This document shows positions 1 through 64,000 of a stretch of 64,000 nucleotides of DNA, in pieces. Location of the stretch: assembly GCA_002731275.1 (NCBI GenBank), contig PCBK01000093.1, positions 1-64,000 of the forward strand. Direction: 5' to 3'. Position 1 is the first letter of the stretch. The number at the start of each line of letters is the position of its first letter. This DNA comes from Deltaproteobacteria bacterium. Lineage in GTDB: Bacteria; Myxococcota_C; UBA6777. Under the pieces are notes generated by a model that was not told where the DNA came from, searched no databases, and saw only the letters and a program-made list of their open reading frames with translations. A program made the translations under genes and the position numbers.

Positions 1-720
1 CGAGATATCGCGATACAAACGAAAAATCTTCGTGTATATCGGATGAATCTCAGTAGGGTCGGGCCTTGTGTCCGACCTCAATCTTCGTATATATCGGTTG
101 AATGGTCCCTCCTCTCAAAAGGCTTGAGAGGAGGGAAGAGCCGAAGGCTCAGGGTGGAGAGTTTGTTGAGGCGGATGATTGCAAGCGAAGACGCAAAAAA
201 CCCACTGAAAGCTCGTAAGCAAAGGGGTTTTATAAGGATGTCGCCTGCGACATACGCCTGGAAGAAGGGGATTGTTTGGTGGAATCAGGGGAGTTTGCGG
301 AGACGCAAGTGCAACATCCGCCGGATCAGCATTCTAGAATCTCCCGTATATATCGGTAAAATAGTCCCTCCTCTCGAAAGGCTTGAGAGGAGGGAAGGAG
401 CGGAGCGACAGGGTGGAGAGTTTGTTGAGGCATATGTTGCAAAGCGCACGAAGCAAATAAGCCCGACGAGGGCGCTTGCTTTGGACGCAAGTGCAACGTC
501 TGCCGGAGCAGATTTTAAGAAAAACTACGCGTATATCGGTTAAGTTCTCCCTTCTCCCAAGGCTGGAGAAGGGTTGGGGATGAGGTTTGTTGAGGCGTAT
601 GTTGCAAGGCGTACGAAGCAAATATGCCCCAAAGAGAAGTCTCAGTAGACGGTAAATCCCCAGCCCCGCAGGGGTTCAAATGCGGTCCAGCGCGCTGCGC
701 TGGTGCAACATCCGCCGGAA
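1..720. repeat. Left intergenic repeat block, three degenerate units
   Basis: Three head-to-tail copies of one element lie at about 80-335, 340-510 and 528-720. Each begins with a TATATCGG motif, continues into a strong hairpin (CCCTCCTCTC / GAGAGGAGGG at 107-135 and 366-394; a CTTCTCC / GGAGAAG version near 549-571), then shares GTTTGTTGAGGC, an ATGTTGCA-like motif and a TGCAAC..CCGCCGGA end. Positions 1-100 add a GTCGGGC/GTCCGAC hairpin. Translations are low-complexity and unlike any family, so I treat the stretch as non-coding. A fourth copy lies in inverted orientation near 43745-43922. Confidence 0.75.
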
Positions 721-728
721 CAGTATCA

Positions 729-766
729 ATAGGCCCAGGTTTTCACCTGAGTGGATGGCCATTCGT
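729..766 (+). repeat. Direct repeat copy 1 (partner at 44003-44040)
   Basis: This 38-bp segment, containing GGCCCAGGTTTT and ending ATGGCCATTCGT, recurs with a few mismatches at 44003-44040 in the same orientation. It ends just before the extended -10 of the ABC-F gene. It carries an imperfect CCAGGT / ACCTGAG inverted repeat. Confidence 0.7.
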
Positions 767-783
767 ATCCTTGTATCCGTTTG

Positions 784-792
784 TGGTATGAT
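784..792 (+). promoter_or_regulatory. Candidate extended -10 promoter for the ABC-F gene
   Basis: TGG followed by TATGAT at 787-792 fits the extended -10 pattern TGnTATAAT. No convincing -35 hexamer sits 16-18 bp upstream, as is common for extended -10 promoters. It lies 57 bp before the chosen ATG. Confidence 0.35.
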
Positions 793-848
793 GGGACGCT
801 ATTTTTCCTGTGATTAGTCTACAAATACGGAGGTTACGAGTAAATCAG

Positions 849-2474
849 ATGATCCATCTCAATCAGATCACAAAGCGTTACGGTTCACATGTGTTGTTCG
901 AAGGTGCCAATCTTCAGATCTTGCCCAACAGTCGCATCGGTCTTGTTGGAGCAAATGGCTCAGGGAAGAGCACCATTTTCCGCATGATAGTTGGCGAAGA
1001 ATCCCCCGAGGAAGGGGAGATCAATATGGGGAAACAAGTCACTGTCGGCTATTTTTCTCAAAACACAGGTGAGATGGCGGGGCGCTCTGCGCTCGAAGAG
1101 ACGATGGCGGTCTTCGAAGAGGTCGTCGCGCTCGGACAACAAATCAAAGAGATGGAAGAGCAACTCAGTCAGCCGATGAGCGATGATGAGATGACTGAGC
1201 TATTGGAACGGTATGGCGAGGCGATGGAGACCTTCGAGAACAAAGGGGGATATGATCTCGATTACCGCGCACAGACCATTTTGACGGGGCTTGGGATTGG
1301 TCCTGACAAGTACAACCGACCCGTCGAGTCGTTCAGTGGTGGGTGGAAGATGCGTATCGCGCTCGCACGTATCCTGCTCCTCAATCCCGATGTACTGTTG
1401 CTCGATGAGCCGACCAACCACCTCGATGTCGAGTCGATCATCTGGCTCGAAGAGTGGCTCTCTAGTGAATTCAAAGGCGCTTTTGTCCTGACAAGTCACG
1501 ACCGCGCGTTTATGAACAGGATCGTCAAGACCATCGTTGAGATCAGCGATCAGGCTGTCACGACGTATGGCGGTAACTACGACTTTTACCTGCAAGAGCG
1601 GGAAATCCGACGCGAAAATCTCAAGGCGAGCTACCAAAAACAGCAAGATCAGCTCGCCAAAGACGAAGCGTTTATCGCACGCTTCAAGGCGCGTGTGTCT
1701 CACGCAGCCCAAGTCCAATCGCGGATCAAGAAGCTCGAAAAAATCGAGCGCATCGTCCTACCACGAGAACCACACAAGATCCGCTTTTCCTTTGAACCAG
1801 CACCCCGTAGCGGTGACGAAGTCGTCAAATTTGAAGGTCTGAGCAAGATTTGGCCCAATCCCGAAGGTGGAGAGACGCTTGTTTTCCAAGGGGTTGATGG
1901 GATGATTCGTCGTGGGGAAAAGGTCGCTGTCGTCGGTGTGAATGGCGCCGGGAAGAGCACCTTTTTGAAGGTCATCGCAGGGCAAACCGAGGCGACAGCC
2001 GGGGATGTCGTGATGGGAGCGAATGTTCACGTCGGCTATTTTAGTCAGCACTCGATGGAGCTGCTCGACCCCGAACGCACGATTTATGAAACACTGAGAG
2101 AGGTCATGCCGACAGCCTCCAATGGCACCGTCCGAAAACTGCTCGCTTCCTTCTTGTTCTCCGGTGATGATGTCGACAAGAAGGTCTCTATTCTCTCCGG
2201 TGGGGAAAAAAGTCGGGTCGTTCTCGCGTCTATCTTGGCCCGGCCGCTCAACCTGTTGATCCTCGATGAGCCCACAAACCACCTGGATATTCAATCCCGT
2301 GAGGTGTTATTGGATGCGCTGAATGGATTCGATGGGACCGTTATGATCGTTAGCCACGACAGACACTTTTTGCGCGCCCTTGCCAACAGAGTGATCGCGA
2401 TCGCCAAGCACGAGGTGATCAACTACGCTGGAGATTATGAGTACTATCTGTACAAGTCGGAGCAGTCGAGTTAA
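849..2474 (+). CDS. ABC-F family ATPase
   Basis: Soluble twin-ATPase protein of about 541 residues. ABC-F proteins have no membrane domain; characterised members bind the ribosomal E site and relieve stalled translation or confer antibiotic protection. Both nucleotide-binding domains are complete: Walker A GANGSGKST near residue 36 and GVNGAGKST near 370, signature motifs FSGG and LSGG, and two LLLDEPTNHLD / LILDEPTNHLD Walker B segments. A charged linker (PtIM region) of about 80 residues, rich in Lys, Glu and Gln, joins them. I chose ATG 849, where homology begins; GGAGG at 829-833 is 15 nt upstream, rather long. An upstream in-frame start at 810 adds 13 unlikely residues. The 3' end overlaps the convergent FHA gene by three bases. 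Which ABC-F subgroup (EttA, Uup or YheS-like) is not settled. Confidence 0.93.
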   Translation: MIHLNQITKRYGSHVLFEGANLQILPNSRIGLVGANGSGKSTIFRMIVGEESPEEGEINMGKQVTVGYFSQNTGEMAGRSALEETMAVFEEVVALGQQIKEMEEQLSQPMSDDEMTELLERYGEAMETFENKGGYDLDYRAQTILTGLGIGPDKYNRPVESFSGGWKMRIALARILLLNPDVLLLDEPTNHLDVESIIWLEEWLSSEFKGAFVLTSHDRAFMNRIVKTIVEISDQAVTTYGGNYDFYLQEREIRRENLKASYQKQQDQLAKDEAFIARFKARVSHAAQVQSRIKKLEKIERIVLPREPHKIRFSFEPAPRSGDEVVKFEGLSKIWPNPEGGETLVFQGVDGMIRRGEKVAVVGVNGAGKSTFLKVIAGQTEATAGDVVMGANVHVGYFSQHSMELLDPERTIYETLREVMPTASNGTVRKLLASFLFSGDDVDKKVSILSGGEKSRVVLASILARPLNLLILDEPTNHLDIQSREVLLDALNGFDGTVMIVSHDRHFLRALANRVIAIAKHEVINYAGDYEYYLYKSEQSS

Positions 2475-3829
2475 TCTTCTTCTAGGTCGGGGTGGGTTGA
2501 GGGGAACCGAAAGAGATACCGCATAGGGTTATCGAGGGAGTAAGCGAGGGCTTGCGAGAGTGAGAACATCATCCTTGGGGAATCAGCGTCTTCTTTGGAG
2601 ATCAAGCTCGTCATAAGCTCCAATTCATCCAAAAATACACCTCCATCTTGTCGAGCTGGGAGCTGCGTCGCCTCTGGAAACAGTGTCTCCAAAAGAGAAG
2701 GTAGAGCTTCTTTCAGAGCGCCTGTTTCGAAGCCTGAGAGTAGTATCGCGTGCTTTCCGCCCTCAATGCAAAACACTTGTGTGTAGCCCGCAAAATCGTC
2801 AAATTTGTCTTCTAGCCACTGCCCAACCAGCTCCTCGAAGTGTTGTTGTGAGAACAAAGGGGGGACGACAGCCATCCCTCGCTGTTGTCGAAAGAAGAGC
2901 ATGTGGAGGGATTCATCGAGCAGTTGGCTCATGTGCCAACGTTGCTCAAGCTCTTCGAGCAGGTGCATTTCTTTGTGTACAAACGCTGTGAGGAGCGTCT
3001 CCTGGATGCGTTTTGAAAGTGTCGGAGAGTTTGGCGCAAAGAACTCAAAAAAGCTCTCTCCTACGACATTTACATTCATCCCGTCGTTGAGGCTGGTGCT
3101 TCTCACACGTTGGTCACGGATCCAGGTGCCATTTGTGCTCTCTTGATCGAGGAGGACAAAGTCTTGCCCGTCAAAGACAATCCTTGCGTGAACTCGGCCT
3201 ACATAGTCGAGCAGTGTGTGGATGTCACTGTGTTCAGAGCGACCGATGAGCCAACCTGTACGCGCTTTTTCTCGCAATATTGGCTCCACCTCACCTTCGA
3301 GTGGGGGTTCGTGGGGGATGAGGTAGAAGAGATGCCTCATGTTTTCATCTGCTTGGTAGATGAGTGTGGCGTGTGACTCGTTGATATCGGGGACATGGAT
3401 GGAAGGGGTCCATACTTCAGGCGGCTGGCGGTGATACCCAATCCGTGTTGTGTACGCTTGTGCAGAAGGATCCGTTGTGTGGAGGGATGTCGAAGGGAGA
3501 CCGCGACATCCCTCTAAGATAGGGTTTTGTAGGATTGGTAGGAGGATGGTCGGATGGATACCGTAAGGGATACGTAACGTTTGGACCAGACGCCAGGGGC
3601 TGTGTGGTTGATCATGAAAGTAGGTAGGATGCCAGTGTTTGATTCGATTTTCTCGGAGGAGACAAGGCCAGCGCTTGGTGTGTTCTGATATATAGTCGAT
3701 GACGTAGGCTTGATGTTCGTGTGGATAGCGATCCAGGCAACCAAGAATCGATGCCCAACTCGAAGTGGAGGGTGTATTTGCGAGAAGCATACGCAGCACG
3801 GACCAGAGAGTCGAATCGTGTGCCATCAT
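2471..3829 (-). CDS. FHA-domain protein
   Basis: About 452 residues with no signal peptide, presumably cytoplasmic. Residues 192-263 form a forkhead-associated domain: GWLIGRSEHSD, then VGRVHARI in place of the usual SRxHA, then DQESTNGTWI. FHA domains read phosphothreonine, so it is a plausible partner of the Ser/Thr kinases encoded at 35659 and 57006. The first 190 residues and the 180 after the FHA match no family I recognise; the C-terminal part has alternating strands and helices that could be a degenerate enzyme or GGDEF-like fold. Start is ATG 3829 (a second ATG follows at once) with a GGGGG ribosome site 8 nt upstream; a TTG 15 nt further up is less likely. Convergent with the ABC-F gene. 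Confidence 0.8.
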   Translation of the reverse strand: MMAHDSTLWSVLRMLLANTPSTSSWASILGCLDRYPHEHQAYVIDYISEHTKRWPCLLRENRIKHWHPTYFHDQPHSPWRLVQTLRIPYGIHPTILLPILQNPILEGCRGLPSTSLHTTDPSAQAYTTRIGYHRQPPEVWTPSIHVPDINESHATLIYQADENMRHLFYLIPHEPPLEGEVEPILREKARTGWLIGRSEHSDIHTLLDYVGRVHARIVFDGQDFVLLDQESTNGTWIRDQRVRSTSLNDGMNVNVVGESFFEFFAPNSPTLSKRIQETLLTAFVHKEMHLLEELEQRWHMSQLLDESLHMLFFRQQRGMAVVPPLFSQQHFEELVGQWLEDKFDDFAGYTQVFCIEGGKHAILLSGFETGALKEALPSLLETLFPEATQLPARQDGGVFLDELELMTSLISKEDADSPRMMFSLSQALAYSLDNPMRYLFRFPSTHPDLEED

Positions 3830-3942
3830 AATCAAAACCCCCAAAGAGATTCCGAACTAAGGCGTGTAAGACATAGTGTGTAAAGAATGTACAGGAGGTG
3901 TTGTATTCTTTCAAGGTGTGAGAGGGTGAGGGAGCTGTTTGC

Positions 3943-4800
3943 TCAGGTGTAGAGTTCTTGTGGGATGTGTGTGAGGAGGTTGCGGAGGAACTGACCAAAG
4001 GCGTCCTTTTTTGTCTCGACAGCTTCGGTGACTTCTTCGTGTGAAAGCTCGCCTGGATGGATGTCAGCCGCGAGGTTCGAGATACACGAGATCGCGAGAG
4101 TGCGGAATCCGATGTGTCTTGCTGCGATGACTTCGAGGACTGTAGACATACCAACGGCGTCAGCGCCAAAGCCACGTAACATGCGAATTTCTGCGGGGGT
4201 TTCGTAGCTTGGTCCCGTCAGCCCTGCGTAGACCCCTGTTTTGAGTGTCAGGTTTTGTGCTTGGGCCTGTGTTTTGGCGAGCTCTTTGAGGGAGGTGTTG
4301 TAAGCTTCGCCCATGTCGGGAAAGCGTGGTCCCCAATCTTTTACATTTGGACCCATCAGTGGGTTGCGTCCTGTGAGATTGAGATGGTCTTCGATCAGCA
4401 TCAAGTCGCCGGGCACAAATGTTTTGTTGATGCCGCCGGCGGCGTTGGTGACGATGAGTACTGAAGCACCGAGTTGTCGAAGGACTCTCACTGGAAAGAC
4501 GACCTGTTGGGGGGTGAAGCCTTCGTAGAGGTGGATACGTCCGGATAAAAAGGCGACTGGAACAGAGTCAAGGTGCCCCAATACGAGTTTTCCCTGGTGT
4601 CCTTCTACGGAGGGAAGGGGAAAGTGTGGGATCTCGTTGTAAGGGATCGTCAACACTGGTTCGATGTGATCAGCAAGGTAACCAAGACCGCTCCCCAAGA
4701 CTGCGCCTACGTTTGGCTGAAATGTGGTCTTGGCGCGGATGGCAGCGATTGCTTCTTCCACTTGCTGTTGGAGAGGGTTGAGAGAGGATGAAGTGTTCAT
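3943..4800 (-). CDS. punA: Purine nucleoside phosphorylase
   Basis: 285-residue phosphorylase of the trimeric PNP/MTAP family, splitting purine ribo- or deoxyribonucleosides with phosphate to give free base and (deoxy)ribose 1-phosphate. Visible motifs: AVLGSGLG at 33-40 (phosphate loop), GRIHLYEG with the phosphate-binding His90, TNAAGG at 118-123, a GPSYETPAE stretch, VGMSTVLE and a late Asn in ISNLAAD that sets purine specificity. Length and motif order are normal for PunA. It is the last gene of the leftward trio deoB-pdp-punA, 15 nt after pdp, so its sugar-phosphate product would feed phosphopentomutase. The ribosome site is weak, suggesting coupling to upstream translation. Confidence 0.95.
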   Translation of the reverse strand: MNTSSSLNPLQQQVEEAIAAIRAKTTFQPNVGAVLGSGLGYLADHIEPVLTIPYNEIPHFPLPSVEGHQGKLVLGHLDSVPVAFLSGRIHLYEGFTPQQVVFPVRVLRQLGASVLIVTNAAGGINKTFVPGDLMLIEDHLNLTGRNPLMGPNVKDWGPRFPDMGEAYNTSLKELAKTQAQAQNLTLKTGVYAGLTGPSYETPAEIRMLRGFGADAVGMSTVLEVIAARHIGFRTLAISCISNLAADIHPGELSHEEVTEAVETKKDAFGQFLRNLLTHIPQELYT

Positions 4801-4815
4801 GTTGTACCGTAATGT

Positions 4816-6135
4816 TTAGGGGGAAGGTGTCGCTTCGATTCTGTCGACGATAAGTGTGATGGGTTCGACCTCTTCATCGGCGATGACAAAGGTGTCACGT
4901 AGAGGTTGGCAGATATGCTGCATAGCTTCTTCGTCGTTGTAGTAGATGGTCATCAGTTGATCACCGGCTTCGACCTTATCACCGACTTTGCGGTTGAGGA
5001 TAAAGCCGACAGCTGGGTCAATTGGATCGGTGACTTTTTGTCGACCTGCACCCAACTCGACTGCGAGCCTTCCGATTTGTTCGCAATGGATGGATTGGAT
5101 GATACCGCTTTCTTGTGCGGAGAGTGCAATGATTCCTTTCGCTTTGGGAAAGAGGGAGTAATCTTCGAGGGCTCTCGGATCGCCACCTTGTGCAGCGGTG
5201 ATCTCTTGGAACTTGCGGAATGCTGCGCCTGAGTTGACGAGATCTTGAACGAGTTGCATCGCCTCTTCAAGGGAGTCTGCGGCTTTTCCGAGCAAGAGCA
5301 TTTCGGCGGCGAGTTGGAACGACAGCTCCGAGAGGTCATTTTGAACGCGGCCTTGTAGCACCTCACACGATTCGATCACTTCGAGGCTGTTGCCGATATG
5401 GGTGCCGAGTGGCTGGTTCATATCGGTGAGTAAGGCGACGACCTCTTTGCCCATTTGGGCGCCGATCGCGACAAGTGTGCGTGCGAGCATGGTGGCGAGT
5501 GTGAGGTCCTTCATGAAGGCGCCCGAGCCAAACTTGACGTCAAGTACGAGCCCATCGATGCCTTCTGCGAGCTTTTTACTCATGATGCTGGAGGCGATCA
5601 GAGGGATCGAGTCGACGGTCGCTGTGACATCCCGAAGCGCATAGAGTTTTCGGTCTGCAGGGACGATGTCACCGGTTTGTCCTGCGAGGACGACGCCACA
5701 GCTGTGGAGGACTTCGGAGAAGCGCTCTGCGCTGAGTCCGACATCAAAGCCTGGGATCGATTCGAGCTTGTCGAGTGTCCCACCTGTGTGTCCGAGGCCA
5801 CGTCCGCTGATCATCGGTACATAGACACCTGCTGCGGCGACGATGGGGGCGAGGATCAATGAGGTCTTGTCACCGACGCCTCCCGTCGAGTGTTTGTCTA
5901 CTTTGTAGGCCTCTATGTCCGAAAAGTCGAGTGTGTCGCCTGAGTATAGCATGGCTTTTGTCCACGCCATCAGCTCCTGATCGGAGAGCCCTTGAAAGTA
6001 GATCGCCATAGCCATCGCAGAGGCTTGGTAGTCAGGGATATCTCCGGTTGTGTATCCTTCAATAAAGAAGAGGATTTCTTCTTCACTGAGGCGTTTTCCG
6101 TCACGTTTTTTGCGTATGATTTCGTAAACTTGCAT
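4816..6135 (-). CDS. pdp: Pyrimidine-nucleoside (thymidine) phosphorylase
   Basis: 439-residue family member that converts thymidine, uridine or deoxyuridine plus phosphate to free base and sugar 1-phosphate. It shows the N-terminal helical domain, KHSTGGVGDKTSL at 81-93 (phosphate site), the family signature SGRGLGHTGGTLDKLESIPG, and a C-terminal barrel-hybrid domain ending in VxAGDQLxTIYxND. The KHSTGGVGDKTSL form is typical of both DeoA and Pdp; sequence alone does not tell thymidine-only from broad pyrimidine specificity, so the symbol is tentative. It starts 3 nt after deoB stops and lies 15 nt before punA, indicating one transcript. Confidence 0.93.
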   Translation of the reverse strand: MQVYEIIRKKRDGKRLSEEEILFFIEGYTTGDIPDYQASAMAMAIYFQGLSDQELMAWTKAMLYSGDTLDFSDIEAYKVDKHSTGGVGDKTSLILAPIVAAAGVYVPMISGRGLGHTGGTLDKLESIPGFDVGLSAERFSEVLHSCGVVLAGQTGDIVPADRKLYALRDVTATVDSIPLIASSIMSKKLAEGIDGLVLDVKFGSGAFMKDLTLATMLARTLVAIGAQMGKEVVALLTDMNQPLGTHIGNSLEVIESCEVLQGRVQNDLSELSFQLAAEMLLLGKAADSLEEAMQLVQDLVNSGAAFRKFQEITAAQGGDPRALEDYSLFPKAKGIIALSAQESGIIQSIHCEQIGRLAVELGAGRQKVTDPIDPAVGFILNRKVGDKVEAGDQLMTIYYNDEEAMQHICQPLRDTFVIADEEVEPITLIVDRIEATPSP

Positions 6136-6138
6136 TCG

Positions 6139-7326
6139 TCAGTTTGCTCTATTCTGTGTGGAGAAAAAGTCTTGACCGTGGGGCATGGGGTCGAGCGCAA
6201 AGAAGGTCGCGAGTGTCTGCGCGACATCGGCGAATGTCGAGCGGGTTCCGAGTGGTGTACCTGCTTGGATTGAGCTGTGTTGTGTGAGGATGGGGACATA
6301 CTCGCGGCTATGATCCGTCCCTGGTACAGTTGGGTCACAACCATGGTCGGCTGTGATCATGAGCAGGTCATCTTGTTTGAGCAGCGGAAGAAGTGTCGTG
6401 AGCTGTTCATCGAAGGCTTCGAGTGCGGCACCATATCCTTTGGGGTTGTTGCGATGACCGAACTTGGAGTCAAAGTCGACGAGATTGACAAACAAGAAGC
6501 CCGGTTTTTCAGATTGGACCCACGCGATGGTTTCTTCCATCCCTTGGTGGTTGTCTTTGGTCTTGGTGGAGTGGTAGATGCCACGATCGTTGAAGATGTT
6601 TGCGATTTTTCCGATACCGTAGACAGGGACATCAGCCGCTTGAAGGCGTTCGAGGACGGTCTCTGCTGGGGGATTCAGGGCGTAATCTTTGCGGTTGGCT
6701 GTGCGGGTATAGTCTCCAGATGTACCTAGATATGGACGCGCGATGACGCGACCGACGTGGTGGGGGGTGAGGATCTCTCGTGCGATCTCACAGGCTTTGT
6801 ACAGCTCATCTAGGGGGATGACCTCTTCGTGTGCGGCGATCTGGAAGACGCTGTCTGCCGAGGTGTAGACGATCCACTTGCCGCTCTCACGTTGTTGTTC
6901 ACCAAGCTCCGCGATGATTTGTGTTCCGGAAGCAGATATATTTCCGAGCACATCGCGTCCTGTGCGAGTGACAAACTCTTGGATGATATCGTCTGGGAAT
7001 CCATCAGGGAAGAGGGCGAGGGGAGTCTGAAGCAGCGCTCCTGTCATCTCCCAGTGCCCTGTTGTTGTGTCTTTTCCTGGGGCTTTTTCGGCCATGCGAC
7101 CAAAAGCGGCTGTTGGTGTCTCAATCGCGGGGACGCCGTCGATCGGTGCGATATTGCCCAAACCCATTTGTTGCAAAGAGGGTAGGTTGAGTCCACCACA
7201 TGTTTTGGCGACATTTGCGATGGTGTTGCAACCTGGAGGATCATTGTAAGAAGCGGCATCTGGCATCGCGCCAATACCCACGCTGTCAAGGACCAATACG
7301 ATCGCTCTCTTTGTCGTTGAACTCAT
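6139..7326 (-). CDS. deoB: Phosphopentomutase
   Basis: About 395 residues, alkaline-phosphatase-superfamily mutase interconverting (deoxy)ribose 1- and 5-phosphates; it links the two phosphorylases downstream to the pentose phosphate pathway. Motifs: VLDSVGIGAMPDA near the N terminus (first metal Asp), PGKDTTTGHWEM with the phospho-accepting Thr, DFDSKFGHRNNPKGY and MITADHGCDPTVPGTDHSREYVP carrying the C-terminal metal ligands. Start is ATG 7326 with GAGGAAG 5-6 nt upstream; the preceding in-frame TTG is ignored. First gene of the leftward deoB-pdp-punA operon, with a candidate promoter at 7429-7456. Confidence 0.95.
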   Translation of the reverse strand: MSSTTKRAIVLVLDSVGIGAMPDAASYNDPPGCNTIANVAKTCGGLNLPSLQQMGLGNIAPIDGVPAIETPTAAFGRMAEKAPGKDTTTGHWEMTGALLQTPLALFPDGFPDDIIQEFVTRTGRDVLGNISASGTQIIAELGEQQRESGKWIVYTSADSVFQIAAHEEVIPLDELYKACEIAREILTPHHVGRVIARPYLGTSGDYTRTANRKDYALNPPAETVLERLQAADVPVYGIGKIANIFNDRGIYHSTKTKDNHQGMEETIAWVQSEKPGFLFVNLVDFDSKFGHRNNPKGYGAALEAFDEQLTTLLPLLKQDDLLMITADHGCDPTVPGTDHSREYVPILTQHSSIQAGTPLGTRSTFADVAQTLATFFALDPMPHGQDFFSTQNRAN

Positions 7327-7428
7327 CAAACTTCCTCTGCTTTGTTGGGTGGGAGATCATAGCGCAACATGTTGCACCTTATCCCATACACAATCATCAA
7401 GACCTCTTTTGCTTAAGAGAACCCATTA

Positions 7429-7456
7429 TTGTTAATGTATCGATTGGGATTGTCAA
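7429..7456 (-). promoter_or_regulatory. Candidate sigma-70 promoter for deoB-pdp-punA
   Basis: On the minus strand a perfect TTGACA (7456-7451) is followed after 16 bp by TAACAA (7434-7429). It sits about 100 bp upstream of the deoB start, in the divergent region shared with the metallo-beta-lactamase gene. Confidence 0.45.
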
Positions 7457-7514
7457 GAGGGCTTTTTGACGTTTGAGGACTTTCCTCGTCTTGGTGTCCA
7501 CACGGGTTGGCCTG

Positions 7515-7523
7515 TGCTATACT
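7515..7523 (+). promoter_or_regulatory. Candidate extended -10 promoter for the secreted MBL gene
   Basis: TGC followed by TATACT (7518-7523) matches the extended -10 consensus in eight of nine places. TTGGTG lies 21 bp upstream, too far for a standard -35. It would serve the rightward genes from 7584. Confidence 0.45.
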
Positions 7524-7583
7524 TTCCACCAAATAATGGAATCAGTTCTTTAAGCTAACATGACCATTTTTCGGGAGGTTTAC

Positions 7584-8810
7584 GTGGGATTGGGCGGTAT
7601 GATTCGTTGCTTCTTTTTGTGTTTATCGTTGTGTTGTAGCGCAAGTTTTGCTTGGGCGGGTCCGTTGCTTGAGGTCCACTTCATCGATGTGGGGCAGGGG
7701 GACGGCATCTTGTTGCGTACACCTACAGGAAAGACAGTCCTGATCGATGTCGGACCTCCCTCACATCGACACAGTACAACCAAATATCTCAAGGGATTGG
7801 GCATTCAGAAGATCAACTTGCTCTTGATCACACACCCACACCTCGATCATTACGGTGGGTATCGTCCAGTCCTGCGTCACTTCAAGATTGGCGCCTACAT
7901 CGATCCTGGATTTCCCTATCCATTCCCCAAATACAACAAAATGATCAGGGCGATCAAAAGAAAGGGTATTCGTCGCTTGACCGGTAGGCTCGGGCAAACT
8001 CTTGATCTTGGAGGAGGGACAAAGTTGTGGTTGCTCGCGCCGCAGATGCCATTTGTCTCCGACTCACGTTCTGACGCCAACGCCAACTCGATCGTCGCGT
8101 TGCTTGAGTACAAAAACTTGCGGGTCTTGCTCACTGGCGATGCAGAAGCTGAAACGGAGGAGCGTTTGTTGCACTACAAGAGGCTGCTTCGAGCAAACGT
8201 CTTGAAAGTCGCTCACCACGGAAGTAAACACGCAACTTCGGATACTTTCCTGAAGGCTGTAAAGCCACGAATCGCCGTGATCTCCTGTGCCAAAAAGAAC
8301 CGCTATCATCACCCACATCCTAAGACGATGGCGCGTTTACGTCGGAAAAGCATCAGGACCTACGTGACCGCACGTCATGGTTCCGTGATTTTGCGGAGTG
8401 ATGGACAAAAGGTGTGGATGTCGACACGTGGACAGAGTCGAAAAAGAGCTGTACAGACATTCACATTGCGCCGTCGACCAAAGTTATCCCTCCAGCGATT
8501 TCGGCATCTCCTCTCACGTGGGTACGCTGAGCATCGAAGTGCTCCTGAGAGCAAGACCGTCTCCAAGCGATTGGGACTTCAACACGAGAAACATGAGTGG
8601 ATCAACGTCAAACGCAAAGGTCGCCATGTGATCGCAAAAACACATCGTCCAAGTAAAGGAGGGTATGTCGCTTCACGTCGCTCGAAAGTCTTTCATCGTC
8701 ACAGTTGCCGTTTTGCCAGACGCATCCCAAAACGCTCTCGTGTGCGCTTTCGTACACGGCGTGCAGCCCTCCGCAGTGGACGTCGTCCTGCGAAGGGATG
8801 TCGACCTTAA
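7584..8810 (+). CDS. Secreted ComEC-like metallo-beta-lactamase-fold protein with basic C-terminal tail
   Basis: About 408 residues. A signal peptide (short basic start, then a hydrophobic run ending SFAWA) sends it out of the cytoplasm. The mature N-terminal 250 residues match the hydrolase domain of the DNA-uptake protein ComEC: VHFIDVGQGDG, LIDVGPP, THPHLDHYGG (metal site, near residues 84-89), LLTGDAEAE and KVAHHGS. After residue 270 it becomes Arg/Lys rich and ends in an Ada-like zinc-knuckle pattern (VASRRSKVFHRHSC...KGC). Start is GTG 7584 with GGGAGG 6-7 nt upstream; ATG 7560 would place non-signal residues first. ComEC transmembrane segments are absent. Followed 66 nt later by a ComEA-like gene, suggesting handling of extracytoplasmic DNA; that role is inference. 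Confidence 0.85.
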   Translation: MGLGGMIRCFFLCLSLCCSASFAWAGPLLEVHFIDVGQGDGILLRTPTGKTVLIDVGPPSHRHSTTKYLKGLGIQKINLLLITHPHLDHYGGYRPVLRHFKIGAYIDPGFPYPFPKYNKMIRAIKRKGIRRLTGRLGQTLDLGGGTKLWLLAPQMPFVSDSRSDANANSIVALLEYKNLRVLLTGDAEAETEERLLHYKRLLRANVLKVAHHGSKHATSDTFLKAVKPRIAVISCAKKNRYHHPHPKTMARLRRKSIRTYVTARHGSVILRSDGQKVWMSTRGQSRKRAVQTFTLRRRPKLSLQRFRHLLSRGYAEHRSAPESKTVSKRLGLQHEKHEWINVKRKGRHVIAKTHRPSKGGYVASRRSKVFHRHSCRFARRIPKRSRVRFRTRRAALRSGRRPAKGCRP

Positions 8811-8876
8811 CACGCTGCTTCTTTCACCCGCTCAAGGCAACAACCTATTCCGTTTACATGGAGGATTTCTTTTGCA

Positions 8877-10289
8877 ATGAGACCAACACCCCTCATTCGT
8901 CTAAAGCACCGCCCTATCGTATCAAATATTCGAGAGGGAGCCTTTTTCTTGCTCCTTTGTGTTCTCTCCTTTGGTCTGTTTGGTACGGCCAACACTTGGG
9001 GACTTCCCTCCACCAAGAGCCACACCTCCTCTCGAGTCCATGTGTTGCGGCATGCAAATACTCCCCGCAAGGTCGCAAGAAAGCGGCGCAAAAGGCGGGG
9101 GAAACTGCCCTCGAAGCCGATCAACATCAACACCGCAAATGCCCGAGAGTTGAGACGCTTGCCTCGTGTTGGGAAGCGAACGGCTGAGCGGATCATTGCG
9201 CTACGTCAACAGCTCGGTGGGTTTAAAAGCATTGAGCAGCTGACAAAAGTCAAAGGCATCGGCAAAGGTACCCTGCGCAAAATTCGACCGTACGTGACCT
9301 TGTCTGGTGGTGCGCCAAGTGCCAGGCCTCCTGTCGTAAGGAGGGATGCACCAGAGCCTCCTCCTGTACGACGAGAGCGACGGAAGCGTCCTCGCCCCCG
9401 CGTGAGAACGAAGCGGTCCCCCTCCAACGATTTGTACGCTCCCTACGTCCCTGGCAAAGGAGCAAGTGAGCCGACTGTTTCCAATGAGGACCATGTCGAT
9501 CCTGATGGAAGTGGGTACGGTCGTGGTAAACGTCGAAAACGACGCGGACGTAAACGTGGTCGGCGGAAGAAGCGCAAAAAACGTCGAAAAAAACGCAAGA
9601 AGCGCAAGAGACGCCGAAAGCGTGCACGGCGCGAGAGAAAAAAGAAGCGCGGAAAGCGCACAAGGCGTCGCAGAAAAAGACGCCGTGTCGCGATGGGGCA
9701 GCTTGGAAGCTCTGAGGAAAAACGGCGACCACGACGACGCAAAAAGGTTCGCGGAAATTGCTACGAGCGTTGGCAGAAAAAGGATGGCGACCCCACACTC
9801 AAGGTCAACGTCAATATCGCCACTGTGAGTGAGCTGAAAGCGCTCCCTTGTATTGGGAAAAAACGCGCGCTGGCGATCGTGTCTTTTCGCCAAACGCAAG
9901 GACCTTACTTCAACGTCGGTGACTTGAAGCGTGTGACAGGACTTGGTCCAAAGATCATCTCGTTGCTCACACCCCATCTCCAATGCAAAATCAATCTCAA
10001 CACAGTGACAGCACAACAACTCACACAAATGAAGCCCTTCTCAAAGCGGGTCGCTCGCTCGATTGTCCGGCTGAGAAAGCGTAAGCGTGGCTTTAGCGCT
10101 GTGAAGCAGATCTTGCACTATCGTCGCATCAATCGCAAAGTATATAAGGAGATCAAAGATCTATTCTTTGTGGCTGCTCATCGTCGACCACTTCGAAAGT
10201 CCAACCGGCGCCGTCGTCGGAAGTCTCGAAAAAATCGGATGCGTCAACCACCACCACGTGTTCGTACCTCTGTGATCAAGATCGACTGA
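8877..10289 (+). CDS. Secreted ComEA-like protein with three helix-hairpin-helix units and an extreme Lys/Arg segment
   Basis: 470 residues. A membrane anchor or signal segment spans about 21-41. Three ComEA-type helix-hairpin-helix units follow: 82-142 (ININTANARELRRLPRVGK...VKGIGKGTL), 310-368 (NVNIATVSELKALPCIGKK...VTGLGPKI) and a weaker 371-432 (INLNTVTAQQLTQMKPFSK). Residues 217-271 are almost only Lys, Arg and a few Gly, and 436-455 are again Arg rich. ComEA proteins bind double-stranded DNA in the periplasm during transformation; normal ComEA has one such unit and no basic block. ATG 8877 has GGAGG 12 nt upstream. The stop overlaps the next gene's possible ATG by one base. Strong nucleic-acid binding is expected; the biological role is unknown. 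Confidence 0.85.
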   Translation: MRPTPLIRLKHRPIVSNIREGAFFLLLCVLSFGLFGTANTWGLPSTKSHTSSRVHVLRHANTPRKVARKRRKRRGKLPSKPININTANARELRRLPRVGKRTAERIIALRQQLGGFKSIEQLTKVKGIGKGTLRKIRPYVTLSGGAPSARPPVVRRDAPEPPPVRRERRKRPRPRVRTKRSPSNDLYAPYVPGKGASEPTVSNEDHVDPDGSGYGRGKRRKRRGRKRGRRKKRKKRRKKRKKRKRRRKRARRERKKKRGKRTRRRRKRRRVAMGQLGSSEEKRRPRRRKKVRGNCYERWQKKDGDPTLKVNVNIATVSELKALPCIGKKRALAIVSFRQTQGPYFNVGDLKRVTGLGPKIISLLTPHLQCKINLNTVTAQQLTQMKPFSKRVARSIVRLRKRKRGFSAVKQILHYRRINRKVYKEIKDLFFVAAHRRPLRKSNRRRRRKSRKNRMRQPPPRVRTSVIKID

Positions 10290-10321
10290 TGCAAAGAATT
10301 CATTTAAAAAAGGAGGCTCTG

Positions 10322-11068
10322 TTGAGGCTGTTTTTTTCTTGCTTACTGATATGTACGTTGTTCCCGACCTCGGGCTGGGCCCAAATGACGAAGGAGCAAC
10401 TTCAGGCGACCAAAACCCGCTGTGTACAAAAAGGCAACCCTGTAAGTTGTGCCAAAGTCGGTGTGTATCTCGAACAAAAAGGTCTGAAAAAGCAGGCCGC
10501 TTCGTTTTACAAGAGAGCTTGCTCTGATGCTCTGAAGCCCCAAGGTATGGCGTGTTATTTGTTGGGCTTGCTGGACACTGCGCACGCGATGACGCACTTC
10601 TCGCGAGCTTGCAAGCTCAACGATGCAGATGGTTGTACCTCTGCCGGGATCTTACTTCGGAAGCAAAGCAAGCCGAAGATGGCGGCGAGCTTCTTCGTCA
10701 AAGGGTGTCAGTTGAAAGATGGACGTGGTTGCCACCGCATGGCGCGTCAACTTTTTCGGACAAACAAAACAAAGCTCGCGTTGCAATATCTCGCGTCCTC
10801 TTGTGGGTTTGGATACCCACCTGGATGTGGCTATGCCGGGTGGTACTACGAAACGAAGGGAAAAGCACCCCAAAAAGCCGAGGCATTGTACCGAAAGGGA
10901 TGCAAGCTGAAGGGCTCTATTTCCTGCGCTCGTCTGGGCTTGTTGCTCGCACGGCAGCGCAAGTTTCGTCCGGCGTTGCGGTTCTTACGTCGTTCGTGTC
11001 GTTGGGGATTTCGGCGAGGCTGTGGGCTCGCGCGTAAGCTCAACGCACAGCTCAAAAGCAAGCCCTGA
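10322..11068 (+). CDS. Secreted Cys-rich Sel1-type repeat protein
   Basis: About 248 residues. The chosen TTG start has AAGGAGG 5 nt upstream and gives a clean signal peptide (MRLFFSCLLICTLFPTSGWA); ATG 10289, overlapping the previous stop, lacks a ribosome site but stays possible. The mature part is six or so repeats of about 36 residues with paired Cys, of the type ACxLGxxxDxxxAxxHFxRACKLxDxxGC, resembling Sel1/Hcp-like helical repeats of Helicobacter cysteine-rich proteins in which each repeat holds one disulfide. Such proteins act as periplasmic or secreted scaffolds. It follows the MBL and helix-hairpin-helix genes in the same direction with tight spacing, so the three are probably co-transcribed. 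Confidence 0.8.
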   Translation: MRLFFSCLLICTLFPTSGWAQMTKEQLQATKTRCVQKGNPVSCAKVGVYLEQKGLKKQAASFYKRACSDALKPQGMACYLLGLLDTAHAMTHFSRACKLNDADGCTSAGILLRKQSKPKMAASFFVKGCQLKDGRGCHRMARQLFRTNKTKLALQYLASSCGFGYPPGCGYAGWYYETKGKAPQKAEALYRKGCKLKGSISCARLGLLLARQRKFRPALRFLRRSCRWGFRRGCGLARKLNAQLKSKP

Positions 11069-11106
11069 CACACAGTATTTCTTACTTTATTCACACCATA
11101 AAGGGT

Positions 11107-11682
11107 ATGTCTATGAAAATATGGGAAAAATTATTTCTTGTTGTCCTCGTTTTATCGCTCAGCGTTGGGTGTGATCAGACGACCAAACGCGTCGCCGAAC
11201 AAACACTCAAACATGCTCCTGCGAAATCAATGCTTCAGAACACTGTGCGTTTTCACTACGTCCAAAACACAGGCGCATTCTTGAGCTTTGGGGCGAAATT
11301 CTCGAAGACGTTTAAATTTTGGAGCTTTTTGCTGCTCCCGACAATCGTCATGTGTTTGATGGTGCTCTTTGCGATCTTCTCGCGTACATTGTCGAGAGGG
11401 CAGGTCGTGATGTTGATGCTGATCGTAGGGGGGGGCCTTGGTAACCTGATCGACAGGCTATTTTTTGGTGGGAAGGTGACGGACTTTGTCAGTATGGGGA
11501 TCGGTCCTCTGCGAACGGGGATCTTTAACGTCGCTGATGTCGCCATTATGTTTGGCTCTTTGGGAATGTTTTTGTTGATGATGTTGCCAGAGCGTGGGGA
11601 TATTGTGCCTGACGAGAACGTCGAGCTTGTCTCGGCCGTTGCGCTTTCAGCTGAAGAAGCACAAGAGAAGAGGGTGTATTAA
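11107..11682 (+). CDS. lspA: Lipoprotein signal peptidase (signal peptidase II)
   Basis: 191 residues, inner-membrane aspartyl protease that removes signal peptides from prolipoproteins just before the lipidated Cys. Four hydrophobic segments are visible. Family motifs are all present: DQTTK at 23-27, NTGAFLSFG at 54-62, GGGLGNLIDRLFFGGKVTDF around 108-127 and FNVADVAI around 140-147, giving catalytic Asp126 and Asp144. ATG 11113 has AAAGGG about 8 nt upstream and may be the true start rather than ATG 11107. The C-terminal 30 residues are an acidic extension. Lies downstream of three secreted-protein genes and convergent with the receiver gene; the Cys-rich lipoproteins at 39356 and 41803 would be clients. 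Confidence 0.95.
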   Translation: MSMKIWEKLFLVVLVLSLSVGCDQTTKRVAEQTLKHAPAKSMLQNTVRFHYVQNTGAFLSFGAKFSKTFKFWSFLLLPTIVMCLMVLFAIFSRTLSRGQVVMLMLIVGGGLGNLIDRLFFGGKVTDFVSMGIGPLRTGIFNVADVAIMFGSLGMFLLMMLPERGDIVPDENVELVSAVALSAEEAQEKRVY

Positions 11683-11822
11683 CAGATTCTCTTGGGGGAG
11701 ATGGGTGGAGTGGCGTTCGCGCTTACTCTCATTGTGTGAGGAGGTCTCAGGCTACTGCGCTCCTTCGTGCGTTTCTTGTTCCTGTCTACCTTTTTCCATC
11801 CGATAGCCTTACATAAGAGCGC

Positions 11823-13016
11823 TCAAGACAGGGTACTTTTTCTCTTCTTCACAGCCAAAGTGAGGTTACTATTTGCGTTGCGGATAAGCACCGCTGACGT
11901 TTTTCCATCTTCGGGGGCGAAGCTCACGCCGACATCGAGATAAGTGTGGATGGGGCCTTCTGGTGTCTGGAGCGGTATATCCAGTCTCTCTTGTAAGCTG
12001 GTGATAATCTCTTCTACGTGTGGGGTACTGAGCACACGAGGAATGAACACACCAAAGGTTTGATCTGAGAGATGACCAAAGGGGGTCCCTTTGGGGAGCA
12101 CACCGCGCAATCTCATCGCGAGAATACGCATGTATTGCTTTGATTTGAGAAGTTTTTTTGTCTCGTTGCATGTCTTCGTAGAGACTTTGAGGAAGAGCAG
12201 CGTCGATGTCGTTGGTATAGGTTGAGTGAGGTGATCATCGAGCACATTTTTGAACGCTGAGAAGCTGAGCGCTTGTGTGACAGGATCTTTGTCCTGTTGG
12301 GGGCGCTCATGTCCAGGCGGCAGTGGGTGGCCTGAGAGTGTTGCCAGTGCAGCGGTTGGGGTGCGCGTTTTCTGTTGAGACACTGTTTTGATTGCAGCAG
12401 AGGGTCTTTTGTTCCGACGAGATTGTTGGCTACGTATCCCGTGTGTTGGTGTTGCCGGATACACTCGTTTGGTGACGCCATCGTGTAAGCTGGCCTCGTT
12501 TTCTTTATCTCTCAGCGACTGCATAAACTGAAATCCATACAGGCTGGGTTCGACGAGACCACCATGTGAGAGCTGTTCTTGGCTAAAGGGCAGCAGCTCG
12601 GTGATGATATTGACGAGGTCTTCCGAGTCGATCGGCTTGTTCAAGATGTTGTTGATCGCCAGCTGTTCTTGTATCTCCCAACGCATTGGGGATTCAAGAA
12701 CGTGCTTTGCGGACGCTGACAACAACACACCCTTTCCTGTATAGCCGTCATTTCGTAGGAGCTCAAAGAAGTGCAAACCACTCATCTGGGGCATGGCTCC
12801 GTCGAATAGGACCAGATCGGGCTCGATTTGTTGTGCCATCACCAACGCCGTTGCCGGGTGGGATAGACTAAGTACCTCATAACCTTCCGCGATCAAGGCT
12901 CCGGAGACCACGCTCCGAAAAAATGGATCATCATCCAACACCATAATAAACGGTGTCGTTTTGAGTTCTTTCCAATTGGAAGATGTGTCGGGTTCGAACA
13001 TAACTGTCTGCTCCAT
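11823..13016 (-). CDS. Response regulator with degenerate GGDEF-like output domain
   Basis: About 397 residues. N-terminal receiver domain: DDD acidic pocket near 28-30, phospho-acceptor Asp72 in LVLFDGAMP, Lys127 in ILNKPID. A Gln/Pro/Thr-rich linker of about 100 residues follows. The C-terminal 150 residues keep the fold pattern of a diguanylate cyclase (FxxxLDDHL..., a helix before LSDQTFGVFIPR, ending in an AVKKRKS helix), but the GGDEF loop is replaced by LSDQTF, so catalysis is unlikely; it may bind ligand or partner. Start is ATG 13016 with AGGAG 8 nt upstream. Stands alone and convergent to lspA; no histidine kinase lies nearby. Confidence 0.8.
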   Translation of the reverse strand: MEQTVMFEPDTSSNWKELKTTPFIMVLDDDPFFRSVVSGALIAEGYEVLSLSHPATALVMAQQIEPDLVLFDGAMPQMSGLHFFELLRNDGYTGKGVLLSASAKHVLESPMRWEIQEQLAINNILNKPIDSEDLVNIITELLPFSQEQLSHGGLVEPSLYGFQFMQSLRDKENEASLHDGVTKRVYPATPTHGIRSQQSRRNKRPSAAIKTVSQQKTRTPTAALATLSGHPLPPGHERPQQDKDPVTQALSFSAFKNVLDDHLTQPIPTTSTLLFLKVSTKTCNETKKLLKSKQYMRILAMRLRGVLPKGTPFGHLSDQTFGVFIPRVLSTPHVEEIITSLQERLDIPLQTPEGPIHTYLDVGVSFAPEDGKTSAVLIRNANSNLTLAVKKRKSTLS

Positions 13017-13215
13017 AGGGATGACTCCTCGCTTGGTGCGTTTGCCTCTGATGTCGTTTTGCGTCCTTCGCAAATTCCATACCAGAAAATGGAAAAGCGA
13101 AAGAGTTCAATTTGGTGGTAAAGTCGCCGGAGAAGACCAGAGGAAGGCGAAGAGAGAAGTGTCCAATTGTTACGATGAGTATACACCCTGTAAGGAGAGC
13201 TATACACATTGTACA

Positions 13216-13788
13216 TCAATGGACCCATCCAAGGCGGAAGAGGTAATAGTAGAGAATAAATCTTGGAACACGTGCGAGGATAGAGAGAAGGTAGGGAAGA
13301 ATCGGCATGCGGTAGATACCTGCGAGCCAACAGAAGACGGAGAACGGCAGGGGGGTCAACGCTGCAAATACGACCGCAATGACTCCCCATTTTTTGTACA
13401 GAGCCTCTCCTTGTGGACGAAAGTATTCGAGGCGTTCGTTGAGGATGGGCAGTCGCTTGATGAAGGGGCCGAGTGGGTAGTTGATCACACCTGCAAGAAG
13501 ACTTCCCGTGCAGATCACGATGAGCGTTGGGGTGACGAGTTGTGGCTTTGCGATCGCGACGAGCAGGTAAGCATCTGGAGGGACTGGAAAACCCAATGTA
13601 TCCGAGATCAGTACACCCAGGAAAATACCTGTATAGCCGAGCTTGTGATACATCCACGCGGCGATTTGATGAAGTTGTTGTTGGTAAAGAACTGACAAAA
13701 GCGCGATGAAGGCGACGATAACGATGAGTCCAACGATGGTCTGTATGAACAGTTTTTTGAGATCGGGCTCATCTGCGGAGGTTGTCAT
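13216..13788 (-). CDS. VTT (DedA/SNARE-associated-like) membrane protein
   Basis: 190 residues of the VTT-domain family, to which DedA and YqaA-like proteins belong; members are inner-membrane proteins linked to lipid-carrier or phospholipid translocation. It shows an N-terminal transmembrane helix (about 15-33), the re-entrant-type segment GYTGIFLGVLISDTLGFPVPPDAYLL, a central GSLLAGVINYPLG, and the conserved basic/aromatic end (RVPRFILYYYLFRLG). Its ATG overlaps the stop of the upstream K+ channel gene by four bases (ATGA), so the two are translationally coupled. No specific substrate can be assigned. Confidence 0.85.
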   Translation of the reverse strand: MTTSADEPDLKKLFIQTIVGLIVIVAFIALLSVLYQQQLHQIAAWMYHKLGYTGIFLGVLISDTLGFPVPPDAYLLVAIAKPQLVTPTLIVICTGSLLAGVINYPLGPFIKRLPILNERLEYFRPQGEALYKKWGVIAVVFAALTPLPFSVFCWLAGIYRMPILPYLLSILARVPRFILYYYLFRLGWVH

Positions 13789-14906
13789 GTCTTTTCAGTT
13801 TCTTTTTTGAGTTTGGAGAGGGCTTGTTCGATGACGTGGGGATTCGGGCGATCTCGGCTGATAAAGAGCAGCTTGTCACCTTCTTCGAGGGTGTGGTCAC
13901 GTGGAGGGTTGACGACGCTCTCGTTGTTTCGCAAATAGCCGATGGGTAGAAAGAGTTGATCGAGCTCCGTGAGTGTTTTGAGTAGGGCACGGAAGTTGAG
14001 CCCGTGGCCAATTTTGGGGAGCGGGATGCTATAGATCTCGTTGTCTTCTTTTCGGTCAAGCAGGCGAGAGATGACTGAGGAGGTGCCACTGTCTTGGACC
14101 TCTTGTACGAGCATCTTCATCATAAAATCGCCAGAAAAGACGATACTGTCGCAGTTGACATGTTGGAACAGTGGTAGGTGTTTTTGGTATACACATTCTG
14201 CGACGGTTTGGATCTCTGGGTCGATGTTTTCGATCATCGTGACGATCGCCACAGTGAGGGCATCGGTGCTGGGATCATCTGGATTGGTCGCGAGGATGAT
14301 GGCTTGTTTGGCGTCTTCGATGTTTGCGCGCTCGTAAGTCTCTGGATCAGTGACGGAGCCTTTGACAAATTGAACATCTTCGATTGTGAAGGGGAGGACG
14401 TCGAGCTGGTTGTTGATCAAGACGATGGGGGCATGTCTGGTTTTTGGACTGGAGCGCAACTGGTCGATCAGCAGGCGGACTTTTTCTGCACCTGGGAAGT
14501 TGATGAGCAATATATGATCTTGAAATGTTGTATCGAGCATTCCTCGTCTCCGACGTTCTGTTTGTTGCAAGAGTACACTGAGAATCTCACTGGCCAGCCA
14601 GGCGAAGAGGCTTAATCCTGCTGCGTAGCCAAACACCATCGTCGTGAGCCGACCGCCTGTTGTTTTTGCATAGAAGTCGCCATATCCAACTGTCGTCATC
14701 GTCGTCATCGTAGCCCAAATGGAGGAAAAGAATGTCAGCGATCCTTTCCAGGCTTCGTACTCAAAGTAGTAAAATAGGGAAGCGTGCAGGAGGATGATGA
14801 AGACGAAGAAGCCGGCCGCCAACGTCAATTGGCCCATTCTCTGGAGGCGAAACCACGTCGTGCGGATGTGTCGGTTTTTTCTCATCCATTTGAAAAAGTG
14901 AATCAT
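13785..14906 (-). CDS. Potassium channel with RCK (TrkA-N/TrkA-C) domains
   Basis: 373 residues. Two transmembrane helices (about 27-47 and 84-104) flank a pore with the selectivity filter TTVGYGD at 71-77. After a basic linker comes a Rossmann-like RCK domain (HILLINFPGAEKVRLLIDQL, VQFVKGSVTDPETYERANIEDAKQAIILA), whose glycine motif is altered (NFPGAEK rather than GxGxxG), and a C-terminal TrkA-C-like region ending HTLEEGDKLLFISRDRP. Such proteins are ligand-gated K+ channels of the MthK type. AAAAAGG lies 7 nt before the ATG and a good promoter sits at 14962-14989. Coupled to the VTT gene by a 4-bp overlap. Confidence 0.92.
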   Translation of the reverse strand: MIHFFKWMRKNRHIRTTWFRLQRMGQLTLAAGFFVFIILLHASLFYYFEYEAWKGSLTFFSSIWATMTTMTTVGYGDFYAKTTGGRLTTMVFGYAAGLSLFAWLASEILSVLLQQTERRRRGMLDTTFQDHILLINFPGAEKVRLLIDQLRSSPKTRHAPIVLINNQLDVLPFTIEDVQFVKGSVTDPETYERANIEDAKQAIILATNPDDPSTDALTVAIVTMIENIDPEIQTVAECVYQKHLPLFQHVNCDSIVFSGDFMMKMLVQEVQDSGTSSVISRLLDRKEDNEIYSIPLPKIGHGLNFRALLKTLTELDQLFLPIGYLRNNESVVNPPRDHTLEEGDKLLFISRDRPNPHVIEQALSKLKKETEKT

Positions 14907-15253
14907 CGTATACCTTTTTGGAGGACCATTTGTGTGGTGATCTCTGAAACAAGTTGGGGGGATTATATTTCGTGGTGACTGGATTGCAAATGGAGAGGGA
15001 CCTAAATACTTGTAGGTCTACGTTTTTCAATGTCTTTATGAGGGAAGGACGCCAGGGGAGAATTGGCGGTTGAGGCTTCTCTCGCGCAATTCTTGCGTTA
15101 CTCCTTTGGATAGGCTACGAATATCTATGTCCTACACCACTTCAAGAGTTCTTGGAAACGTGTGGGGTTGTATGGTATCGTTCAACTGTCAAAGAAGAGA
15201 GTCTCACACCCCCCGAAATCGCTGGAAGCTCACCTTTTGAGGAGGTGAGGTTT
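14907..15253. other. Divergent intergenic region
   Basis: About 350 bp between the leftward channel operon and the rightward PATAN regulator gene. It holds the strong leftward promoter listed at 14962-14989 and a short ACCTA..TAGGT inverted repeat near 15000-15018. A weak rightward TTGCGT-17-TACGAA pair lies near 15095-15125. I see no gene in it. Confidence 0.5.
14962..14989 (-). promoter_or_regulatory. Sigma-70 promoter for the K+ channel/VTT operon
   Basis: On the minus strand TTGCAA (14989-14984), a 16-bp spacer, then a perfect TATAAT (14967-14962), 56 bp before the channel ATG. One of the best housekeeping-type promoters in the window. Confidence 0.6.
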
Positions 15254-16999
15254 GTGCCTGGTAAATGGAATGAGAGCAGGTATACGATGGAAAAAGGCCT
15301 ACGTCGAGAGCATCCACATACCAAATCCCGTGTATTGTTATTTGAGTCCGATCGGGAAGCCGCGACATCGATCGTAGATGTGCTCAAACAATCGTGTTCG
15401 ATTGAGCTTGTCCACGATGTGAAAACGGCGTTGTTGTTGCTCCGTCAGGACACATTTGATGCGTGCATTTGCCAAGCGACTCCGCGCGCGGTCTCCGAAG
15501 ACGAGGTCTTGCGGGAGATCTTATCCGTAGAGCGCTTTCGAAAGCTTCCATTTATCAAACTCGTTGATCGCGAAGGACGTGAAGGGTGGGATGACTGGCT
15601 CGAAGTCGGTGTGGATGATCTTTGGCCTGTTGCGCGGCTGTCCTCGGACTGTGTGTGGTATCTCGAGCTCGTTCTGCAACGCTATCAATCTGCACCAGCC
15701 CTGCAAGGGAAACTGCGTCATCTCTCCGTACCAGACCTCCTACAAATTTTGACACACAATCGCAGGACCGGGCGCCTTGAGATCGTCAACAAAGAGGACA
15801 GCTTCTTCTTCCTCTTTTGTGATGGGCAGCTCATGAGGGCCACTGCGATTCGCTCTGGAGTACGTGGGGAGAACGCGGTCTATCGTGCCCTCCAACAAGA
15901 AGAAGGTGATGGTGAGTTTCGATTTCATCTCTTCGATGAGCGCAAGGAGTTGTTGTGTGGGACACAGCGTAATGTCGGCAATGTTGACTTTTTGTCGATG
16001 GAGGGGCTTCGTCAACGCGATGAGATCCAACTTTTCTTTCAGTCTGTAAAGTGCAAACGCCCGATGTTGCGTGTCGATGCGACGAAAACACCTGTGCCCT
16101 CTGTGCCTCAAGAAGCGCGCGACGTGTACCAGTGGCTTCTCACACAAAATCGCTTTGTCGATTTTTGGGACATCTGTACGGCGTTTCGCAATAGGATGGC
16201 GAGTCAGGTGAGTGGGAGTCTGACACATCTGCACAGGGCAAAGTGCTTACTCGCCAAAGAGTCCAACCGTCGACCTTCTCAGCCTACACTCCCTGATGAC
16301 ATCGGAAAGCAAGCGACACATCGGTACACAGGGAGTCAACTTTACAAAATACCTTCTTATCACGCCCTCGTCTCCGGTATCTTGAAAGGGGAGACGCTCT
16401 GGGCGCTTTCCTCTGTCATTCGCGTTGTCTCCGAAGGTATGCCACCGTCATTTGTCTATCACAAGATGCTCGGTAACGCCTTCAAGGAGCTCTTACAGGC
16501 CGAGCAAGAGGGGAAGCTCGATGAACCACTCTCACTCCCCCTTGTCCAGGATGTTTTTGAGCGCATTTTGGGTGTCCTGATGCCACTCTTCTCTGAGGCT
16601 CCTCCACTCCACAACACTATCATTGTCGGTCGACCTGTCGGGGAATTTGGGACACAACAGATGATCACGACTTTGTTACGCGCTGCGGGATTTGGTGTCG
16701 TCGATCTGGGCTCTCGTATCACACCCTCTCGATTTGTTGAGGTCGCGATCTCTTCGGGGGCATCCTCTCTCTGTATCCCTGTCCGGACTGAAGGAGGTGC
16801 CAAGCTCATTCACTACGTCAGGCAATTGCTCGATCAACAACGTCTGCAACGTATCGTGATTCTTGCGGCAGGATCGTACTTCAAAAACGTCGAGGAGGCC
16901 AAGCAATTTGGAGCGGCTTCTTTGGCCTTTGACGCGCTCGATGTCGTCCGCCAATCCTACCTTCTCTCCGGGATCTCCATCAAACCACCCCAAGCGTAA
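15254..16999 (+). CDS. Pseudo-receiver / PATAN (DUF4388) / B12-binding-like regulator
   Basis: About 581 residues, no signal peptide. Residues 26-146 look like a receiver domain, but the phospho-Asp position is Gln (FDACICQATP), so it should not be phosphorylated there. Residues 151-226 are a PATAN/DUF4388 domain (LQGKLRHLSVPDLLQIL...GRLEI...FCDGQLMRA), common in Myxococcota regulators. Residues 366-446 form a helical cap and 453-566 a B12-binding-like Rossmann domain as in MerR-type photoreceptors, but the DxHxxG cobalamin motif reads RPVGEFG, so base-off B12 ligation by His is lost. GTG 15254 has GGAGG 8 nt upstream; ATG 15287 is an alternative start. The M20 gene follows after 9 nt. Probably a ligand- or protein-sensing regulator; function unknown. 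Confidence 0.8.
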   Translation: MPGKWNESRYTMEKGLRREHPHTKSRVLLFESDREAATSIVDVLKQSCSIELVHDVKTALLLLRQDTFDACICQATPRAVSEDEVLREILSVERFRKLPFIKLVDREGREGWDDWLEVGVDDLWPVARLSSDCVWYLELVLQRYQSAPALQGKLRHLSVPDLLQILTHNRRTGRLEIVNKEDSFFFLFCDGQLMRATAIRSGVRGENAVYRALQQEEGDGEFRFHLFDERKELLCGTQRNVGNVDFLSMEGLRQRDEIQLFFQSVKCKRPMLRVDATKTPVPSVPQEARDVYQWLLTQNRFVDFWDICTAFRNRMASQVSGSLTHLHRAKCLLAKESNRRPSQPTLPDDIGKQATHRYTGSQLYKIPSYHALVSGILKGETLWALSSVIRVVSEGMPPSFVYHKMLGNAFKELLQAEQEGKLDEPLSLPLVQDVFERILGVLMPLFSEAPPLHNTIIVGRPVGEFGTQQMITTLLRAAGFGVVDLGSRITPSRFVEVAISSGASSLCIPVRTEGGAKLIHYVRQLLDQQRLQRIVILAAGSYFKNVEEAKQFGAASLAFDALDVVRQSYLLSGISIKPPQA

Positions 17000-17008
17000 A
17001 GAAGTACC

Positions 17009-18310
17009 ATGACCAAACAGCCTCCCTTCTCCGACGTGATCACGTTGTGTCGTGAGCTCGTCGCGATCGACTCAATCAATCCCTTTGCTGCCTACCAACG
17101 CCCCGATCAATCCTGGCATATCGAAGGCCAGGAGGACGAGATCTTCGCATATTGTCGTGAGTGGCTTGAGCGAGCTGACTGCGAGGTGACGATGCAAGAT
17201 TGCGGAGGAGGACGCTTCAATCTCCTCGCAGAAAAAGGGACCGGCGAGGTCTCTCTTTTGCTCTATGCACACGTCGATACTGTCGAGGTGAAAGATGGAT
17301 GGACACGTGAACAAGCGCTCTCTTGTTCCTCTGCGCTGCGCGATGTGGATGGAAGAACCCAGGAAGTCTTGATCGGCCTCGGTGCCAACGACATGAAGGG
17401 AGGACTCGCCGTGCTCCTTCGTGCCATCGCGTTGTACACTCCCACACACTACAAGCTAAAACTCGCGCTCGGTTGTGACGAAGAGTTCTGGTCTCTTGGC
17501 AGCCAGTGTCTCATAGAGTCTTCCTTTCTCGACGATGTGATCGGGATCATCGTCCCCGAGGTGGGAGAGTCGACAGTCGATCCAGCTCCTGATGTCTCCC
17601 TCGTCACGCTCGGACGCTGTGGTCGCGTTGAGTTTGTCGTCGACGTCCCCGGAAGTGGAGGGCATGGCGCTGAACCTGAAGCCGAAGGCCGTGTCAACGC
17701 GATCACACAAGCGTCGCGGATCGCGCTGGCGATCGAGTCCTTTTCTGCCCGTCTCCCTGCGCTGCAACCCTTCGAGGAGAGCCCGCAAAAGGTGAAAGCC
17801 AGCGCGCTCGTGACGTCTCTTCAGGGAGGGACTGGCACACTCTCCATCCCTGATAAGGCAACCTTAATCGTCAATCGCGTCCTCAACTCCGGTGAGACCA
17901 TCGATGAGGCGCAACGTCAACTCGAAGACCTCATCCAATCCCTCTATGACGATGAGAGCTTACAAACCCTGTCTGATGGCCGCCGCGTCTCTGTCTCTAT
18001 CCGTGAGCGCCCAACGCCGCCGATGTCACCCTACTTGCTCTCTCCTTCACAGCCCTTCATCAAAGAGGTCTTGTCTGTCCTCAGGCAGCACACACCTGTC
18101 GAACTTGGGATGGGGCTCTCTGTCGCTGATGAGAATCGCTTTGGCGGCCAAGCCCGCAAACCTGTGCTTGTCCTTGGACCTCGCGGAGAAGATTCACACG
18201 CCCCCTTTGAGTGGGTGACCAAGGACAGCCTGATCAAACTTGAAGCGCTCTACCTTCACATCCTCAAACACTTCGATCAGATCTCACTTGATCTCCCTCG
18301 CTCTATATAA
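17009..18310 (+). CDS. M20 family metallopeptidase (ArgE/DapE/carboxypeptidase-like)
   Basis: 433 residues. Zinc-hydrolase motifs: AHVDTV with His88 and Asp90, GLGANDMKGG with bridging Asp128, the DEE pair at 157-159, VVPEVGEST further on (Glu ligand region) and a late His in EDSHAPFEWV. A dimerisation/lid domain with GGHGAEPE lies between. The family removes acyl or peptide groups from amino acids (acetylornithine, succinyl-diaminopimelate, dipeptides). Substrate is not evident; the dapA-dapB pair at 30.6 kb makes DapE conceivable, but they are not linked. It follows the PATAN regulator by 9 nt, so the regulator may be co-expressed with it. Confidence 0.87.
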   Translation: MTKQPPFSDVITLCRELVAIDSINPFAAYQRPDQSWHIEGQEDEIFAYCREWLERADCEVTMQDCGGGRFNLLAEKGTGEVSLLLYAHVDTVEVKDGWTREQALSCSSALRDVDGRTQEVLIGLGANDMKGGLAVLLRAIALYTPTHYKLKLALGCDEEFWSLGSQCLIESSFLDDVIGIIVPEVGESTVDPAPDVSLVTLGRCGRVEFVVDVPGSGGHGAEPEAEGRVNAITQASRIALAIESFSARLPALQPFEESPQKVKASALVTSLQGGTGTLSIPDKATLIVNRVLNSGETIDEAQRQLEDLIQSLYDDESLQTLSDGRRVSVSIRERPTPPMSPYLLSPSQPFIKEVLSVLRQHTPVELGMGLSVADENRFGGQARKPVLVLGPRGEDSHAPFEWVTKDSLIKLEALYLHILKHFDQISLDLPRSI

Positions 18311-18593
18311 TAGATAGACAAACCCCCTGAACCGCTAACATCCATCCCCTTCGTAAAGTTTCACCAAACATTACAAAAAAATAGTGAACCTTTCTTGCTT
18401 GAGTGTATAGACAGGTAAACAGATGCCTCTTCACGGAAGAAAAGAACATCCTGTTTGTGGGCGTGTTTGATGTTTATGTGTCTGTTTTTCATTGTTTTGT
18501 CGGCTTTGGTTGTATGTGGTGCAAAATGTGCTTAAGGAGAGGGGACAACGTAACAAATCACCACCGGGCTGGTCTATGAAAGGACAAAAGGCA

Positions 18594-19241
18594 ATGATAG
18601 AGCGAGAACTGGAAAGAGAGTTGATTCAAGCGGTTCAGATGAATGGTTGTTTGCATTCCTTTCAGATGTTGATCAAGGAGTTGAATCTTTACCAACAGGT
18701 CTTCTGTTTTGCGCAGCGATACGCAAAGCAAGGCCTTGACCTCGAAGAGATCGCCCAAGAGACGTTGGTCAGAGCATTTTCAAATATTCAGCGCTTTGAT
18801 CCCGAAAAAGGACGTTTTCGTTCGTGGGTGTTTGGCATCGCGACGCACCAAATTTACGATTGGCTGAGAAAGCGTAATAGTCGTCATATCGACGAAGGGT
18901 GGGAGCCTGTGACGCCTCAAAAGTCCCCTGAGGAGTTGGTCGGTGTGATGCAGTCTGAGAAGGTCTTTATCGAGGCCATTGAAGGCTTGAAAGACAAATA
19001 CCGTCGTGTGTTTGTGTTCTTTTACGTAGAGGGCATGAGTCAAGAAGAGATCGCAAAACAAGAAGGACTGAGCTGCAACAATGTCGGCACGATCTTGAAT
19101 CGAGCTCGAAAACAAGTCTCAAAATCCTACAAAATCCGCATCAACTCCAAAAGCCCCCGCCAAAGAAGACAACTTTCGGAAGAGACCTTGTCCTTTGTCG
19201 ATATCATGCCCGCCTTAACACAACGTTTTGCCTCCGTGTAA
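18594..19241 (+). CDS. Sigma-70 family RNA polymerase sigma factor (ECF-like)
   Basis: About 215 residues. Region 2: LNLYQQVFCFAQRYAKQGLDLEEIAQETLVRAFSNI followed by the promoter-melting stretch RFDPEKGRFRSWVFGIATHQIYDWLRKR. Region 4: AIEGLKDKYRRVFVFFYVEGMSQEEIAKQEG with a helix-turn-helix ending GTILNRARKQV. There is no region 1 or 3, hence an ECF-type factor. The extra basic C-terminal tail (about 35 residues) is not usual. I chose ATG 18594 (AAAGGA upstream) over ATG 18576. No anti-sigma factor gene is adjacent, which leaves its control open. About 280 bp of gene-free DNA precede it. Confidence 0.9.
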   Translation: MIERELERELIQAVQMNGCLHSFQMLIKELNLYQQVFCFAQRYAKQGLDLEEIAQETLVRAFSNIQRFDPEKGRFRSWVFGIATHQIYDWLRKRNSRHIDEGWEPVTPQKSPEELVGVMQSEKVFIEAIEGLKDKYRRVFVFFYVEGMSQEEIAKQEGLSCNNVGTILNRARKQVSKSYKIRINSKSPRQRRQLSEETLSFVDIMPALTQRFASV

Positions 19242-19259
19242 GAGATTGCGTCGACATAC

Positions 19260-21770
19260 TCAAAAGGAGATGGTCTCTGTGTGTTTTTTGTTGGCCTTTA
19301 TCTCATCGGGATAAAAAGGACGTTTTCTGTATTGGTGGTCCAGCCACATTTTCTGTTGACGTCCCAACAGCTTTGGCTCTTTATCGACCTGCTTTCCTGC
19401 CAAGACTCCATACGATCTGAATCGTTCACCAAGCTCAATGACAAATCGATAGGACGCACCGATCTTCACTTGATATGGTCCTTTCCCTCCATTTGGAGCG
19501 ACATTCACTGTATGATCATCGCCGTGAGCACCTTGTGGTGTTGGTGACCAAGTTTGTGCGCTCTTTATGACAGAACGAAAATGGTGTTTGTGATATCGGC
19601 TCCAGGTCCAGTGTTTGATGTTGGGACCGAGTTCTTTCGTGAGTTTTTTCAGTGTGTGTTGGAAAGCTTCGTGGACGATTTGCTGCATCGGTTTGTCATT
19701 GCCCGCTGTGATGGTCCCATTCCAGACTCGAAGGATGGCGCTTATGCCGGGTTTCACGCGATCTTTTTTGAACATTTGTTTGTGCATGTGTTCAAACCAT
19801 ACGCGAAAGATCGTCGGCGCGAGCTTCTCGCGATGAGCATGTTTGTCCCACTGTTGCAAAATGCGAATGGCTTCGGCTGCTTGTTTGCTTTTGCGAGTGG
19901 CATGTTTGGAGAGCCATGTGAGCATCTTGGGGAGCGCGAGTACAGCGTGGGGGCTGAGGATGTCAAGCTGGATATTTTTGACACTGTGGAGGGTGTGTCT
20001 TGGGAGCTGTTTGATACGTGCTTCGATCCTTTTGGCTCGGTGTCCACTCGCAAAGGCGTGATCTGCAAAGTACGGGAATCCAGAGGGAAAGACTCTGTTG
20101 TTGGCGGTCGCGATGAACCCTCTCTTTGGGTTGTAGAGCGTGGGGCTGTGCTGGTGATCGAAGTACCCGTCCCACTGTTGCGCTGGATCTTGGGCATCTG
20201 CGAGGCCACGTTGTCCTCTCTTGCGTTTGGGAATCAGGCCGACCTGTCTGTATCCAATATTTCCCTTCTTGTCGGCAAAAACGAAGTTCCAACAGGGTGT
20301 GCTCCAGAGTTTAAACCCTTCATCGATTTGTCGGGCATTTTTGGCGCTCATGACGCGAAATCCGGCTTCAAAGGGGGAGCGTTTGATGTCATATGCGCTC
20401 CACCTGAGCAGCAATTGTTCACCTTTGGGACCTTTGATTGGGAAGATCGGGCCGAGCTTTGTGCGTTTGAATGTCTTCCAGAAGATGGGGATGTGTATCG
20501 CTGCTTTTTTGAGCCAGACAACAGGGCGAAAGGAGGTGATGTTGACCTTCTGTTTGCCTAACATAAAGGTCTCTTTTGTAGAGGCTGGGAGCTTGATGAG
20601 ATCACCGACATTGCTATAACCGTTGGTGACGCCCCATGCGACATGTCGGTTGTTTCCAGAGGCGATGACAGGGACACCTGGGACATTGACTCCCAAGACA
20701 TCGAAGTTGGGCGAGTTGAGGTGGACTTCGTGCCAGAAAGAAGGCGTGGAGATCACGAGATGGGGGTCATTTGCGAGTAATGCGTGACCTCTGAGGCTCC
20801 GCGTGGGAGCGATCACCCAGTTGTTGCTCCCCATTCCTCGGGCAGGTGCACGACCCATCGAAGATTGAATACGTCGAAGCCATTCAATATACCGCTGTGA
20901 GTGGTTCCGGAGTGCTGGTATGGATTGAGCCCATTTAGAGGGGGTGTTGCGTTGATGATAGGCTCCTTTGGGTTGTGTGGTGGGAGAGCTCGTCGGCTTC
21001 GATGTTGGCTGAGAGGATGGACGTGTCGAAGGTTTTGTCTTTTTCTCGTCCCCTTTGTGGGTCTTCTTGGGAGCGAGAGGGTGTTCACCGGGCTTGATAA
21101 TGGTGTGATCGAAGGGTCTGGTGCCATGGATGATTGGGAAGAGTTCTTTGTACCGCTTATTTCCCAGTCGGGCCCTATAGCGCGCATGTTTTAAATCGTC
21201 AAAGAGTGTTTTTCTGGTCTGATTGAAGCTCTGTAACAAGCTCACCATGTAAGTGTCGAGCACGCGCCATGGGACGAGTCGAAGGCCATATCGCTTCGCT
21301 TGGTAGGGGAGGGATTTTGTGCGGTAGATGCGTTTGAAGGCTTCGTTCACGCCCTGTGTATAATGCTGTAGCCATCGGTAGCTTTGGGTGTTGTGTTTTT
21401 TGGCGTGTGCCAGCCAACGTGCCGCGATGGTTTGAAAATCCATCAACTTCATGAAGAAATCTGTCTTGAGATAGTCCTGGCCGAGCTGTTCGGAGAGGCG
21501 GCCGTAGGCGACACGTCGCAAAAAGTCCATCTGCCAGGCCCGCGCGCGGGCCTGGACAAAGCCCCAACAGAACATCACGGCTTCATCTGTATCGGCCTTG
21601 ATGTGGGGGACGTTAAATGTGTCCGTCGTGATCTTGCAATTGCGCTGCGGGCCTTTGAGTGAGAGTGTCATCGGCTCTTTGGGAGGCCATGATGGTGGGG
21701 TCATCAGCCAGATGGTGGCGAGTAGGGCGAGTGTCAGTGCGATAAGGAGCCGAGCCTGCCATTTTTTCAT
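19260..21770 (-). CDS. Penicillin acylase family (S45) Ntn-hydrolase
   Basis: About 836 residues. An N-terminal hydrophobic anchor (residues 7-25) exports it. Family architecture: alpha chain with DTFNVPHIKAD and GFVQARARAWQMDFLRRVAYGRLSE, then a spacer, then the beta chain starting at Ser315 in GMGSNNWV, the autocatalytically exposed nucleophile. Later motifs: NDPHLVISTPSFWHEVHL, GVPVIASGNNRHVAWGVTN, and a GDDHTVN-type oxyanion Asn region near the C terminus. Members hydrolyse amides such as beta-lactams, cyclic lipopeptides or acyl-homoserine lactones. The spacer holds a Ser/Thr/Pro/Lys low-complexity run at about 240-270. ATG 21770 is preferred; an in-frame TTG precedes it. A quorum-quenching or antibiotic-related role is possible but unproven. 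Confidence 0.92.
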   Translation of the reverse strand: MKKWQARLLIALTLALLATIWLMTPPSWPPKEPMTLSLKGPQRNCKITTDTFNVPHIKADTDEAVMFCWGFVQARARAWQMDFLRRVAYGRLSEQLGQDYLKTDFFMKLMDFQTIAARWLAHAKKHNTQSYRWLQHYTQGVNEAFKRIYRTKSLPYQAKRYGLRLVPWRVLDTYMVSLLQSFNQTRKTLFDDLKHARYRARLGNKRYKELFPIIHGTRPFDHTIIKPGEHPLAPKKTHKGDEKKTKPSTRPSSQPTSKPTSSPTTQPKGAYHQRNTPSKWAQSIPALRNHSQRYIEWLRRIQSSMGRAPARGMGSNNWVIAPTRSLRGHALLANDPHLVISTPSFWHEVHLNSPNFDVLGVNVPGVPVIASGNNRHVAWGVTNGYSNVGDLIKLPASTKETFMLGKQKVNITSFRPVVWLKKAAIHIPIFWKTFKRTKLGPIFPIKGPKGEQLLLRWSAYDIKRSPFEAGFRVMSAKNARQIDEGFKLWSTPCWNFVFADKKGNIGYRQVGLIPKRKRGQRGLADAQDPAQQWDGYFDHQHSPTLYNPKRGFIATANNRVFPSGFPYFADHAFASGHRAKRIEARIKQLPRHTLHSVKNIQLDILSPHAVLALPKMLTWLSKHATRKSKQAAEAIRILQQWDKHAHREKLAPTIFRVWFEHMHKQMFKKDRVKPGISAILRVWNGTITAGNDKPMQQIVHEAFQHTLKKLTKELGPNIKHWTWSRYHKHHFRSVIKSAQTWSPTPQGAHGDDHTVNVAPNGGKGPYQVKIGASYRFVIELGERFRSYGVLAGKQVDKEPKLLGRQQKMWLDHQYRKRPFYPDEIKANKKHTETISF

Positions 21771-21960
21771 CAAAAAAGACCTTTATTGAGGGAGGAGAAT
21801 GCGACCTTTGAAGGGGTTATTGCATCCTTATACCATGTGTTTGTGGTGTTTCTGAAGAGGCTTCTTTTGTCTGTATTCTTTTTTCTTGTGGTGGCCTTAT
21901 TGGGATTCTCTGTGGAATGTGCTACATACATGGCAATTCGAGCAAAGAGGAGAGAGCTAG

Positions 21961-22719
21961 ATGTCGAAAGTCCCAAAAATCTTGTTATTGCAAGCTCGCC
22001 TGGAGAGTGATCCCATGCGAGAGCACGAAGTCAATTGTTTTTACGATCGCACGGAATTACCCCGAGGCGCGATCGAGATCTTCAACATGACGCAGGGTGT
22101 GTTTGCACACGAAAAACTTACGGATTACGATGCGATCATGGTGGGAGGCAGCGGTGACTTTTCAGTCGTTGAGAGCGGCTTCGATTGGCATCAGGACATG
22201 TTGGATCTGTTGTCCGTGATTGCGCGCAAAAAGCTGCCGATGTTCGCTTCGTGCTTTGGGTTTCAGGCGCTCGTGCAAGCGCTTGGTGGGACACTTGAAC
22301 GTGTTCCTGAGCTTGGAGAGGTCGGCACATACGATGTCTCATTGACCGACGCAGGCAAAGAAGATCAAGCCTTCTCCTGGTTCCCCAGTACATTTAAGGC
22401 ACAGCTCGGCCATCTCGATCGTGTCTCTGTACTCCCTGACGAGCTGGAGTGCCTTGCTTCCAGTGAACGTTGCCCTGTGCAAGCCATTCGATTGAAGGAC
22501 AGCCCAATCATCGCGACACAATTCCACCCAGAGCTGAGTGTCGGTGCAAACTTCGAGCGCTTTGTCTACTACATCGAGCACTACAAGACACCAGGGATGA
22601 GTCATGAAGAGGCGATCGAATCTGCGAAGCCTGATTATGCCCCAAGTCCCGAGTGTTCTGAGCTGCTCAAACGCTATCTTCGCGATGAACTAGGATTCCA
22701 TTATCCCACCGCTTCTTGA
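21961..22719 (+). CDS. Class I glutamine amidotransferase-like protein
   Basis: 252 residues, stand-alone GATase domain of the GMP-synthase type. The nucleophile elbow is FASCFGFQ with Cys98; the catalytic His and Glu appear in QFHPEL (His189, Glu191). MVGGSGDFSV near 60 forms the oxyanion region. Such isolated domains hydrolyse Gln or a gamma-glutamyl bond; without a synthetase partner its substrate is unknown. It lies 51 nt upstream of kamA in the same direction, suggesting a shared transcript. Start ATG 21961 follows AGAGAG; an upstream open frame from 21786 is not credible. Confidence 0.85.
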   Translation: MSKVPKILLLQARLESDPMREHEVNCFYDRTELPRGAIEIFNMTQGVFAHEKLTDYDAIMVGGSGDFSVVESGFDWHQDMLDLLSVIARKKLPMFASCFGFQALVQALGGTLERVPELGEVGTYDVSLTDAGKEDQAFSWFPSTFKAQLGHLDRVSVLPDELECLASSERCPVQAIRLKDSPIIATQFHPELSVGANFERFVYYIEHYKTPGMSHEEAIESAKPDYAPSPECSELLKRYLRDELGFHYPTAS

Positions 22720-22770
22720 GCATCGTCCTCTTTTGTGCCTTTTTCCTCCCGACAATCTAAAGGAGATCTT

Positions 22771-24009
22771 GTGAACGTTCGTATGAGTCGAAGTCCTGAT
22801 GAAGTTGAAGCGATGCAGCGTCCTGACTGGCGCTGGCAAATGTCCAACAGGATCACCTCCCTCGAACGATTACAAGAGTTTCTGCCTGGATTTACACCGA
22901 CAGCCGAACAGATCGCTGTGAGCAAGCGTTACCCATTTGCAGTGACGCCTTACTACGCCTCACTTATTGAGCGCGCTGATGTGAGCGATCCCATCTACCA
23001 AATGGCCGTCCCCCAAGCTGCTGAAGGTATCGATGCGCCTGAGCTGATCCGTGATCCGTTGGGTGAGCATCAACACAGTCCTGTGCCGGGTTTGTTGCAT
23101 CGTTACCCCGATCGTGCGGTCTTGTTGCTCAATGGTCTGTGTCCTGTTTACTGTCGTCATTGTACCCGTAAGCGCTTTGTCGGGATCGAGAAGGGGGCTG
23201 CGAGTGACGAGAAGATAACTCTTTGGGCGGACTACCTTCGTAAACATCCGGAGATCAAAGATGTGATCCTCTCTGGTGGGGATCCGCTTACGATGAGCAA
23301 TCGACGACTTGAGCGGGTTCTTGAAGCTGTGCGTTCCGTTGAAAGTGTCGAGATCATTCGGATTGGGACACGCATCCCTGTGTTGATGCCTATGCGGATC
23401 ACGCCGGAGCTGTGTGAACTATTGGACCGATACGCACCTGTTTGGGTTGTGACGCACTTCAATCATCCTCGGGAGGTCACCCCTCTGGCTGCTGAGGCGT
23501 GTGAACGGCTTGTGAGAGCGGGTGTTCCTGTCAATAATCAGTCCGTGTTATTGCGTGGTGTCAACGATCATCCCGACATCATGGAGTCACTCTGTCGGTC
23601 GTTGATGCGCAATCGAATCAGACCGTACTATCTGCACCAGAGCGATATCATTCAGGGGATTGAACACTTGAGGACTCGGACATCGCGAGGTGTTGAGATC
23701 ATGGAGGCGCTTCGTGGTCGTCTGGGTGGGCTGGCCATCCCTCTGTATGTCCTCGATCTACCAGAAGGTGGTGGTAAGGTCCCGATCCTTCCTCAGTACA
23801 TTGTCAGTCAATCTCCTCACAAGACAGTCCTCCGCAACTTTGAAGGTCGACTTGTCTCCTACCCTGAACCTGCTCAGCTCGACTCTCCCCTTGATACGTT
23901 GCAACGAGTGCAAAGAGGGGGGATCGCCGATCAACTCTCTGGCGTTCGGCCCAAAGCCCTGATCCCACAGGGATACAAGAAACCACACGAGCGCGGTGAA
24001 GACGATTAA
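22771..24009 (+). CDS. kamA: Lysine 2,3-aminomutase family radical SAM enzyme
   Basis: About 412 residues. Start is GTG 22771 with AAAGGAG 6 nt upstream. It holds the radical-SAM cluster motif CPVYCRHC (Cys124, Cys128, Cys131), the KamA-type CTRKRFVG continuation, ILSGGDPL, and a C-terminal DLPEGGGKVPILPQY stretch holding the PLP-binding Lys. KamA converts L-lysine to L-beta-lysine using SAM, PLP and a 4Fe-4S cluster; the EF-P-specific EpmB is shorter and lacks this C-terminal part. beta-Lysine serves lysine fermentation, osmolyte (acetyl-beta-lysine) synthesis or antibiotic building blocks. The usual ablB acetyltransferase or kam fermentation partners are not adjacent; the upstream GATase is the only linked gene. 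Confidence 0.92.
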   Translation: MNVRMSRSPDEVEAMQRPDWRWQMSNRITSLERLQEFLPGFTPTAEQIAVSKRYPFAVTPYYASLIERADVSDPIYQMAVPQAAEGIDAPELIRDPLGEHQHSPVPGLLHRYPDRAVLLLNGLCPVYCRHCTRKRFVGIEKGAASDEKITLWADYLRKHPEIKDVILSGGDPLTMSNRRLERVLEAVRSVESVEIIRIGTRIPVLMPMRITPELCELLDRYAPVWVVTHFNHPREVTPLAAEACERLVRAGVPVNNQSVLLRGVNDHPDIMESLCRSLMRNRIRPYYLHQSDIIQGIEHLRTRTSRGVEIMEALRGRLGGLAIPLYVLDLPEGGGKVPILPQYIVSQSPHKTVLRNFEGRLVSYPEPAQLDSPLDTLQRVQRGGIADQLSGVRPKALIPQGYKKPHERGEDD

Positions 24010-24016
24010 GCGAGAC

Positions 24017-25585
24017 TTACGAGCGTTTTTTGAATCTTCTCGCACGTCCACTTGGTAAAAGCATGCGCAGTTTTCGCGTCTTCTGTGAGGGGAGGCGGCG
24101 TATGAGGGAGCGGATATTGCGCAGTTGTTGTCTCCAGGTACGTCTCTTTGTGCTGACTTTATCGATGTGATTGGCGAAAAATAGTAACGCCTCTTTGAGT
24201 ATGCGGAATGAGCGGGTGTGATGAGGGAGTGTGCGTTTCCAGTAGAACCCGGCACGTAGATACTGCCTTTGCTGTGAATAGAGCCGCGCCAGCATCAAAG
24301 TGCTCTGTGGTGTATTGTGGCCGTTGTTGACGAGCGCAGTAAGGCAGCGGATGGACTGTTTGGAAGGTCCAACGAGCACTGCGACGCGCATACATGCCCG
24401 TGCTGCTCTGTGTTTTCCGTGTTGGAGCGCCTTTGTGTAGTGGGAGAGGGCTCTCTTTTGTGCACCCATTGCTTCCCATACCAATCCTGAGAACTCATGA
24501 ACTTCCGGCGCTTGAGGGGCCCATTTGTGTGCTTTTTTCAGCGCGTCGTGGGTGACTTTTGTCTCGCCACCTCTCAGATGAATGGTTTGTGCGATGTATA
24601 GGTAAATGCGCCCCCATGTTGGGGTGTAAGTCGTGGCCTTTTGCAGCGTTGTGTGTGCTTTGTCGAAGTCACTTTGTCCGAGGGCTCGAAGGCCTTCGAC
24701 TGTATGGGTGGCAGAGTGTACCCACGCTGCGGGAAGTGAGATGTTCTCCAGTAACCACAAGAAACCTCGCCATTGGAGTGTTGTGTATTGGAGGGGGGAT
24801 TCGTGGGGTTGTTGTGTAAGCGGTGTCTCTGTCGCTGGCGAGGGGGTTTTATTCGCCATAGGAGGGAGTTGTGGAGGTGTGGGTTTGTGGGCGTTTTGGA
24901 GCGATGTGATCCTTTGCTGTATGTCCGCGATCGTCGTCGTCTGTGCGAGCGCTGGGTGTGTTTTGTAGAAGGAGAGCGCTTTGTGAAGGAGCTTGATATC
25001 TTTGAGTTTGGGGTGGGCTTGCTTCCACAGTGAAGCGGCCAATGTTGGTTGCTTTTGTTGTGTGAGGATCAGGGCTTTTCTTGCGTGTATCGCGGGGTGA
25101 AGGGTTTGCTTGTACATGAGCTTGTTGAGACACAAAAGCCCTTTTTGTCCTGCGCCTTCTTGTAGCCAGATGTCGGTGGCTGCGAGGCAGGCTTCGGCAT
25201 CTGGATAATAAGCTTGTAGAGCGATGGTGTAGTGGTGAAGGGCGCGCTTCGTTTGTTTCTCACGTCTCCAAAAGTGTCCGGCGATCACGTGCACCCTGTG
25301 GTTGTTTTTGTTTTTTTGAAGAGCGCTCTCAATGTAGGGTTGGAGTCTTGAGGTGGGGGCGTTGAGGAGAAAGAGCGCGCGGGCCATTTCGAGATGATAC
25401 AACCCCCAACTGCCACAACCTCTCTTGGCCTTTTCGAGCTCCTTGAGTGCCCGCAGTGGTCGATTTTGGTGGAGATATTCTTGGGCTTTGAATAGGGAAG
25501 TCACGCCACCTGCGTAGGCTTGATGAGCGTAGAAAAAGGTGAATATCACCAAGAGACAAGAAGTATACGTAGGCATGTTCTGCAT
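24017..25585 (-). CDS. Secreted TPR-repeat protein
   Basis: 522 residues. N-terminal signal peptide (hydrophobic run to AHQAYA, about residue 25). The rest is helical with TPR-like units, for example AQEYLHQNRPLRALKELEKA, HFWRREKQTKRALHHYTIALQAY, and near the C terminus AMGAQKRALSHYTKALQHG and ARLYSQQRQYLRAGFYWKRTL. A Pro/Thr-rich linker of about 40 residues (near 235-275) splits it into two TPR halves. Ends in a basic tail (RARRFKKRS). TPR proteins act as scaffolds; the partner is unknown. Convergent with kamA, 7 nt apart. No clear ribosome site is visible before the first ATG. Confidence 0.8.
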   Translation of the reverse strand: MQNMPTYTSCLLVIFTFFYAHQAYAGGVTSLFKAQEYLHQNRPLRALKELEKAKRGCGSWGLYHLEMARALFLLNAPTSRLQPYIESALQKNKNNHRVHVIAGHFWRREKQTKRALHHYTIALQAYYPDAEACLAATDIWLQEGAGQKGLLCLNKLMYKQTLHPAIHARKALILTQQKQPTLAASLWKQAHPKLKDIKLLHKALSFYKTHPALAQTTTIADIQQRITSLQNAHKPTPPQLPPMANKTPSPATETPLTQQPHESPLQYTTLQWRGFLWLLENISLPAAWVHSATHTVEGLRALGQSDFDKAHTTLQKATTYTPTWGRIYLYIAQTIHLRGGETKVTHDALKKAHKWAPQAPEVHEFSGLVWEAMGAQKRALSHYTKALQHGKHRAARACMRVAVLVGPSKQSIRCLTALVNNGHNTPQSTLMLARLYSQQRQYLRAGFYWKRTLPHHTRSFRILKEALLFFANHIDKVSTKRRTWRQQLRNIRSLIRRLPSQKTRKLRMLLPSGRARRFKKRS

Positions 25586-25602
25586 ATTGTTTTGGTATGT
25601 AT

Positions 25603-25629
25603 CGCTCCCCTTGCCGGCAGGGGGGAGCG
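25603..25629. repeat. GC-rich hairpin between htrA and the TPR gene
   Basis: CGCTCCCC at 25603-25610 pairs with GGGGAGCG at 25622-25629 around an 11-nt loop that itself contains GCCGGC. There is no T tract on either side, so it is not a standard terminator; a processing or pause hairpin in the leftward htrA transcript is possible. Confidence 0.45.
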
Positions 25630-25793
25630 CAAGTTACGTCAGGGGGGCTCGCGGGCAGTGCCCAACTTGAGGCGTTTTTCTTCCTCTGCGTCCTTCCCCT
25701 TGCCTACGAAGTTGAGCAGTGGGAGGTGTCCGAACCCTTGTGAGGACGGAGGGGATTTTGAGCTGTATAAGGAGGTCTGTACGGGGTGGGCTC

Positions 25794-26918
25794 TCAGTAC
25801 AATTTGAGCCGTAATTTTCGAAGTTTACCTTCGCGGTTGATCTTGATCCAGACGCGATCACCAACTTTGTGTTTTTCGAGAATGGTCAACAAATCGTCGA
25901 GATTGCGGACGGGTTTGCCATCGAGTCCGACGATAATGTCACCGAGGATGAGATCACCTTCGTATGTTCTTCTCATCCCTCTGAGGCGGAGCTTGGCGGC
26001 GGGAGAGTTGGGGACAACTTGCTCAATCATGACTCCAACACGTCGGATGCTGCGCATAAATTGCTTGTTGTAAAAGACGTGAATACCGATCCTGGGGCGA
26101 CGAATACGTCCGTATCGGATCAGCTGTGGAACGACCCTGTTGACTGTATCGACAGGCACCGCGAAGCCGATCCCTGCGTTGGCACGGGATGGACTGAAGA
26201 TCGCTGTGTTGACGCCGATCAGGCGCCCTGCGCTGTCGAGCAGTGGACCACCTGAGTTACCTGGGTTGATCGCCGCATCTGTTTGGATCACGCCTCGGAT
26301 CGGACGGTTTGATTGTGAGCGAATCTGTCTGTTGAGTGCGCTCACGACGCCGACTGTGAGGGTTCGGTCGAGACCAAATGGGTTACCGATCGCGAGGACT
26401 GTCTGGCCGACTTGGAGATTGGAAGAGCGTCCAATTGAGATGGGACGAAGTCGCCGGGCTGGAGCTTTGATCTTGAGGACCGCGAGATCTTTGTCTGGTG
26501 CAGAGCCGACGACTCTTGCGGACCACGTGGATTGATCTGCGAGGCGGACTTTTAAGACGCCAGCGTTTCGGATGACGTGGTAGTTGGTGACGATATGTCC
26601 TTTTTTGTCCCAGACAAAGCCCGAACCTGTCCCTCGTCTGCGTCGCTGCATATCAAATGAAAATGCGCTGCGTTGGTATTTGGTGATAAAGGTGACGGAA
26701 GGTGAGACTCGCTTGAAGACACTGATCGTCGTGCGTTCTCTGCTGCTGAGAGAGCCTCTTTGTGATACTGAGCGTCCTTCTGCACGGGGGGTTGGGTCAT
26801 GGTAAGCCATAAACCAAAATCCCGCGAAGGCCACGAGAGCTCCGACAACAAAACCTGTAAATATACCGGTATTGTTGTTCTGTGGGCGCCTCTGTGGAGG
26901 CTCTATTTTGAGGGACAT
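25794..26918 (-). CDS. HtrA/DegP-type serine protease with one PDZ domain
   Basis: 374 residues. One membrane anchor (about 19-38) places the protease in the periplasm. The catalytic triad is complete: His114 in TNYHVI, Asp144 in DKDLAVLKI, Ser222 in NPGNSGGPLL. The sensor and activation loops resemble DegS/HtrA. A single PDZ domain follows from about 275 (GVMIEQVVPNSPAAKLRLRG...GDIIVGLDGKPVRNLDDLLTIL). These enzymes degrade or regulate misfolded envelope proteins. AAGGAGG precedes the ATG and a good promoter lies upstream. It neighbours the two hsp20 genes, giving a proteostasis cluster. Confidence 0.94.
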   Translation of the reverse strand: MSLKIEPPQRRPQNNNTGIFTGFVVGALVAFAGFWFMAYHDPTPRAEGRSVSQRGSLSSRERTTISVFKRVSPSVTFITKYQRSAFSFDMQRRRRGTGSGFVWDKKGHIVTNYHVIRNAGVLKVRLADQSTWSARVVGSAPDKDLAVLKIKAPARRLRPISIGRSSNLQVGQTVLAIGNPFGLDRTLTVGVVSALNRQIRSQSNRPIRGVIQTDAAINPGNSGGPLLDSAGRLIGVNTAIFSPSRANAGIGFAVPVDTVNRVVPQLIRYGRIRRPRIGIHVFYNKQFMRSIRRVGVMIEQVVPNSPAAKLRLRGMRRTYEGDLILGDIIVGLDGKPVRNLDDLLTILEKHKVGDRVWIKINREGKLRKLRLKLY

Positions 26919-26957
26919 ATCACTACCTCCTTGTCAACGTGGTGATGTCATGAACAA

Positions 26958-26986
26958 AAGATACGGTGATGTGTGAGAAAGATCAA
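26958..26986 (-). promoter_or_regulatory. Sigma-70 promoter for the HtrA-type protease gene
   Basis: Minus-strand TTGATC (26986-26981), 17-bp spacer, TATCTT (26963-26958), 40 bp before the ATG. Good spacing and position. Confidence 0.5.
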
Positions 26987-27021
26987 GCGTCGTTCGTGAT
27001 TCACTTTGGGGGCGTTGTGCC

Positions 27022-27054
27022 AAAAAAAAACACCCCGAAGTCGCCTTCGGGGTG
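27022..27054 (-). terminator. Intrinsic terminator of the hsp20 genes
   Basis: CACCCCGAAG (27031-27040) and CTTCGGGGTG (27045-27054) form a perfect 10-bp stem with a TCGC loop. On the minus strand it is followed by nine T. It lies 38 bp past the stop of the second hsp20 gene. Confidence 0.88.
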
Positions 27055-27092
27055 CTGTGTTTGAAGCTCATTGTCAGGTGGAGAAGAAAAGA

Positions 27093-27461
27093 TCACGCTG
27101 ACTGAATCTGAATTTGTCTAGTCTTGACCTCTGGTGCCTTCGGCAGGTGAAGTTTGAGTACGCCGTGCTCAAGCTCTGCTGTCACGTTGTCGAGGTCGAG
27201 AGGTTGTTGGAGATGGAAACTGCGCTTGAAGTGGACATCCCAAAAAGAGGCCGTTGGAGACGACTCTTCTTTGGCTTTGCGGTGGCCTTGGAATGTGAGC
27301 GTCTCATCGTTCATCTCAATGTCCAGGTCTTCTTTTTGGACACCGGGCAGATTCGCCATCAACAGGACGCCGTCTTCGTTCTCGAAGATGTCGACATGGG
27401 GTTTGATGTACTCGATGGACTCTTTTTGCGCTGGTTCGTGTTTTTGGATGTCTGTGCTCAT
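27093..27461 (-). CDS. Small heat-shock protein (Hsp20/alpha-crystallin)
   Basis: 122 residues, ATP-independent holdase chaperone. The alpha-crystallin domain spans about 20-115: VDIFENEDGVLLMANLPGVQKEDLDIEM, a FxRSFHLQQPLDLDNVTAELEHGVLKLHLPK segment with the conserved A-x-x-x-G-V-L motif, and a terminal TRQIQIQ (I-x-I oligomerisation motif). ATG 27461 has AAAGGAG 7 nt upstream; the longer frame to 27611 has no family support. Second of two hsp20 genes, 168 nt after the first, with a long inverted repeat in the spacer and a terminator behind it. Confidence 0.93.
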   Translation of the reverse strand: MSTDIQKHEPAQKESIEYIKPHVDIFENEDGVLLMANLPGVQKEDLDIEMNDETLTFQGHRKAKEESSPTASFWDVHFKRSFHLQQPLDLDNVTAELEHGVLKLHLPKAPEVKTRQIQIQSA

Positions 27462-27528
27462 GTTGCGCTCCTTTATCGGGGAAGGATGTCTATATCCTTT
27501 GATGTTCTTTGTTTGGTTTGAAAAGAGA

Positions 27529-27581
27529 GAAGAAGCCACACCTGTCATGGTATGGATAGTGATAAAAGGCATGGCTTCTTC
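27529..27581 (-). promoter_or_regulatory. Long inverted repeat between the two hsp20 genes
   Basis: GAAGAAGCCA (27529-27538) and TGGCTTCTTC (27572-27581) are perfect 10-bp arms, with two more C:G pairs after a TG bulge, around a loop of about 29 nt. In the leftward transcript it lies about 70 nt before the second hsp20 start codon and is followed by a pyrimidine-rich tract. It could be a processing site, partial terminator or thermo-responsive leader. Confidence 0.5.
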
Positions 27582-27629
27582 GGATAAAGTTCTCTTGTCT
27601 TCCCTTTTCATGAGACAGGAGAATGTTTG

Positions 27630-28088
27630 TTAGCCAACCTTGACGGAGATCTGTCTGGGTTTGGCTTCGGGGGCCTTGGCGATGCTAATCTCGAGGACAC
27701 CGTCCTTGAGGGTGGCTGTGATTTGGTCAAGGTCCACCCGGCAAGGGAAGTTGAAGCTCCGTGAGAAGGAGATCGAGGGGCGCTCTTGTCTTTGCGCTGT
27801 GTATCCTTCGGGGGCTTGTTGTTCCATATTGCCCGAGATGGTCATGCCGTCTGCGTTGGCGCTGAGGCTGAGCTGTTCTTCGGTCATTCCGGGGACCTCT
27901 GCGAGGAGGACCAGTCGGTCTGACTCGTCGTACAAGCGGAACGCAGGACCTTGTGTGGAGAATGTCTTCCACACTCTTGGGTTGCGGTTTTCGTGGAAAA
28001 GTTGGTTCAGCTGACGATTCCACTCGTCAAAGACTGCGAGTGGGTGGGTTTGATCTTGCGCGAAGATGTTATTCCATCGTGTAAGCAT
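27630..28088 (-). CDS. Small heat-shock protein (Hsp20/alpha-crystallin)
   Basis: 152 residues. N-terminal arm (MLTRWNNIFAQDQTHPLAVFDEWNRQLNQLF) of the class seen in paired bacterial Hsp20s, then an alpha-crystallin domain from about 45: PAFRLYDESDRLVLLAEVPGMTEEQLSLSANADGMTISGNM, FSRSFNFPCRVDLDQITATLKDGVLEISIAKAPEAKPRQISV. GGAGG lies 6-7 nt before the ATG. First gene of the leftward hsp20 pair; the two Hsp20s may form hetero-oligomers, as known for other paired small heat-shock proteins. A candidate promoter lies at 28196-28223. Confidence 0.94.
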   Translation of the reverse strand: MLTRWNNIFAQDQTHPLAVFDEWNRQLNQLFHENRNPRVWKTFSTQGPAFRLYDESDRLVLLAEVPGMTEEQLSLSANADGMTISGNMEQQAPEGYTAQRQERPSISFSRSFNFPCRVDLDQITATLKDGVLEISIAKAPEAKPRQISVKVG

Positions 28089-28195
28089 AATTCTCCTCCT
28101 TGCTTCTTATCCTTTCCTTTTTTGGAAAAGATAGAATCTTTCTGTTTTTATTAAGGCGTTTGTTTTATTGAGTTTTTGTTATCGCTTGCACATAA

Positions 28196-28223
28196 AAGCT
28201 AACCACAGGTCAAAGAGTGTCAA
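28196..28223 (-). promoter_or_regulatory. Candidate promoter for the hsp20 pair
   Basis: Minus-strand TTGACA (28223-28218), 16-bp spacer, TAGCTT (28201-28196). It is about 110 bp before the first hsp20 start. No CIRCE or clear sigma-32 element is visible. Confidence 0.4.
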
Positions 28224-28453
28224 GAAAAAAAATGTTGCCTTCGTATTTCTCTTTGTATTCAGATGTTTGTATGGATTGTGTGCGTTTGTGTGTGAGGGAG
28301 AGTGTCATTGTTGCAGATGAGAGACACCTTGCGTCGAGATCAATTTGGCTTTTGGGGATGGAAATGACGATGAGCGCAAGGGGAGATTTGTTTGGGTGTG
28401 AGTGGCATGGGTTTTGTTAAGAAAAAGAAGCTTGAACCAGAACACCTCTGCTC

Positions 28454-28482
28454 TTGACACCGGTGAGGGGGTATGTTAGCAC
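28454..28482 (+). promoter_or_regulatory. Candidate promoter for the outer-membrane protein gene
   Basis: Perfect TTGACA at 28454-28459 with a weak TAGCAC 17 bp downstream. It lies about 180 bp before the start codon. Like the hsp20 promoter it has TTGACAC followed after 14-15 bp by TTAGC. Confidence 0.3.
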
Positions 28483-28662
28483 CAACGAGCATCATCCAGA
28501 CACGCGATCATATTTGCCTGAGTCTGAAGCGTTATTTTATGAATAAATTCAGTGCTTTTTGCCCCCCGCGAGCTTGTGTGTTGATTTGGATGTCGTTGAA
28601 AGTGAAAGTGAACGCGCATATGAGGAAGTGTGTCCGAGTGCGCGATTGAAGGAGAATATTGG

Positions 28663-30519
28663 ATGCGTCGTTGGAACGATATTGTGAGAGTGACAAAGGA
28701 GCGTTGGTTCCGTGTTGGAATGGGGCTATGCGTGTGTTTGCTCATGTCAGGATGGGGAGGATGGGGAGCATCAAATGCGATGGCCCAGGCATCTTCGGCA
28801 CCTCCGCTTAAATTCTTTGAGCTGCGGGGGTTGTTTCGCTTCCGTGGAGATATCAATCACAACATGGCGCTCGGTGTTGGACCTCGTCAAGAAGTCAATG
28901 GTGCCGGCTATCGTCGTCCAAAATACTTCAACTTTCCATACCCTTACCCTGTCTCATCCTATCCCTTGTTCAACTCCTCTTTGATCAACGGTGATAATTA
29001 TGAGCGGACGATGGCATCGGCGAACATGCGTCTTCGCTTGCACGCCAACTTCAACATCTCAGAGAACGCGAAAATCTTTACGACCTTCGACGTACTCGAC
29101 AACTTGGTGTTGGGCTCAACGCCTCGCGGGAACACCGGCATCTTGCAAGATCCATTTACACCACTCGTTGGATTGAGCACGACACAATTGCCACCTTCCA
29201 ATGGTGTCAATGCCTTTATGGACAGTGTACGTGTGCGCCACTTGTGGGCACAGGTGACGACGCCTTTTGGTTTGCTTCGCGTCGGTCGTATGCCCAGCCA
29301 CTGGGGATTGGGAATCCTCGCCAACAAGGGGATGGACATGACGTCCGAGAACCCCCGTCAGGTCAACACGGACTCCGACTATGGAGATACTGTTGATCGT
29401 GTGATGTTTATCACCCGGGTTCTCGGTCATATCATCATTCCATTTGTGGACATTGTCTCTTCAGGTCCCACCTACACTGCACAAAACGAGCTCGCACTCA
29501 GCCAAGCATTCGACCCATCGATACGCGATGATGGTCGCCAGTTTGGACTCGCGATTGCGAAAGTCATTCGCCCCTACACCAAGATGATGGACCAACTCGA
29601 CGATGGTCGTAACGTCTTCAATTACGGTTTGTACTTCATCGTGCGCCAGCAAGAGTTGACATCGGAGTGTGATCCCAACTCGACTTGTAAAAGCGAAGAA
29701 TTGGGAACGGCGATCAACAACTTTGGTCGTGATCCTTCCTTCATCAACTTGGAGAAGCGGGGTGCGTTGTTGTTTATCCCCGACGTCTGGTTACAAGTCT
29801 TGATCAGTAGCATCCCTGATGTACAGCTTCGCATCGAGCTGGAAGCGGTCGCGATTGCAGGTTCAATCGACCGCGCTCCCAACCAAAAAGGGATGGATAT
29901 TTTCCAATGGGGTGGGGCGCTTGAATTTGAAGCTCGCCTGCTCAACAGCCAGTTGTGGTTGGGGCTGAACTTTGGTATCGCCTCTGGAGACAGAGATTTC
30001 TTTAGTCGTTGGGGCTTTAACGCCGACACTGATGGAAGCAAAAACAGCAGCGGAAATTGTCGTGCAGGGACGGACGCAGACGGGACTTGCCGTGGCGCGA
30101 TCAACAACTTCACGTTTGATCCAGATTACCAAATTGACATGATCTTGTGGCGCGAGATGTACGGGACATTCACAAATGCTTGGTACACAAAAGCACACAT
30201 CACTTACAACATCGGGAATCCCTGGGAAAAGGAAGATGGCCTTGGGTTCCGATTGGCAGCAATTTACTCGCAGGCATTGGATGAAGCCGCGACACTCGGA
30301 AAGGCTTTGCCGTTGGGGCTAGAGTTTAACTTGAGCTTCCGCTTCGCCAACGCTGCTGATAATTACTTTCTCGACTTTTCCTACGGGATCTTGATTCCCC
30401 TACCAGGGCTCGCATACGCCGCTTATACAGATTCCGAAGCCAGGACAGGGCGGACGGAGCTGCAAGCGTTACAGGGTACTGCGCATCGCTTCTGGGTCCG
30501 GCTTGGACTGCGCTTCTAA
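28663..30519 (+). CDS. Outer-membrane beta-barrel protein of myxobacterial type (TIGR04551-like)
   Basis: About 618 residues. A signal peptide (hydrophobic run to ASNAMAQA, about residue 40) precedes alternating amphipathic strands rich in aromatic residues, ending in a terminal Phe (VRLGLRF), the usual barrel-insertion signal. Segments such as LRLHANFNISENAKIFTTFDVLDNLVLG and WAQVTTPFGLLRVGRMPSHWGLGILANKGMD recall the family annotated TIGR04551 in Myxococcota; that naming is from memory. ATG 28663 has AAGGAG 8 nt upstream. It is monocistronic: an intrinsic terminator follows at 30548-30573. Substrate or function unknown; a porin-like or adhesion role is possible. Confidence 0.82.
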   Translation: MRRWNDIVRVTKERWFRVGMGLCVCLLMSGWGGWGASNAMAQASSAPPLKFFELRGLFRFRGDINHNMALGVGPRQEVNGAGYRRPKYFNFPYPYPVSSYPLFNSSLINGDNYERTMASANMRLRLHANFNISENAKIFTTFDVLDNLVLGSTPRGNTGILQDPFTPLVGLSTTQLPPSNGVNAFMDSVRVRHLWAQVTTPFGLLRVGRMPSHWGLGILANKGMDMTSENPRQVNTDSDYGDTVDRVMFITRVLGHIIIPFVDIVSSGPTYTAQNELALSQAFDPSIRDDGRQFGLAIAKVIRPYTKMMDQLDDGRNVFNYGLYFIVRQQELTSECDPNSTCKSEELGTAINNFGRDPSFINLEKRGALLFIPDVWLQVLISSIPDVQLRIELEAVAIAGSIDRAPNQKGMDIFQWGGALEFEARLLNSQLWLGLNFGIASGDRDFFSRWGFNADTDGSKNSSGNCRAGTDADGTCRGAINNFTFDPDYQIDMILWREMYGTFTNAWYTKAHITYNIGNPWEKEDGLGFRLAAIYSQALDEAATLGKALPLGLEFNLSFRFANAADNYFLDFSYGILIPLPGLAYAAYTDSEARTGRTELQALQGTAHRFWVRLGLRF

Positions 30520-30547
30520 GATCTTTGTAGGTTGATGGTTTTGGTCA

Positions 30548-30573
30548 CCCTCCAGTGAAGACTGGGGGGTTTT
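30548..30573 (+). terminator. Intrinsic terminator after the outer-membrane protein gene
   Basis: CCCTCCAGT (30548-30556) pairs with ACTGGGGGG (30561-30569) around a GAAG loop, with one G:T pair, followed by TTTTCTCGTTT. It separates the upstream gene from dapA. Confidence 0.8.
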
Positions 30574-30613
30574 CTCGTTTGATGCTCGCTTGAACCAGAC
30601 ATTGGAGGATTCG

Positions 30614-31510
30614 ATGGCTTTGCAACTAAAAGGCTCAATGGTGGCGTTGGTGACGCCCTTTCGTGAGGATAAAAGTGTCGACTGGGATGCGCTTACGCGC
30701 CTCGTCGATAGACAATTGGCAGGGGGAACAAGTGCGTTGATCATCTGTGGTACCACCGGTGAAGCGTCCACGATGACCCCTCAAGAGTGCAAAGAAGTCC
30801 TCTCCTTTGTCGTCAAACAGGTCGATGGAAAAGTCCCTGTCATCGCAGGAACAGGTTCCAATAACACAGCCGTCGCGGTCCAGGCGAGCCTCAACGCAAA
30901 AGAAGCGGGCGTGGATGGTCTCCTCGTCGTCACACCTCCGTACAACAAACCCACACAAGAAGGCCTGTTGGATTACTACAACACCATCATCAAGGCGGTC
31001 CAGCTGCCTGTCGTGTTGTACAACGTCCCCGGACGCACTTGTTGTAATCTTTTGCCTGAGACCGCCGCGATCCTCGCCAAAGATCCCCTCGTTGTCGCGA
31101 TCAAAGACGCAACGGCGGACATGAACGTCGCATCTCGTATCAAAGAACTCTGTGGAGATCAGTTGACACTGCTCTCTGGAGATGACTTCACCGCGTTGCC
31201 TCAACTCTCCGTGGGAAGCGAAGGCTGGATCTCCGTGACGGCCAACATCGTCCCCGAAGACATGGCCGCGATGTACGACGCATGGGTCGCTGGCGACATC
31301 GAGAAAGCCCGCGCCATCCACTTCAAGACATTGCCTCTCCACCGTATGTTGTTCTTCCGCAGCAACCCCATCCCTTCAAAGGCTGCGCTTGCGCTGATGG
31401 GTCACTGCGAAGATCACGTCCGCTCCCCACTGCTTGCGCTCAACGATGAGGACAGAGCTGTCGTCACAGAAGCGCTCAAAGGCTACGGTCTCCTCGAAGG
31501 AGCTGCGTAA
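30614..31510 (+). CDS. dapA: 4-hydroxy-tetrahydrodipicolinate synthase
   Basis: 298 residues, TIM-barrel class I aldolase condensing pyruvate with aspartate semialdehyde in the diaminopimelate/lysine pathway. Motifs: GTTGEASTM near 46-54, VVTPPYNKPTQEG, LYNVPGRT with Tyr136, and VVAIKDAT with the Schiff-base Lys164. GGAGG precedes ATG 30614; the more upstream ATG at 30590 lies in the terminator tail. Its stop overlaps the dapB start (TAATG), so dapA-dapB are coupled. First gene of a four-gene rightward operon. Confidence 0.96.
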   Translation: MALQLKGSMVALVTPFREDKSVDWDALTRLVDRQLAGGTSALIICGTTGEASTMTPQECKEVLSFVVKQVDGKVPVIAGTGSNNTAVAVQASLNAKEAGVDGLLVVTPPYNKPTQEGLLDYYNTIIKAVQLPVVLYNVPGRTCCNLLPETAAILAKDPLVVAIKDATADMNVASRIKELCGDQLTLLSGDDFTALPQLSVGSEGWISVTANIVPEDMAAMYDAWVAGDIEKARAIHFKTLPLHRMLFFRSNPIPSKAALALMGHCEDHVRSPLLALNDEDRAVVTEALKGYGLLEGAA

Positions 31511-32316
31511 TGGCGAATGACCTCGTGATCCACGGCGCTGCCGGACGTATGGGAAGACGTCTCGTCGCCCTCTCTCGTGAGTTTGATGCGCTTCAACTCG
31601 TAGGGGCGATCGAGTACGAAGGTTCTCCTCATCTCGGTAAAGATGCTGGTGTTGTCGCTGAAACTGAGCCCTTTGAGGTTGAGATTACAGACGCACTCAC
31701 ACAGCTCAAGCAAGGACAGGTCGTGATCGACTTCTCCTTGCCACAATCCCTCTCTCGCTTGTTGCCCGCAGTTGTCGACGCTGGAGCGACACTCGTCTGT
31801 GGGACGACCGGTTTCTCCAAAGAACAAGTCGCATCTCTCAAAGAAGCCTCCAACAAAATCCCCGTTCTTTACAGCCCAAATATGAGCGTTGGTGTAAACC
31901 TGCTGTTTTTGGCTGTCCGCGAGATGACAAAGTGGGCGGGTGAGGACTTTGATATCGAAGTCTTCGAAATGCACCACAAGATGAAACGCGACGCGCCCTC
32001 TGGGACAGCGCTGCGTATCGCTGAGCATATCGCAGATGTCCAAGAGCAACGCCTCGCGGATGTGATGAAGACAGATCGTTATTCTCAAGATGCTCCCCGA
32101 GAGGCCGGCGAAATTGGGATGCAATCTGCTCGTGGTGGTGATATTGTCGGTGAGCATACAGTTTTTTACTGTGGGATGGGTGAGCGTATTGAGCTTACAC
32201 ACCGGGCGACTTCACGTGACATTTTTGCACGCGGCGCGCTACGAGCTGCGAGCTGGATGGCTCAAAAGCCCGCAGGTTTTTACTCGATGTTTGATGTGCT
32301 GTCTTTTGCTTCCTAA
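31510..32316 (+). CDS. dapB: 4-hydroxy-tetrahydrodipicolinate reductase
   Basis: 268 residues. N-terminal nucleotide-binding motif IHGAAGRMGR, then IDFSLPQS, CGTTGFS and YSPNMSVGVNLL, and the catalytic/substrate loop EVFEMHHKMKRDAPSGTAL with the His pair and Lys. Converts the DapA product to tetrahydrodipicolinate using NAD(P)H. Overlaps dapA by one base and is followed by folK after 21 nt. Normal length, complete. Confidence 0.96.
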   Translation: MANDLVIHGAAGRMGRRLVALSREFDALQLVGAIEYEGSPHLGKDAGVVAETEPFEVEITDALTQLKQGQVVIDFSLPQSLSRLLPAVVDAGATLVCGTTGFSKEQVASLKEASNKIPVLYSPNMSVGVNLLFLAVREMTKWAGEDFDIEVFEMHHKMKRDAPSGTALRIAEHIADVQEQRLADVMKTDRYSQDAPREAGEIGMQSARGGDIVGEHTVFYCGMGERIELTHRATSRDIFARGALRAASWMAQKPAGFYSMFDVLSFAS

Positions 32317-32337
32317 ATCTCATCCGAGCGCCTCTGT

Positions 32338-32877
32338 ATGACAAGTACGAAAGTCGCCATCGGCTTGGGCTCCAATCTTGGCGAAAGAGAACACTTTCTC
32401 GCCTATGCCATCGATTCCATCGCCTCACGTGTTGGAAAGATTCTGCACATCTCCTCTGTCTATGAGACCGAACCTGTCGGTGGACCCATCCAATCTGCAT
32501 ATCTCAACGCGTGTGTTGTTTGCCTCTCTGACCTCACGCCGTTGGAACTATTGCAAACATTGTTGTCTATAGAGAGTGAAGCGGGTCGGCAACGAACCGA
32601 AAGGTGGGGACCACGCACGTTGGATCTGGACTTACTACTCGCTGGACAGGTCAGTGTTCACCACCATACGCCGCTGGAGTTGGTGGTTCCTCATCCGAGG
32701 CTTCATCTGCGTCGTTTTGTCCTCGCGCCGCTCGCTGAGGTCGCACCGAGTATGCAACATCCAGTCTTCCAACACGACGTCGCGACGTTGCTCGACACAT
32801 GTGCGGACAGTAGCCCTGTCGTGCCTTTTGTTCCTACAACACAAAGACTTCGTCGGAGTCTGGTGGCCCATCTTTAA
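32338..32877 (+). CDS. folK: 2-amino-4-hydroxy-6-hydroxymethyldihydropteridine pyrophosphokinase
   Basis: 179 residues, HPPK of folate synthesis, transferring pyrophosphate from ATP to hydroxymethyl-dihydropterin. Motifs: AIGLGSNLGERE at the start, SSVYETEPVGGPIQSAYLNAC, the signature RWGPRTLDLDLLL with the two metal-binding Asp, and VVPHPRLHLRRFVLAPLAEV. A C-terminal extension of about 20 residues beyond the domain is basic. Follows dapB by 21 nt; a lysine-folate gene arrangement is probably only transcriptional. Confidence 0.95.
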   Translation: MTSTKVAIGLGSNLGEREHFLAYAIDSIASRVGKILHISSVYETEPVGGPIQSAYLNACVVCLSDLTPLELLQTLLSIESEAGRQRTERWGPRTLDLDLLLAGQVSVHHHTPLELVVPHPRLHLRRFVLAPLAEVAPSMQHPVFQHDVATLLDTCADSSPVVPFVPTTQRLRRSLVAHL

Positions 32878-32911
32878 TGATTTGAACACGTGAATTTTGT
32901 GGGGTGATACC

Positions 32912-33553
32912 TTGAAAAAAATGTCTTTTCGCCCATCGGCTGGAAAATTGATGATGCACTGGCTGCTCTCCGCGACTTTTCTTGGGGTCGCGCTGCTCAT
33001 GTACATCTTCATTTTTTGGCTCCCCTACCGTTCCATCAATCTCGAAAAATGCCCCGCAGCCTGCTCCGAGAACTCCGATTGCTGGGTTCCTGGTTGCTCC
33101 AAAAAGACCGAGTGTAACAGTGGTAAATGTCGTCCGGCTTCAGGACACAAACTCTTCTTGTCGGCATCTGGGATGGGCTTCTTGACCATCCTTGGGTTTT
33201 TGTGGGCGTTTATCGCTTACATCAAGACCAAGACCTTGTTGGAGGTCGATGAGAATGGCTTCCACTTTACACGACCGCTTCATAACGTCGATATACCGTG
33301 GGATAACTTTCTTGGGATGTCTTTTCATGGTGTCAACACGCGTTTTGGAAAAGAGGCCACTGTCTACTCCATTACAGGCGACACAGGCCTCTTCTCGTTC
33401 CTCGTCTTGGGACTGCCTGAAAACACCTCGACACGAGAACTTGAGCTCGGTGCGATCTTCTTCCTGCAGCTCACCACCGAACAATGTGACGAGTTGATCA
33501 AACTCATCGAAGACAAAACAGGCGCGGAGCCTGAACCTGAGTTTGAATGGTAG
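32912..33553 (+). CDS. Membrane protein with a Cys-rich external loop
   Basis: About 213 residues. Two transmembrane helices (about 17-39 and 83-104) enclose an extracytoplasmic loop of some 43 residues with eight Cys (CPAACSENSDC, then CSKKTEC and CNSGKC). The first Cys spacing equals the six-Cys repeats of the lipoprotein at 41803. The C-terminal half is a cytoplasmic domain of beta character (LLEVDENGFHFTRP, VDIPWDNFLGMSFHG), reminiscent of PH-like bacterial domains, not certain. TTG 32912 with GGGGTGA upstream is preferred; ATG 32921 is the alternative. Last gene of the dapA-dapB-folK operon, 34 nt after folK. Function unknown. Confidence 0.72.
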   Translation: MKKMSFRPSAGKLMMHWLLSATFLGVALLMYIFIFWLPYRSINLEKCPAACSENSDCWVPGCSKKTECNSGKCRPASGHKLFLSASGMGFLTILGFLWAFIAYIKTKTLLEVDENGFHFTRPLHNVDIPWDNFLGMSFHGVNTRFGKEATVYSITGDTGLFSFLVLGLPENTSTRELELGAIFFLQLTTEQCDELIKLIEDKTGAEPEPEFEW

Positions 33554-33690
33554 ACTCCCCTGGATTCTGGCCTCTCTATTGCCTCTTAAGCCTCCAACTC
33601 CCCGTGCCTTCTCCACTCTTCCATCCAAAAGAAATGGGTTGAATCTTCTTACAAATTCCGACATACTGTGCATATTCTTGAAATAGGAAG

Positions 33691-35631
33691 ATGTCTCATA
33701 TCTCCTTGTTTGGATGGGATTGTGTGATGAAAGAAGACAACAAAGAGCCCCGTAGGAACGACATTCGTCGGGCCAAAACCAAGATGTTGGAGGCGCCCCA
33801 CCTGATCAACAAGGGTGTGAGTGCTGATCATCTCTCTGATTCTGCGGTTCAAAACGCGAAAGAGTTGCTTGGGGAGGTTGTACAAGAGCGCGAACCTGTT
33901 GTCTCTGAGGAGAAAAAGAAGGAGAAGAAGGAGCAGGGGCGAAAGTATCAAAAGACACTAAAGGTCCGTGGGAAGAGGAGTAAAGAGGAGAAAAAGCCAG
34001 GGCTTTGGGGGCGAATGTCCAATCTGGTCAAGAAAATGGTCCCTGGTAGTGAGACCTCTGCAGAGGAGGAGAGAGCGGCCGAGAAAGCGGCGCAAGAAGC
34101 AGAGATGAGGGCGATCGAGCAGCAGCGATTGCAGATGGTGCGCGAACAACGGAGTCAATTTCAAACCAACCGCAAGCGACCGACAAATATCGGAGAACGT
34201 CAACTCAATGAGCTCAATCTTGAGCCCGAAAATACGATGCAACGTGTGGTCGGAAAGAGCCAGTGGCAGGGAGCGAGGCAGCATCAACTCAACAGCATGA
34301 GGATGGCCGGTTTGCCCGCCGACTTTGAACTCGAACGACAGAAAACAAATGAACATCTTGTCGGTCGTGCTGGCTGGAGGAAAGAGCAGCGGCCAGGGCG
34401 CTTGAAAGACTCTGATGTCGATCAAGGGATGCTTGAGCGTGAAAAGACGAACGAGCGGGTTGTCGGAAAAGGTGGGTGGCGTGGTCGCGCCCAACGTAAC
34501 CATCTCAACAGTCTGGCGGAGGCCAACGTCGACACGGGCATGTTTAAGCCCGAAACATCCAAAGAACGTGTGATTGGTCGTAGCAGTTGGCTCTCACAAA
34601 ATCCCCACGCGCTCAATAGCATCGCCAAAGCGATGTTTGAGGCCGGAATGCTCAAGCCTGACACAGATATGCACAGCGTGATTGGACGTAGCGACTGGCT
34701 CGCGATGCTGCCCAACGAGCTTAATGATCTGTTGATGTCTGGCCATCTCACAGAGTACGACCTCGAAGATATCTACCTACAGATCATGGACCCAAGCTGG
34801 AAACACCACGGCGAGGGAGCCCCTCCCGACTGGCAATTCATGGAGCTGCAACAAGAACATGAAGGTCACTATCGCGTCGATAATCGCCCTCTCGATTTGT
34901 CACGTCGCAATCAGTACGCCGACTACTCTGGTGAGTTCGACGAATTTGATGAAGGTGGCAAGGAGTGGTTTGACGATGACGATGATGACTTCGGTGCAGG
35001 GGATGCGTGGGGAGGTAACGACGACTGGTACAGTGACAAGGCAGCTCCCAACCAACGTAACAGTTGGGAAGAGGACGACGATGACTACTACGAAAGTGAG
35101 AGCGCCGAGTATTACGAGGGGGCCGAAAATGTGCCGTTTGTGAGGCAAGTCTCACATGGCAATGATGACGACTACGAGAGTGAGAGCGCCGATTACTATG
35201 AGAGCGAGAGCGCTGATTACTACGAGGGTGAGAGCGCAGAGTACTATGAGGGAGGCGGTTACGACTATGAATACGATGATCCTATGGCCGATGTGCAACA
35301 GGGGAGGTTGTATGGGGACGGACGTGGATATCGGATGGAGTCCGAACAACGGCTTCCACGTCGTCAAGTTGAGCGGACCGCAGATCGTCCAGCACCCAAC
35401 CAGCGTCGTGGGTATGTGGTCGACGATATGTACAGATCGATTCAACAGTCAGGCCAACAGGAATACGATGTATACGTCGTCGCAGCAGGGGATTCATTTG
35501 ATGGGATCGCGCGTCGGTTTGGTTTGACGAGTGATGAATTGCTAGCGTGGAATCCACAAATCAATGCAAAGGGATTTCACACGCGAATTTACGTGGGGAT
35601 GTCTTTGTACGTGCCCAAAACGAATCGATAA
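33691..35631 (+). CDS. LysM protein with novel ~36-residue repeats and acidic Tyr-rich segment
   Basis: 646 residues from ATG 33691; ATG 33727 is an alternative. No signal peptide. Layout: basic N terminus (70-115), Glu/Ala/Gln coiled-coil-like 122-160, then five repeats of about 36 residues anchored by V-[VIL]-G-[KR]-x-x-W (near 186, 223, 257, 294, 330), each followed by a helical L-N-S-[LMI] and a G-M or similar turn. Residues 415-530 are extremely acidic with repeated DYYESESAEYYEG-like units. The C-terminal 50 residues are a LysM domain (YVVAAGDSFDGIARRFGLTSDELLAWNPQI...YVGMSLYVP), which binds peptidoglycan or chitin-type glycans. The repeat family is not one I recognise. Convergent with the PEGA kinase gene. 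Confidence 0.78.
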   Translation: MSHISLFGWDCVMKEDNKEPRRNDIRRAKTKMLEAPHLINKGVSADHLSDSAVQNAKELLGEVVQEREPVVSEEKKKEKKEQGRKYQKTLKVRGKRSKEEKKPGLWGRMSNLVKKMVPGSETSAEEERAAEKAAQEAEMRAIEQQRLQMVREQRSQFQTNRKRPTNIGERQLNELNLEPENTMQRVVGKSQWQGARQHQLNSMRMAGLPADFELERQKTNEHLVGRAGWRKEQRPGRLKDSDVDQGMLEREKTNERVVGKGGWRGRAQRNHLNSLAEANVDTGMFKPETSKERVIGRSSWLSQNPHALNSIAKAMFEAGMLKPDTDMHSVIGRSDWLAMLPNELNDLLMSGHLTEYDLEDIYLQIMDPSWKHHGEGAPPDWQFMELQQEHEGHYRVDNRPLDLSRRNQYADYSGEFDEFDEGGKEWFDDDDDDFGAGDAWGGNDDWYSDKAAPNQRNSWEEDDDDYYESESAEYYEGAENVPFVRQVSHGNDDDYESESADYYESESADYYEGESAEYYEGGGYDYEYDDPMADVQQGRLYGDGRGYRMESEQRLPRRQVERTADRPAPNQRRGYVVDDMYRSIQQSGQQEYDVYVVAAGDSFDGIARRFGLTSDELLAWNPQINAKGFHTRIYVGMSLYVPKTNR

Positions 35632-35658
35632 AAGGAATGGTTTGTGTTGGGGGAGGCG

Positions 35659-37332
35659 TTATTTTTTGATGCCTTCAAAGGTGATGCCTTCAAAGGGGCG
35701 CTTGTTTGTGGGTTTTGTACGGTTTCGTCTCTTTCGCCTTCTATATCTTCGTCTATATCGTCTTTTTCTTCGGCGTCTGTGTCTTCTTTTGGGAGGCGCT
35801 GCGTGGAAGGTCCCAAACGTCATCCTTGGTGGTGGAGCTGGTCTTGTACGAGTGAATGGCGGTGTCTTCGATGGTTGGGTTCGAAGTGCCAACAGTCGGT
35901 ACGTTTTGCTCTGTGTTGGGGCTGTCGTTAGCGTCTCGATAGTGCTGTGTGTTTCATATCCTTCGAGCTTTAACGTCAACATGAGCTCTTTGCCGGCACT
36001 TGTGCGCAAAGAGAAGGGGGTTTGTGCACCTTTTACTTGGTAGCCATTGAGCCAGACATCAGCACCTTCTGGGGATGAATGAATGGTGAAGCGCACCTGT
36101 TTTTTGGCGAGAAGTGCTGTACGAGGAGCTGTTGAGGATGGTGGCTTGGGAGCACGTAGCATCCAACTCACAAGACCTGTGACGACGATGCCTGCGAGCA
36201 GTGTCGCGATGGAGATGCCCAGCAAAAACAGTGGGCTTGGTGATTTGTGCTGGTGGGAGGAGGTGTCGAAGGCTTCGAGGTCGTCCTCCGAAAATCCTGT
36301 ATGGGTTTCTTTGTGACGTGGAGAGGGAAGTGCTCCTTGTGTCGGAAGGAACTCCGAAGAGAGATTGGATTGTTCTCGCAGCGCGTGCTGAAACTGTGTC
36401 CAAAACGCAACAGCATCGCGCTGTCGATCTTCTGGATATTTTTCGAGCGCTTGTTGAAAAAAGTTCTCCAATGAATGTGCCCAACGGTTATGTGGGGCGA
36501 CTGTGGAGAGTTTGGGCGGTGCTGTGAGTAGGTGTTGTCTCAACAGAGACGCGAAGGTTTCGCCGACAAAGGGCGTTCTCCCTGTGAGCATCTCGAAGAG
36601 GATGATCGCGACAGAGTAGAGATCTGCGCGTCCATCGACGTAGTGTGTGTTTCCTTCGGCTTGCTCCGGGGACATGTAGGTGGGGGAGCCAATACAGGAA
36701 CCTGTTTGGGTGATCTGGCTGGAGTCCATACCTGCAGCGACGCCAAAGTCGATCAGTTTGACGAGCTCCTCTCCTTGTGGTGTGTACGTGAGGAAGATGT
36801 TGGCAGGTTTGATATCCCTGTGGATGATGCCCTTGGCGTGGACGTATTGGATCGCTGCGCAGAGCTGTTCCGCGATGTTGTGGATTCTGTGAAGGGTAAA
36901 ACCTTGTTTCTTTTTGAGTTGGTGTTGGAGGTTTTGACCTTCGAGGTACTCCATGACGAGATAGTAGAAGCCTTCTTCTTCGAGGAATCCGAAGTCGATC
37001 ACGCGCACGACGTTGGGGTGATCGAGTGACGCGACCGCTCTGGCCTCTCGGCGAAATCGCTCGACGGCCTCTGCGTTGTCTTGCAGCCCGAGGTTGAGGA
37101 CTTTGATGGCGTATGGTGTGTCGAGATCTGAGTGTTCTGCTTTGTAGACCGCTCCAAATCCACCGCGTCCAATACGATCTTTGAGTACAAATCGTCCGAT
37201 TTGTCGACCGATCATGGGGTCTTTGGTGCGTGGAGGAGGGGCGAGGTCTGCAGCGACTGGTTTGTCAGCGACCAACAACGCGTTCGCAGATTGTTGGGCC
37301 GTTTGGTGATGATTGTGGGGGTGGCCAGTCAT
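35659..37332 (-). CDS. Ser/Thr protein kinase with PEGA domain and Arg-rich tail
   Basis: 557 residues. Hanks-type kinase domain at about 47-310: P-loop GRGGFG 55-60, Lys77, HRDIKPAN 171-178, DFG 195-197, SPE in place of APE near 221. A juxtamembrane acidic linker, one transmembrane helix (367-392), a PEGA domain (413-480; VRFTIHSSPEGADVWLNGYQVKGAQTPF) outside the membrane, a Pro/Thr stretch and a tail (515-545) that is mostly Arg and Lys. The last residues FEGITFEGI come from a tandem 15-bp DNA duplication. PEGA domains occur on surface or envelope proteins of these bacteria. Single-gene, leftward; may signal to the FHA protein at 2471. Confidence 0.92.
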   Translation of the reverse strand: MTGHPHNHHQTAQQSANALLVADKPVAADLAPPPRTKDPMIGRQIGRFVLKDRIGRGGFGAVYKAEHSDLDTPYAIKVLNLGLQDNAEAVERFRREARAVASLDHPNVVRVIDFGFLEEEGFYYLVMEYLEGQNLQHQLKKKQGFTLHRIHNIAEQLCAAIQYVHAKGIIHRDIKPANIFLTYTPQGEELVKLIDFGVAAGMDSSQITQTGSCIGSPTYMSPEQAEGNTHYVDGRADLYSVAIILFEMLTGRTPFVGETFASLLRQHLLTAPPKLSTVAPHNRWAHSLENFFQQALEKYPEDRQRDAVAFWTQFQHALREQSNLSSEFLPTQGALPSPRHKETHTGFSEDDLEAFDTSSHQHKSPSPLFLLGISIATLLAGIVVTGLVSWMLRAPKPPSSTAPRTALLAKKQVRFTIHSSPEGADVWLNGYQVKGAQTPFSLRTSAGKELMLTLKLEGYETHSTIETLTTAPTQSKTYRLLALRTQPSKTPPFTRTRPAPPPRMTFGTFHAAPPKRRHRRRRKRRYRRRYRRRKRRNRTKPTNKRPFEGITFEGIKK

Positions 37333-37512
37333 ATGTTCGCGTGTCCCTTACCTTATTTCTTGGTCGGCTCTTTGGGAGTTGGTGTACTTTGACGTTGGCG
37401 TCAAGGCGTATTTGTCCACACACTTTCCTACCGAATAGCCTAGTGGACCATCCTTTAGATGTCAAGATTGTATAAGGGGGTGCGCAGAGTATCCAACGTT
37501 TGTGCAGGATGT

Positions 37513-37540
37513 TTGATTGTTCGTCCGGATGTGGTAGTGT
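37513..37540 (+). promoter_or_regulatory. Candidate promoter for the TPR/PEGA-like protein gene
   Basis: TTGATT (37513-37518), 16-bp spacer, TAGTGT (37535-37540), about 50 bp before the chosen ATG. Confidence 0.35.
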
Positions 37541-37588
37541 AAGGTCGTGTGTGTCATTCATTACGAATTGTTTCATGAGGTCAAGTAT

Positions 37589-38647
37589 ATGGGTCATTTG
37601 ACACGCTGGCAATGTGCTGTGTCAGGCAAACAATTGTGTGCGTATGTGGGGATTCTTTTGTGGTTGTGTACATGCATACCGTGCTCTGCACATGCCGCAA
37701 ACTTCCAAACCTATCTCTCCGAGATTGGATTGCTTTATACACAAGGACAAAAACTCGCCTCCCGAAGCATGTATCGCAAGGCGCTTGTGAAGTTGATCGC
37801 TGCGGCTGACTTATTCAAACGTCTCGAACAACTCAAATTGTCAGACCAGCAAAAGAAAATCGTCTCCAAAAACCGTCCCGTCGTATTTTTTGCGATTGGA
37901 AAGACCTACTACCTGGACAAACAATACAACCAGGCGGCGGTGTACTTTTCTCGCTGCGCCAATCTCAACACTCAACACAAAGCCATTGGACTTGCACGTC
38001 GGTATCTTCGGGAAATATGGCCAAAAGTACACGCGACCATCGTCGTCAGCGCCGATCTTCAGGGTGCGGACGTCGCGATCAAGGACATCTCAGGGAAGGT
38101 CTACCGTGGTCAGGCGCCTTGGCGAGTACAGGTCCTCTCTGGTGAGACTCATTTGCTCGTCTACGCCGAAGAACGCAAGCCCTATCGAGCGACATTTACA
38201 CTTCAACCCGGTGCGCTCAAACGATTCCACGTCCGCTTGCGACCTGTCACAACGGCGACGCGCAATCCCATCCCCCGTGTTCGCAAACAACCATCCAGTA
38301 AAAGCAATCAAACCCTCAAACTCATCGGAGGTATTTGTATGGGTGCTGGTGTTGTCGCGGGCGCAACGGGCGGCATTTTGTTCGCCTTTGCAGAGGGGAA
38401 TTACGCCGAGGTGAACGAGAAGAAAGGACTCGTTAGTACGGACACACCAGGATTGTGGGATGTCTATTCTTCTGCACGAGTCCAAGAGCAAGGAGCCATT
38501 GTCTCCTTTGTCCTCGCAGGTGTCTTGATCGTGGGAGGGACTGCCTTGTTCGCGCTTCCACCTCTCTCATCGTCCAACAACACACCGACCTCTTGTTGTG
38601 TTCCTTCTCACAACTTGATGGGCTCTTTTGTGCAAACCTTCCGATGA
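37589..38647 (+). CDS. Secreted TPR/PEGA-like membrane protein
   Basis: About 352 residues. Signal peptide ends near SAHAA. Residues 35-125 are TPR-like helices (SMYRKALVKLIAAADLFKRLEQL, AIGKTYYLDKQYNQAAVYFSRCANL). Then a PEGA-like beta domain (HATIVVSADLQGADVAIKDISGKVYRGQAPWRVQVLSGETHLLVYAEERKPYRATFTL). The C-terminal third has two transmembrane helices (about 236-258 and 299-323), the first rich in Gly and Ala. Such TPR-PEGA-TM proteins are common and uncharacterised in Myxococcota. Chosen ATG has GAGG about 9 nt upstream. Overlaps the pseudouridine synthase start by four bases (ATGA), so they are coupled. Confidence 0.78.
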   Translation: MGHLTRWQCAVSGKQLCAYVGILLWLCTCIPCSAHAANFQTYLSEIGLLYTQGQKLASRSMYRKALVKLIAAADLFKRLEQLKLSDQQKKIVSKNRPVVFFAIGKTYYLDKQYNQAAVYFSRCANLNTQHKAIGLARRYLREIWPKVHATIVVSADLQGADVAIKDISGKVYRGQAPWRVQVLSGETHLLVYAEERKPYRATFTLQPGALKRFHVRLRPVTTATRNPIPRVRKQPSSKSNQTLKLIGGICMGAGVVAGATGGILFAFAEGNYAEVNEKKGLVSTDTPGLWDVYSSARVQEQGAIVSFVLAGVLIVGGTALFALPPLSSSNNTPTSCCVPSHNLMGSFVQTFR

Positions 38648-39372
38648 GCATCCCATCCATCCGTCAGGGGAGCGAACTCTTCGAACCTTATCAGGTTGTC
38701 TTCGAGGATGATGCGTATCTGATCATCAACAAACCTCCGGCGCTACCTTCGACTGGGATGAAGATGTCCGATCCATATTGTCTTCAATCTATCCTGTGTG
38801 ATGACTATGGGCGGATGATCTGGGCTGTACATCAACTCGACGCTGACACTTCAGGGGTAAATATCTTTGTGATGCAAAAACAACTTGTTTCACAGGTGAA
38901 GGCGAGGATGGAGCTGCCCCAGACGAAGAAAACCTACCTGACACTCTGCCACGGACACCCCGAGCGCGAGATGTGGGTTGAATCCCCCATTGGCCCCACC
39001 TCTTGTCAGCGAGGGTGGGGTGTCACTGCTCATGGAAAATACGCAAAAACACATCTTGAAGTACTTGAGTCTGTTGGGGATGTTTCGTTGGTTCGGGTTG
39101 AGATTGTGACGGGGAGAACACATCAGATCAGGGTTCATCTCGCGCACATTGGGCACCCACTTGTCGGGGAAGATTGGTATATCGACGAAGTCTGTCCACT
39201 ACATCCAAGACAGGCATTGCACGCTTATGAGATCGCATTTGCTGATGGAGTGTCGCCTGAAGGATGGAGGGCACCACTGCGAGAGGACATGCGTGCGTTG
39301 CTTGTGACGTTGGGGTTTGAAGGTGAGTATGCGCGACAACTTGTGAGGGATGGAGTTATCGTTTCACTGTGA
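38644..39372 (+). CDS. RluA-family pseudouridine synthase
   Basis: 242 residues. Start is ATG 38644, overlapping the previous stop as ATGA. Core motifs: VFEDDAYLIINKPPALPST, HQLDADTSGVNIFV containing the catalytic Asp of the family motif HRLDxxTSG (Arg replaced by Gln), KKTYLTLCHG and TGRTHQIRVHLAHIGHPLVGEDWY. No S4 RNA-binding domain. The family isomerises uridine in rRNA or tRNA. The target cannot be assigned from the sequence; the Arg-to-Gln change is unusual. Overlaps the convergent Cys-rich lipoprotein gene by 17 bp. Confidence 0.9.
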   Translation: MSIPSIRQGSELFEPYQVVFEDDAYLIINKPPALPSTGMKMSDPYCLQSILCDDYGRMIWAVHQLDADTSGVNIFVMQKQLVSQVKARMELPQTKKTYLTLCHGHPEREMWVESPIGPTSCQRGWGVTAHGKYAKTHLEVLESVGDVSLVRVEIVTGRTHQIRVHLAHIGHPLVGEDWYIDEVCPLHPRQALHAYEIAFADGVSPEGWRAPLREDMRALLVTLGFEGEYARQLVRDGVIVSL

Positions 39373-41494
39373 AGGTGAGTTTGAGTCCTGAGACTTTTGT
39401 ATGGGTGAGGGTTTGTGTGCCAAAGGGTGAAAGGTCACCTGTCCAGATACCACATACTTCTGGTGAGTAGAGTGAACCGTCGTTATCGAGGACGGACAGT
39501 TTTGCGTTCTTGAGTTGGAAGGGGTCGATCCGTGAGAGGCTCCAGTTAAATGTCAACTCACTGTCACAAGAAGACGTAATCTCTTTGCTTTTGTAAGTTT
39601 GTCCATTGGGGAGAGTCAGCTCCAGGTAGATGTCTGGTTTTCCGATGGTGTCTGTACAGGCTGTGCCACAAGGGAAGTAGATCTTGGTGAACTCCATTTT
39701 GCGAAGGCATTTGTTGTTAATGCAGCCGTCTGAACAAGTCCCACAAGATTTTCCGCAACCATCCCCACCACACTCTCTTGTTGAGCAAAGAGAAGTGCAG
39801 CAGCTGCCGTTGATACATGTTTGGCTGCTGAGGCAAGTTCTTGTCGTGGACCAGTAACGACAGCCATTGGCGTCTTTCAGGCATGTTTGATAGCCTTGTC
39901 CAACGCATTGGCGTGCGTTTTCGGCGCATTCGTGTTTACAGACACAATTGCTCGATTGGCACTCTGAGTGTGGAGGGCAGATCCCGCAGTTTCCGCCACA
40001 TCCATCAGGGCCACACGTCTTCCCTTGGCAGGCAAGCGCGCAACAAGAACCGTCTTTACATGTCCCACCAGATTGGCATTGGTAGGTTTTGATCGAACGG
40101 CATCCCTGGCTATCGGGATCGCAGCGTTCGTAGGAGCTTGTGGAGGTACACTTTTTGTAGCCTTCCTGACATTTATGTTGGCAGGTGCACTTTCCACTTT
40201 GGCAGGTTGTGAGGCCGGTACATGTTCCGCAGCTACCGCCACAACCATCATCGCCACAGGTCTTGTTGTTGCAATTGGGGATACATTTGCAGGTCCCATC
40301 GACACAGGATGTGTCACTTGTGCAGGCGCAATCGGTCGGACATGTCGCACATGTCTCGCCTTCTTGTTTTTCACATTTTCTGTTTCCACATCTGTGTTTG
40401 CACTGACCTGTGCTGCACTCGTGTGTTTTGGGACACACACAGTCTTGTGGGCAGGTGCTACATGTTTCGCCTTTGTCGACATCACAGATCTGGTTACCAC
40501 ATTGCGTGCCACATCGACCTGAGGAGCAGAGTAATCCACTCTCACAAGCGCAGTCTTTGGCACATGTCGAGCAGTTCTCGCCGGCTGTAGCGTCACATTT
40601 TCCGTCACCACAATTGCTGCCACAGGCGCCGACTTTGCAGACTTGTTTGTTTGGGCAGGGACAATCAGAAGGGCATGTCGAGCAGTCTTCACCATAGGCG
40701 GTTTCGCAGCGACCGTTACCACACGTCCACTCACACCGACCTTCGACACATGTTTGTGATTGTCGACAGGTGCAGTCTTTGGTGCAGGTCGTGCAGTTCT
40801 CACCGAGGTTGGTATCACAAGTGCCATTGCCACATGTTCCTTGACACGATGAGCTTTGTGGATCGCATGATTGGCCGCCGGGGCAGGTACAGTCGGAGGG
40901 GCAACTCAAACAGTTTTCGTTCTCAGCGCCTTCACATGTTCCGTTGCCACAAGAGGCTTGCTCTTTACAACTGTTGTTGAGGCAGATTTGACCTTTGGTG
41001 CAGGCGCAATCTTGTGGGCAGATGGCACAGGTTTCGTTACTGTCACACGTTCCATTTCCACATTCATCGCGTTGTTTGCACGTCCCTGCCTGGCAATACT
41101 GTTCGGCAGGACATTGGCAATCTTGGGCGCAGGAGAGACAATCTTCGACCCCAATGTCACAACGTCCGTTTCCGCAAAGGTTTTCAGAACCTTCACCGCC
41201 GCCACCGCCATCTGTCGGGGTTGTTTCGGTCGTTTGGGTTTCACAAAGGCCTGCAATGCAAGTTTGTCCGTTGGGACAATGGGTTTCGTTGAGGCATTGT
41301 TGGCATTTATTGAGTGAACAGTGTGGTTTGGCTGCGGGGCACTGGCCATCTTGCTCACACTCTCCTTTTGGGGTGGAGGTGCAGGAGAACAGCACGAGGC
41401 TCAGTAGAATGAGACTTTTTGTGAGCCAAAGCAGCGGACGGTAGGTGACAGGAGCCGTTTGGGATGTATATCGAGAGGTCATCATCATAGCCAT
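39356..41494 (-). CDS. Cys-rich repeat lipoprotein
   Basis: 712 residues. Signal region ends with LVLFSC (Cys38), a plausible lipobox. After a Gly-rich linker come eight repeats of about 37 residues, each of the form CGNGxCD..GExCxTCxxDCxCxxxxxCxxGxC (eight Cys), then two longer units plus a shorter third, each built on CxxxxCGxDGCGGxCGxC. The final ~100 residues are a distinct beta-rich domain (MEFTKIYFPCGTACTDTIGKPDIYLELTL...ELTFNW...LSVLDNDGSLYS), C2-like in pattern. Probably a disulfide-stabilised surface rod ending in a binding domain; common in Myxococcota but uncharacterised. Divergent from the second Cys-rich lipoprotein. No strong ribosome site before the first ATG; internal Met codons 3-5 are alternatives. 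Confidence 0.85.
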   Translation of the reverse strand: MAMMMTSRYTSQTAPVTYRPLLWLTKSLILLSLVLFSCTSTPKGECEQDGQCPAAKPHCSLNKCQQCLNETHCPNGQTCIAGLCETQTTETTPTDGGGGGEGSENLCGNGRCDIGVEDCLSCAQDCQCPAEQYCQAGTCKQRDECGNGTCDSNETCAICPQDCACTKGQICLNNSCKEQASCGNGTCEGAENENCLSCPSDCTCPGGQSCDPQSSSCQGTCGNGTCDTNLGENCTTCTKDCTCRQSQTCVEGRCEWTCGNGRCETAYGEDCSTCPSDCPCPNKQVCKVGACGSNCGDGKCDATAGENCSTCAKDCACESGLLCSSGRCGTQCGNQICDVDKGETCSTCPQDCVCPKTHECSTGQCKHRCGNRKCEKQEGETCATCPTDCACTSDTSCVDGTCKCIPNCNNKTCGDDGCGGSCGTCTGLTTCQSGKCTCQHKCQEGYKKCTSTSSYERCDPDSQGCRSIKTYQCQSGGTCKDGSCCALACQGKTCGPDGCGGNCGICPPHSECQSSNCVCKHECAENARQCVGQGYQTCLKDANGCRYWSTTRTCLSSQTCINGSCCTSLCSTRECGGDGCGKSCGTCSDGCINNKCLRKMEFTKIYFPCGTACTDTIGKPDIYLELTLPNGQTYKSKEITSSCDSELTFNWSLSRIDPFQLKNAKLSVLDNDGSLYSPEVCGIWTGDLSPFGTQTLTHTKVSGLKLTFTVKR

Positions 41495-41553
41495 AAAATG
41501 TTAAAAAAACGTCATAAGAAACGAAAGGTACAATGCACATTTTCTTCCATCAG

Positions 41554-41583
41554 ACAATATCACCACTCTTCTTCGAAGGGCAA
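41554..41583 (-). promoter_or_regulatory. Candidate promoter for the leftward Cys-rich lipoprotein
   Basis: Minus-strand TTGCCC (41583-41578), 18-bp spacer, TATTGT (41559-41554), 60 bp before the first ATG. Confidence 0.35.
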
Positions 41584-41686
41584 GACCCTTGCATTTTGAC
41601 TCTCTTTGCGAGACCTTTTTGTCTTACCATGGGTTTATGTTGTGAGGGCTAGGTGGCACTTTGCGTTTGTTGTTCCATTTTTGGTC

Positions 41687-41715
41687 TTGCAACAACACAT
41701 TCTGTCCCTCATAAT
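41687..41715 (+). promoter_or_regulatory. Candidate promoter for the rightward Cys-rich lipoprotein
   Basis: TTGCAA (41687-41692), 17-bp spacer, CATAAT (41710-41715), about 88 bp before the start codon. Confidence 0.5.
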
Positions 41716-41802
41716 GATGCCCAATGATCACGAACATGAACAGATACGCGTTTTTATCTTCCTGAATGTATATATCTTTTTCCACTTCTTGGAGAGCAAT
41801 CC

Positions 41803-43710
41803 ATGAATCGACACCAAATCAAATTGTCTTTTTGTTTCTTCGCCTTGTTGGCGTTCGCCGGCATTTTTTCGAACTGTAGCCCTTCCACGACGATCGGCAA
41901 TCCCTGTGCCATTGATGGCGATTGCCAAGGTTCACTCTGTGTGAATGGCGTGTGTACTTCACAGCAAGGGGAGTTTACATCGAAGGATGGCGGGACTGTG
42001 TCAAACTGTCCCGGAGAATGTAAGTCCGCAGATGAGTGCCAGGGATGTCCTAACGGACGAACAGCTTGTATCGGTGGCGCATGTATCGTGCCAAGTGGAC
42101 TTTGTCCTTCAGCCTGCCAAAGTGATGGCGACTGTGGGAAGTGTCCGAACAATGCGACGGCCTGTCTCAATGGTGTTTGTTCTATTCCTCCAGCGGGAAC
42201 GTGTCCTGCGGCTTGCGCGACGGATGGTGATTGTGCCCAATGTCCAGAAAAAACAGCTTGTATCCGAAGGACGTGCGTTGTTCCTCCTACCGGAACGTGT
42301 CCTGCGAGCTGCCAGACAGACAAAGAGTGTGCGCAGTGTCCTGGAAACCAGACAACTTGTGTACAAGGTGTCTGCCAAGGACCTGCCATTTGTCCTGATA
42401 AGTGTACAACATCCGATCAGTGTGTTGGGTGTCCTGGTGGACGAACCCAATGTATCGAAAACACATGTCAAGATGGCGGGGGGAATGTATGTCCAGCGCG
42501 ATGTCAATCTGATAGAGATTGTGCGGTTTGTCCGGCAGACAAACGTTCTTGCCAAAATGGTCAGTGTGGTGGAGGGTCTACTGGTTCTTGTCCCCGTACT
42601 TGTAAAACCAGCGCAGATTGTGCCAACTGTGGTGATCGCAACATCTGTCGGGACTTTGGTGTCGTCTCTTCTTGTGTAAGCAAAGACTTTTGTCCTCCTG
42701 CCTGCCGCGAAGATGCTGATTGTAACACCTGTACAGGCGGTCGTAACAAGTGTATCAACAACCAGTGCAACACCGCAGGAACTCCTGTGTGCCCCAGAAA
42801 CTGCCAGTCTGACGCTGATTGTAGTGGATGTCAAAATGGGCGGACTTCTTGCCAGGATTCGAGTCTCGGAAAAGTTTGTGTGCCCCCCAACTTCTGTCCT
42901 CCTGCATGTCAGGCAGATCTCGACTGTGTGAATTGTACAGGTGGTCGCACAACCTGTCGAAACTTCCAATGTACAACAGGTGGTAGCACTGGCCAGTGTC
43001 CTCGAAGATGCCGCACCAACGCCGATTGCGCACAATGTCCTAACGGTCAAACAAGCTGTCAAAACAACCAATGTACAACTGGTGGTAGCACCGGCCAATG
43101 TCCTCGCACATGTAACACTAACGCCGATTGTGCCAATTGTTCAAATAACCGAACAACCTGCCAAAACTCCAGCCTCGGACGTGTTTGTGCTCCTGCAAAC
43201 TTCTGTCCTCCTGCATGTCAGGCAGATCTCGACTGTGCAAATTGTACGGGTGGTCGCACAACTTGTCGAAACTTCCAATGTACAACAGGCGGAACCACGA
43301 GTTGCCCAGCTGTTTGTACCAGTGACAATGACTGTGCACAGTGTTCAAATGGTCGGACTTCCTGCCAGAATGGACAATGTTCTGCGACCAACATGTGTCC
43401 ACGTACCTGCCAAAGCGACTCCGATTGTGCACAGTGTCCAAATGGCCGCACCTCCTGCCAAAACTTTGGGGCTATCGCTGTATGTGGTACGGGTGGGACA
43501 AGCACCTGTCCTGCTGCATGTCGTACAAACATCGATTGTGCGCAGTGTCCGAATGGCCGCACAAGCTGTCAGAACAACCAGTGTACAACGGGCGGTAGCA
43601 CCGGCCAATGCCCCACAACATGTAGCAGCAACACGGACTGTTTACAGTGTACAGGCAAACCCCTCTGTAAAACCCAACCCAACGGTACGGCTGTCTGTTC
43701 ATCCCTCTAA
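41803..43710 (+). CDS. Lipoprotein of 17 six-Cys repeats
   Basis: 635 residues. Signal region ends IFSNC (Cys25), an imperfect lipobox. After an opening CAIDGDCQGSLCVNGVC module come 17 repeats of about 34 residues with the pattern CPxxCxxxxDCxxCxxxxxxCxxxxC, separated by Gly/Thr/Ser linkers such as TTGGSTGQ. Each has six Cys, expected to pair within the unit, giving a rigid extended surface rod. Repeats 9-10 and 12-13 are nearly identical at the DNA level, so the array grew by recent duplication. No catalytic domain is visible and the protein ends within the last repeat. GGAG lies about 9 nt before the ATG. Divergent from the Cys-rich lipoprotein at 39356. Confidence 0.85.
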   Translation: MNRHQIKLSFCFFALLAFAGIFSNCSPSTTIGNPCAIDGDCQGSLCVNGVCTSQQGEFTSKDGGTVSNCPGECKSADECQGCPNGRTACIGGACIVPSGLCPSACQSDGDCGKCPNNATACLNGVCSIPPAGTCPAACATDGDCAQCPEKTACIRRTCVVPPTGTCPASCQTDKECAQCPGNQTTCVQGVCQGPAICPDKCTTSDQCVGCPGGRTQCIENTCQDGGGNVCPARCQSDRDCAVCPADKRSCQNGQCGGGSTGSCPRTCKTSADCANCGDRNICRDFGVVSSCVSKDFCPPACREDADCNTCTGGRNKCINNQCNTAGTPVCPRNCQSDADCSGCQNGRTSCQDSSLGKVCVPPNFCPPACQADLDCVNCTGGRTTCRNFQCTTGGSTGQCPRRCRTNADCAQCPNGQTSCQNNQCTTGGSTGQCPRTCNTNADCANCSNNRTTCQNSSLGRVCAPANFCPPACQADLDCANCTGGRTTCRNFQCTTGGTTSCPAVCTSDNDCAQCSNGRTSCQNGQCSATNMCPRTCQSDSDCAQCPNGRTSCQNFGAIAVCGTGGTSTCPAACRTNIDCAQCPNGRTSCQNNQCTTGGSTGQCPTTCSSNTDCLQCTGKPLCKTQPNGTAVCSSL

Positions 43711-43744
43711 CCCTCTCGAATGTTGATCCGGCAGACGCAACTGC

Positions 43745-43922
43745 AACATACGCCTCAACAAACTCACCACCCTGTCACTTCGTGACATCCCTCCTCTCAA
43801 GCCTTTCGAGAGGAGGGACCATTTATCCGATATGTACGTAGGTTGAGGTCGGACACAAGGCCCGACCCTACTGAATCCAACCGATATACACGAAGATTTT
43901 TCGTTTGTATCGCGATATATCG
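43745..43922 (-). repeat. Inverted copy of the left-end repeat block
   Basis: Read on the minus strand, this segment aligns with positions 1 to about 185: ATCGCGATACAAACGAAAAA, the GTCGGGC..GTCCGAC hairpin, TATCGG, the CCCTCCTCTC/GAGAGGAGGG hairpin and GTTTGTTGAGGC, with scattered mismatches. The two blocks are inverted relative to each other and bracket about 43 kb. Confidence 0.8.
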
Positions 43923-44002
43923 TTTGGCTCGTTTCGAGGGCGGGCCTTCAGACCTGCCCAATTCTGAACGATGCGAGGCCGTAGGCATCGCGTACGCTCT
44001 CT

Positions 44003-44040
44003 ATAGGCCCAGGTTTTAACTTGGGTGCATGGCCATTCAT
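44003..44040 (+). repeat. Direct repeat copy 2 (partner at 729-766)
   Basis: Shares GGCCCAGGTTTT and ATGGCCATTC with positions 729-766 in the same orientation, with a handful of mismatches. Its inner arms form a CCCAGG..CTTGGGT hairpin. Confidence 0.7.
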
Positions 44041-44048
44041 GTCCTGTT

Positions 44049-44110
44049 CACCATCCATATGTGGTTGTGCGCGTATCCTGAACACCGCTCATATGTAGTT
44101 GTGTTCGTAT
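44049..44110 (+). repeat. Pair of 28-bp direct repeats
   Basis: 44049-44076 and 44083-44110 share CACC..CATATGTnGTTGTG..CGTAT (23 of 28 positions by eye). Each contains the palindrome CATATG. Confidence 0.6.
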
Positions 44111-44194
44111 TTGTTTGGTGTGTCTTGGTGGATGGTTTTCGAGAGCGGGAACATGGGTTGAATCATTGGATAGAGGGATTCGTTTGGCTGGTAT

Positions 44195-44214
44195 CACCGG
44201 GTTTAAACCCGGTG
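44195..44214. repeat. Perfect 20-bp palindrome
   Basis: CACCGGGTTTAAACCCGGTG reads identically on both strands. No T tract follows, so it is not a terminator. Confidence 0.8.
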
Positions 44215-44263
44215 CTATAGATAAGGTACGCTCGCCTCAAGGCTTCGCATTGATCTGAATTGC

Positions 44264-44284
44264 GGTGGGACTCAAAGTCCCACC
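44264..44284. repeat. Short hairpin, 9-bp stem
   Basis: GGTGGGACT (44264-44272) pairs with AGTCCCACC (44276-44284) around a CAA loop. Confidence 0.75.
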
Positions 44285-44365
44285 TCAACACATTACACGC
44301 GGTCATACACCAAACCCGAATCTATGGGGTTTTTTACTTCTTGGGACAATCGGTGCCAAATCTCT

Positions 44366-44867
44366 CTATAGGCGTTCTTTGGTAACTATAGACGTTCTTT
44401 TGGTAACTATAGGCGTGCTTTTGGTAACTATAGGCGTTCTTTGTCAGCTATAGGCGTGCTTTTGGTAACTATAGGCGTTCTTTTGTCAGTTATAGGCGTT
44501 CTTTTGGTAACTATGGGCGTCCTTTTTGGTAACGATAGGCGTTCTTTTGAAGCTATAGGAGTCCTTTTGGTAACTATAGACGCTCTTTTGCCAGCTATAG
44601 GCATCAAAATGCAAACTATAGACGCTCTTTTGGGAACGATAGGCGTTCTTTTGCCAGCTATAGGCGTCCTTTTGGTAACTGTAGGCGTTCTTTTGCCAGC
44701 TATAGGCGTCCTTTTGGTAACTATAGACGCTCTTTTGGGAACGATATGCGTTCATTTGGGAACGATATGCGTTCATTTGGTAACGATAGGCATCAAAATG
44801 CAAACGATAGGCGTTCCTTCAGGAGCTATAGGCGTCAAAATGCAAACGATAGGCACCAAGTTCTGTG
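44366..44867. repeat. Tandem array of 23 units with 21-bp period
   Basis: Units begin with CTATAGGCGT or CGATAGGCGT and continue in one of four ways: TCTTTTGGTAA, a TTTTGCCAG or GTCAG form, CTCTTTTGGGAA, or TCAAAATGCAAA. Nineteen of 23 units are exactly 21 bp; those at 44366, 44428 and 44533 are 20 bp and the one at 44511 is 22 bp. A degenerate 24th unit starts at 44847. Most units hold the palindrome CTATAG. There are no unique spacers, so it is not CRISPR. Length-variant units break any reading frame. Confidence 0.92.
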
Positions 44868-45241
44868 CGAGAGATGCACTCTCCACAGCAATAGGGGGCG
44901 GTGGGTTGGCGGTCGGAATGGGTACGTTGTTTGGGGAGGCTTTGGAGGCAGGTCAACACAAATGGGTTGAACAATATGTCGTTTGCTACGGAAAATCAAC
45001 ATTATGTAGCATACTCCAACTTGTATCTTGTTGGGTTTGATGCAGATCAATTCGTTTGTTTTTTTGGAGGGGAGTTTGCGGAGTGGACTTTCTTTTGCGA
45101 CAAGATCCGCTACAATGCGAACGCATCTGATCGTTGAAGAGGTCACAACTTCCCTCTTTTCCTCGTTTTGTTCGTCTTGTGGACGGTTTTGTTTGTCAAC
45201 ACAAGACAAGTCGATCGTCCTCAAAGAGGAGTCCTGTAAGT

Positions 45242-48200
45242 ATGTTTCGAGCGATATTCTCGGTTCTTTCTGTGTTGTGTGGGGTGGGATTGTTGTTTGT
45301 GCCATCTCCTTTTTGGTGGCTCGGTGTCGGCTGTTTGTTTGGCGGCGGTGCGTGGATTGCACACGATCGATGGCTGGATTGGCATGAGAACCCTATATGG
45401 GAAGAGCAGGTCGAGTGGTGGTTTTTGAAGGGAAAACGGCGCGTCTTATTTGCCGATCTCTTCTGTCTTTTGATCATTTTGGGGCTCGCGGTTATTTTGC
45501 TCGGTGAGTCCTTCATTGGTTTGCGCCCCATCGATCATGATCACGTCGTCCACTACGCGAAAGCCTGGCGTTTGAAAGACGACTTTTTATGGCAAGGTCG
45601 TTTGCTCGGTTGGAGTCACGACTGGTTTGCGGGATATCCGGCTCAATATTTGTATCCATTTGGTGCTGATCTGTGGATTATTTTGTTCCACACACTCGGT
45701 CTGGGGCTGTGGTCTTTTGGACAGGCATACGCGTTGTCCTTTGGCTTCTTTTGGTTCTTGATCGGGGCGTCGTTGTTCGCACTCTCACGTCAGATGTTCG
45801 ACTGGAAGGTCTCCTTGCTCGCGGCGCTCTTGTGGATGACAGATCCCGGTGCGTATCGAATGGGTGGCTGGGTGTTCACAGCTGTGTGGGGAGTGTGGCC
45901 ACAAGTCCTCTCTGTTGTGTGGGCGACCTTTGCGCTCGCACAGCTCCCCAAACTCGTCGAGGGCCGAGAGCCAAAGGCCATCGGGTGGTTTGGTTTTTGG
46001 ATGGGTTGTGCGCTGCTCACGCACCCAATGCAGCTGCTCAATTTCGCGATGTTGCTCCCTGTGATCGTCTTTGCGTACTGGCTGCTCAAGGGCTTTGATC
46101 GTTGGTTGGTCTCGCTCTCTCGTTTGTTCGCCGGGTACGCGCTCGGTGGGATGATTGGGGCGTTGTGGTTTGTGCCGTTTTACACCTCGAAGTCGTTCGC
46201 ACAATCCTATGGAGCCCCCTGGTGGACGGCCTCTCGTATTGGTGAGAGCTTTTACCAACTCGATCTCTTCACGGGCACGTGGACGCTCGTGACCGCGACA
46301 GGCTTTGTTGGACTCGTCGCGATGCTCTTCTCACGGCGCTTTCTTCCTGTGTGTCTCGCGTTCTTTTCGCTCTTTGTACTCCTCACGGGCTCCGTCACGT
46401 TTTCACAAGAATTCCATCTCCTCGATCTGATCAAGTCATTTCAACACGTCCAATTCCAGCGCTTCTCCATCTTGATGAAGCCCTACCTGTTTATCGCCAG
46501 CGCATACGTTCTGGTCGCAGGCTTTACATCACTCTCCAAATTACAGAGAAAAAGCGAAGCCTTACACCCTCCACCGCCCGCCGAGTTGCCAGAGCCTGTT
46601 ACCGAGCTGACTGAGACCCCAAAAGACATTGAAGCAGACGACACCAAGGTCTCGGAGCCCAAAGCCTCCGATGAACCCCCTGAGGAGGAGAGCGAAAAAG
46701 ACGCCGTTGATGTCGAACACGATTCGGATGTTGCTGATGTCGATGAGGACAAAGCCACCGAGACAAAGGAGGAGACCTCTTCACAGCCTGTCGAAGAGCC
46801 TCCCGCCCACACGAGTGAGGCACCTGTTGGTGGGGGGTTATACGGTGTGACCTCATGGCGTACGAAGCCTGTGGGGTTGTACGTCTTGATGTTCGCCGTT
46901 GGTTGTATGATCGCGCCGATGTTGACGTCTTTCTTTATCCAATTTGGCAAACGTCACTTCCAGAGGAACTTGACTTACGTTCGTAAAGACCGATTTGAGC
47001 AAGATAAAAAGCGGTTTGTACAGTGGGCCAAGAAGGCATTCGCGAAGGAGAAGCATTTCTTTCGTCTCGCCTTGTCCTTTGGCTATCACGAGCACTCATT
47101 CTTCGACTTGGGGCCTCGTTTACGTGTGCCTATCTATAAAATAGGCTTCACTCCAGCAGCCATTTACAAGTACAAGATGGAGACCAAGAGTCGCGCGCTC
47201 TTCCGTACCCTGAATATCAAATATGTCCTCTCAACACATCGGATGTATGGACGTGATTACAAGACCGCCAAGCAATTTGGGAGTCTCTATCTCAGCAAAT
47301 TCCTGCCTTACAAACCACAACCCTTCACGGTCAAAGGCAAGGGCAAAGTGGTCCTTTCACATTGGGGACGAGAGGAGATCCGTTTGAAGGCGGATGCTGC
47401 GGCACAAGGTGAGCTTATGCTGCATGTCTCTGCGTTCTCTCGGTGGCACGCGACACACAATGGTAAGTCGATCCCGATCAAGGTCGTTCCTCTCAAAGGT
47501 ACCGAGAAGACAGGGTTTATGCAGGTCACTCTTAAGCCCGGCACGTATGTCTTTTCATTCCGTCGCAGTGGGTTGGATTGGCTCAGTGGGATTGTGTTCT
47601 TTATAGGGCTGTTTTGTATCGGATATCTGGTCTTTGTGCATCAAAAACTCGACGAGTCTGTTGGTGTCAAGCGAAGGGTGATGTCCTTTGTGAATGGGTT
47701 TGTCGGGCTACAGGAGCGTACCCGGGGGATGCAAAGGCTGTTGTCTTTCACTGTCCTTGGTGGGGCGCTCGGTATTCTCGCAGTCCTCGCGCTTTGGTCG
47801 CCTGCTGCGTTAGGAGACTTGCCTATTGCGCGCAAGGATATCGAGAAGATGACCTTCGACTTTGGTGAACGGTTGCGATTTGGGAAGGCGTGGATTGGGC
47901 CTGCACATCGGAAGGGTAAGCCATGCCGGAGCGCATTCTCTCGTCATCACTGTGGGCACGCACGTTGGCACGTGATCGAGATGAGGCGTTTGGAGTTCGA
48001 GAAGCAATCGTTTAAACGCTGTATCTGGATCCACCCACAGCCGGGTGTGGCCAAGACATTGTCCTTTTCTGGTGTTCGAGCGGGTGATGCGATTGTCGGC
48101 TTCTACGGGATTACAGCGTCCGGGAAGATGTTTGGTAGCCACCCAGTCTTCCTGGAAGTCACGATTGATGGTGCCGTCGCGAAGAAGGTGAGCACACCAC

Positions 48201-48370
48201 AAGACGCCAAAACATATCCACTCGTGGTACCCATTCCAAAGGACAAAAAAGGAAAACCTGTCGACATTCAATTCTCTGTCTCCGCACCGAGTATTGGGAG
48301 AAGACACTTCTGTTTTATGGCCCAGATGGTCAAACTCAAAGACGACGTGAAGCTGCAAAAAGGGAAGTGA
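45242..48370 (+). CDS. Large GT-C-like polytopic membrane protein
   Basis: About 1042 residues. Two N-terminal helices, then a polytopic region (about 50-470) with roughly ten transmembrane segments and an early luminal DHDHVVHYAKAWRLK loop, the type of acidic first-loop motif seen in GT-C glycosyltransferases and related 6-pyruvoyl-tetrahydropterin-synthase-related membrane proteins. A Pro/Glu/Asp-rich cytoplasmic-type insert (about 438-540) precedes another helix and a large extracytoplasmic domain with a jelly-roll-like segment (ELMLHVSAFSRWHATHNGKSIPIKV), two more helices and a final beta domain. Probably transfers sugars from a lipid carrier in the envelope; not proven. ATG 45242 has GAGGAG about 11 nt upstream. 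Followed after 2 nt by the DUF952 gene. Confidence 0.78.
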   Translation: MFRAIFSVLSVLCGVGLLFVPSPFWWLGVGCLFGGGAWIAHDRWLDWHENPIWEEQVEWWFLKGKRRVLFADLFCLLIILGLAVILLGESFIGLRPIDHDHVVHYAKAWRLKDDFLWQGRLLGWSHDWFAGYPAQYLYPFGADLWIILFHTLGLGLWSFGQAYALSFGFFWFLIGASLFALSRQMFDWKVSLLAALLWMTDPGAYRMGGWVFTAVWGVWPQVLSVVWATFALAQLPKLVEGREPKAIGWFGFWMGCALLTHPMQLLNFAMLLPVIVFAYWLLKGFDRWLVSLSRLFAGYALGGMIGALWFVPFYTSKSFAQSYGAPWWTASRIGESFYQLDLFTGTWTLVTATGFVGLVAMLFSRRFLPVCLAFFSLFVLLTGSVTFSQEFHLLDLIKSFQHVQFQRFSILMKPYLFIASAYVLVAGFTSLSKLQRKSEALHPPPPAELPEPVTELTETPKDIEADDTKVSEPKASDEPPEEESEKDAVDVEHDSDVADVDEDKATETKEETSSQPVEEPPAHTSEAPVGGGLYGVTSWRTKPVGLYVLMFAVGCMIAPMLTSFFIQFGKRHFQRNLTYVRKDRFEQDKKRFVQWAKKAFAKEKHFFRLALSFGYHEHSFFDLGPRLRVPIYKIGFTPAAIYKYKMETKSRALFRTLNIKYVLSTHRMYGRDYKTAKQFGSLYLSKFLPYKPQPFTVKGKGKVVLSHWGREEIRLKADAAAQGELMLHVSAFSRWHATHNGKSIPIKVVPLKGTEKTGFMQVTLKPGTYVFSFRRSGLDWLSGIVFFIGLFCIGYLVFVHQKLDESVGVKRRVMSFVNGFVGLQERTRGMQRLLSFTVLGGALGILAVLALWSPAALGDLPIARKDIEKMTFDFGERLRFGKAWIGPAHRKGKPCRSAFSRHHCGHARWHVIEMRRLEFEKQSFKRCIWIHPQPGVAKTLSFSGVRAGDAIVGFYGITASGKMFGSHPVFLEVTIDGAVAKKVSTPQDAKTYPLVVPIPKDKKGKPVDIQFSVSAPSIGRRHFCFMAQMVKLKDDVKLQKGK

Positions 48371-48372
48371 AG

Positions 48373-48723
48373 ATGATTTACCACATCACCGAAAAACTTT
48401 CTTGGGAAGGTGCTCAAGAGAAGGGCAAGTACACCGCTCCGTCCTTGGAGTTGGAGGGGTTTATTCACTGCTCAACGAGGGAACAGATCGTCCAAACGGC
48501 CAACAATTTTTACAAAGGGCAACAAGACCTTGTGCTCCTTTGTATCGATGAAGACAGCGTCACAGACGTACTCAAGTACGAAGCTCCTGTGGCGTCCAAT
48601 GATCCAGGCGCTGGACTTCTTTTTCCCCACGTATATGCACCTATCGATTTGGCCTCTGTGTACAAAGTCGTCGATTTTCCGTGTGAGAGCGATGGGTCTT
48701 TTCGTCTACCGGAGACGTTGTGA
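48373..48723 (+). CDS. DUF952 family protein
   Basis: 116 residues. Small soluble domain with the family pattern: MIYHITEKLSWEGAQEKGKYTAPSLELEGFIHCS, then LLCIDEDSV, a YEAP and LLFPHVYAPIDLASVYKVVDF. DUF952 proteins resemble ADP-ribosyltransferase-fold or RES-like small enzymes, but no activity is established. ATG 48373 is chosen (GGGAAG 6 nt upstream); a GTG at 48367 overlaps the previous stop. Co-directional and only 2 nt after the GT-C-like gene. Confidence 0.87.
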   Translation: MIYHITEKLSWEGAQEKGKYTAPSLELEGFIHCSTREQIVQTANNFYKGQQDLVLLCIDEDSVTDVLKYEAPVASNDPGAGLLFPHVYAPIDLASVYKVVDFPCESDGSFRLPETL

Positions 48724-48724
48724 G

Positions 48725-49132
48725 CTAGAAAAGAGCTTCTTCGTAGGCTGCGTAGAGGGCTTTGAGGGTTTGGTCATCGGCCATGATTTTTTGCCAGCGT
48801 TCGTGGGTCGGTTGGTATTCGATATAGTGTTCTGGTGACGATTGTATTTTCTCGATAAGCTGGAATGGATCGCTGTTGAGATTGTCCATCGAGAGATCAC
48901 AGAACTGCGTGTCTTCAGCGTCAAAGCGGACACACAGACGCAGATCTTTTTGCACTGTGAGCAAGGCCGAATAGGTGACGGGGGCGTATTGATCGCGGTG
49001 CCAACTCTCAAATCCCTGGTACAACCCACCGACCTCTTCACGTAGATCCGTGAGCGCCGCGTAGAAGACTTTATCATCACATCGTATGCGTATCAGTACG
49101 ATCTTCTCGTCGTTTTTTTCTGTTGTGGTCAT
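48725..49132 (-). CDS. Hypothetical protein
   Basis: About 135 residues from ATG 49132; an upstream ATG at 49204 would add 24 residues of mixed character. Not recognised. It has beta strands at the start (KIVLIRIRCDDKVFYAALTDLREEVGGLYQGFE) followed by a region rich in acidic and aromatic residues and a C-terminal helix (LKALYAAYEEALF). No signal peptide or membrane segment. Convergent with the DUF952 gene, with one base between the stops. No ribosome site decides the start. Confidence 0.6.
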   Translation of the reverse strand: MTTTEKNDEKIVLIRIRCDDKVFYAALTDLREEVGGLYQGFESWHRDQYAPVTYSALLTVQKDLRLCVRFDAEDTQFCDLSMDNLNSDPFQLIEKIQSSPEHYIEYQPTHERWQKIMADDQTLKALYAAYEEALF

Positions 49133-49250
49133 CTCGACTCTCTGAAGGGGTTTGACATCTATCGGCCTTTTTGCGATTGTTTCCGGCTTTGAGCATATCA
49201 TCAATCAAACGCTCAGTGTGAGCTGAGTTGACTGGGAAGGAGTTCTATAT

Positions 49251-50024
49251 ATGTCTTCAAATTACGATAATAACGGGCAGTACACTCGACACAGTATCTT
49301 GCGTTATGAGAAAATCTTCGGCGAAGGTTTTGTCAGCTCTGGTGGTGTGAAGATCACACAGTCATTTTGTGACCGACTTGATCTTCCAAAAGGCGCAAAA
49401 GTCCTCGATATCGGAAGTGGTCTCGGTGGCGCTGCCTTTATGCTCGCCGATCAATGTGGTGCAGAAGTCCACGGTGTCGACTTGGCTGGAGAGATGATCA
49501 CAATCGCTCAAGAGCGCGCGGAAAAGCAAGCGTATCCCGTGACATTTGCGCTCGGTGATATCCGCGAGTTGTCCTTTGAAGAGGGCACATTTGATTTGAT
49601 CTGGAGCCGCGATGCGCTGCTTCATATCCCCGAGAAGCGCGAACTCTTCGAGAAAGTGTTGACATGGTTGAAGCCCGGTGGAGAGGTGATGTTCTCCGAT
49701 TACTCGCAAGCACCTAACCCCAAGACGGACGGCTTCAAAGAATACGTGAAGACCTCTGGATATCATCTCCTCGATCCTGAGACATACGGTGGTATCTTGC
49801 GTGAGGTTGGTTTCGTCAACGTCCTCGTCGAGGATTGGACACCTTCATTTATCGAAGTACTGCGCGATGAAAAACAAAGTCTCGTGGACAAAAAAGAAAT
49901 CTTCCTGAAAGACTTTACTGAGGAAGATCTCGACTACCTCGGTAAACGCTGGGAACAAAAGATCCAATACTGTCTTGATGGCGACATGCGCGTTGGACTT
50001 TGGCAAGCATTCAAAGCAAAATAA
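49251..50024 (+). CDS. SAM-dependent methyltransferase, phosphoethanolamine N-methyltransferase-like
   Basis: 257 residues. N-terminal YEKIFGEGFVSSGGVKIT is typical of phosphoethanolamine N-methyltransferases; SAM motif VLDIGSGLGGAAFMLA near 50-65, acidic GVDLAGEM, and ALGDIRELSFEEGTFDLIWSRDALLHIPEK. PMT-type enzymes methylate phosphoethanolamine to phosphocholine in plants, nematodes and some bacteria. The single catalytic domain matches one half of the plant enzyme. Strong GGAAGGAG before the ATG, and a terminator at 50058-50080, so probably monocistronic. The exact acceptor needs a test. Confidence 0.85.
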   Translation: MSSNYDNNGQYTRHSILRYEKIFGEGFVSSGGVKITQSFCDRLDLPKGAKVLDIGSGLGGAAFMLADQCGAEVHGVDLAGEMITIAQERAEKQAYPVTFALGDIRELSFEEGTFDLIWSRDALLHIPEKRELFEKVLTWLKPGGEVMFSDYSQAPNPKTDGFKEYVKTSGYHLLDPETYGGILREVGFVNVLVEDWTPSFIEVLRDEKQSLVDKKEIFLKDFTEEDLDYLGKRWEQKIQYCLDGDMRVGLWQAFKAK

Positions 50025-50057
50025 ACAGGCGGAGTGTTGTTCCGGTTTGTGTGACGA

Positions 50058-50080
50058 GGCCCTTTGATGGGCTTTTTTTG
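50058..50080 (+). terminator. Intrinsic terminator after the methyltransferase gene
   Basis: AGGCCC (50058-50063) pairs with GGGCTT (50070-50075) around TTTGAT, and the strand continues into a run of T to 50080. Confidence 0.7.
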
Positions 50081-50109
50081 TATCTGAAGCCATATGAGGA
50101 GACGGAGTG

Positions 50110-51555
50110 ATGAACGTCCGGTATGTGATATGTGCTGTGTTTGCAGTGCTTTTTTGGTGGGGAGATATATCAGATGTAGAGGCGCTTCGTCTGCCTCGTG
50201 TGTGGAGTCAGCACACAATGCTCCAGGCTGGCCAACCCATTCGGTTGTGGGGGTGGGCAAACAAGGGAGAGCTGATCAGCGCCCGTCTTGGGCGTCTGAC
50301 CCGTTCGGTCAAGACGCCCAAAAGTGGGCGCTGGGAGTTGACCTTCCCGGCCTTGACTGCCGGCACAAAACTGCAACTGCTCGTCAAAAGTCCAACCCAA
50401 CAAATTGTCGTCAAAGATATCCTCGTCGGAGAGGTCTGGCTATGTAGCGGACAGTCGAATATGGCGTGGCCATTGATACGTACCAAGCATTTTCGAACCC
50501 CTCAGGTTCAAAAGGCTCTCAAGAAGGCTGGGATTCGTTATTTTCTGGTCATGCGTCGCACCAGAAGGCGTCTACAAAAGGACGTTGGGGGGCGATGGGT
50601 CCGTGTGAACCCTCAAAATGCTCGCCATCTCTCCGCTGTGTGTTACCATTTTGCCCATCATTTACGCACACGTTTACGTGTTCCCATCGGAGTGATCGAA
50701 GCGTCTGTTGGTGGGACCAAGGCGCAGGCCTGGACGCCTCGCGATATCCTCGGTAGCAAGGCGCGCTTTCGGTGGCTTTTAAAGCGTCAGGTGCTCTTGG
50801 ATGAGAAGATCCGTGGCCGCTTGCGCCCCGGTGATCCCTGGGTCAAACGCAGTTGGAATTGGAACAGCCCGTCAGGTCTTTACAATGCGATGATAGCCCC
50901 GTTGATTCCATTCTCCATCAAAGGTGCCATTTGGTACCAAGGGGAATCGGATTTGTACCAAGCTGATCTATACCAGGAGCTCTTCCCTGCCATGATCTTG
51001 GGGTGGTGGAAAGCCTGGGGGAAGGCCTTTCCGTTTTTGTTCGCGCAGCTCGCTCCCTACCGCTACAGAGGCAAACCGACAGCGTACAACGAACTCTGTG
51101 AGGCCCAAAGTCAGACCGCTCAAAAGCTGACGAAGGTCGGGATGGTGACACTGAATGACCTTGGCAATCTGCGGGATATCCACCCCCGTCACAAGCTCGA
51201 AGTTGGACGGCGATTGGCCCTCGCGGCGATGCCCAAGGCGTACATGCAGAGCGCCGTGTACTCTGGACCCATCTTCGACAAAGCCACACGTCAGGGGCAC
51301 AAGATGCTGCTGTCCTTTCGACATGTGGGGTCTGGCTTGATCGCGAAGGGGACACTTCGTTCCTTTGTGATCGCTGGCGCGGACCGACGTTTTTATCGTG
51401 CGCGTGCTGTGATCAAGGGGAACAAAGTGCTCGTCTGGTCTCCCAAGGTCAAACAACCTGTCGCTGTAAGGTTCGCTTGGAGACAGGACATCATCCATCG
51501 TCTCTACAATCGCGAAGGATTTCCTGCTTCGAGTTTTCGTACAGATCGTTGGTAA
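50110..51555 (+). CDS. Sialate O-acetylesterase-like SGNH hydrolase
   Basis: 481 residues. Signal peptide (hydrophobic run to about 22). N-terminal beta domain, then the esterase core: GEVWLCSGQSNMAW with the nucleophile Ser, IGVIEASVGGTKAQAW, AIWYQGESDLYQADLYQELFPAMI and a late RDIHPRHKLEVGRRLA holding the catalytic His. Members remove O-acetyl groups from sialic acids, xylan or similar glycans. ATG 50110 has GGAG 4-5 nt upstream. Surrounded by unrelated soluble enzymes; 28 nt upstream of the AlaX-like gene. The actual glycan is unknown. Confidence 0.88.
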   Translation: MNVRYVICAVFAVLFWWGDISDVEALRLPRVWSQHTMLQAGQPIRLWGWANKGELISARLGRLTRSVKTPKSGRWELTFPALTAGTKLQLLVKSPTQQIVVKDILVGEVWLCSGQSNMAWPLIRTKHFRTPQVQKALKKAGIRYFLVMRRTRRRLQKDVGGRWVRVNPQNARHLSAVCYHFAHHLRTRLRVPIGVIEASVGGTKAQAWTPRDILGSKARFRWLLKRQVLLDEKIRGRLRPGDPWVKRSWNWNSPSGLYNAMIAPLIPFSIKGAIWYQGESDLYQADLYQELFPAMILGWWKAWGKAFPFLFAQLAPYRYRGKPTAYNELCEAQSQTAQKLTKVGMVTLNDLGNLRDIHPRHKLEVGRRLALAAMPKAYMQSAVYSGPIFDKATRQGHKMLLSFRHVGSGLIAKGTLRSFVIAGADRRFYRARAVIKGNKVLVWSPKVKQPVAVRFAWRQDIIHRLYNREGFPASSFRTDRW

Positions 51556-51583
51556 CGAATTTTTTCACCAAGAGGAGGAGTGG

Positions 51584-52774
51584 ATGACGTTTATCGCCTG
51601 TCAACGTGATGCCTATCGCCGAAAAGGAAGCGCCAAAGTCGTCGCAAGTGATCCGGCCAAAGATGGATACTGGATTCATGTCGAAGACAGCCTGTTGTAC
51701 CCTGAAGGTGGGGGACAGCCTGCTGATCATGGCTGGATTGGTGAGGTCCCTGTGCTTGATGTGCAAAAATCGAGTGAGCGAGGCATTGTCTGTTGTTTTA
51801 CGAAACAAGATGTTGCACTTGGTGAGGTCGAATTGACTGTCGATTGGCCTCGACGCTTTGACCACATGCAACAACACAGCGCGCAGCACTTGCTGACCGC
51901 CACAGCGATCAAACTCTTCGGTTGGAAGACCGTTGGGTTCCATCTCGGTGAAGCCTACACTGCGATTGAGTTGGACGCGCCAGCCTTGCCCGAAGCACAA
52001 CTTCAGACACTGCTTGATGAGGTGAACGCCTCGATTCGTGCGGCGATTCCCATTCGTCATCGTGTAATCCGTCCGGAAGACATGGAAGCAGAAGGGGTCC
52101 GCTCCAGACGTCTTCCAGAAGGTCACGAAGGCGATGTCCGGCTGATCGAGATTGAAGGGCTCGATCTCAACACTTGTGGTGGCACACATGTCTCTTCGAC
52201 GTCTGAGCTACAAATGATCTCATTTATCGGGACGGAGAAGATCAGGGGGCGTTGGCGTTTGTTGTTTCTCGCTGGAGGACGGGTGCAAAAGCAGATGCAG
52301 TCGCAGTGGCAACGAGAGCGTTCTTTGACGAAGGCGATGTCTTGTAGTCCCGATGAGATTGTCCCCAACGTCGAGAAAGCACAAGACGAACTTCGTACAT
52401 TACGACGGCAACAACGTCTTTTGTCCTCCGAACTCGCAGGTTTTCAGGGGCGGGCACTTCAGGCGGACGGTGATGTGTACGCTTCGTACTACCAACACGC
52501 TGATATCGGGATCTTGAGTACGATCGCGGACGCTTGTCTTGAGGTTCATCCTGACGCGCAGTTGTTTTTATGTGGAGGCGGTGAAGAATCACCTGCTGGA
52601 GAAGGGGTGTTCTTTTTGCTGGGCGATGCTGGCTGGGTCAAGCAGGCTGGTGGTCTCGCCGCGTCTGTGATGGGCGGACGTGGGGGCGGAAAACCAGGGC
52701 GATTCCAGGGAAAGGCGACCGATCTGTCCAAGTACGAAGAGGCGCTCGCGCAGATCAAAGCCGTATCTGAGTAG
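51584..52774 (+). CDS. Alanyl-tRNA editing protein (AlaX-L type) with DHHA1 domain
   Basis: 396 residues. Editing domain: SLLYPEGGGQPADHG, zinc ligands HSAQH (His98, His102) and CGGTH (Cys198, His202). A coiled linker (residues ~240-285) leads to a DHHA1 domain (DAQLFLCGGGE...GVFFLLGDAGWVKQAGGLAASVMGGRGGGKPGRFQGKA). This is the C-terminal part of AlaRS as a free-standing protein, which deacylates Ser- or Gly-tRNA(Ala). No synthetase core is present. GGAGG lies before ATG 51584. Same direction as, and 28 nt after, the esterase gene. Confidence 0.92.
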   Translation: MTFIACQRDAYRRKGSAKVVASDPAKDGYWIHVEDSLLYPEGGGQPADHGWIGEVPVLDVQKSSERGIVCCFTKQDVALGEVELTVDWPRRFDHMQQHSAQHLLTATAIKLFGWKTVGFHLGEAYTAIELDAPALPEAQLQTLLDEVNASIRAAIPIRHRVIRPEDMEAEGVRSRRLPEGHEGDVRLIEIEGLDLNTCGGTHVSSTSELQMISFIGTEKIRGRWRLLFLAGGRVQKQMQSQWQRERSLTKAMSCSPDEIVPNVEKAQDELRTLRRQQRLLSSELAGFQGRALQADGDVYASYYQHADIGILSTIADACLEVHPDAQLFLCGGGEESPAGEGVFFLLGDAGWVKQAGGLAASVMGGRGGGKPGRFQGKATDLSKYEEALAQIKAVSE

Positions 52775-52802
52775 TGTGTCGGCGCCGGATCTCTAAGGCC
52801 GC

Positions 52803-53585
52803 CTAGAAGACGCGCTTTCTGAATGGATAGCTGAAGCCGTAGTAGAGGATGCGATAGAAGGAGAGCCAGTTAACATGGGCGCCGTGCTTGTTGTTGGCGA
52901 GGATCTTTTTGGCCATCCAGGGGGCGACGACTTCGACGCGGTCGGCGACCAAGTTAAACATAAATTGGGCCCACTTCATGTTGTCATCTGTTCCTTCCTC
53001 GTAAGACCATCGCAATAAGTCCGTGACGACGATACCAGGGCTCATTGTACACACTTTGACGGGGCTCTCTTTGGTTTCGAGGATCAGACTCTGTGTAAAG
53101 TAACGAGAGGCTGATTTTGTGCTTCCATAGATTGCCATACCCGGTCGTTTCATCCCATCACTTCCATACCCCTCCATGTTGAAGATCTGTCCGTGGCCTT
53201 GTTTAAGCATCCCCTGCAACGCGACTTGTGTGCCGTACATCAACCCAAACATGTTTGTGGTCACGACACTCTCGATCTGCTTGGGGTCCTGTGAAGCGAA
53301 GGGGAGCTGTGGGTGGATCGTCCCTGCGTTGTTGAGCCAAAAGTCGATCCGACCAAATTGCGCAAAAGCAGCATCCCACAACGCTTGAATGTCATCTCGG
53401 TGGCAAACATTTGCCGGGTATCCAAAAGGGCGTCTGTTGTGTTTTTCTTCGAGCAGGTCGCAGGCTTTGTCGATCTTCTCTTGTGTCCGTCCGTTGATCA
53501 CCACTTCGCAATGGAGTGCCATGAGTGCATCTGCAAGTCCAAAACCGATACCTGTTGTACTACCTGTGATCACAAATACTTTCAT
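52803..53585 (-). CDS. Short-chain dehydrogenase/reductase
   Basis: 260 residues. Classical SDR: TGSTTGIGFGLADAL at 7-21 (NAD(P) site), WLNNAGTI, and the catalytic YGSTK. NGRTQEK after the second strand suggests NADP preference. The usual Ser of the triad is in a NMEGYGSDG stretch, as in chlorophyll-b-reductase-like SDRs. The C terminus has an aromatic, basic amphipathic end (YGFSYPFRKRVF) that may contact membrane. Substrate not known. Convergent with the AlaX-like gene and divergent from the DUF4166 gene. Confidence 0.88.
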   Translation of the reverse strand: MKVFVITGSTTGIGFGLADALMALHCEVVINGRTQEKIDKACDLLEEKHNRRPFGYPANVCHRDDIQALWDAAFAQFGRIDFWLNNAGTIHPQLPFASQDPKQIESVVTTNMFGLMYGTQVALQGMLKQGHGQIFNMEGYGSDGMKRPGMAIYGSTKSASRYFTQSLILETKESPVKVCTMSPGIVVTDLLRWSYEEGTDDNMKWAQFMFNLVADRVEVVAPWMAKKILANNKHGAHVNWLSFYRILYYGFSYPFRKRVF

Positions 53586-53668
53586 AACGACCTCACGAGT
53601 GTTTGTGAAGGGAGAGCTTTTTCTTTCGATGGGATTGTGCGCTTGGTAAACGCCAACAACAAGCTCTA

Positions 53669-53697
53669 TTGGCTTTCGTCTGTGGCGATAGTATAAC
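53669..53697 (+). promoter_or_regulatory. Sigma-70 promoter for the DUF4166-aidB pair
   Basis: TTGGCT (53669-53674), 17-bp spacer, TATAAC (53692-53697), 41 bp before the start of the DUF4166 gene. Confidence 0.55.
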
Positions 53698-53738
53698 CCG
53701 GATCATGATTGTGCTACTTTTGAACATCTGGAAGGAAC

Positions 53739-54305
53739 ATGACCCACACTTCAATGACATTGTACCAGCGTGTGCTGAAAGATGAATTTGCTCTTCTCCA
53801 CCCGATGCTTCAGCGATTTCATGCGTCTCATTACGGTGGTGGAGGTCGCGGTCCATTCGAAGTGATCAGAGGGACCAACGTGTTCTCCAGGTTGATGGGC
53901 TTGATGATGGGCTTGCCACCAGCTGCCAAACATGTCGAAGTCGTACTCGACGTAGAGACGCGACAAGGGGATGAGTATTGGTCCCGTACATTCGGCGATT
54001 GGCCGATGCACTCACGGCAGCGAGAGCGAGATGGTCTTTTGCTCGAATACAGTGGACCTGCCTGTGTTGGGTTTCGCCTCTCTGTTGAGGATGGAGAGCT
54101 CGTCTTTACGAGCAAGAGAGCATGGTTGTTGGGCATCCCATTGCCCTCCTTTTTTGTACCCATTGTCCACGTCAAAACAAACGTCGGCGAAGATGGTTGG
54201 CAACTCGACGCGCGCATCGATGTCAGGTGGATCGGCCTACTGATCCACTACAAAGGCTTCATTCGCGGTGAACCCAAACTCGCAGACGCTTCCAAGGAGA
54301 AATAA
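53739..54305 (+). CDS. DUF4166 family protein
   Basis: 188 residues. N-terminal LYQRVLKDEFALLHPMLQRFHASHYGGGGRGPFEVIRG followed by a lipocalin-like set of beta strands (VEVVLDVETRQGDEYWSRTFGDWPMHSRQRERDGLLLEYSGP...GFRLSVEDGELVFTSKRAWLLGIPLPSFF), the pattern of DUF4166. No signal peptide. Members are often fused to or beside oxidoreductases; here it precedes the aidB gene by 2 nt with GGAAGGA before its own ATG. The role is unknown; a hydrophobic-ligand pocket is a reasonable guess. Confidence 0.8.
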   Translation: MTHTSMTLYQRVLKDEFALLHPMLQRFHASHYGGGGRGPFEVIRGTNVFSRLMGLMMGLPPAAKHVEVVLDVETRQGDEYWSRTFGDWPMHSRQRERDGLLLEYSGPACVGFRLSVEDGELVFTSKRAWLLGIPLPSFFVPIVHVKTNVGEDGWQLDARIDVRWIGLLIHYKGFIRGEPKLADASKEK

Positions 54306-54307
54306 AG

Positions 54308-55963
54308 ATGTCACATCGTCCTATGTCCAAACTCAAGACACACGAAGTCACCAACCAGGTCCCTTTTCTCGAAGATATCAACCTGTTTGAGACGGACATT
54401 CCTCTTCAGGAAGCGCTCGAACGAGAAGGTGCCGGGTGGGCCAAAGATCGCGTCTCTTCATTTGGTGGAGTGCTCGGTTCAGCAGAGGTCATGGAGTGGG
54501 GAGCGGACGCCAACAACTACCCTCCAGAGCTGCAAACATTCGATCGTTACGGGCATCGCATCGATGAAGTGAAGTTTCATCCTGCCTACCACAATATGAT
54601 GCGTCTTGGGATGGAGCACGAGGTTCACTCTATCGCCTGGAATGCCAAGCAAAAAGGCGGACATGTTGCTCACACAGCGCTCGAATACCTGCTCAGTCAG
54701 GTCGAGGCGAGTGTCTGCTGTCCCTTGACGATGACTTATGCGGTCGTCCCAGCGCTCCGCAATCAACCTGATTTGGCTGATATCGTCGAGCCATTCTTGA
54801 GAAAGACGGAGTACGATGCGCGCTGTATCCCGATGGCAGACAAGACAGCTGCGACGATGGGGATGGCGATGACCGAGAAGCAGGGCGGATCAGATGTCCG
54901 TGCCAACTCCACCAAAGCTCACTCCATCGGCGGAAACGGTGAGTTTGAGTTGGTCGGACACAAGTGGTTCTGTTCTGCACCTATGAGCGACGCCTTCTTG
55001 ACACTCGCTTACACAGAGAAGGGACTCTCCTGCTTTTATGTCCCACGTTGGCGACCTGACGGGACGCGCAACCCATTTTATATCCAGCGATTGAAAGACA
55101 AGCTCGGCAACAAAGCCAACGCTTCTAGTGAGATCGAATACAACGGTACATGGGCCCGCCTCGTCGGCGAAGAAGGTCGAGGTGTTCGGACCATCATTGA
55201 AATGGTCCACCACACCCGCTTGGACTGTACACTCGCGACAGGTGGACTGATGAGACGTGCGCTGACAGAAGCCATGCACCACGCCAACCACCGCTCCGCG
55301 TTTAAGAAGAAGCTCATCGATCAACCTCTTATGAAGAACGTCCTCGCTGACCTCGCGATCGAGACGGAAGCTGCGACGACACTCGCGATGCGGATCGCAC
55401 GTGCGTACGATGACTCGGCAGAGGACGCAAGCGCAGGTTCATTTGCTCGTATCGCCGTCGCGGTCGGGAAGTATTGGACCAATAAACGCGTCCCTGTGAT
55501 GGTTCACGAGGCGATGGAGTGTCTCGGTGGTGCCGGGTATGTCGAAGAGTCTATCATGCCAAGGCTCTACAGAGAGGCCCCTCTTAACGGTATCTGGGAA
55601 GGTTCTGGGAATGTGATCTGTCTCGATGTGCTCCGCGCAATGCATCGTGAACCTGAGAGTGTTGGGCTCTTTCTCGCGGAGGTTGAGAAGGGGCGCGGAA
55701 GCCAGACTCAACTTGACGCGGCGATCGATAACCTCAAGAGCGAACTCTCCAACACTGATCAGCTCGAATTCCGGGCGCGTATGATCGTCGAAAAGATGGC
55801 GCTCGCCCTGCAAGGCAGTCTGCTCGTCCAACACGCACCGACATATGTCTCCGATACGTTCTGTGCGACGCGTCTCGGTGGGACGTGGGGACGTGCGTTT
55901 GGGACCATGCCCGTGAATGTCGATGTCGATAGTATTCTTCAGCGCGCACAACCCCTCCGCTAA
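54308..55963 (+). CDS. aidB: AidB-type acyl-CoA dehydrogenase
   Basis: 551 residues. AidB-like: N-terminal extension with NNYPPELQTFDRYGHRIDEVKFHPAYHNMMR, acyl-CoA dehydrogenase FAD motifs MTEKQGGSDVRANST and GHKWFCSAP, and a C-terminal EGSGNVICLDVLRAM with the Arg/Asp pattern of AidB. E. coli AidB protects DNA during alkylation stress and has weak isovaleryl-CoA dehydrogenase activity; most homologues are uncharacterised. The tail of about 100 residues after it is the DNA-binding domain region in AidB. AAGGAG lies 9 nt before the ATG; 2 nt after the DUF4166 gene, so co-transcribed. Confidence 0.92.
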   Translation: MSHRPMSKLKTHEVTNQVPFLEDINLFETDIPLQEALEREGAGWAKDRVSSFGGVLGSAEVMEWGADANNYPPELQTFDRYGHRIDEVKFHPAYHNMMRLGMEHEVHSIAWNAKQKGGHVAHTALEYLLSQVEASVCCPLTMTYAVVPALRNQPDLADIVEPFLRKTEYDARCIPMADKTAATMGMAMTEKQGGSDVRANSTKAHSIGGNGEFELVGHKWFCSAPMSDAFLTLAYTEKGLSCFYVPRWRPDGTRNPFYIQRLKDKLGNKANASSEIEYNGTWARLVGEEGRGVRTIIEMVHHTRLDCTLATGGLMRRALTEAMHHANHRSAFKKKLIDQPLMKNVLADLAIETEAATTLAMRIARAYDDSAEDASAGSFARIAVAVGKYWTNKRVPVMVHEAMECLGGAGYVEESIMPRLYREAPLNGIWEGSGNVICLDVLRAMHREPESVGLFLAEVEKGRGSQTQLDAAIDNLKSELSNTDQLEFRARMIVEKMALALQGSLLVQHAPTYVSDTFCATRLGGTWGRAFGTMPVNVDVDSILQRAQPLR

Positions 55964-55991
55964 CATCGCCAAAAACGACAAAGCTCCCCTC

Positions 55992-56756
55992 TCAACCTCC
56001 CATACCTGATAACATCTTGCGTACCTCTTCCTTGTTTGCCTCGAACGTATCACTCGCAAGGGCACGAAGATCATCTCCCCTCAAGAGTAACTCTCGACCT
56101 GCGTTGTCGTAATATGTTGCGTTGATGTCTTCGTTATCTCGGAGAATTCGGAAGACAAGGTCGATGTTTTCGAGCATCGCTTCTGTCTCAAAGATCAAAT
56201 GCACACGTGTCACTTGGACAGGCTGCGCAAAGGGGCCCATCACTTTCTCTCCGATCAGCGCGATATAGTGTTGAAGTGTGTTTTGTTCGGATGAGGAGAG
56301 GGGGCGATTGTGTCTGTATCGCTCGATGATGATACCGTCTTCGTCGACGGGGAGGGTAGAGCGCGCGCTTCTTTTGGCGAGGACTGTGTACAAACCGATG
56401 AAGGGGATGGCACCTACGATCACCAGACAAGCCAGGATAATCGAGCTGATCACGGGTGCCCATGAACAATACAAGTAGGTGGTCCCAAAGACCCCATACC
56501 CCAAGATAAGCCCTGATACTGCACCGATGATGTAGGATTGGAATTTGCTCGTGTAGACGACGCCTAATCCCACGCTTGCGATGGCTAAGACAGGTAACCA
56601 GACCGACAAAGAGAATCCCAAAAATGGCTTGAACCTTGAGCCGTCAATCGCTGCGAGACAAGCGATAACGATGACCCCTATGATCGCCTGCCTTCGCGGA
56701 CTCTCCAAGTTAAAAACATTCATCTCTTCTTCATATTGGTAACGCAAGTTTGCCAT
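55992..56756 (-). CDS. Hypothetical membrane protein
   Basis: 254 residues, no family recognised. After a basic N terminus (MANLRYQYEEEMNVFNLESPRRQ) there are four hydrophobic segments between about 24 and 128, two of them Gly-rich (IIGAVSGLILGYGVFG). The C-terminal 125 residues are hydrophilic and cytoplasmic-looking (IIIERYRHNRPLSSSEQNTLQHYIAL..., VTRVHLIFETEAMLENIDLVFRIL). Convergent with aidB and divergent from the kinase gene. The tail resembles small nucleotide- or peptide-binding domains only in general composition. Confidence 0.7.
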   Translation of the reverse strand: MANLRYQYEEEMNVFNLESPRRQAIIGVIVIACLAAIDGSRFKPFLGFSLSVWLPVLAIASVGLGVVYTSKFQSYIIGAVSGLILGYGVFGTTYLYCSWAPVISSIILACLVIVGAIPFIGLYTVLAKRSARSTLPVDEDGIIIERYRHNRPLSSSEQNTLQHYIALIGEKVMGPFAQPVQVTRVHLIFETEAMLENIDLVFRILRDNEDINATYYDNAGRELLLRGDDLRALASDTFEANKEEVRKMLSGMGG

Positions 56757-56897
56757 GACATACCTCTTCAGAGTGTTTCGTTGTGTGGCGGAATCCTACG
56801 TAAGTGGTGGGGGGGCTGTCAATGTCTCTGTCTTGGACAGTGTCGTGTCCAACATCTGCACACCTCATGGTCACGATGTTTCTTGGTTTTATTAGGT

Positions 56898-56925
56898 TTG
56901 CTCTATGATTTCGGAGGTGTATCTT
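56898..56925 (+). promoter_or_regulatory. Candidate promoter for the kinase gene
   Basis: TTGCTC (56898-56903), 16-bp spacer, TATCTT (56920-56925), about 80 bp before the ATG. Confidence 0.35.
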
Positions 56926-57005
56926 CTTTTTGAGGGGGCTGTGAGACATGGCATGACTTCTGCTTTGAGGGGGGACATCTGACACATACACAAAGGAGAG
57001 AGACC

Positions 57006-58637
57006 ATGTCTTCACAGATGGCACAACAATTTGGACGTTACAATCTCACCGAGCGAATCGCAGTCGGTGGGATGGCTGAGATCTTCAAGGCGAAGACACA
57101 AGGTGCCTATGGATTTTCCCGTGACATCGTGATCAAACGTATCCTCGCAGAACATTGCGAAGATGAAACATTTGTCGAGATGTTTGTACAAGAAGCCCGC
57201 CTCGCTGCGATGCTACAACACCCCAACATTGCTCAAGTCCTCGAATTCGATCAAGTCGGTGATGAACTCTATATCGCGATGGAACTTGTCGAAGGTCTCG
57301 ATCTTCGGGGCATGTTGTCGAGGTCCAAGCGGTACAGACTCCCCATCCCGACACAACTCACTCTCTTTATCGTGACCAAGATCCTCAAGGGACTCTCCTA
57401 CGCTCACGAATTTTCCGATGCACAGGGTCCTCTTGAGATCGTGCATCGTGACATCTCTCCCCACAACATTCTCCTCTCCAGACGCGGTGAAGTCAAAGTC
57501 ACGGACTTTGGGATCGCCAGGCTCGCGAGTCAGATCAGCTTCACATCAACAGGTGTCCTCAAAGGAAAAGCCGCGTACATGGCACCAGAGCAAACCTACA
57601 CGAGCCGCGTCGATGCACGCGCCGATGTGTTCGCTGTGGGTGTCATCTTGTGGGAGATGCTGTGTGGACGACGGTTGTTCAAAAGCTCAAATGAAGTGTT
57701 GACGCTCCAACGTGTACGTGAAGCCGAGATCACACCTCCCCATCAGCTCAACCCACTCGTCTCCAGCGCGCTCTCAGATCTCGTGATGTGGGCCTTGCAG
57801 CGTGACGTAGAGCATCGCGCTCCAAGCGCCCGTACACTCGCTCATGAGTTAAGCTCATTTCTCGATCAAGGTGACCACGAAGAGCAGCTCGCGATGTTCC
57901 TCGCCGAACTTGAGCGACAAAAGCAACTGTCCAAACAACAAAGAGATTCCATTCATGCGAAAACGACGCCTTCCGGTACACCATCGAGAGATTCTCTTAG
58001 TGGTTTCGGTAGCTCTTCTTTCTCACACCAACACGTCTCACCTGATTCCATCGAAGCACTCTCCCTCGACAATGAACCACTCGTCCAACAACCTGAGCGC
58101 GACACTGTGAAAGTGAAGCCATCGGATTATCTTGGCGATATGCTCAATAGCAAGCCGACAACGACACAGGAGACACCCGATACGCCAGTGGACGAAGAGG
58201 TCTCTACGTTCGATCAAAGCCCTGCGGGGATGGGCGTAGGCCGTGCAAGCGATGCGCCAGTGGACGAAGAGGTCTCTACGTTTGATCCCTTTGGTCACGC
58301 ACAAGAGGAGCCTGTTTGCCCACAAGAAGATTATCCAGAGGACGAAGTGACTGAACAAACTCCTCTCCCACAGACCGTCACATTACCACCAAGCAACGCG
58401 AGTGAGATCGAGACGATGGCGATTCGCCCTGCTGACTTGAATGTGACCTCCTTCCTCCGTCAAGATGATGTCCCCAAAGTAGAAGGGCGCGAACATGACC
58501 CCGCGTCCGCAGAGACTGAACAGATCAAGCTCGCCAAAAAATCAGGGTTGTCCATGGCAAAGCTCGCTCTGTGGGGAGGGATCTCGATCTTTGGGTTGGG
58601 GACGCTGACTGCCTTGACTTTGTTGATGATGTCTTGA
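57006..58637 (+). CDS. Myxobacterial-type Ser/Thr protein kinase
   Basis: 543 residues. Kinase domain 9-285: glycine loop AVGGMAEIF 19-27, Lys44, HRDISPHN 147-154 in place of HRDxKPxN (typical of one large Myxococcota clade), DFG 167-169, APE 193-195. A helical segment with Gln/Lys follows, then an acidic, Ser/Thr/Pro-rich linker (about 320-500) that contains two copies of APVDEEVSTFD and several Thr-Phe motifs that could be autophosphorylation or FHA-binding sites. The C-terminal helix (about 517-541) anchors it in the membrane with the kinase in the cytoplasm and only a few residues outside. GGAG-type ribosome site precedes ATG 57006. Confidence 0.93.
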   Translation: MSSQMAQQFGRYNLTERIAVGGMAEIFKAKTQGAYGFSRDIVIKRILAEHCEDETFVEMFVQEARLAAMLQHPNIAQVLEFDQVGDELYIAMELVEGLDLRGMLSRSKRYRLPIPTQLTLFIVTKILKGLSYAHEFSDAQGPLEIVHRDISPHNILLSRRGEVKVTDFGIARLASQISFTSTGVLKGKAAYMAPEQTYTSRVDARADVFAVGVILWEMLCGRRLFKSSNEVLTLQRVREAEITPPHQLNPLVSSALSDLVMWALQRDVEHRAPSARTLAHELSSFLDQGDHEEQLAMFLAELERQKQLSKQQRDSIHAKTTPSGTPSRDSLSGFGSSSFSHQHVSPDSIEALSLDNEPLVQQPERDTVKVKPSDYLGDMLNSKPTTTQETPDTPVDEEVSTFDQSPAGMGVGRASDAPVDEEVSTFDPFGHAQEEPVCPQEDYPEDEVTEQTPLPQTVTLPPSNASEIETMAIRPADLNVTSFLRQDDVPKVEGREHDPASAETEQIKLAKKSGLSMAKLALWGGISIFGLGTLTALTLLMMS

Positions 58638-58649
58638 GTAGGCTTGAGG

Positions 58650-59870
58650 TTACGCTGAAGGCGAAACCCACGTGAATGCTTCTTGGATGTGTTCTTGAAT
58701 CTCTGTTGGGGTGTGTGACTGAAAGGATTGAGGGCTCTCTTCGATACGTAAGTATCGAAGTTTTGGCATCTCTGAACCATAGGTGATGACAGTGTCCGCC
58801 GGACGGTTTTTGCGCGAACCGTGTTTGCGAAGTGAGCGCGTATCTTTGAATGTACAATGTTGTAGTGAGGGGGTCTCCATATGAATACTGTGTGTCCAGT
58901 ACAATCCACTCACATAAAACTCTTCGAGGCTCTCATTTTGTACGTTGAGTGTGTATAAACTCGTCGCTTGCGGGAGAATGAGCCGTTTGAGTCTTGTCAG
59001 CTTTGCGAGGGAGGGGAATGTGCTGACGTTGGAGATACTGCGGATCTCGATATCTTCCAGCCAGGTCAATTGTTCGAGGGGGACGAGATGAGGGATGTCT
59101 TTACCATCTGTGATGTACAATGAGCGGAGTGATTCCAAATTGGCGAAAGACTCGATAGAGCGAAGATCACTGACCCCCTGAATGATCAGCTTCTCCAGTC
59201 TGTTAAAGGGGCTGAGAAAGTCGAGGTGTTCGAGAAAGGTACATTGGTGGAAGGTGAGCTCTCTGAGCTGTGTAGCGGCCTGTAGACACGATGTATCGAA
59301 GGCCGGGGGGAGGGAGTGCAAGGAGAGGGATTCGAGTCTGGGCAGTTTGGCGAGACCGTGGATGTCCAACAATGTTTCACAATTGCGGAGTGTCAGTGAT
59401 TGTAGCTGTGGGAGATCTTCCTCTTCGAAGCTCATCTTGATCTTGTGTCCGACACGTTTGCGATTGCAGTGGATCAGGGTCAGGTGTTTGATGCTTCGAA
59501 AACGCTTCTTGATCTCCTTGGGGAGCTGGAGCCAGCTCTTGTACCGAAGGATGAATGTATCGATATTCCGAAGACTTTCGATCGTCTTCAGGCTCTCCTG
59601 CCGATAGGACTCGATGTCCGTGTAGCTGAGGTCGAGGGTTTTGACCAGAGGCCAAAGTGGCGAATTATACGTTGTAAAGGCTGGTCGCAATGTGGGGGAC
59701 CATTGTTCAAGGTGGGAGCGAGCGTATTCCATTCCTACATCTCTCTCATCGCCGGCAGGCCAGTCGTAAAAGAGCTCCCGTAGCTTTTTCCAGAGTGCTT
59801 GTGAGGGTGGCTCGATGAGGAGGTTACGTAGCTGTGAGATGCGACTCTCTTCAGTATGTGTTGATGTCAT
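58650..59870 (-). CDS. Leucine-rich-repeat-like protein
   Basis: 406 residues, no signal peptide. N-terminal part (LFYDWPAGDERDVGMEYARSHL) recalls the short helical module at the start of many LRR proteins in planctomycetes and Myxococcota (TIGR02996-like, from memory). Residues 130-330 are irregular LRRs: SIKHLTLIHC, LQSLTLRNCETLLDIHGLAKLPRLESLSLHSL, LRELTFHQCTFLEHLDFLSPFNRLEKLIIQGV, LRSLYITDG, LEDIEIRSISNVSTFPSLAKLTRLKRLILPQ. Protein-protein interaction role likely. Convergent with the kinase gene, 12 nt apart. Confidence 0.75.
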   Translation of the reverse strand: MTSTHTEESRISQLRNLLIEPPSQALWKKLRELFYDWPAGDERDVGMEYARSHLEQWSPTLRPAFTTYNSPLWPLVKTLDLSYTDIESYRQESLKTIESLRNIDTFILRYKSWLQLPKEIKKRFRSIKHLTLIHCNRKRVGHKIKMSFEEEDLPQLQSLTLRNCETLLDIHGLAKLPRLESLSLHSLPPAFDTSCLQAATQLRELTFHQCTFLEHLDFLSPFNRLEKLIIQGVSDLRSIESFANLESLRSLYITDGKDIPHLVPLEQLTWLEDIEIRSISNVSTFPSLAKLTRLKRLILPQATSLYTLNVQNESLEEFYVSGLYWTHSIHMETPSLQHCTFKDTRSLRKHGSRKNRPADTVITYGSEMPKLRYLRIEESPQSFQSHTPTEIQEHIQEAFTWVSPSA

Positions 59871-59905
59871 GATAGAGCCTTTCTGTTGGGGCCTTTTGTC
59901 TCACC

Positions 59906-61369
59906 TTACCAGGGGACAACCTGGAAATCCTTAAAGAGTTTGCCATGAATGGAGACGTCGAACAAGAGCGATTGATAGATGGGGTCGGTGATCCTTGTGG
60001 CGGCGTCGTCGAAGTCGAGAGGTGCCTCAACGCCGAGCTCAATCCACTTCTCTCGTGTGATCATGCCGTTCTCGATCGAGGCCCAGCCAGGGTCGACTCC
60101 AACCCTGTATAGTCCGAGCTTTGTGTCCGCGTGTGCTCCTGAAAAGGTCAACATGTTGAGGGCGGACTTCGTCATGTTGGTGTGGGGGTGTTTTGCTCCC
60201 TTTGTCGGTTTCTTGGAGGTGACAAATTGTCCTTCAATCGACGTGACGTTGACGATAAAACGCTTCTCAAAAGGAGAATTCAACATCAACGGCCTGAGAT
60301 GTTTCATCAACAAAAAGGGCGCCATCGCGTTGATCATATGGACCTCCAACAGCTCAAAGTCCTCCACATCTTCGATCTCTTGCTCCCACGATGTGTACGC
60401 TCTGTTATCCGCTGGTTGACCATACATGTTCAGTTCGTTTTGAGGAAAACTGTGTGGATCTTCTTGAAAGTCCTCTGCGAGGATCGGCAGACTTGACAGA
60501 ACAGGTGCATATTGTCTCTGTGTGATATCGTCGGAGAGGGGAAGCAGCTCGCTCGACAATTGGGAGGTTGTGTTTTCTGTGAGTTGACGAGAGGAGTGGG
60601 TGTGCTTTTGGTAGAGGGCTTTGCAGACATCCGACAAGAGCTGGTAAGCGTCCTCTGATTCGAAGGGTTGGGATTCATTGTGAAGGATCGGGTTGTAGTA
60701 AGGTGTGGGTCTTCTGATCGTTTGGGCGGCGTTGTTGATCAGGATATCGATGTGGGTGTGTTGTCTCTTGATATCTTCCACAAAGCCTCGAATCGCAGGA
60801 AAGGAGCGTAGATCCAGCGCGTGGATTTCAAGTCGGTCACGCCACGTGTGAAAGTCAGCTTCGCGAGCGTATGTCTCCGCCGCAGACTTGGGGAAGCGTG
60901 TCGTCGCGATGACATGTGCACCAGCCCGAAGCAAGCGCAACGTGGTGGCGTAGCCTATCTTGATCCTGGCACCTGTCACGATCGCGATTCGACCTCGAAG
61001 ATCGACCTGTTGTGACCGTCGCTCCCGATTGACCTCCCCACATGACACACACATCGCAGCATAAGAGGGGTGTCGCTCCAACATAAACTGTTTGCAACAA
61101 TAGCAACGTTTGCGACTTGCCAACCGCAAACCAATCACCGCGTTCCCTGGTAGGCGCTCCGGTTCATCTGTTTGTTCGGGTTCTTCTTGGGGCGGAACTT
61201 TCTCCTGGTGTCGCTCGTAGGTGGATTGGAGCCTCATGGCAGCCTGCAAGATCACTTGGAAACGTGGGTGGGTTTCGTAGCCTTCGATGTCCTGCGCAAA
61301 CTGCTGAAGTGTTTTGAGGCAGTGGACAATCTCACGTTCTTGAAGTGGTCGACGAGGTTTTTTGGCCAT
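59906..61369 (-). CDS. SDR-fold protein with N-terminal zinc ribbon
   Basis: About 487 residues. Residues 85-115 carry CYCC and CVSC, a zinc-ribbon pair. The SDR core follows: VTGARIKIGYATTLRLLRAG (cofactor site), ALDLRS, ILINNAAQT, an insert of about 110 residues, then NVTSIEG and PHTNMTKSALNM. The catalytic Tyr position of YxxxK is Thr, while Ser and Lys are kept. The subfamily with this PHTNM..K pattern is widely distributed and uncharacterised. ATG 61369 has AGGAGGAG upstream; a TTG precedes. Divergent from the GNAT gene. The altered active site makes a plain dehydrogenase role doubtful. Confidence 0.82.
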   Translation of the reverse strand: MAKKPRRPLQEREIVHCLKTLQQFAQDIEGYETHPRFQVILQAAMRLQSTYERHQEKVPPQEEPEQTDEPERLPGNAVIGLRLASRKRCYCCKQFMLERHPSYAAMCVSCGEVNRERRSQQVDLRGRIAIVTGARIKIGYATTLRLLRAGAHVIATTRFPKSAAETYAREADFHTWRDRLEIHALDLRSFPAIRGFVEDIKRQHTHIDILINNAAQTIRRPTPYYNPILHNESQPFESEDAYQLLSDVCKALYQKHTHSSRQLTENTTSQLSSELLPLSDDITQRQYAPVLSSLPILAEDFQEDPHSFPQNELNMYGQPADNRAYTSWEQEIEDVEDFELLEVHMINAMAPFLLMKHLRPLMLNSPFEKRFIVNVTSIEGQFVTSKKPTKGAKHPHTNMTKSALNMLTFSGAHADTKLGLYRVGVDPGWASIENGMITREKWIELGVEAPLDFDDAATRITDPIYQSLLFDVSIHGKLFKDFQVVPW

Positions 61370-61457
61370 CAAGCTCCTCCTGCTGCAAAAATCGAATCCA
61401 TTTCGTGATGAGATGGACTATACTCTTTTGTGTCCTCACCCTAAAGGAGAATCCCTT

Positions 61458-62018
61458 ATGGAGATCGTATGTCAATCCGAACGACTGCTCGCTCGAAGGT
61501 GGCGAGAGGACGACGCAGAGACGTTGTATGCCATTTATCGAGAACCCAAAGTGGTCGAGTTCTTAGGTGTCGCGCCTACTCCCTCACTTGAGGTCCAGCG
61601 CGAACGCATCCCAGGTCTCCTGCGCACCTATGAGCGGTATGGCGAAGGTTTCGGTGTATGGGCGATGCAGCGCAAAGAGGATGGTGTCGTCGTTGGGACG
61701 ATTATGCTCAAACATCTCCCGTACGATAAAGAACAACTCTCCGAACATATCGAGATTGGATGGCACTTAGGGGTCCCTCATTGGGGACAAGGGTATGCGA
61801 CCGAGATGGCAGAGGCGATGCTCGCATATGGTTTCAAGCGGCAAGGATGTCATGAGATCCACTGCGTCGTGGAGCCTGGAAACGATCGCTCCGTTGCCGT
61901 CGCGAAACGACTCGGCATGACAGAGCTTGAGAGGACAACGAAATACTACGATGGATTGGAGCTTCACCACCTTCTCATGACAAAAGAGGCGTGGAGCGCA
62001 TTACATACACCAACTTGA
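61458..62018 (+). CDS. GNAT family N-acetyltransferase (RimJ/RimL-like)
   Basis: About 186 residues. Acetyl-CoA motif region HWGQGYATEMAEAMLAYGF with preceding IEIGWHLGVP, and CVVEPGNDRSVAVAKRLGMTE. N-terminal SERLLARRWREDDAETLYAIYREPKVVEFLG is typical of the RimJ/L and spermidine-acetyltransferase-like branch that acetylates protein N termini or small amines. ATG 61458 has AAGGAG 8 nt upstream; upstream extension to 61362 is discarded. A TATACT -10-like motif lies at 61419-61424. Followed by the surface hydrolase gene after 8 nt. Confidence 0.92.
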   Translation: MEIVCQSERLLARRWREDDAETLYAIYREPKVVEFLGVAPTPSLEVQRERIPGLLRTYERYGEGFGVWAMQRKEDGVVVGTIMLKHLPYDKEQLSEHIEIGWHLGVPHWGQGYATEMAEAMLAYGFKRQGCHEIHCVVEPGNDRSVAVAKRLGMTELERTTKYYDGLELHHLLMTKEAWSALHTPT

Positions 62019-62026
62019 GGCGCTTT

Positions 62027-64000
62027 ATGATTCGGCGTGTTTGTCTTCTGCTTTGTTTTCTCTCTCTGTTTGTCTCTTCTTTTGTCGAGGCTGCCGACAA
62101 AAAATACCTGTTTGTCGGAAACAGCTACACCTTTGGCAACCAACCACATTCCCTCCAAGAGATCACGGAGACACTCTTGGAGTTGAATATCCCAGCCTGG
62201 AAAGATGTCTTCACCGAACAGATCGCGTATGGCGGCTATCGCTGGGAGCAGCACGCCAAAGACGCCGACGGGACCAACGGCGACAAGGCGCTTCGTGAGC
62301 GGCTTGTGGTGAGCACTGACCCCAATCACATGTGGGACATTGTGTTCTTCCAAGAGCAAAGCCAGATCCCAGGTTTTCCTTCGACGTCTCCTTATTGGAC
62401 AGCGAGTCTACAGAGTCTCAAGATCATGCATCAGTTTGTGGCACGAAAGGGCGCAAAGACGATGCTCTTGATGACGTGGGGGCGTCGTGAGGGGGATCCT
62501 CAAAATAGAACCTTGTTTCCGGACTTTAAGGGGATGCAATCGCGTTTGACGCAGGGGTATACCCAATTCGCGAAGCAGGCTTCCACGACGGCTGCGCCCG
62601 TATGGATCGCCCCTGCTGGGCTTGCGTGGGAGGCGATCTTTGACGACCTTCGATCAAAAGGGCAGGTGCCAGCCCAGCAAGGGACCGTCTTTTGGGGGCT
62701 TTACGAAGGTGACGGCAGTCACCCCAGTCAGCAAGGTTCCTATCTCGCGGGATGTGCCATCTTCTCGTCGATAACAGGACGTTCGACAGAAGGGACGAGC
62801 TGGTATCCCAACAACGCTCTTGGTGCAAGTGAGCGGACCTACCTACAAAAAATGGCCTCTCAGGCTGTACTCCAACAGGCTTTTATCCTGCCGTATCCCT
62901 GGACCTTTGCGTGGAAGGATTACGTTGGGCCAACGGATGTCTCTCACACGGGAAAAGTGATCTCAGGCCTCAACATTTGGCCATATGTGCGAGTCGCTCA
63001 GACGCTCCCAAAGATGGCGTCGATGTGGATCGGTGCACCTCACACAGGAGGGGCTGGAGGAGGGCGGCTGCGTCTTGTCGCTGGCGCTTCTATGGAGGTC
63101 GATGCGCTCGTTGTGGGGAAAGATGCGACGGGTTCTCTCGATGTACGAGGGGGGACACTCAAGGTGAAGACGCTCACACTCGCAGATGGGACGAATGCTT
63201 CGGGGAGTGTTTTACTTCGAGCTGGAACTGTAGAGGCCGAGACGATCACATTAAAGAGCAACTCTTCTTCTTTCTCCTTGGAGGGAGGGGAGCTCTTTTT
63301 CGAGACATTTATGGGGGAGCTTCGTGTCGATAAAGGTTCGATCACACCGCTCGCGAGAGCGGGGGCTGCACATGTCGATGGGGCGTTGTTGTTGTCCAAA
63401 GATGCGACGTACAATGTTCACATCACAAAGGCGCAAAGTGGGACGTATGACGTGAGTGTTTTGCACGTCGCAAAGACCGCGAAGCTCTCGGGAGAGTGCA
63501 AGGTCTTGCCTGCTGCGGCGTTTGTGCCGCCTGCCAGTCTCGTCGTGTTGCGGGCGAAAGACATCCAGATCACAGCGGACTTCCGTGTGAATGCGAAGCT
63601 CCCCGTCCAATACAGTGTCCAAAGTGGCAGTGATGGGCAAAAAGAGCTCGTGTTGACCTTCTCGAAGGTGACACAAGAGTCGGTATCAGAAGAGGTCCAT
63701 GAGTTTGTAAAGGAGTCGATCTCCGAGCCCGTAAAAGAGGCGATTCGAGAGGAGAGTCCAAGTGTGGATACCAAAGAAAAGCCTCAAGGGCACGAAGTTG
63801 TCGAATCGAGCTTTGAGCCTTCTGATGAGATCTCAACGAGACCGGACGCTGGGGGACGTGATGTGTCTGCACCAGAGGAGAGCGGAGATACACCGATACA
63901 AGGGGGATGTTGTGAGCTGGGGGCGTTTCCTGAGAGCATGTCTTTTTGGTGTATGGTGTGTTTGTTGATGGGGCTTTTTGTCAGCAGACGCCGTGTCAAT
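62027..64000 (+). CDS. SGNH-hydrolase-type (DUF4886-like) surface protein, truncated by the window end
   Basis: 658 codons are present and the frame is still open at 64000. Signal peptide (MIRRVCLLLCFLSLFVSSFVEAA). Then YLFVGNSYTFGNQPHSLQEI, where GNSYT stands in the SGNH block I, IVFFQEQSQIPGF, and EGDGSHPSQQGSYLAGCAIFSSI with the DxxH of block V, a DUF4886-like hydrolase domain. Residues from about 335 form short strands with a GSLDVRGGTLKVKTLTL-type rhythm, like a beta-helix. After an acidic Ser/Glu/Pro linker the end reads GGCCELGAF, a hydrophobic stretch and SRRRVN, matching a MYXO-CTERM-like surface-sorting signal. ATG 62027 has GAGG 6 nt upstream; 8 nt after the GNAT gene. It probably ends within a few residues beyond the window. 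Confidence 0.87.
   Translation, partial: MIRRVCLLLCFLSLFVSSFVEAADKKYLFVGNSYTFGNQPHSLQEITETLLELNIPAWKDVFTEQIAYGGYRWEQHAKDADGTNGDKALRERLVVSTDPNHMWDIVFFQEQSQIPGFPSTSPYWTASLQSLKIMHQFVARKGAKTMLLMTWGRREGDPQNRTLFPDFKGMQSRLTQGYTQFAKQASTTAAPVWIAPAGLAWEAIFDDLRSKGQVPAQQGTVFWGLYEGDGSHPSQQGSYLAGCAIFSSITGRSTEGTSWYPNNALGASERTYLQKMASQAVLQQAFILPYPWTFAWKDYVGPTDVSHTGKVISGLNIWPYVRVAQTLPKMASMWIGAPHTGGAGGGRLRLVAGASMEVDALVVGKDATGSLDVRGGTLKVKTLTLADGTNASGSVLLRAGTVEAETITLKSNSSSFSLEGGELFFETFMGELRVDKGSITPLARAGAAHVDGALLLSKDATYNVHITKAQSGTYDVSVLHVAKTAKLSGECKVLPAAAFVPPASLVVLRAKDIQITADFRVNAKLPVQYSVQSGSDGQKELVLTFSKVTQESVSEEVHEFVKESISEPVKEAIREESPSVDTKEKPQGHEVVESSFEPSDEISTRPDAGGRDVSAPEESGDTPIQGGCCELGAFPESMSFWCMVCLLMGLFVSRRRVN

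Follow-up and report, generated by a model that had tools for sequence, protein, structure and literature searches.

A CTATAG tandem array in the repeat-rich genome of an uncultured bacterium is probably an ordinary minisatellite confined to one locus

The CTATAG array looks like an ordinary locus-specific minisatellite, one of many tandem arrays in the repeat-rich genome of an uncultured bacterium, assembled as 10.75 Mb in 200 contigs. It was found in a window of 64,000 nucleotides (positions 1 to 64000 of contig C82), where it occupies the spacer between two genes on the positive strand (Table 1). Very probably, the array is intergenic repetitive DNA that grew at this one locus by slippage or unequal recombination and has no detectable dedicated function. 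A reading as a binding platform for proteins, proposed in a first-pass annotation of the window, is not supported.

Segmentation resolves the array into 23 head-to-tail units with no spacers between them, of which 19 are 21 bp, three are 20 bp and one is 22 bp in length, bearing out the initial description of the locus; from position 44553 onward all units are exactly 21 bp. TRF agrees, with a score of 444 at period 21 and 517 at period 105. With at most one mismatch allowed, the window contains 17 occurrences of the unit core CTATAGGCGT, all of them within the array, compared with an expectation of 1.05, and none of 100 shuffles reached this count. The first-pass annotation had placed CTATAG or CGATAG in all units, which holds for 18 of the 23 (14 with CTATAG and four with CGATAG), whereas the remaining five carry TTATAG, CTATGG, CTGTAG or, in two cases, CGATAT; CGATAG, moreover, is non-palindromic. 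Head-to-tail, spacer-free repetition of a unit within about 10-60 bp, as seen by both TRF and segmentation, is that of a minisatellite (VNTR). It is not that of a CRISPR array, since unique spacers are absent and the units are diverged.

Table 1. Positions and supporting evidence for the array and the features around it (window coordinates).
Feature	Coordinates	Strand	Evidence
Cys-rich repeat protein, 635 aa, lipoprotein-like start, upstream of the array	41803..43710	+	ORF; no Pfam match
Dispersed REPIN/MITE-like element (one intergenic copy) with two hairpin arms and CTATAG ends	43940..44300	.	BLAST; core copies; inverted repeats
Tandem array, consensus CTATAGGCGTTCTTTTGGTAA	44366..44846	.	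Segmentation; TRF period 21 and 105; 42-bp/105-bp higher-order similarity
Two successive 42-bp dimers, clearest block duplication	44637..44720	.	Segmentation and unit-tree analysis
Decayed 24th unit on the 3' side of the array; match limited to CGATAGGC	44847..44867	.	Segmentation
Predicted membrane protein, 1042 aa, downstream of the array	45242..48370	+	ORF; weak sub-cutoff match to PF10131 (PTPS_related membrane protein)

The order of the units points to how the array grew. Compared with shuffled unit order, units are more alike at a distance of two units, or 42 bp (P = 0.002), and to a weaker degree at five units, or 105 bp (P = 0.02), whereas neighbouring units are not; the 42-bp dimer is therefore taken to have been a unit of expansion. 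The dimers at 44637-44678 and 44679-44720, cited in the first-pass annotation as an example of higher-order repeats, differ at 2 of 42 positions, so that this part of the earlier description is upheld. Divergence from the consensus increases toward the 3' edge of the array. Together, the higher-order arrangement and the 3' divergence are what successive block duplications, the mode of growth of a minisatellite (VNTR), leave behind.

Other arrays of the same genome provide a view of this process. A census covering a sample of 2.24 Mb, limited to predicted intergenic DNA and partly centred on REPIN-like loci, contains 40 intergenic tandem arrays, compared with 0 in block-shuffled sequence; the units of these sister arrays are mostly unrelated between loci, some having partial relatives elsewhere. 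Two of them are present in two versions that differ in length. At the L099 array, 3,231 bp of C8 correspond to 3,189 bp of C191, with one 42-bp gap located within the array, and the L098 array is 168 bp (4 x 42) shorter on C192 than on C178; the flanks of both pairs are about 98.8-99.9% identical. These second haplotypes apparently derive from a co-occurring strain, as C191 and C192 are near-duplicates of parts of C8 and C178 and the assembly appears to contain more than one strain. Mixed strains may lie behind part of the 5.5% contamination estimate. There is a slight possibility that assembly collapse of one version produced the length difference in either pair.

Given its 42-bp order, the CTATAG array most likely formed in the same way as these two haplotype-variable arrays, and we infer that the process seen there, where copy number has changed, also gave rise to the CTATAG array and still alters its number of units, the assembly containing a single allele of it. 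A 21-bp segment would first have been duplicated head to tail, followed by repeated block duplication, mainly of the 42-bp dimer and possibly of a 105-bp five-unit block, by means of replication slippage or unequal recombination, with point mutations and rare 1-bp indels diversifying the units. The first-pass annotation had offered a phase-variable minisatellite as its second reading. The minisatellite is retained in view of the block duplications, the roughly 40 arrays in 2.24 Mb and the haplotype differences by whole units, whereas phase variation of the gene at 45242 is not, since some 375 bp separate the array from the start of that gene and is represented by one allele.

Palindromes recur at several other intergenic loci sampled from this genome. 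The 42-bp intergenic array of L098 (10345-10729, corresponding to C178:190245-190629) has palindromic units (CTTTTGCACACAAAAG, CTTTCACACATGAAAG) with paired changes in their stems, from T-A to C-G. A periodicity of about 42 bp is also present at L105 (16092-16328) and L032 (8666-8835), with successive palindromes that vary in sequence yet keep their pairing (TCGCTGTTGACAGCGA and GCTTCACGAAGC; GGCGTTTCCCACTTTGGGAAACGC). The L099 array (5240-5709, on C8) is a 21/42-bp array with the core CACAAGCTCC and a variable tail, and inverted copies of GGAGCTTGTGC lie upstream of it at similar spacing.

The CTATAG array itself is confined to one locus. A search of the whole genome for the unit, the check proposed in the first-pass annotation, returned no second copy or allele in the 10.75-Mb assembly, and a degenerate unit pattern gave merely scattered near-matches outside the array. 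No match to the array was found in any of 59 other genomes, a set including four of the same family and none of the same genus. Likewise, a two-unit pattern was not found in collections of genome contigs and viral contigs, and blastn of the array against plasmids and phages gave no match; with no match in viral contigs, plasmids or phages, an origin of the array from a plasmid or phage is rejected. The first-pass annotation had regarded absence from other strains, with no copy elsewhere, as the result that would speak against its proposal, and the searches come close to that result, the comparison extending to same-family and not to same-genus genomes.

The neighbourhood of the array is chromosomal in character, with Pfam matches in the window to dapA, dapB, nucleoside phosphorylase and other genes of a similar chromosomal kind. 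The predicted membrane protein downstream has relatives with 28-43% identity in two same-family genomes (G001 and G003) and none in a scan of the genome-contig collection; no such array lies beside the copies examined in G001 and G003. The upstream gene forms an adjacent divergent pair with one at 39356-41494 on the negative strand, both encoding Cys-rich repeat proteins with lipoprotein-like starts and no Pfam match, the repeats being CGNGTCD and CQSDxDCxxCPNGRTxC-like.

The dispersed element upstream, separated from the array by about 66 bp, has 51 BLAST matches in its own genome. Its core, GGGTTTAAACCCGGTGCTATAGATA, is present in 41 copies there, allowing at most three mismatches, and was not found in the same-family genomes G001 to G003. 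Many copies of the element are located at contig ends, as expected because repeats break assembly. The genome has four matches to Y1 (IS200-like/RAYT-type) transposases, and REPIN-like is therefore a reasonable label for the element. The 12-mer CTCTCTATAGGC is common to the first unit of the array and the REPIN-like arm at 43996, and of the six CTCTATAGGC sites that the sample contains beyond the array, five fall within REPIN-like arms. Based on that one shared 12-mer, the adjoining REPIN/MITE-like element may have seeded the array. The array is not tightly enclosed by inverted repeats; the only pair is 15 nt long and 87% identical, its arms lying at 44246 and 45040.

The nearest system in the literature is BrickBuilt of Porphyromonas gingivalis, which consists of intergenic, spacer-free, MITE-associated 23-nt units in up to 22.8 copies; the units are imperfect, with a more variable latter half and a strain-dependent copy number, and recur, within a single MITE that has a leader and tail, at 19 loci (PMC4596501). 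The CTATAG array is similarly intergenic, spacer-free, imperfect and associated with a miniature inverted-repeat element, however it is present at a single locus and adjoins a dispersed element on one side, rather than sitting inside one between a leader and tail. Bacterial intergenic VNTRs or minisatellites also serve as MLVA typing loci that change by whole units (for example PMC1488860, PMC1479350). Like those loci, the arrays described here are locus-specific, and sister arrays vary by whole steps of 42 bp; a difference is that the step at the two sister arrays is a 42-bp dimer.

Plain slippage does not predict the excess of exact 21- and 42-bp periods among the arrays of this genome. The best period is exactly 21 or 42 bp in 12 arrays and 20, 22, 41 or 43 bp in seven, an excess with a binomial P of about 0.007, or 0.014 without the CTATAG array, in a post hoc test where some of the 12 arrays are weak. 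Under strict masking, autocorrelation of intergenic DNA is strongest at lag 42 (17 regions) and moderate at lag 21 (10); coding sequence that had escaped masking probably raised the initial peak at lag 21. The excess is suggestive and unexplained. There is a small chance that it reflects a genome-wide class of arrays in which the units are unrelated and the period is held at two or four DNA turns, the spacing itself being selected or produced; with the same reserve, phased bending, supercoil or nucleoid organisation and a whole-turn duplication mechanism are candidate causes.

The preference for 21- and 42-bp periods and the 21-bp spacing maintained in most units would also suit a helically phased platform, in which each unit of two turns presents one site on the same face for cooperative protein binding, modelled on plasmid iterons, partition sites or nucleoid-protein sites. 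This reading, which the first-pass annotation had offered with segregation, nucleoid or conjugation functions in view, is highly improbable. Given that the units of sister arrays are mostly unrelated, one protein cannot read all arrays by sequence, and the CTATAG unit forms one array in the genome and none in the same-family genomes. Although the unit has two invariant columns (4 and 20) and six nearly invariant ones (1, 3, 5, 8, 16 and 17), the approximately 34 changes inferred on a neighbour-joining tree of the units are distributed evenly over the 21 columns (chi2 22.8, 20 df), in a test whose power is low at this number of changes. The predicted curvature of the array ranks near the 97th percentile for the window, however 21% of arrays with permuted columns reach the same curvature under the same model, which uses wedge parameters from the literature, and intrinsic curvature is therefore modest and not special among sequences with a 21-bp period. 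Genome-wide, CTATAG is neither avoided nor enriched (110 observed, 117 expected), a count that also rejects a cluster of restriction or methylation sites.

Plasmid iterons are direct repeats of about 17-22 bp bound by Rep proteins, usually few in number and located beside a rep gene and an AT-rich melting region. The CTATAG array shares with them direct repeats of about two helical turns, but differs in its 23 diverged units, its chromosomal setting and the rep gene, which was not found. No Rep, Par or relaxase gene was detected among the 29 window ORFs scanned with Pfam, leaving the array without the neighbours and the plasmid context of an iteron or parC-like partition site. The even distribution of changes, the chromosomal neighbourhood without such genes and the single copy thus argue against the proposed platform.

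The position of the array between co-directional genes, upstream of 45242, would allow it to be a structured or regulatory RNA array, or the 5' leader or promoter region of that gene, phase-variable via unit number; the minisatellite-bearing BrickBuilt of P. gingivalis has bidirectional promoters (PMC4596501). This is quite unlikely. The fold energy of the array is no better than that of shuffles on either strand (z -0.2 and -0.7) and an Rfam search of the array gave no match, and on these grounds a structured RNA is rejected. An array of promoters is rejected as well, as no sigma-70-like site was found in 43650-45300, and the distance to 45242 is probably too great for changes in unit number to alter its promoter spacer.

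As 21 bp correspond to seven codons, the array could in principle be a gene, decayed or cryptic, that encodes a heptad-repeat protein, but this is highly improbable: one frame on the positive strand (IGVLLVT-like) and one on the negative strand (YQKNAYS-like) stay mostly open across the last 14 units, from 44553, ORFs of 199 aa (+) and 105 aa (-) run through the array, and the codon score of the minus ORF is positive, however the 20- and 22-bp units interrupt both frames in the upstream part, the 199-aa ORF has no Pfam match, and an excess of changes at third codon positions is absent in either frame, with changes by column modulo 3 numbering 15/10/9 and codon position 2 forming the largest class in both (15 versus 10 and 9, frames assigned by hand). 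A coding heptad-repeat protein is rejected on the broken frames and the changes away from third positions, and the frame-breaking units, the codon pattern and the lack of a Pfam match for the positive-strand ORF fit a non-coding minisatellite (VNTR). The earlier statement that no conserved reading frame is present thus applies to the upstream units and needs qualifying for those from 44553.

If the reading of the CTATAG array as an ordinary minisatellite is true, the array offers a candidate locus for typing strains of a poorly sampled lineage, and helical phasing that looks perfect can come from repeat expansion alone. If the 21/42-bp excess and the exact 42-bp haplotype steps were confirmed genome-wide, the length of the duplication step would be tied to the DNA helix.
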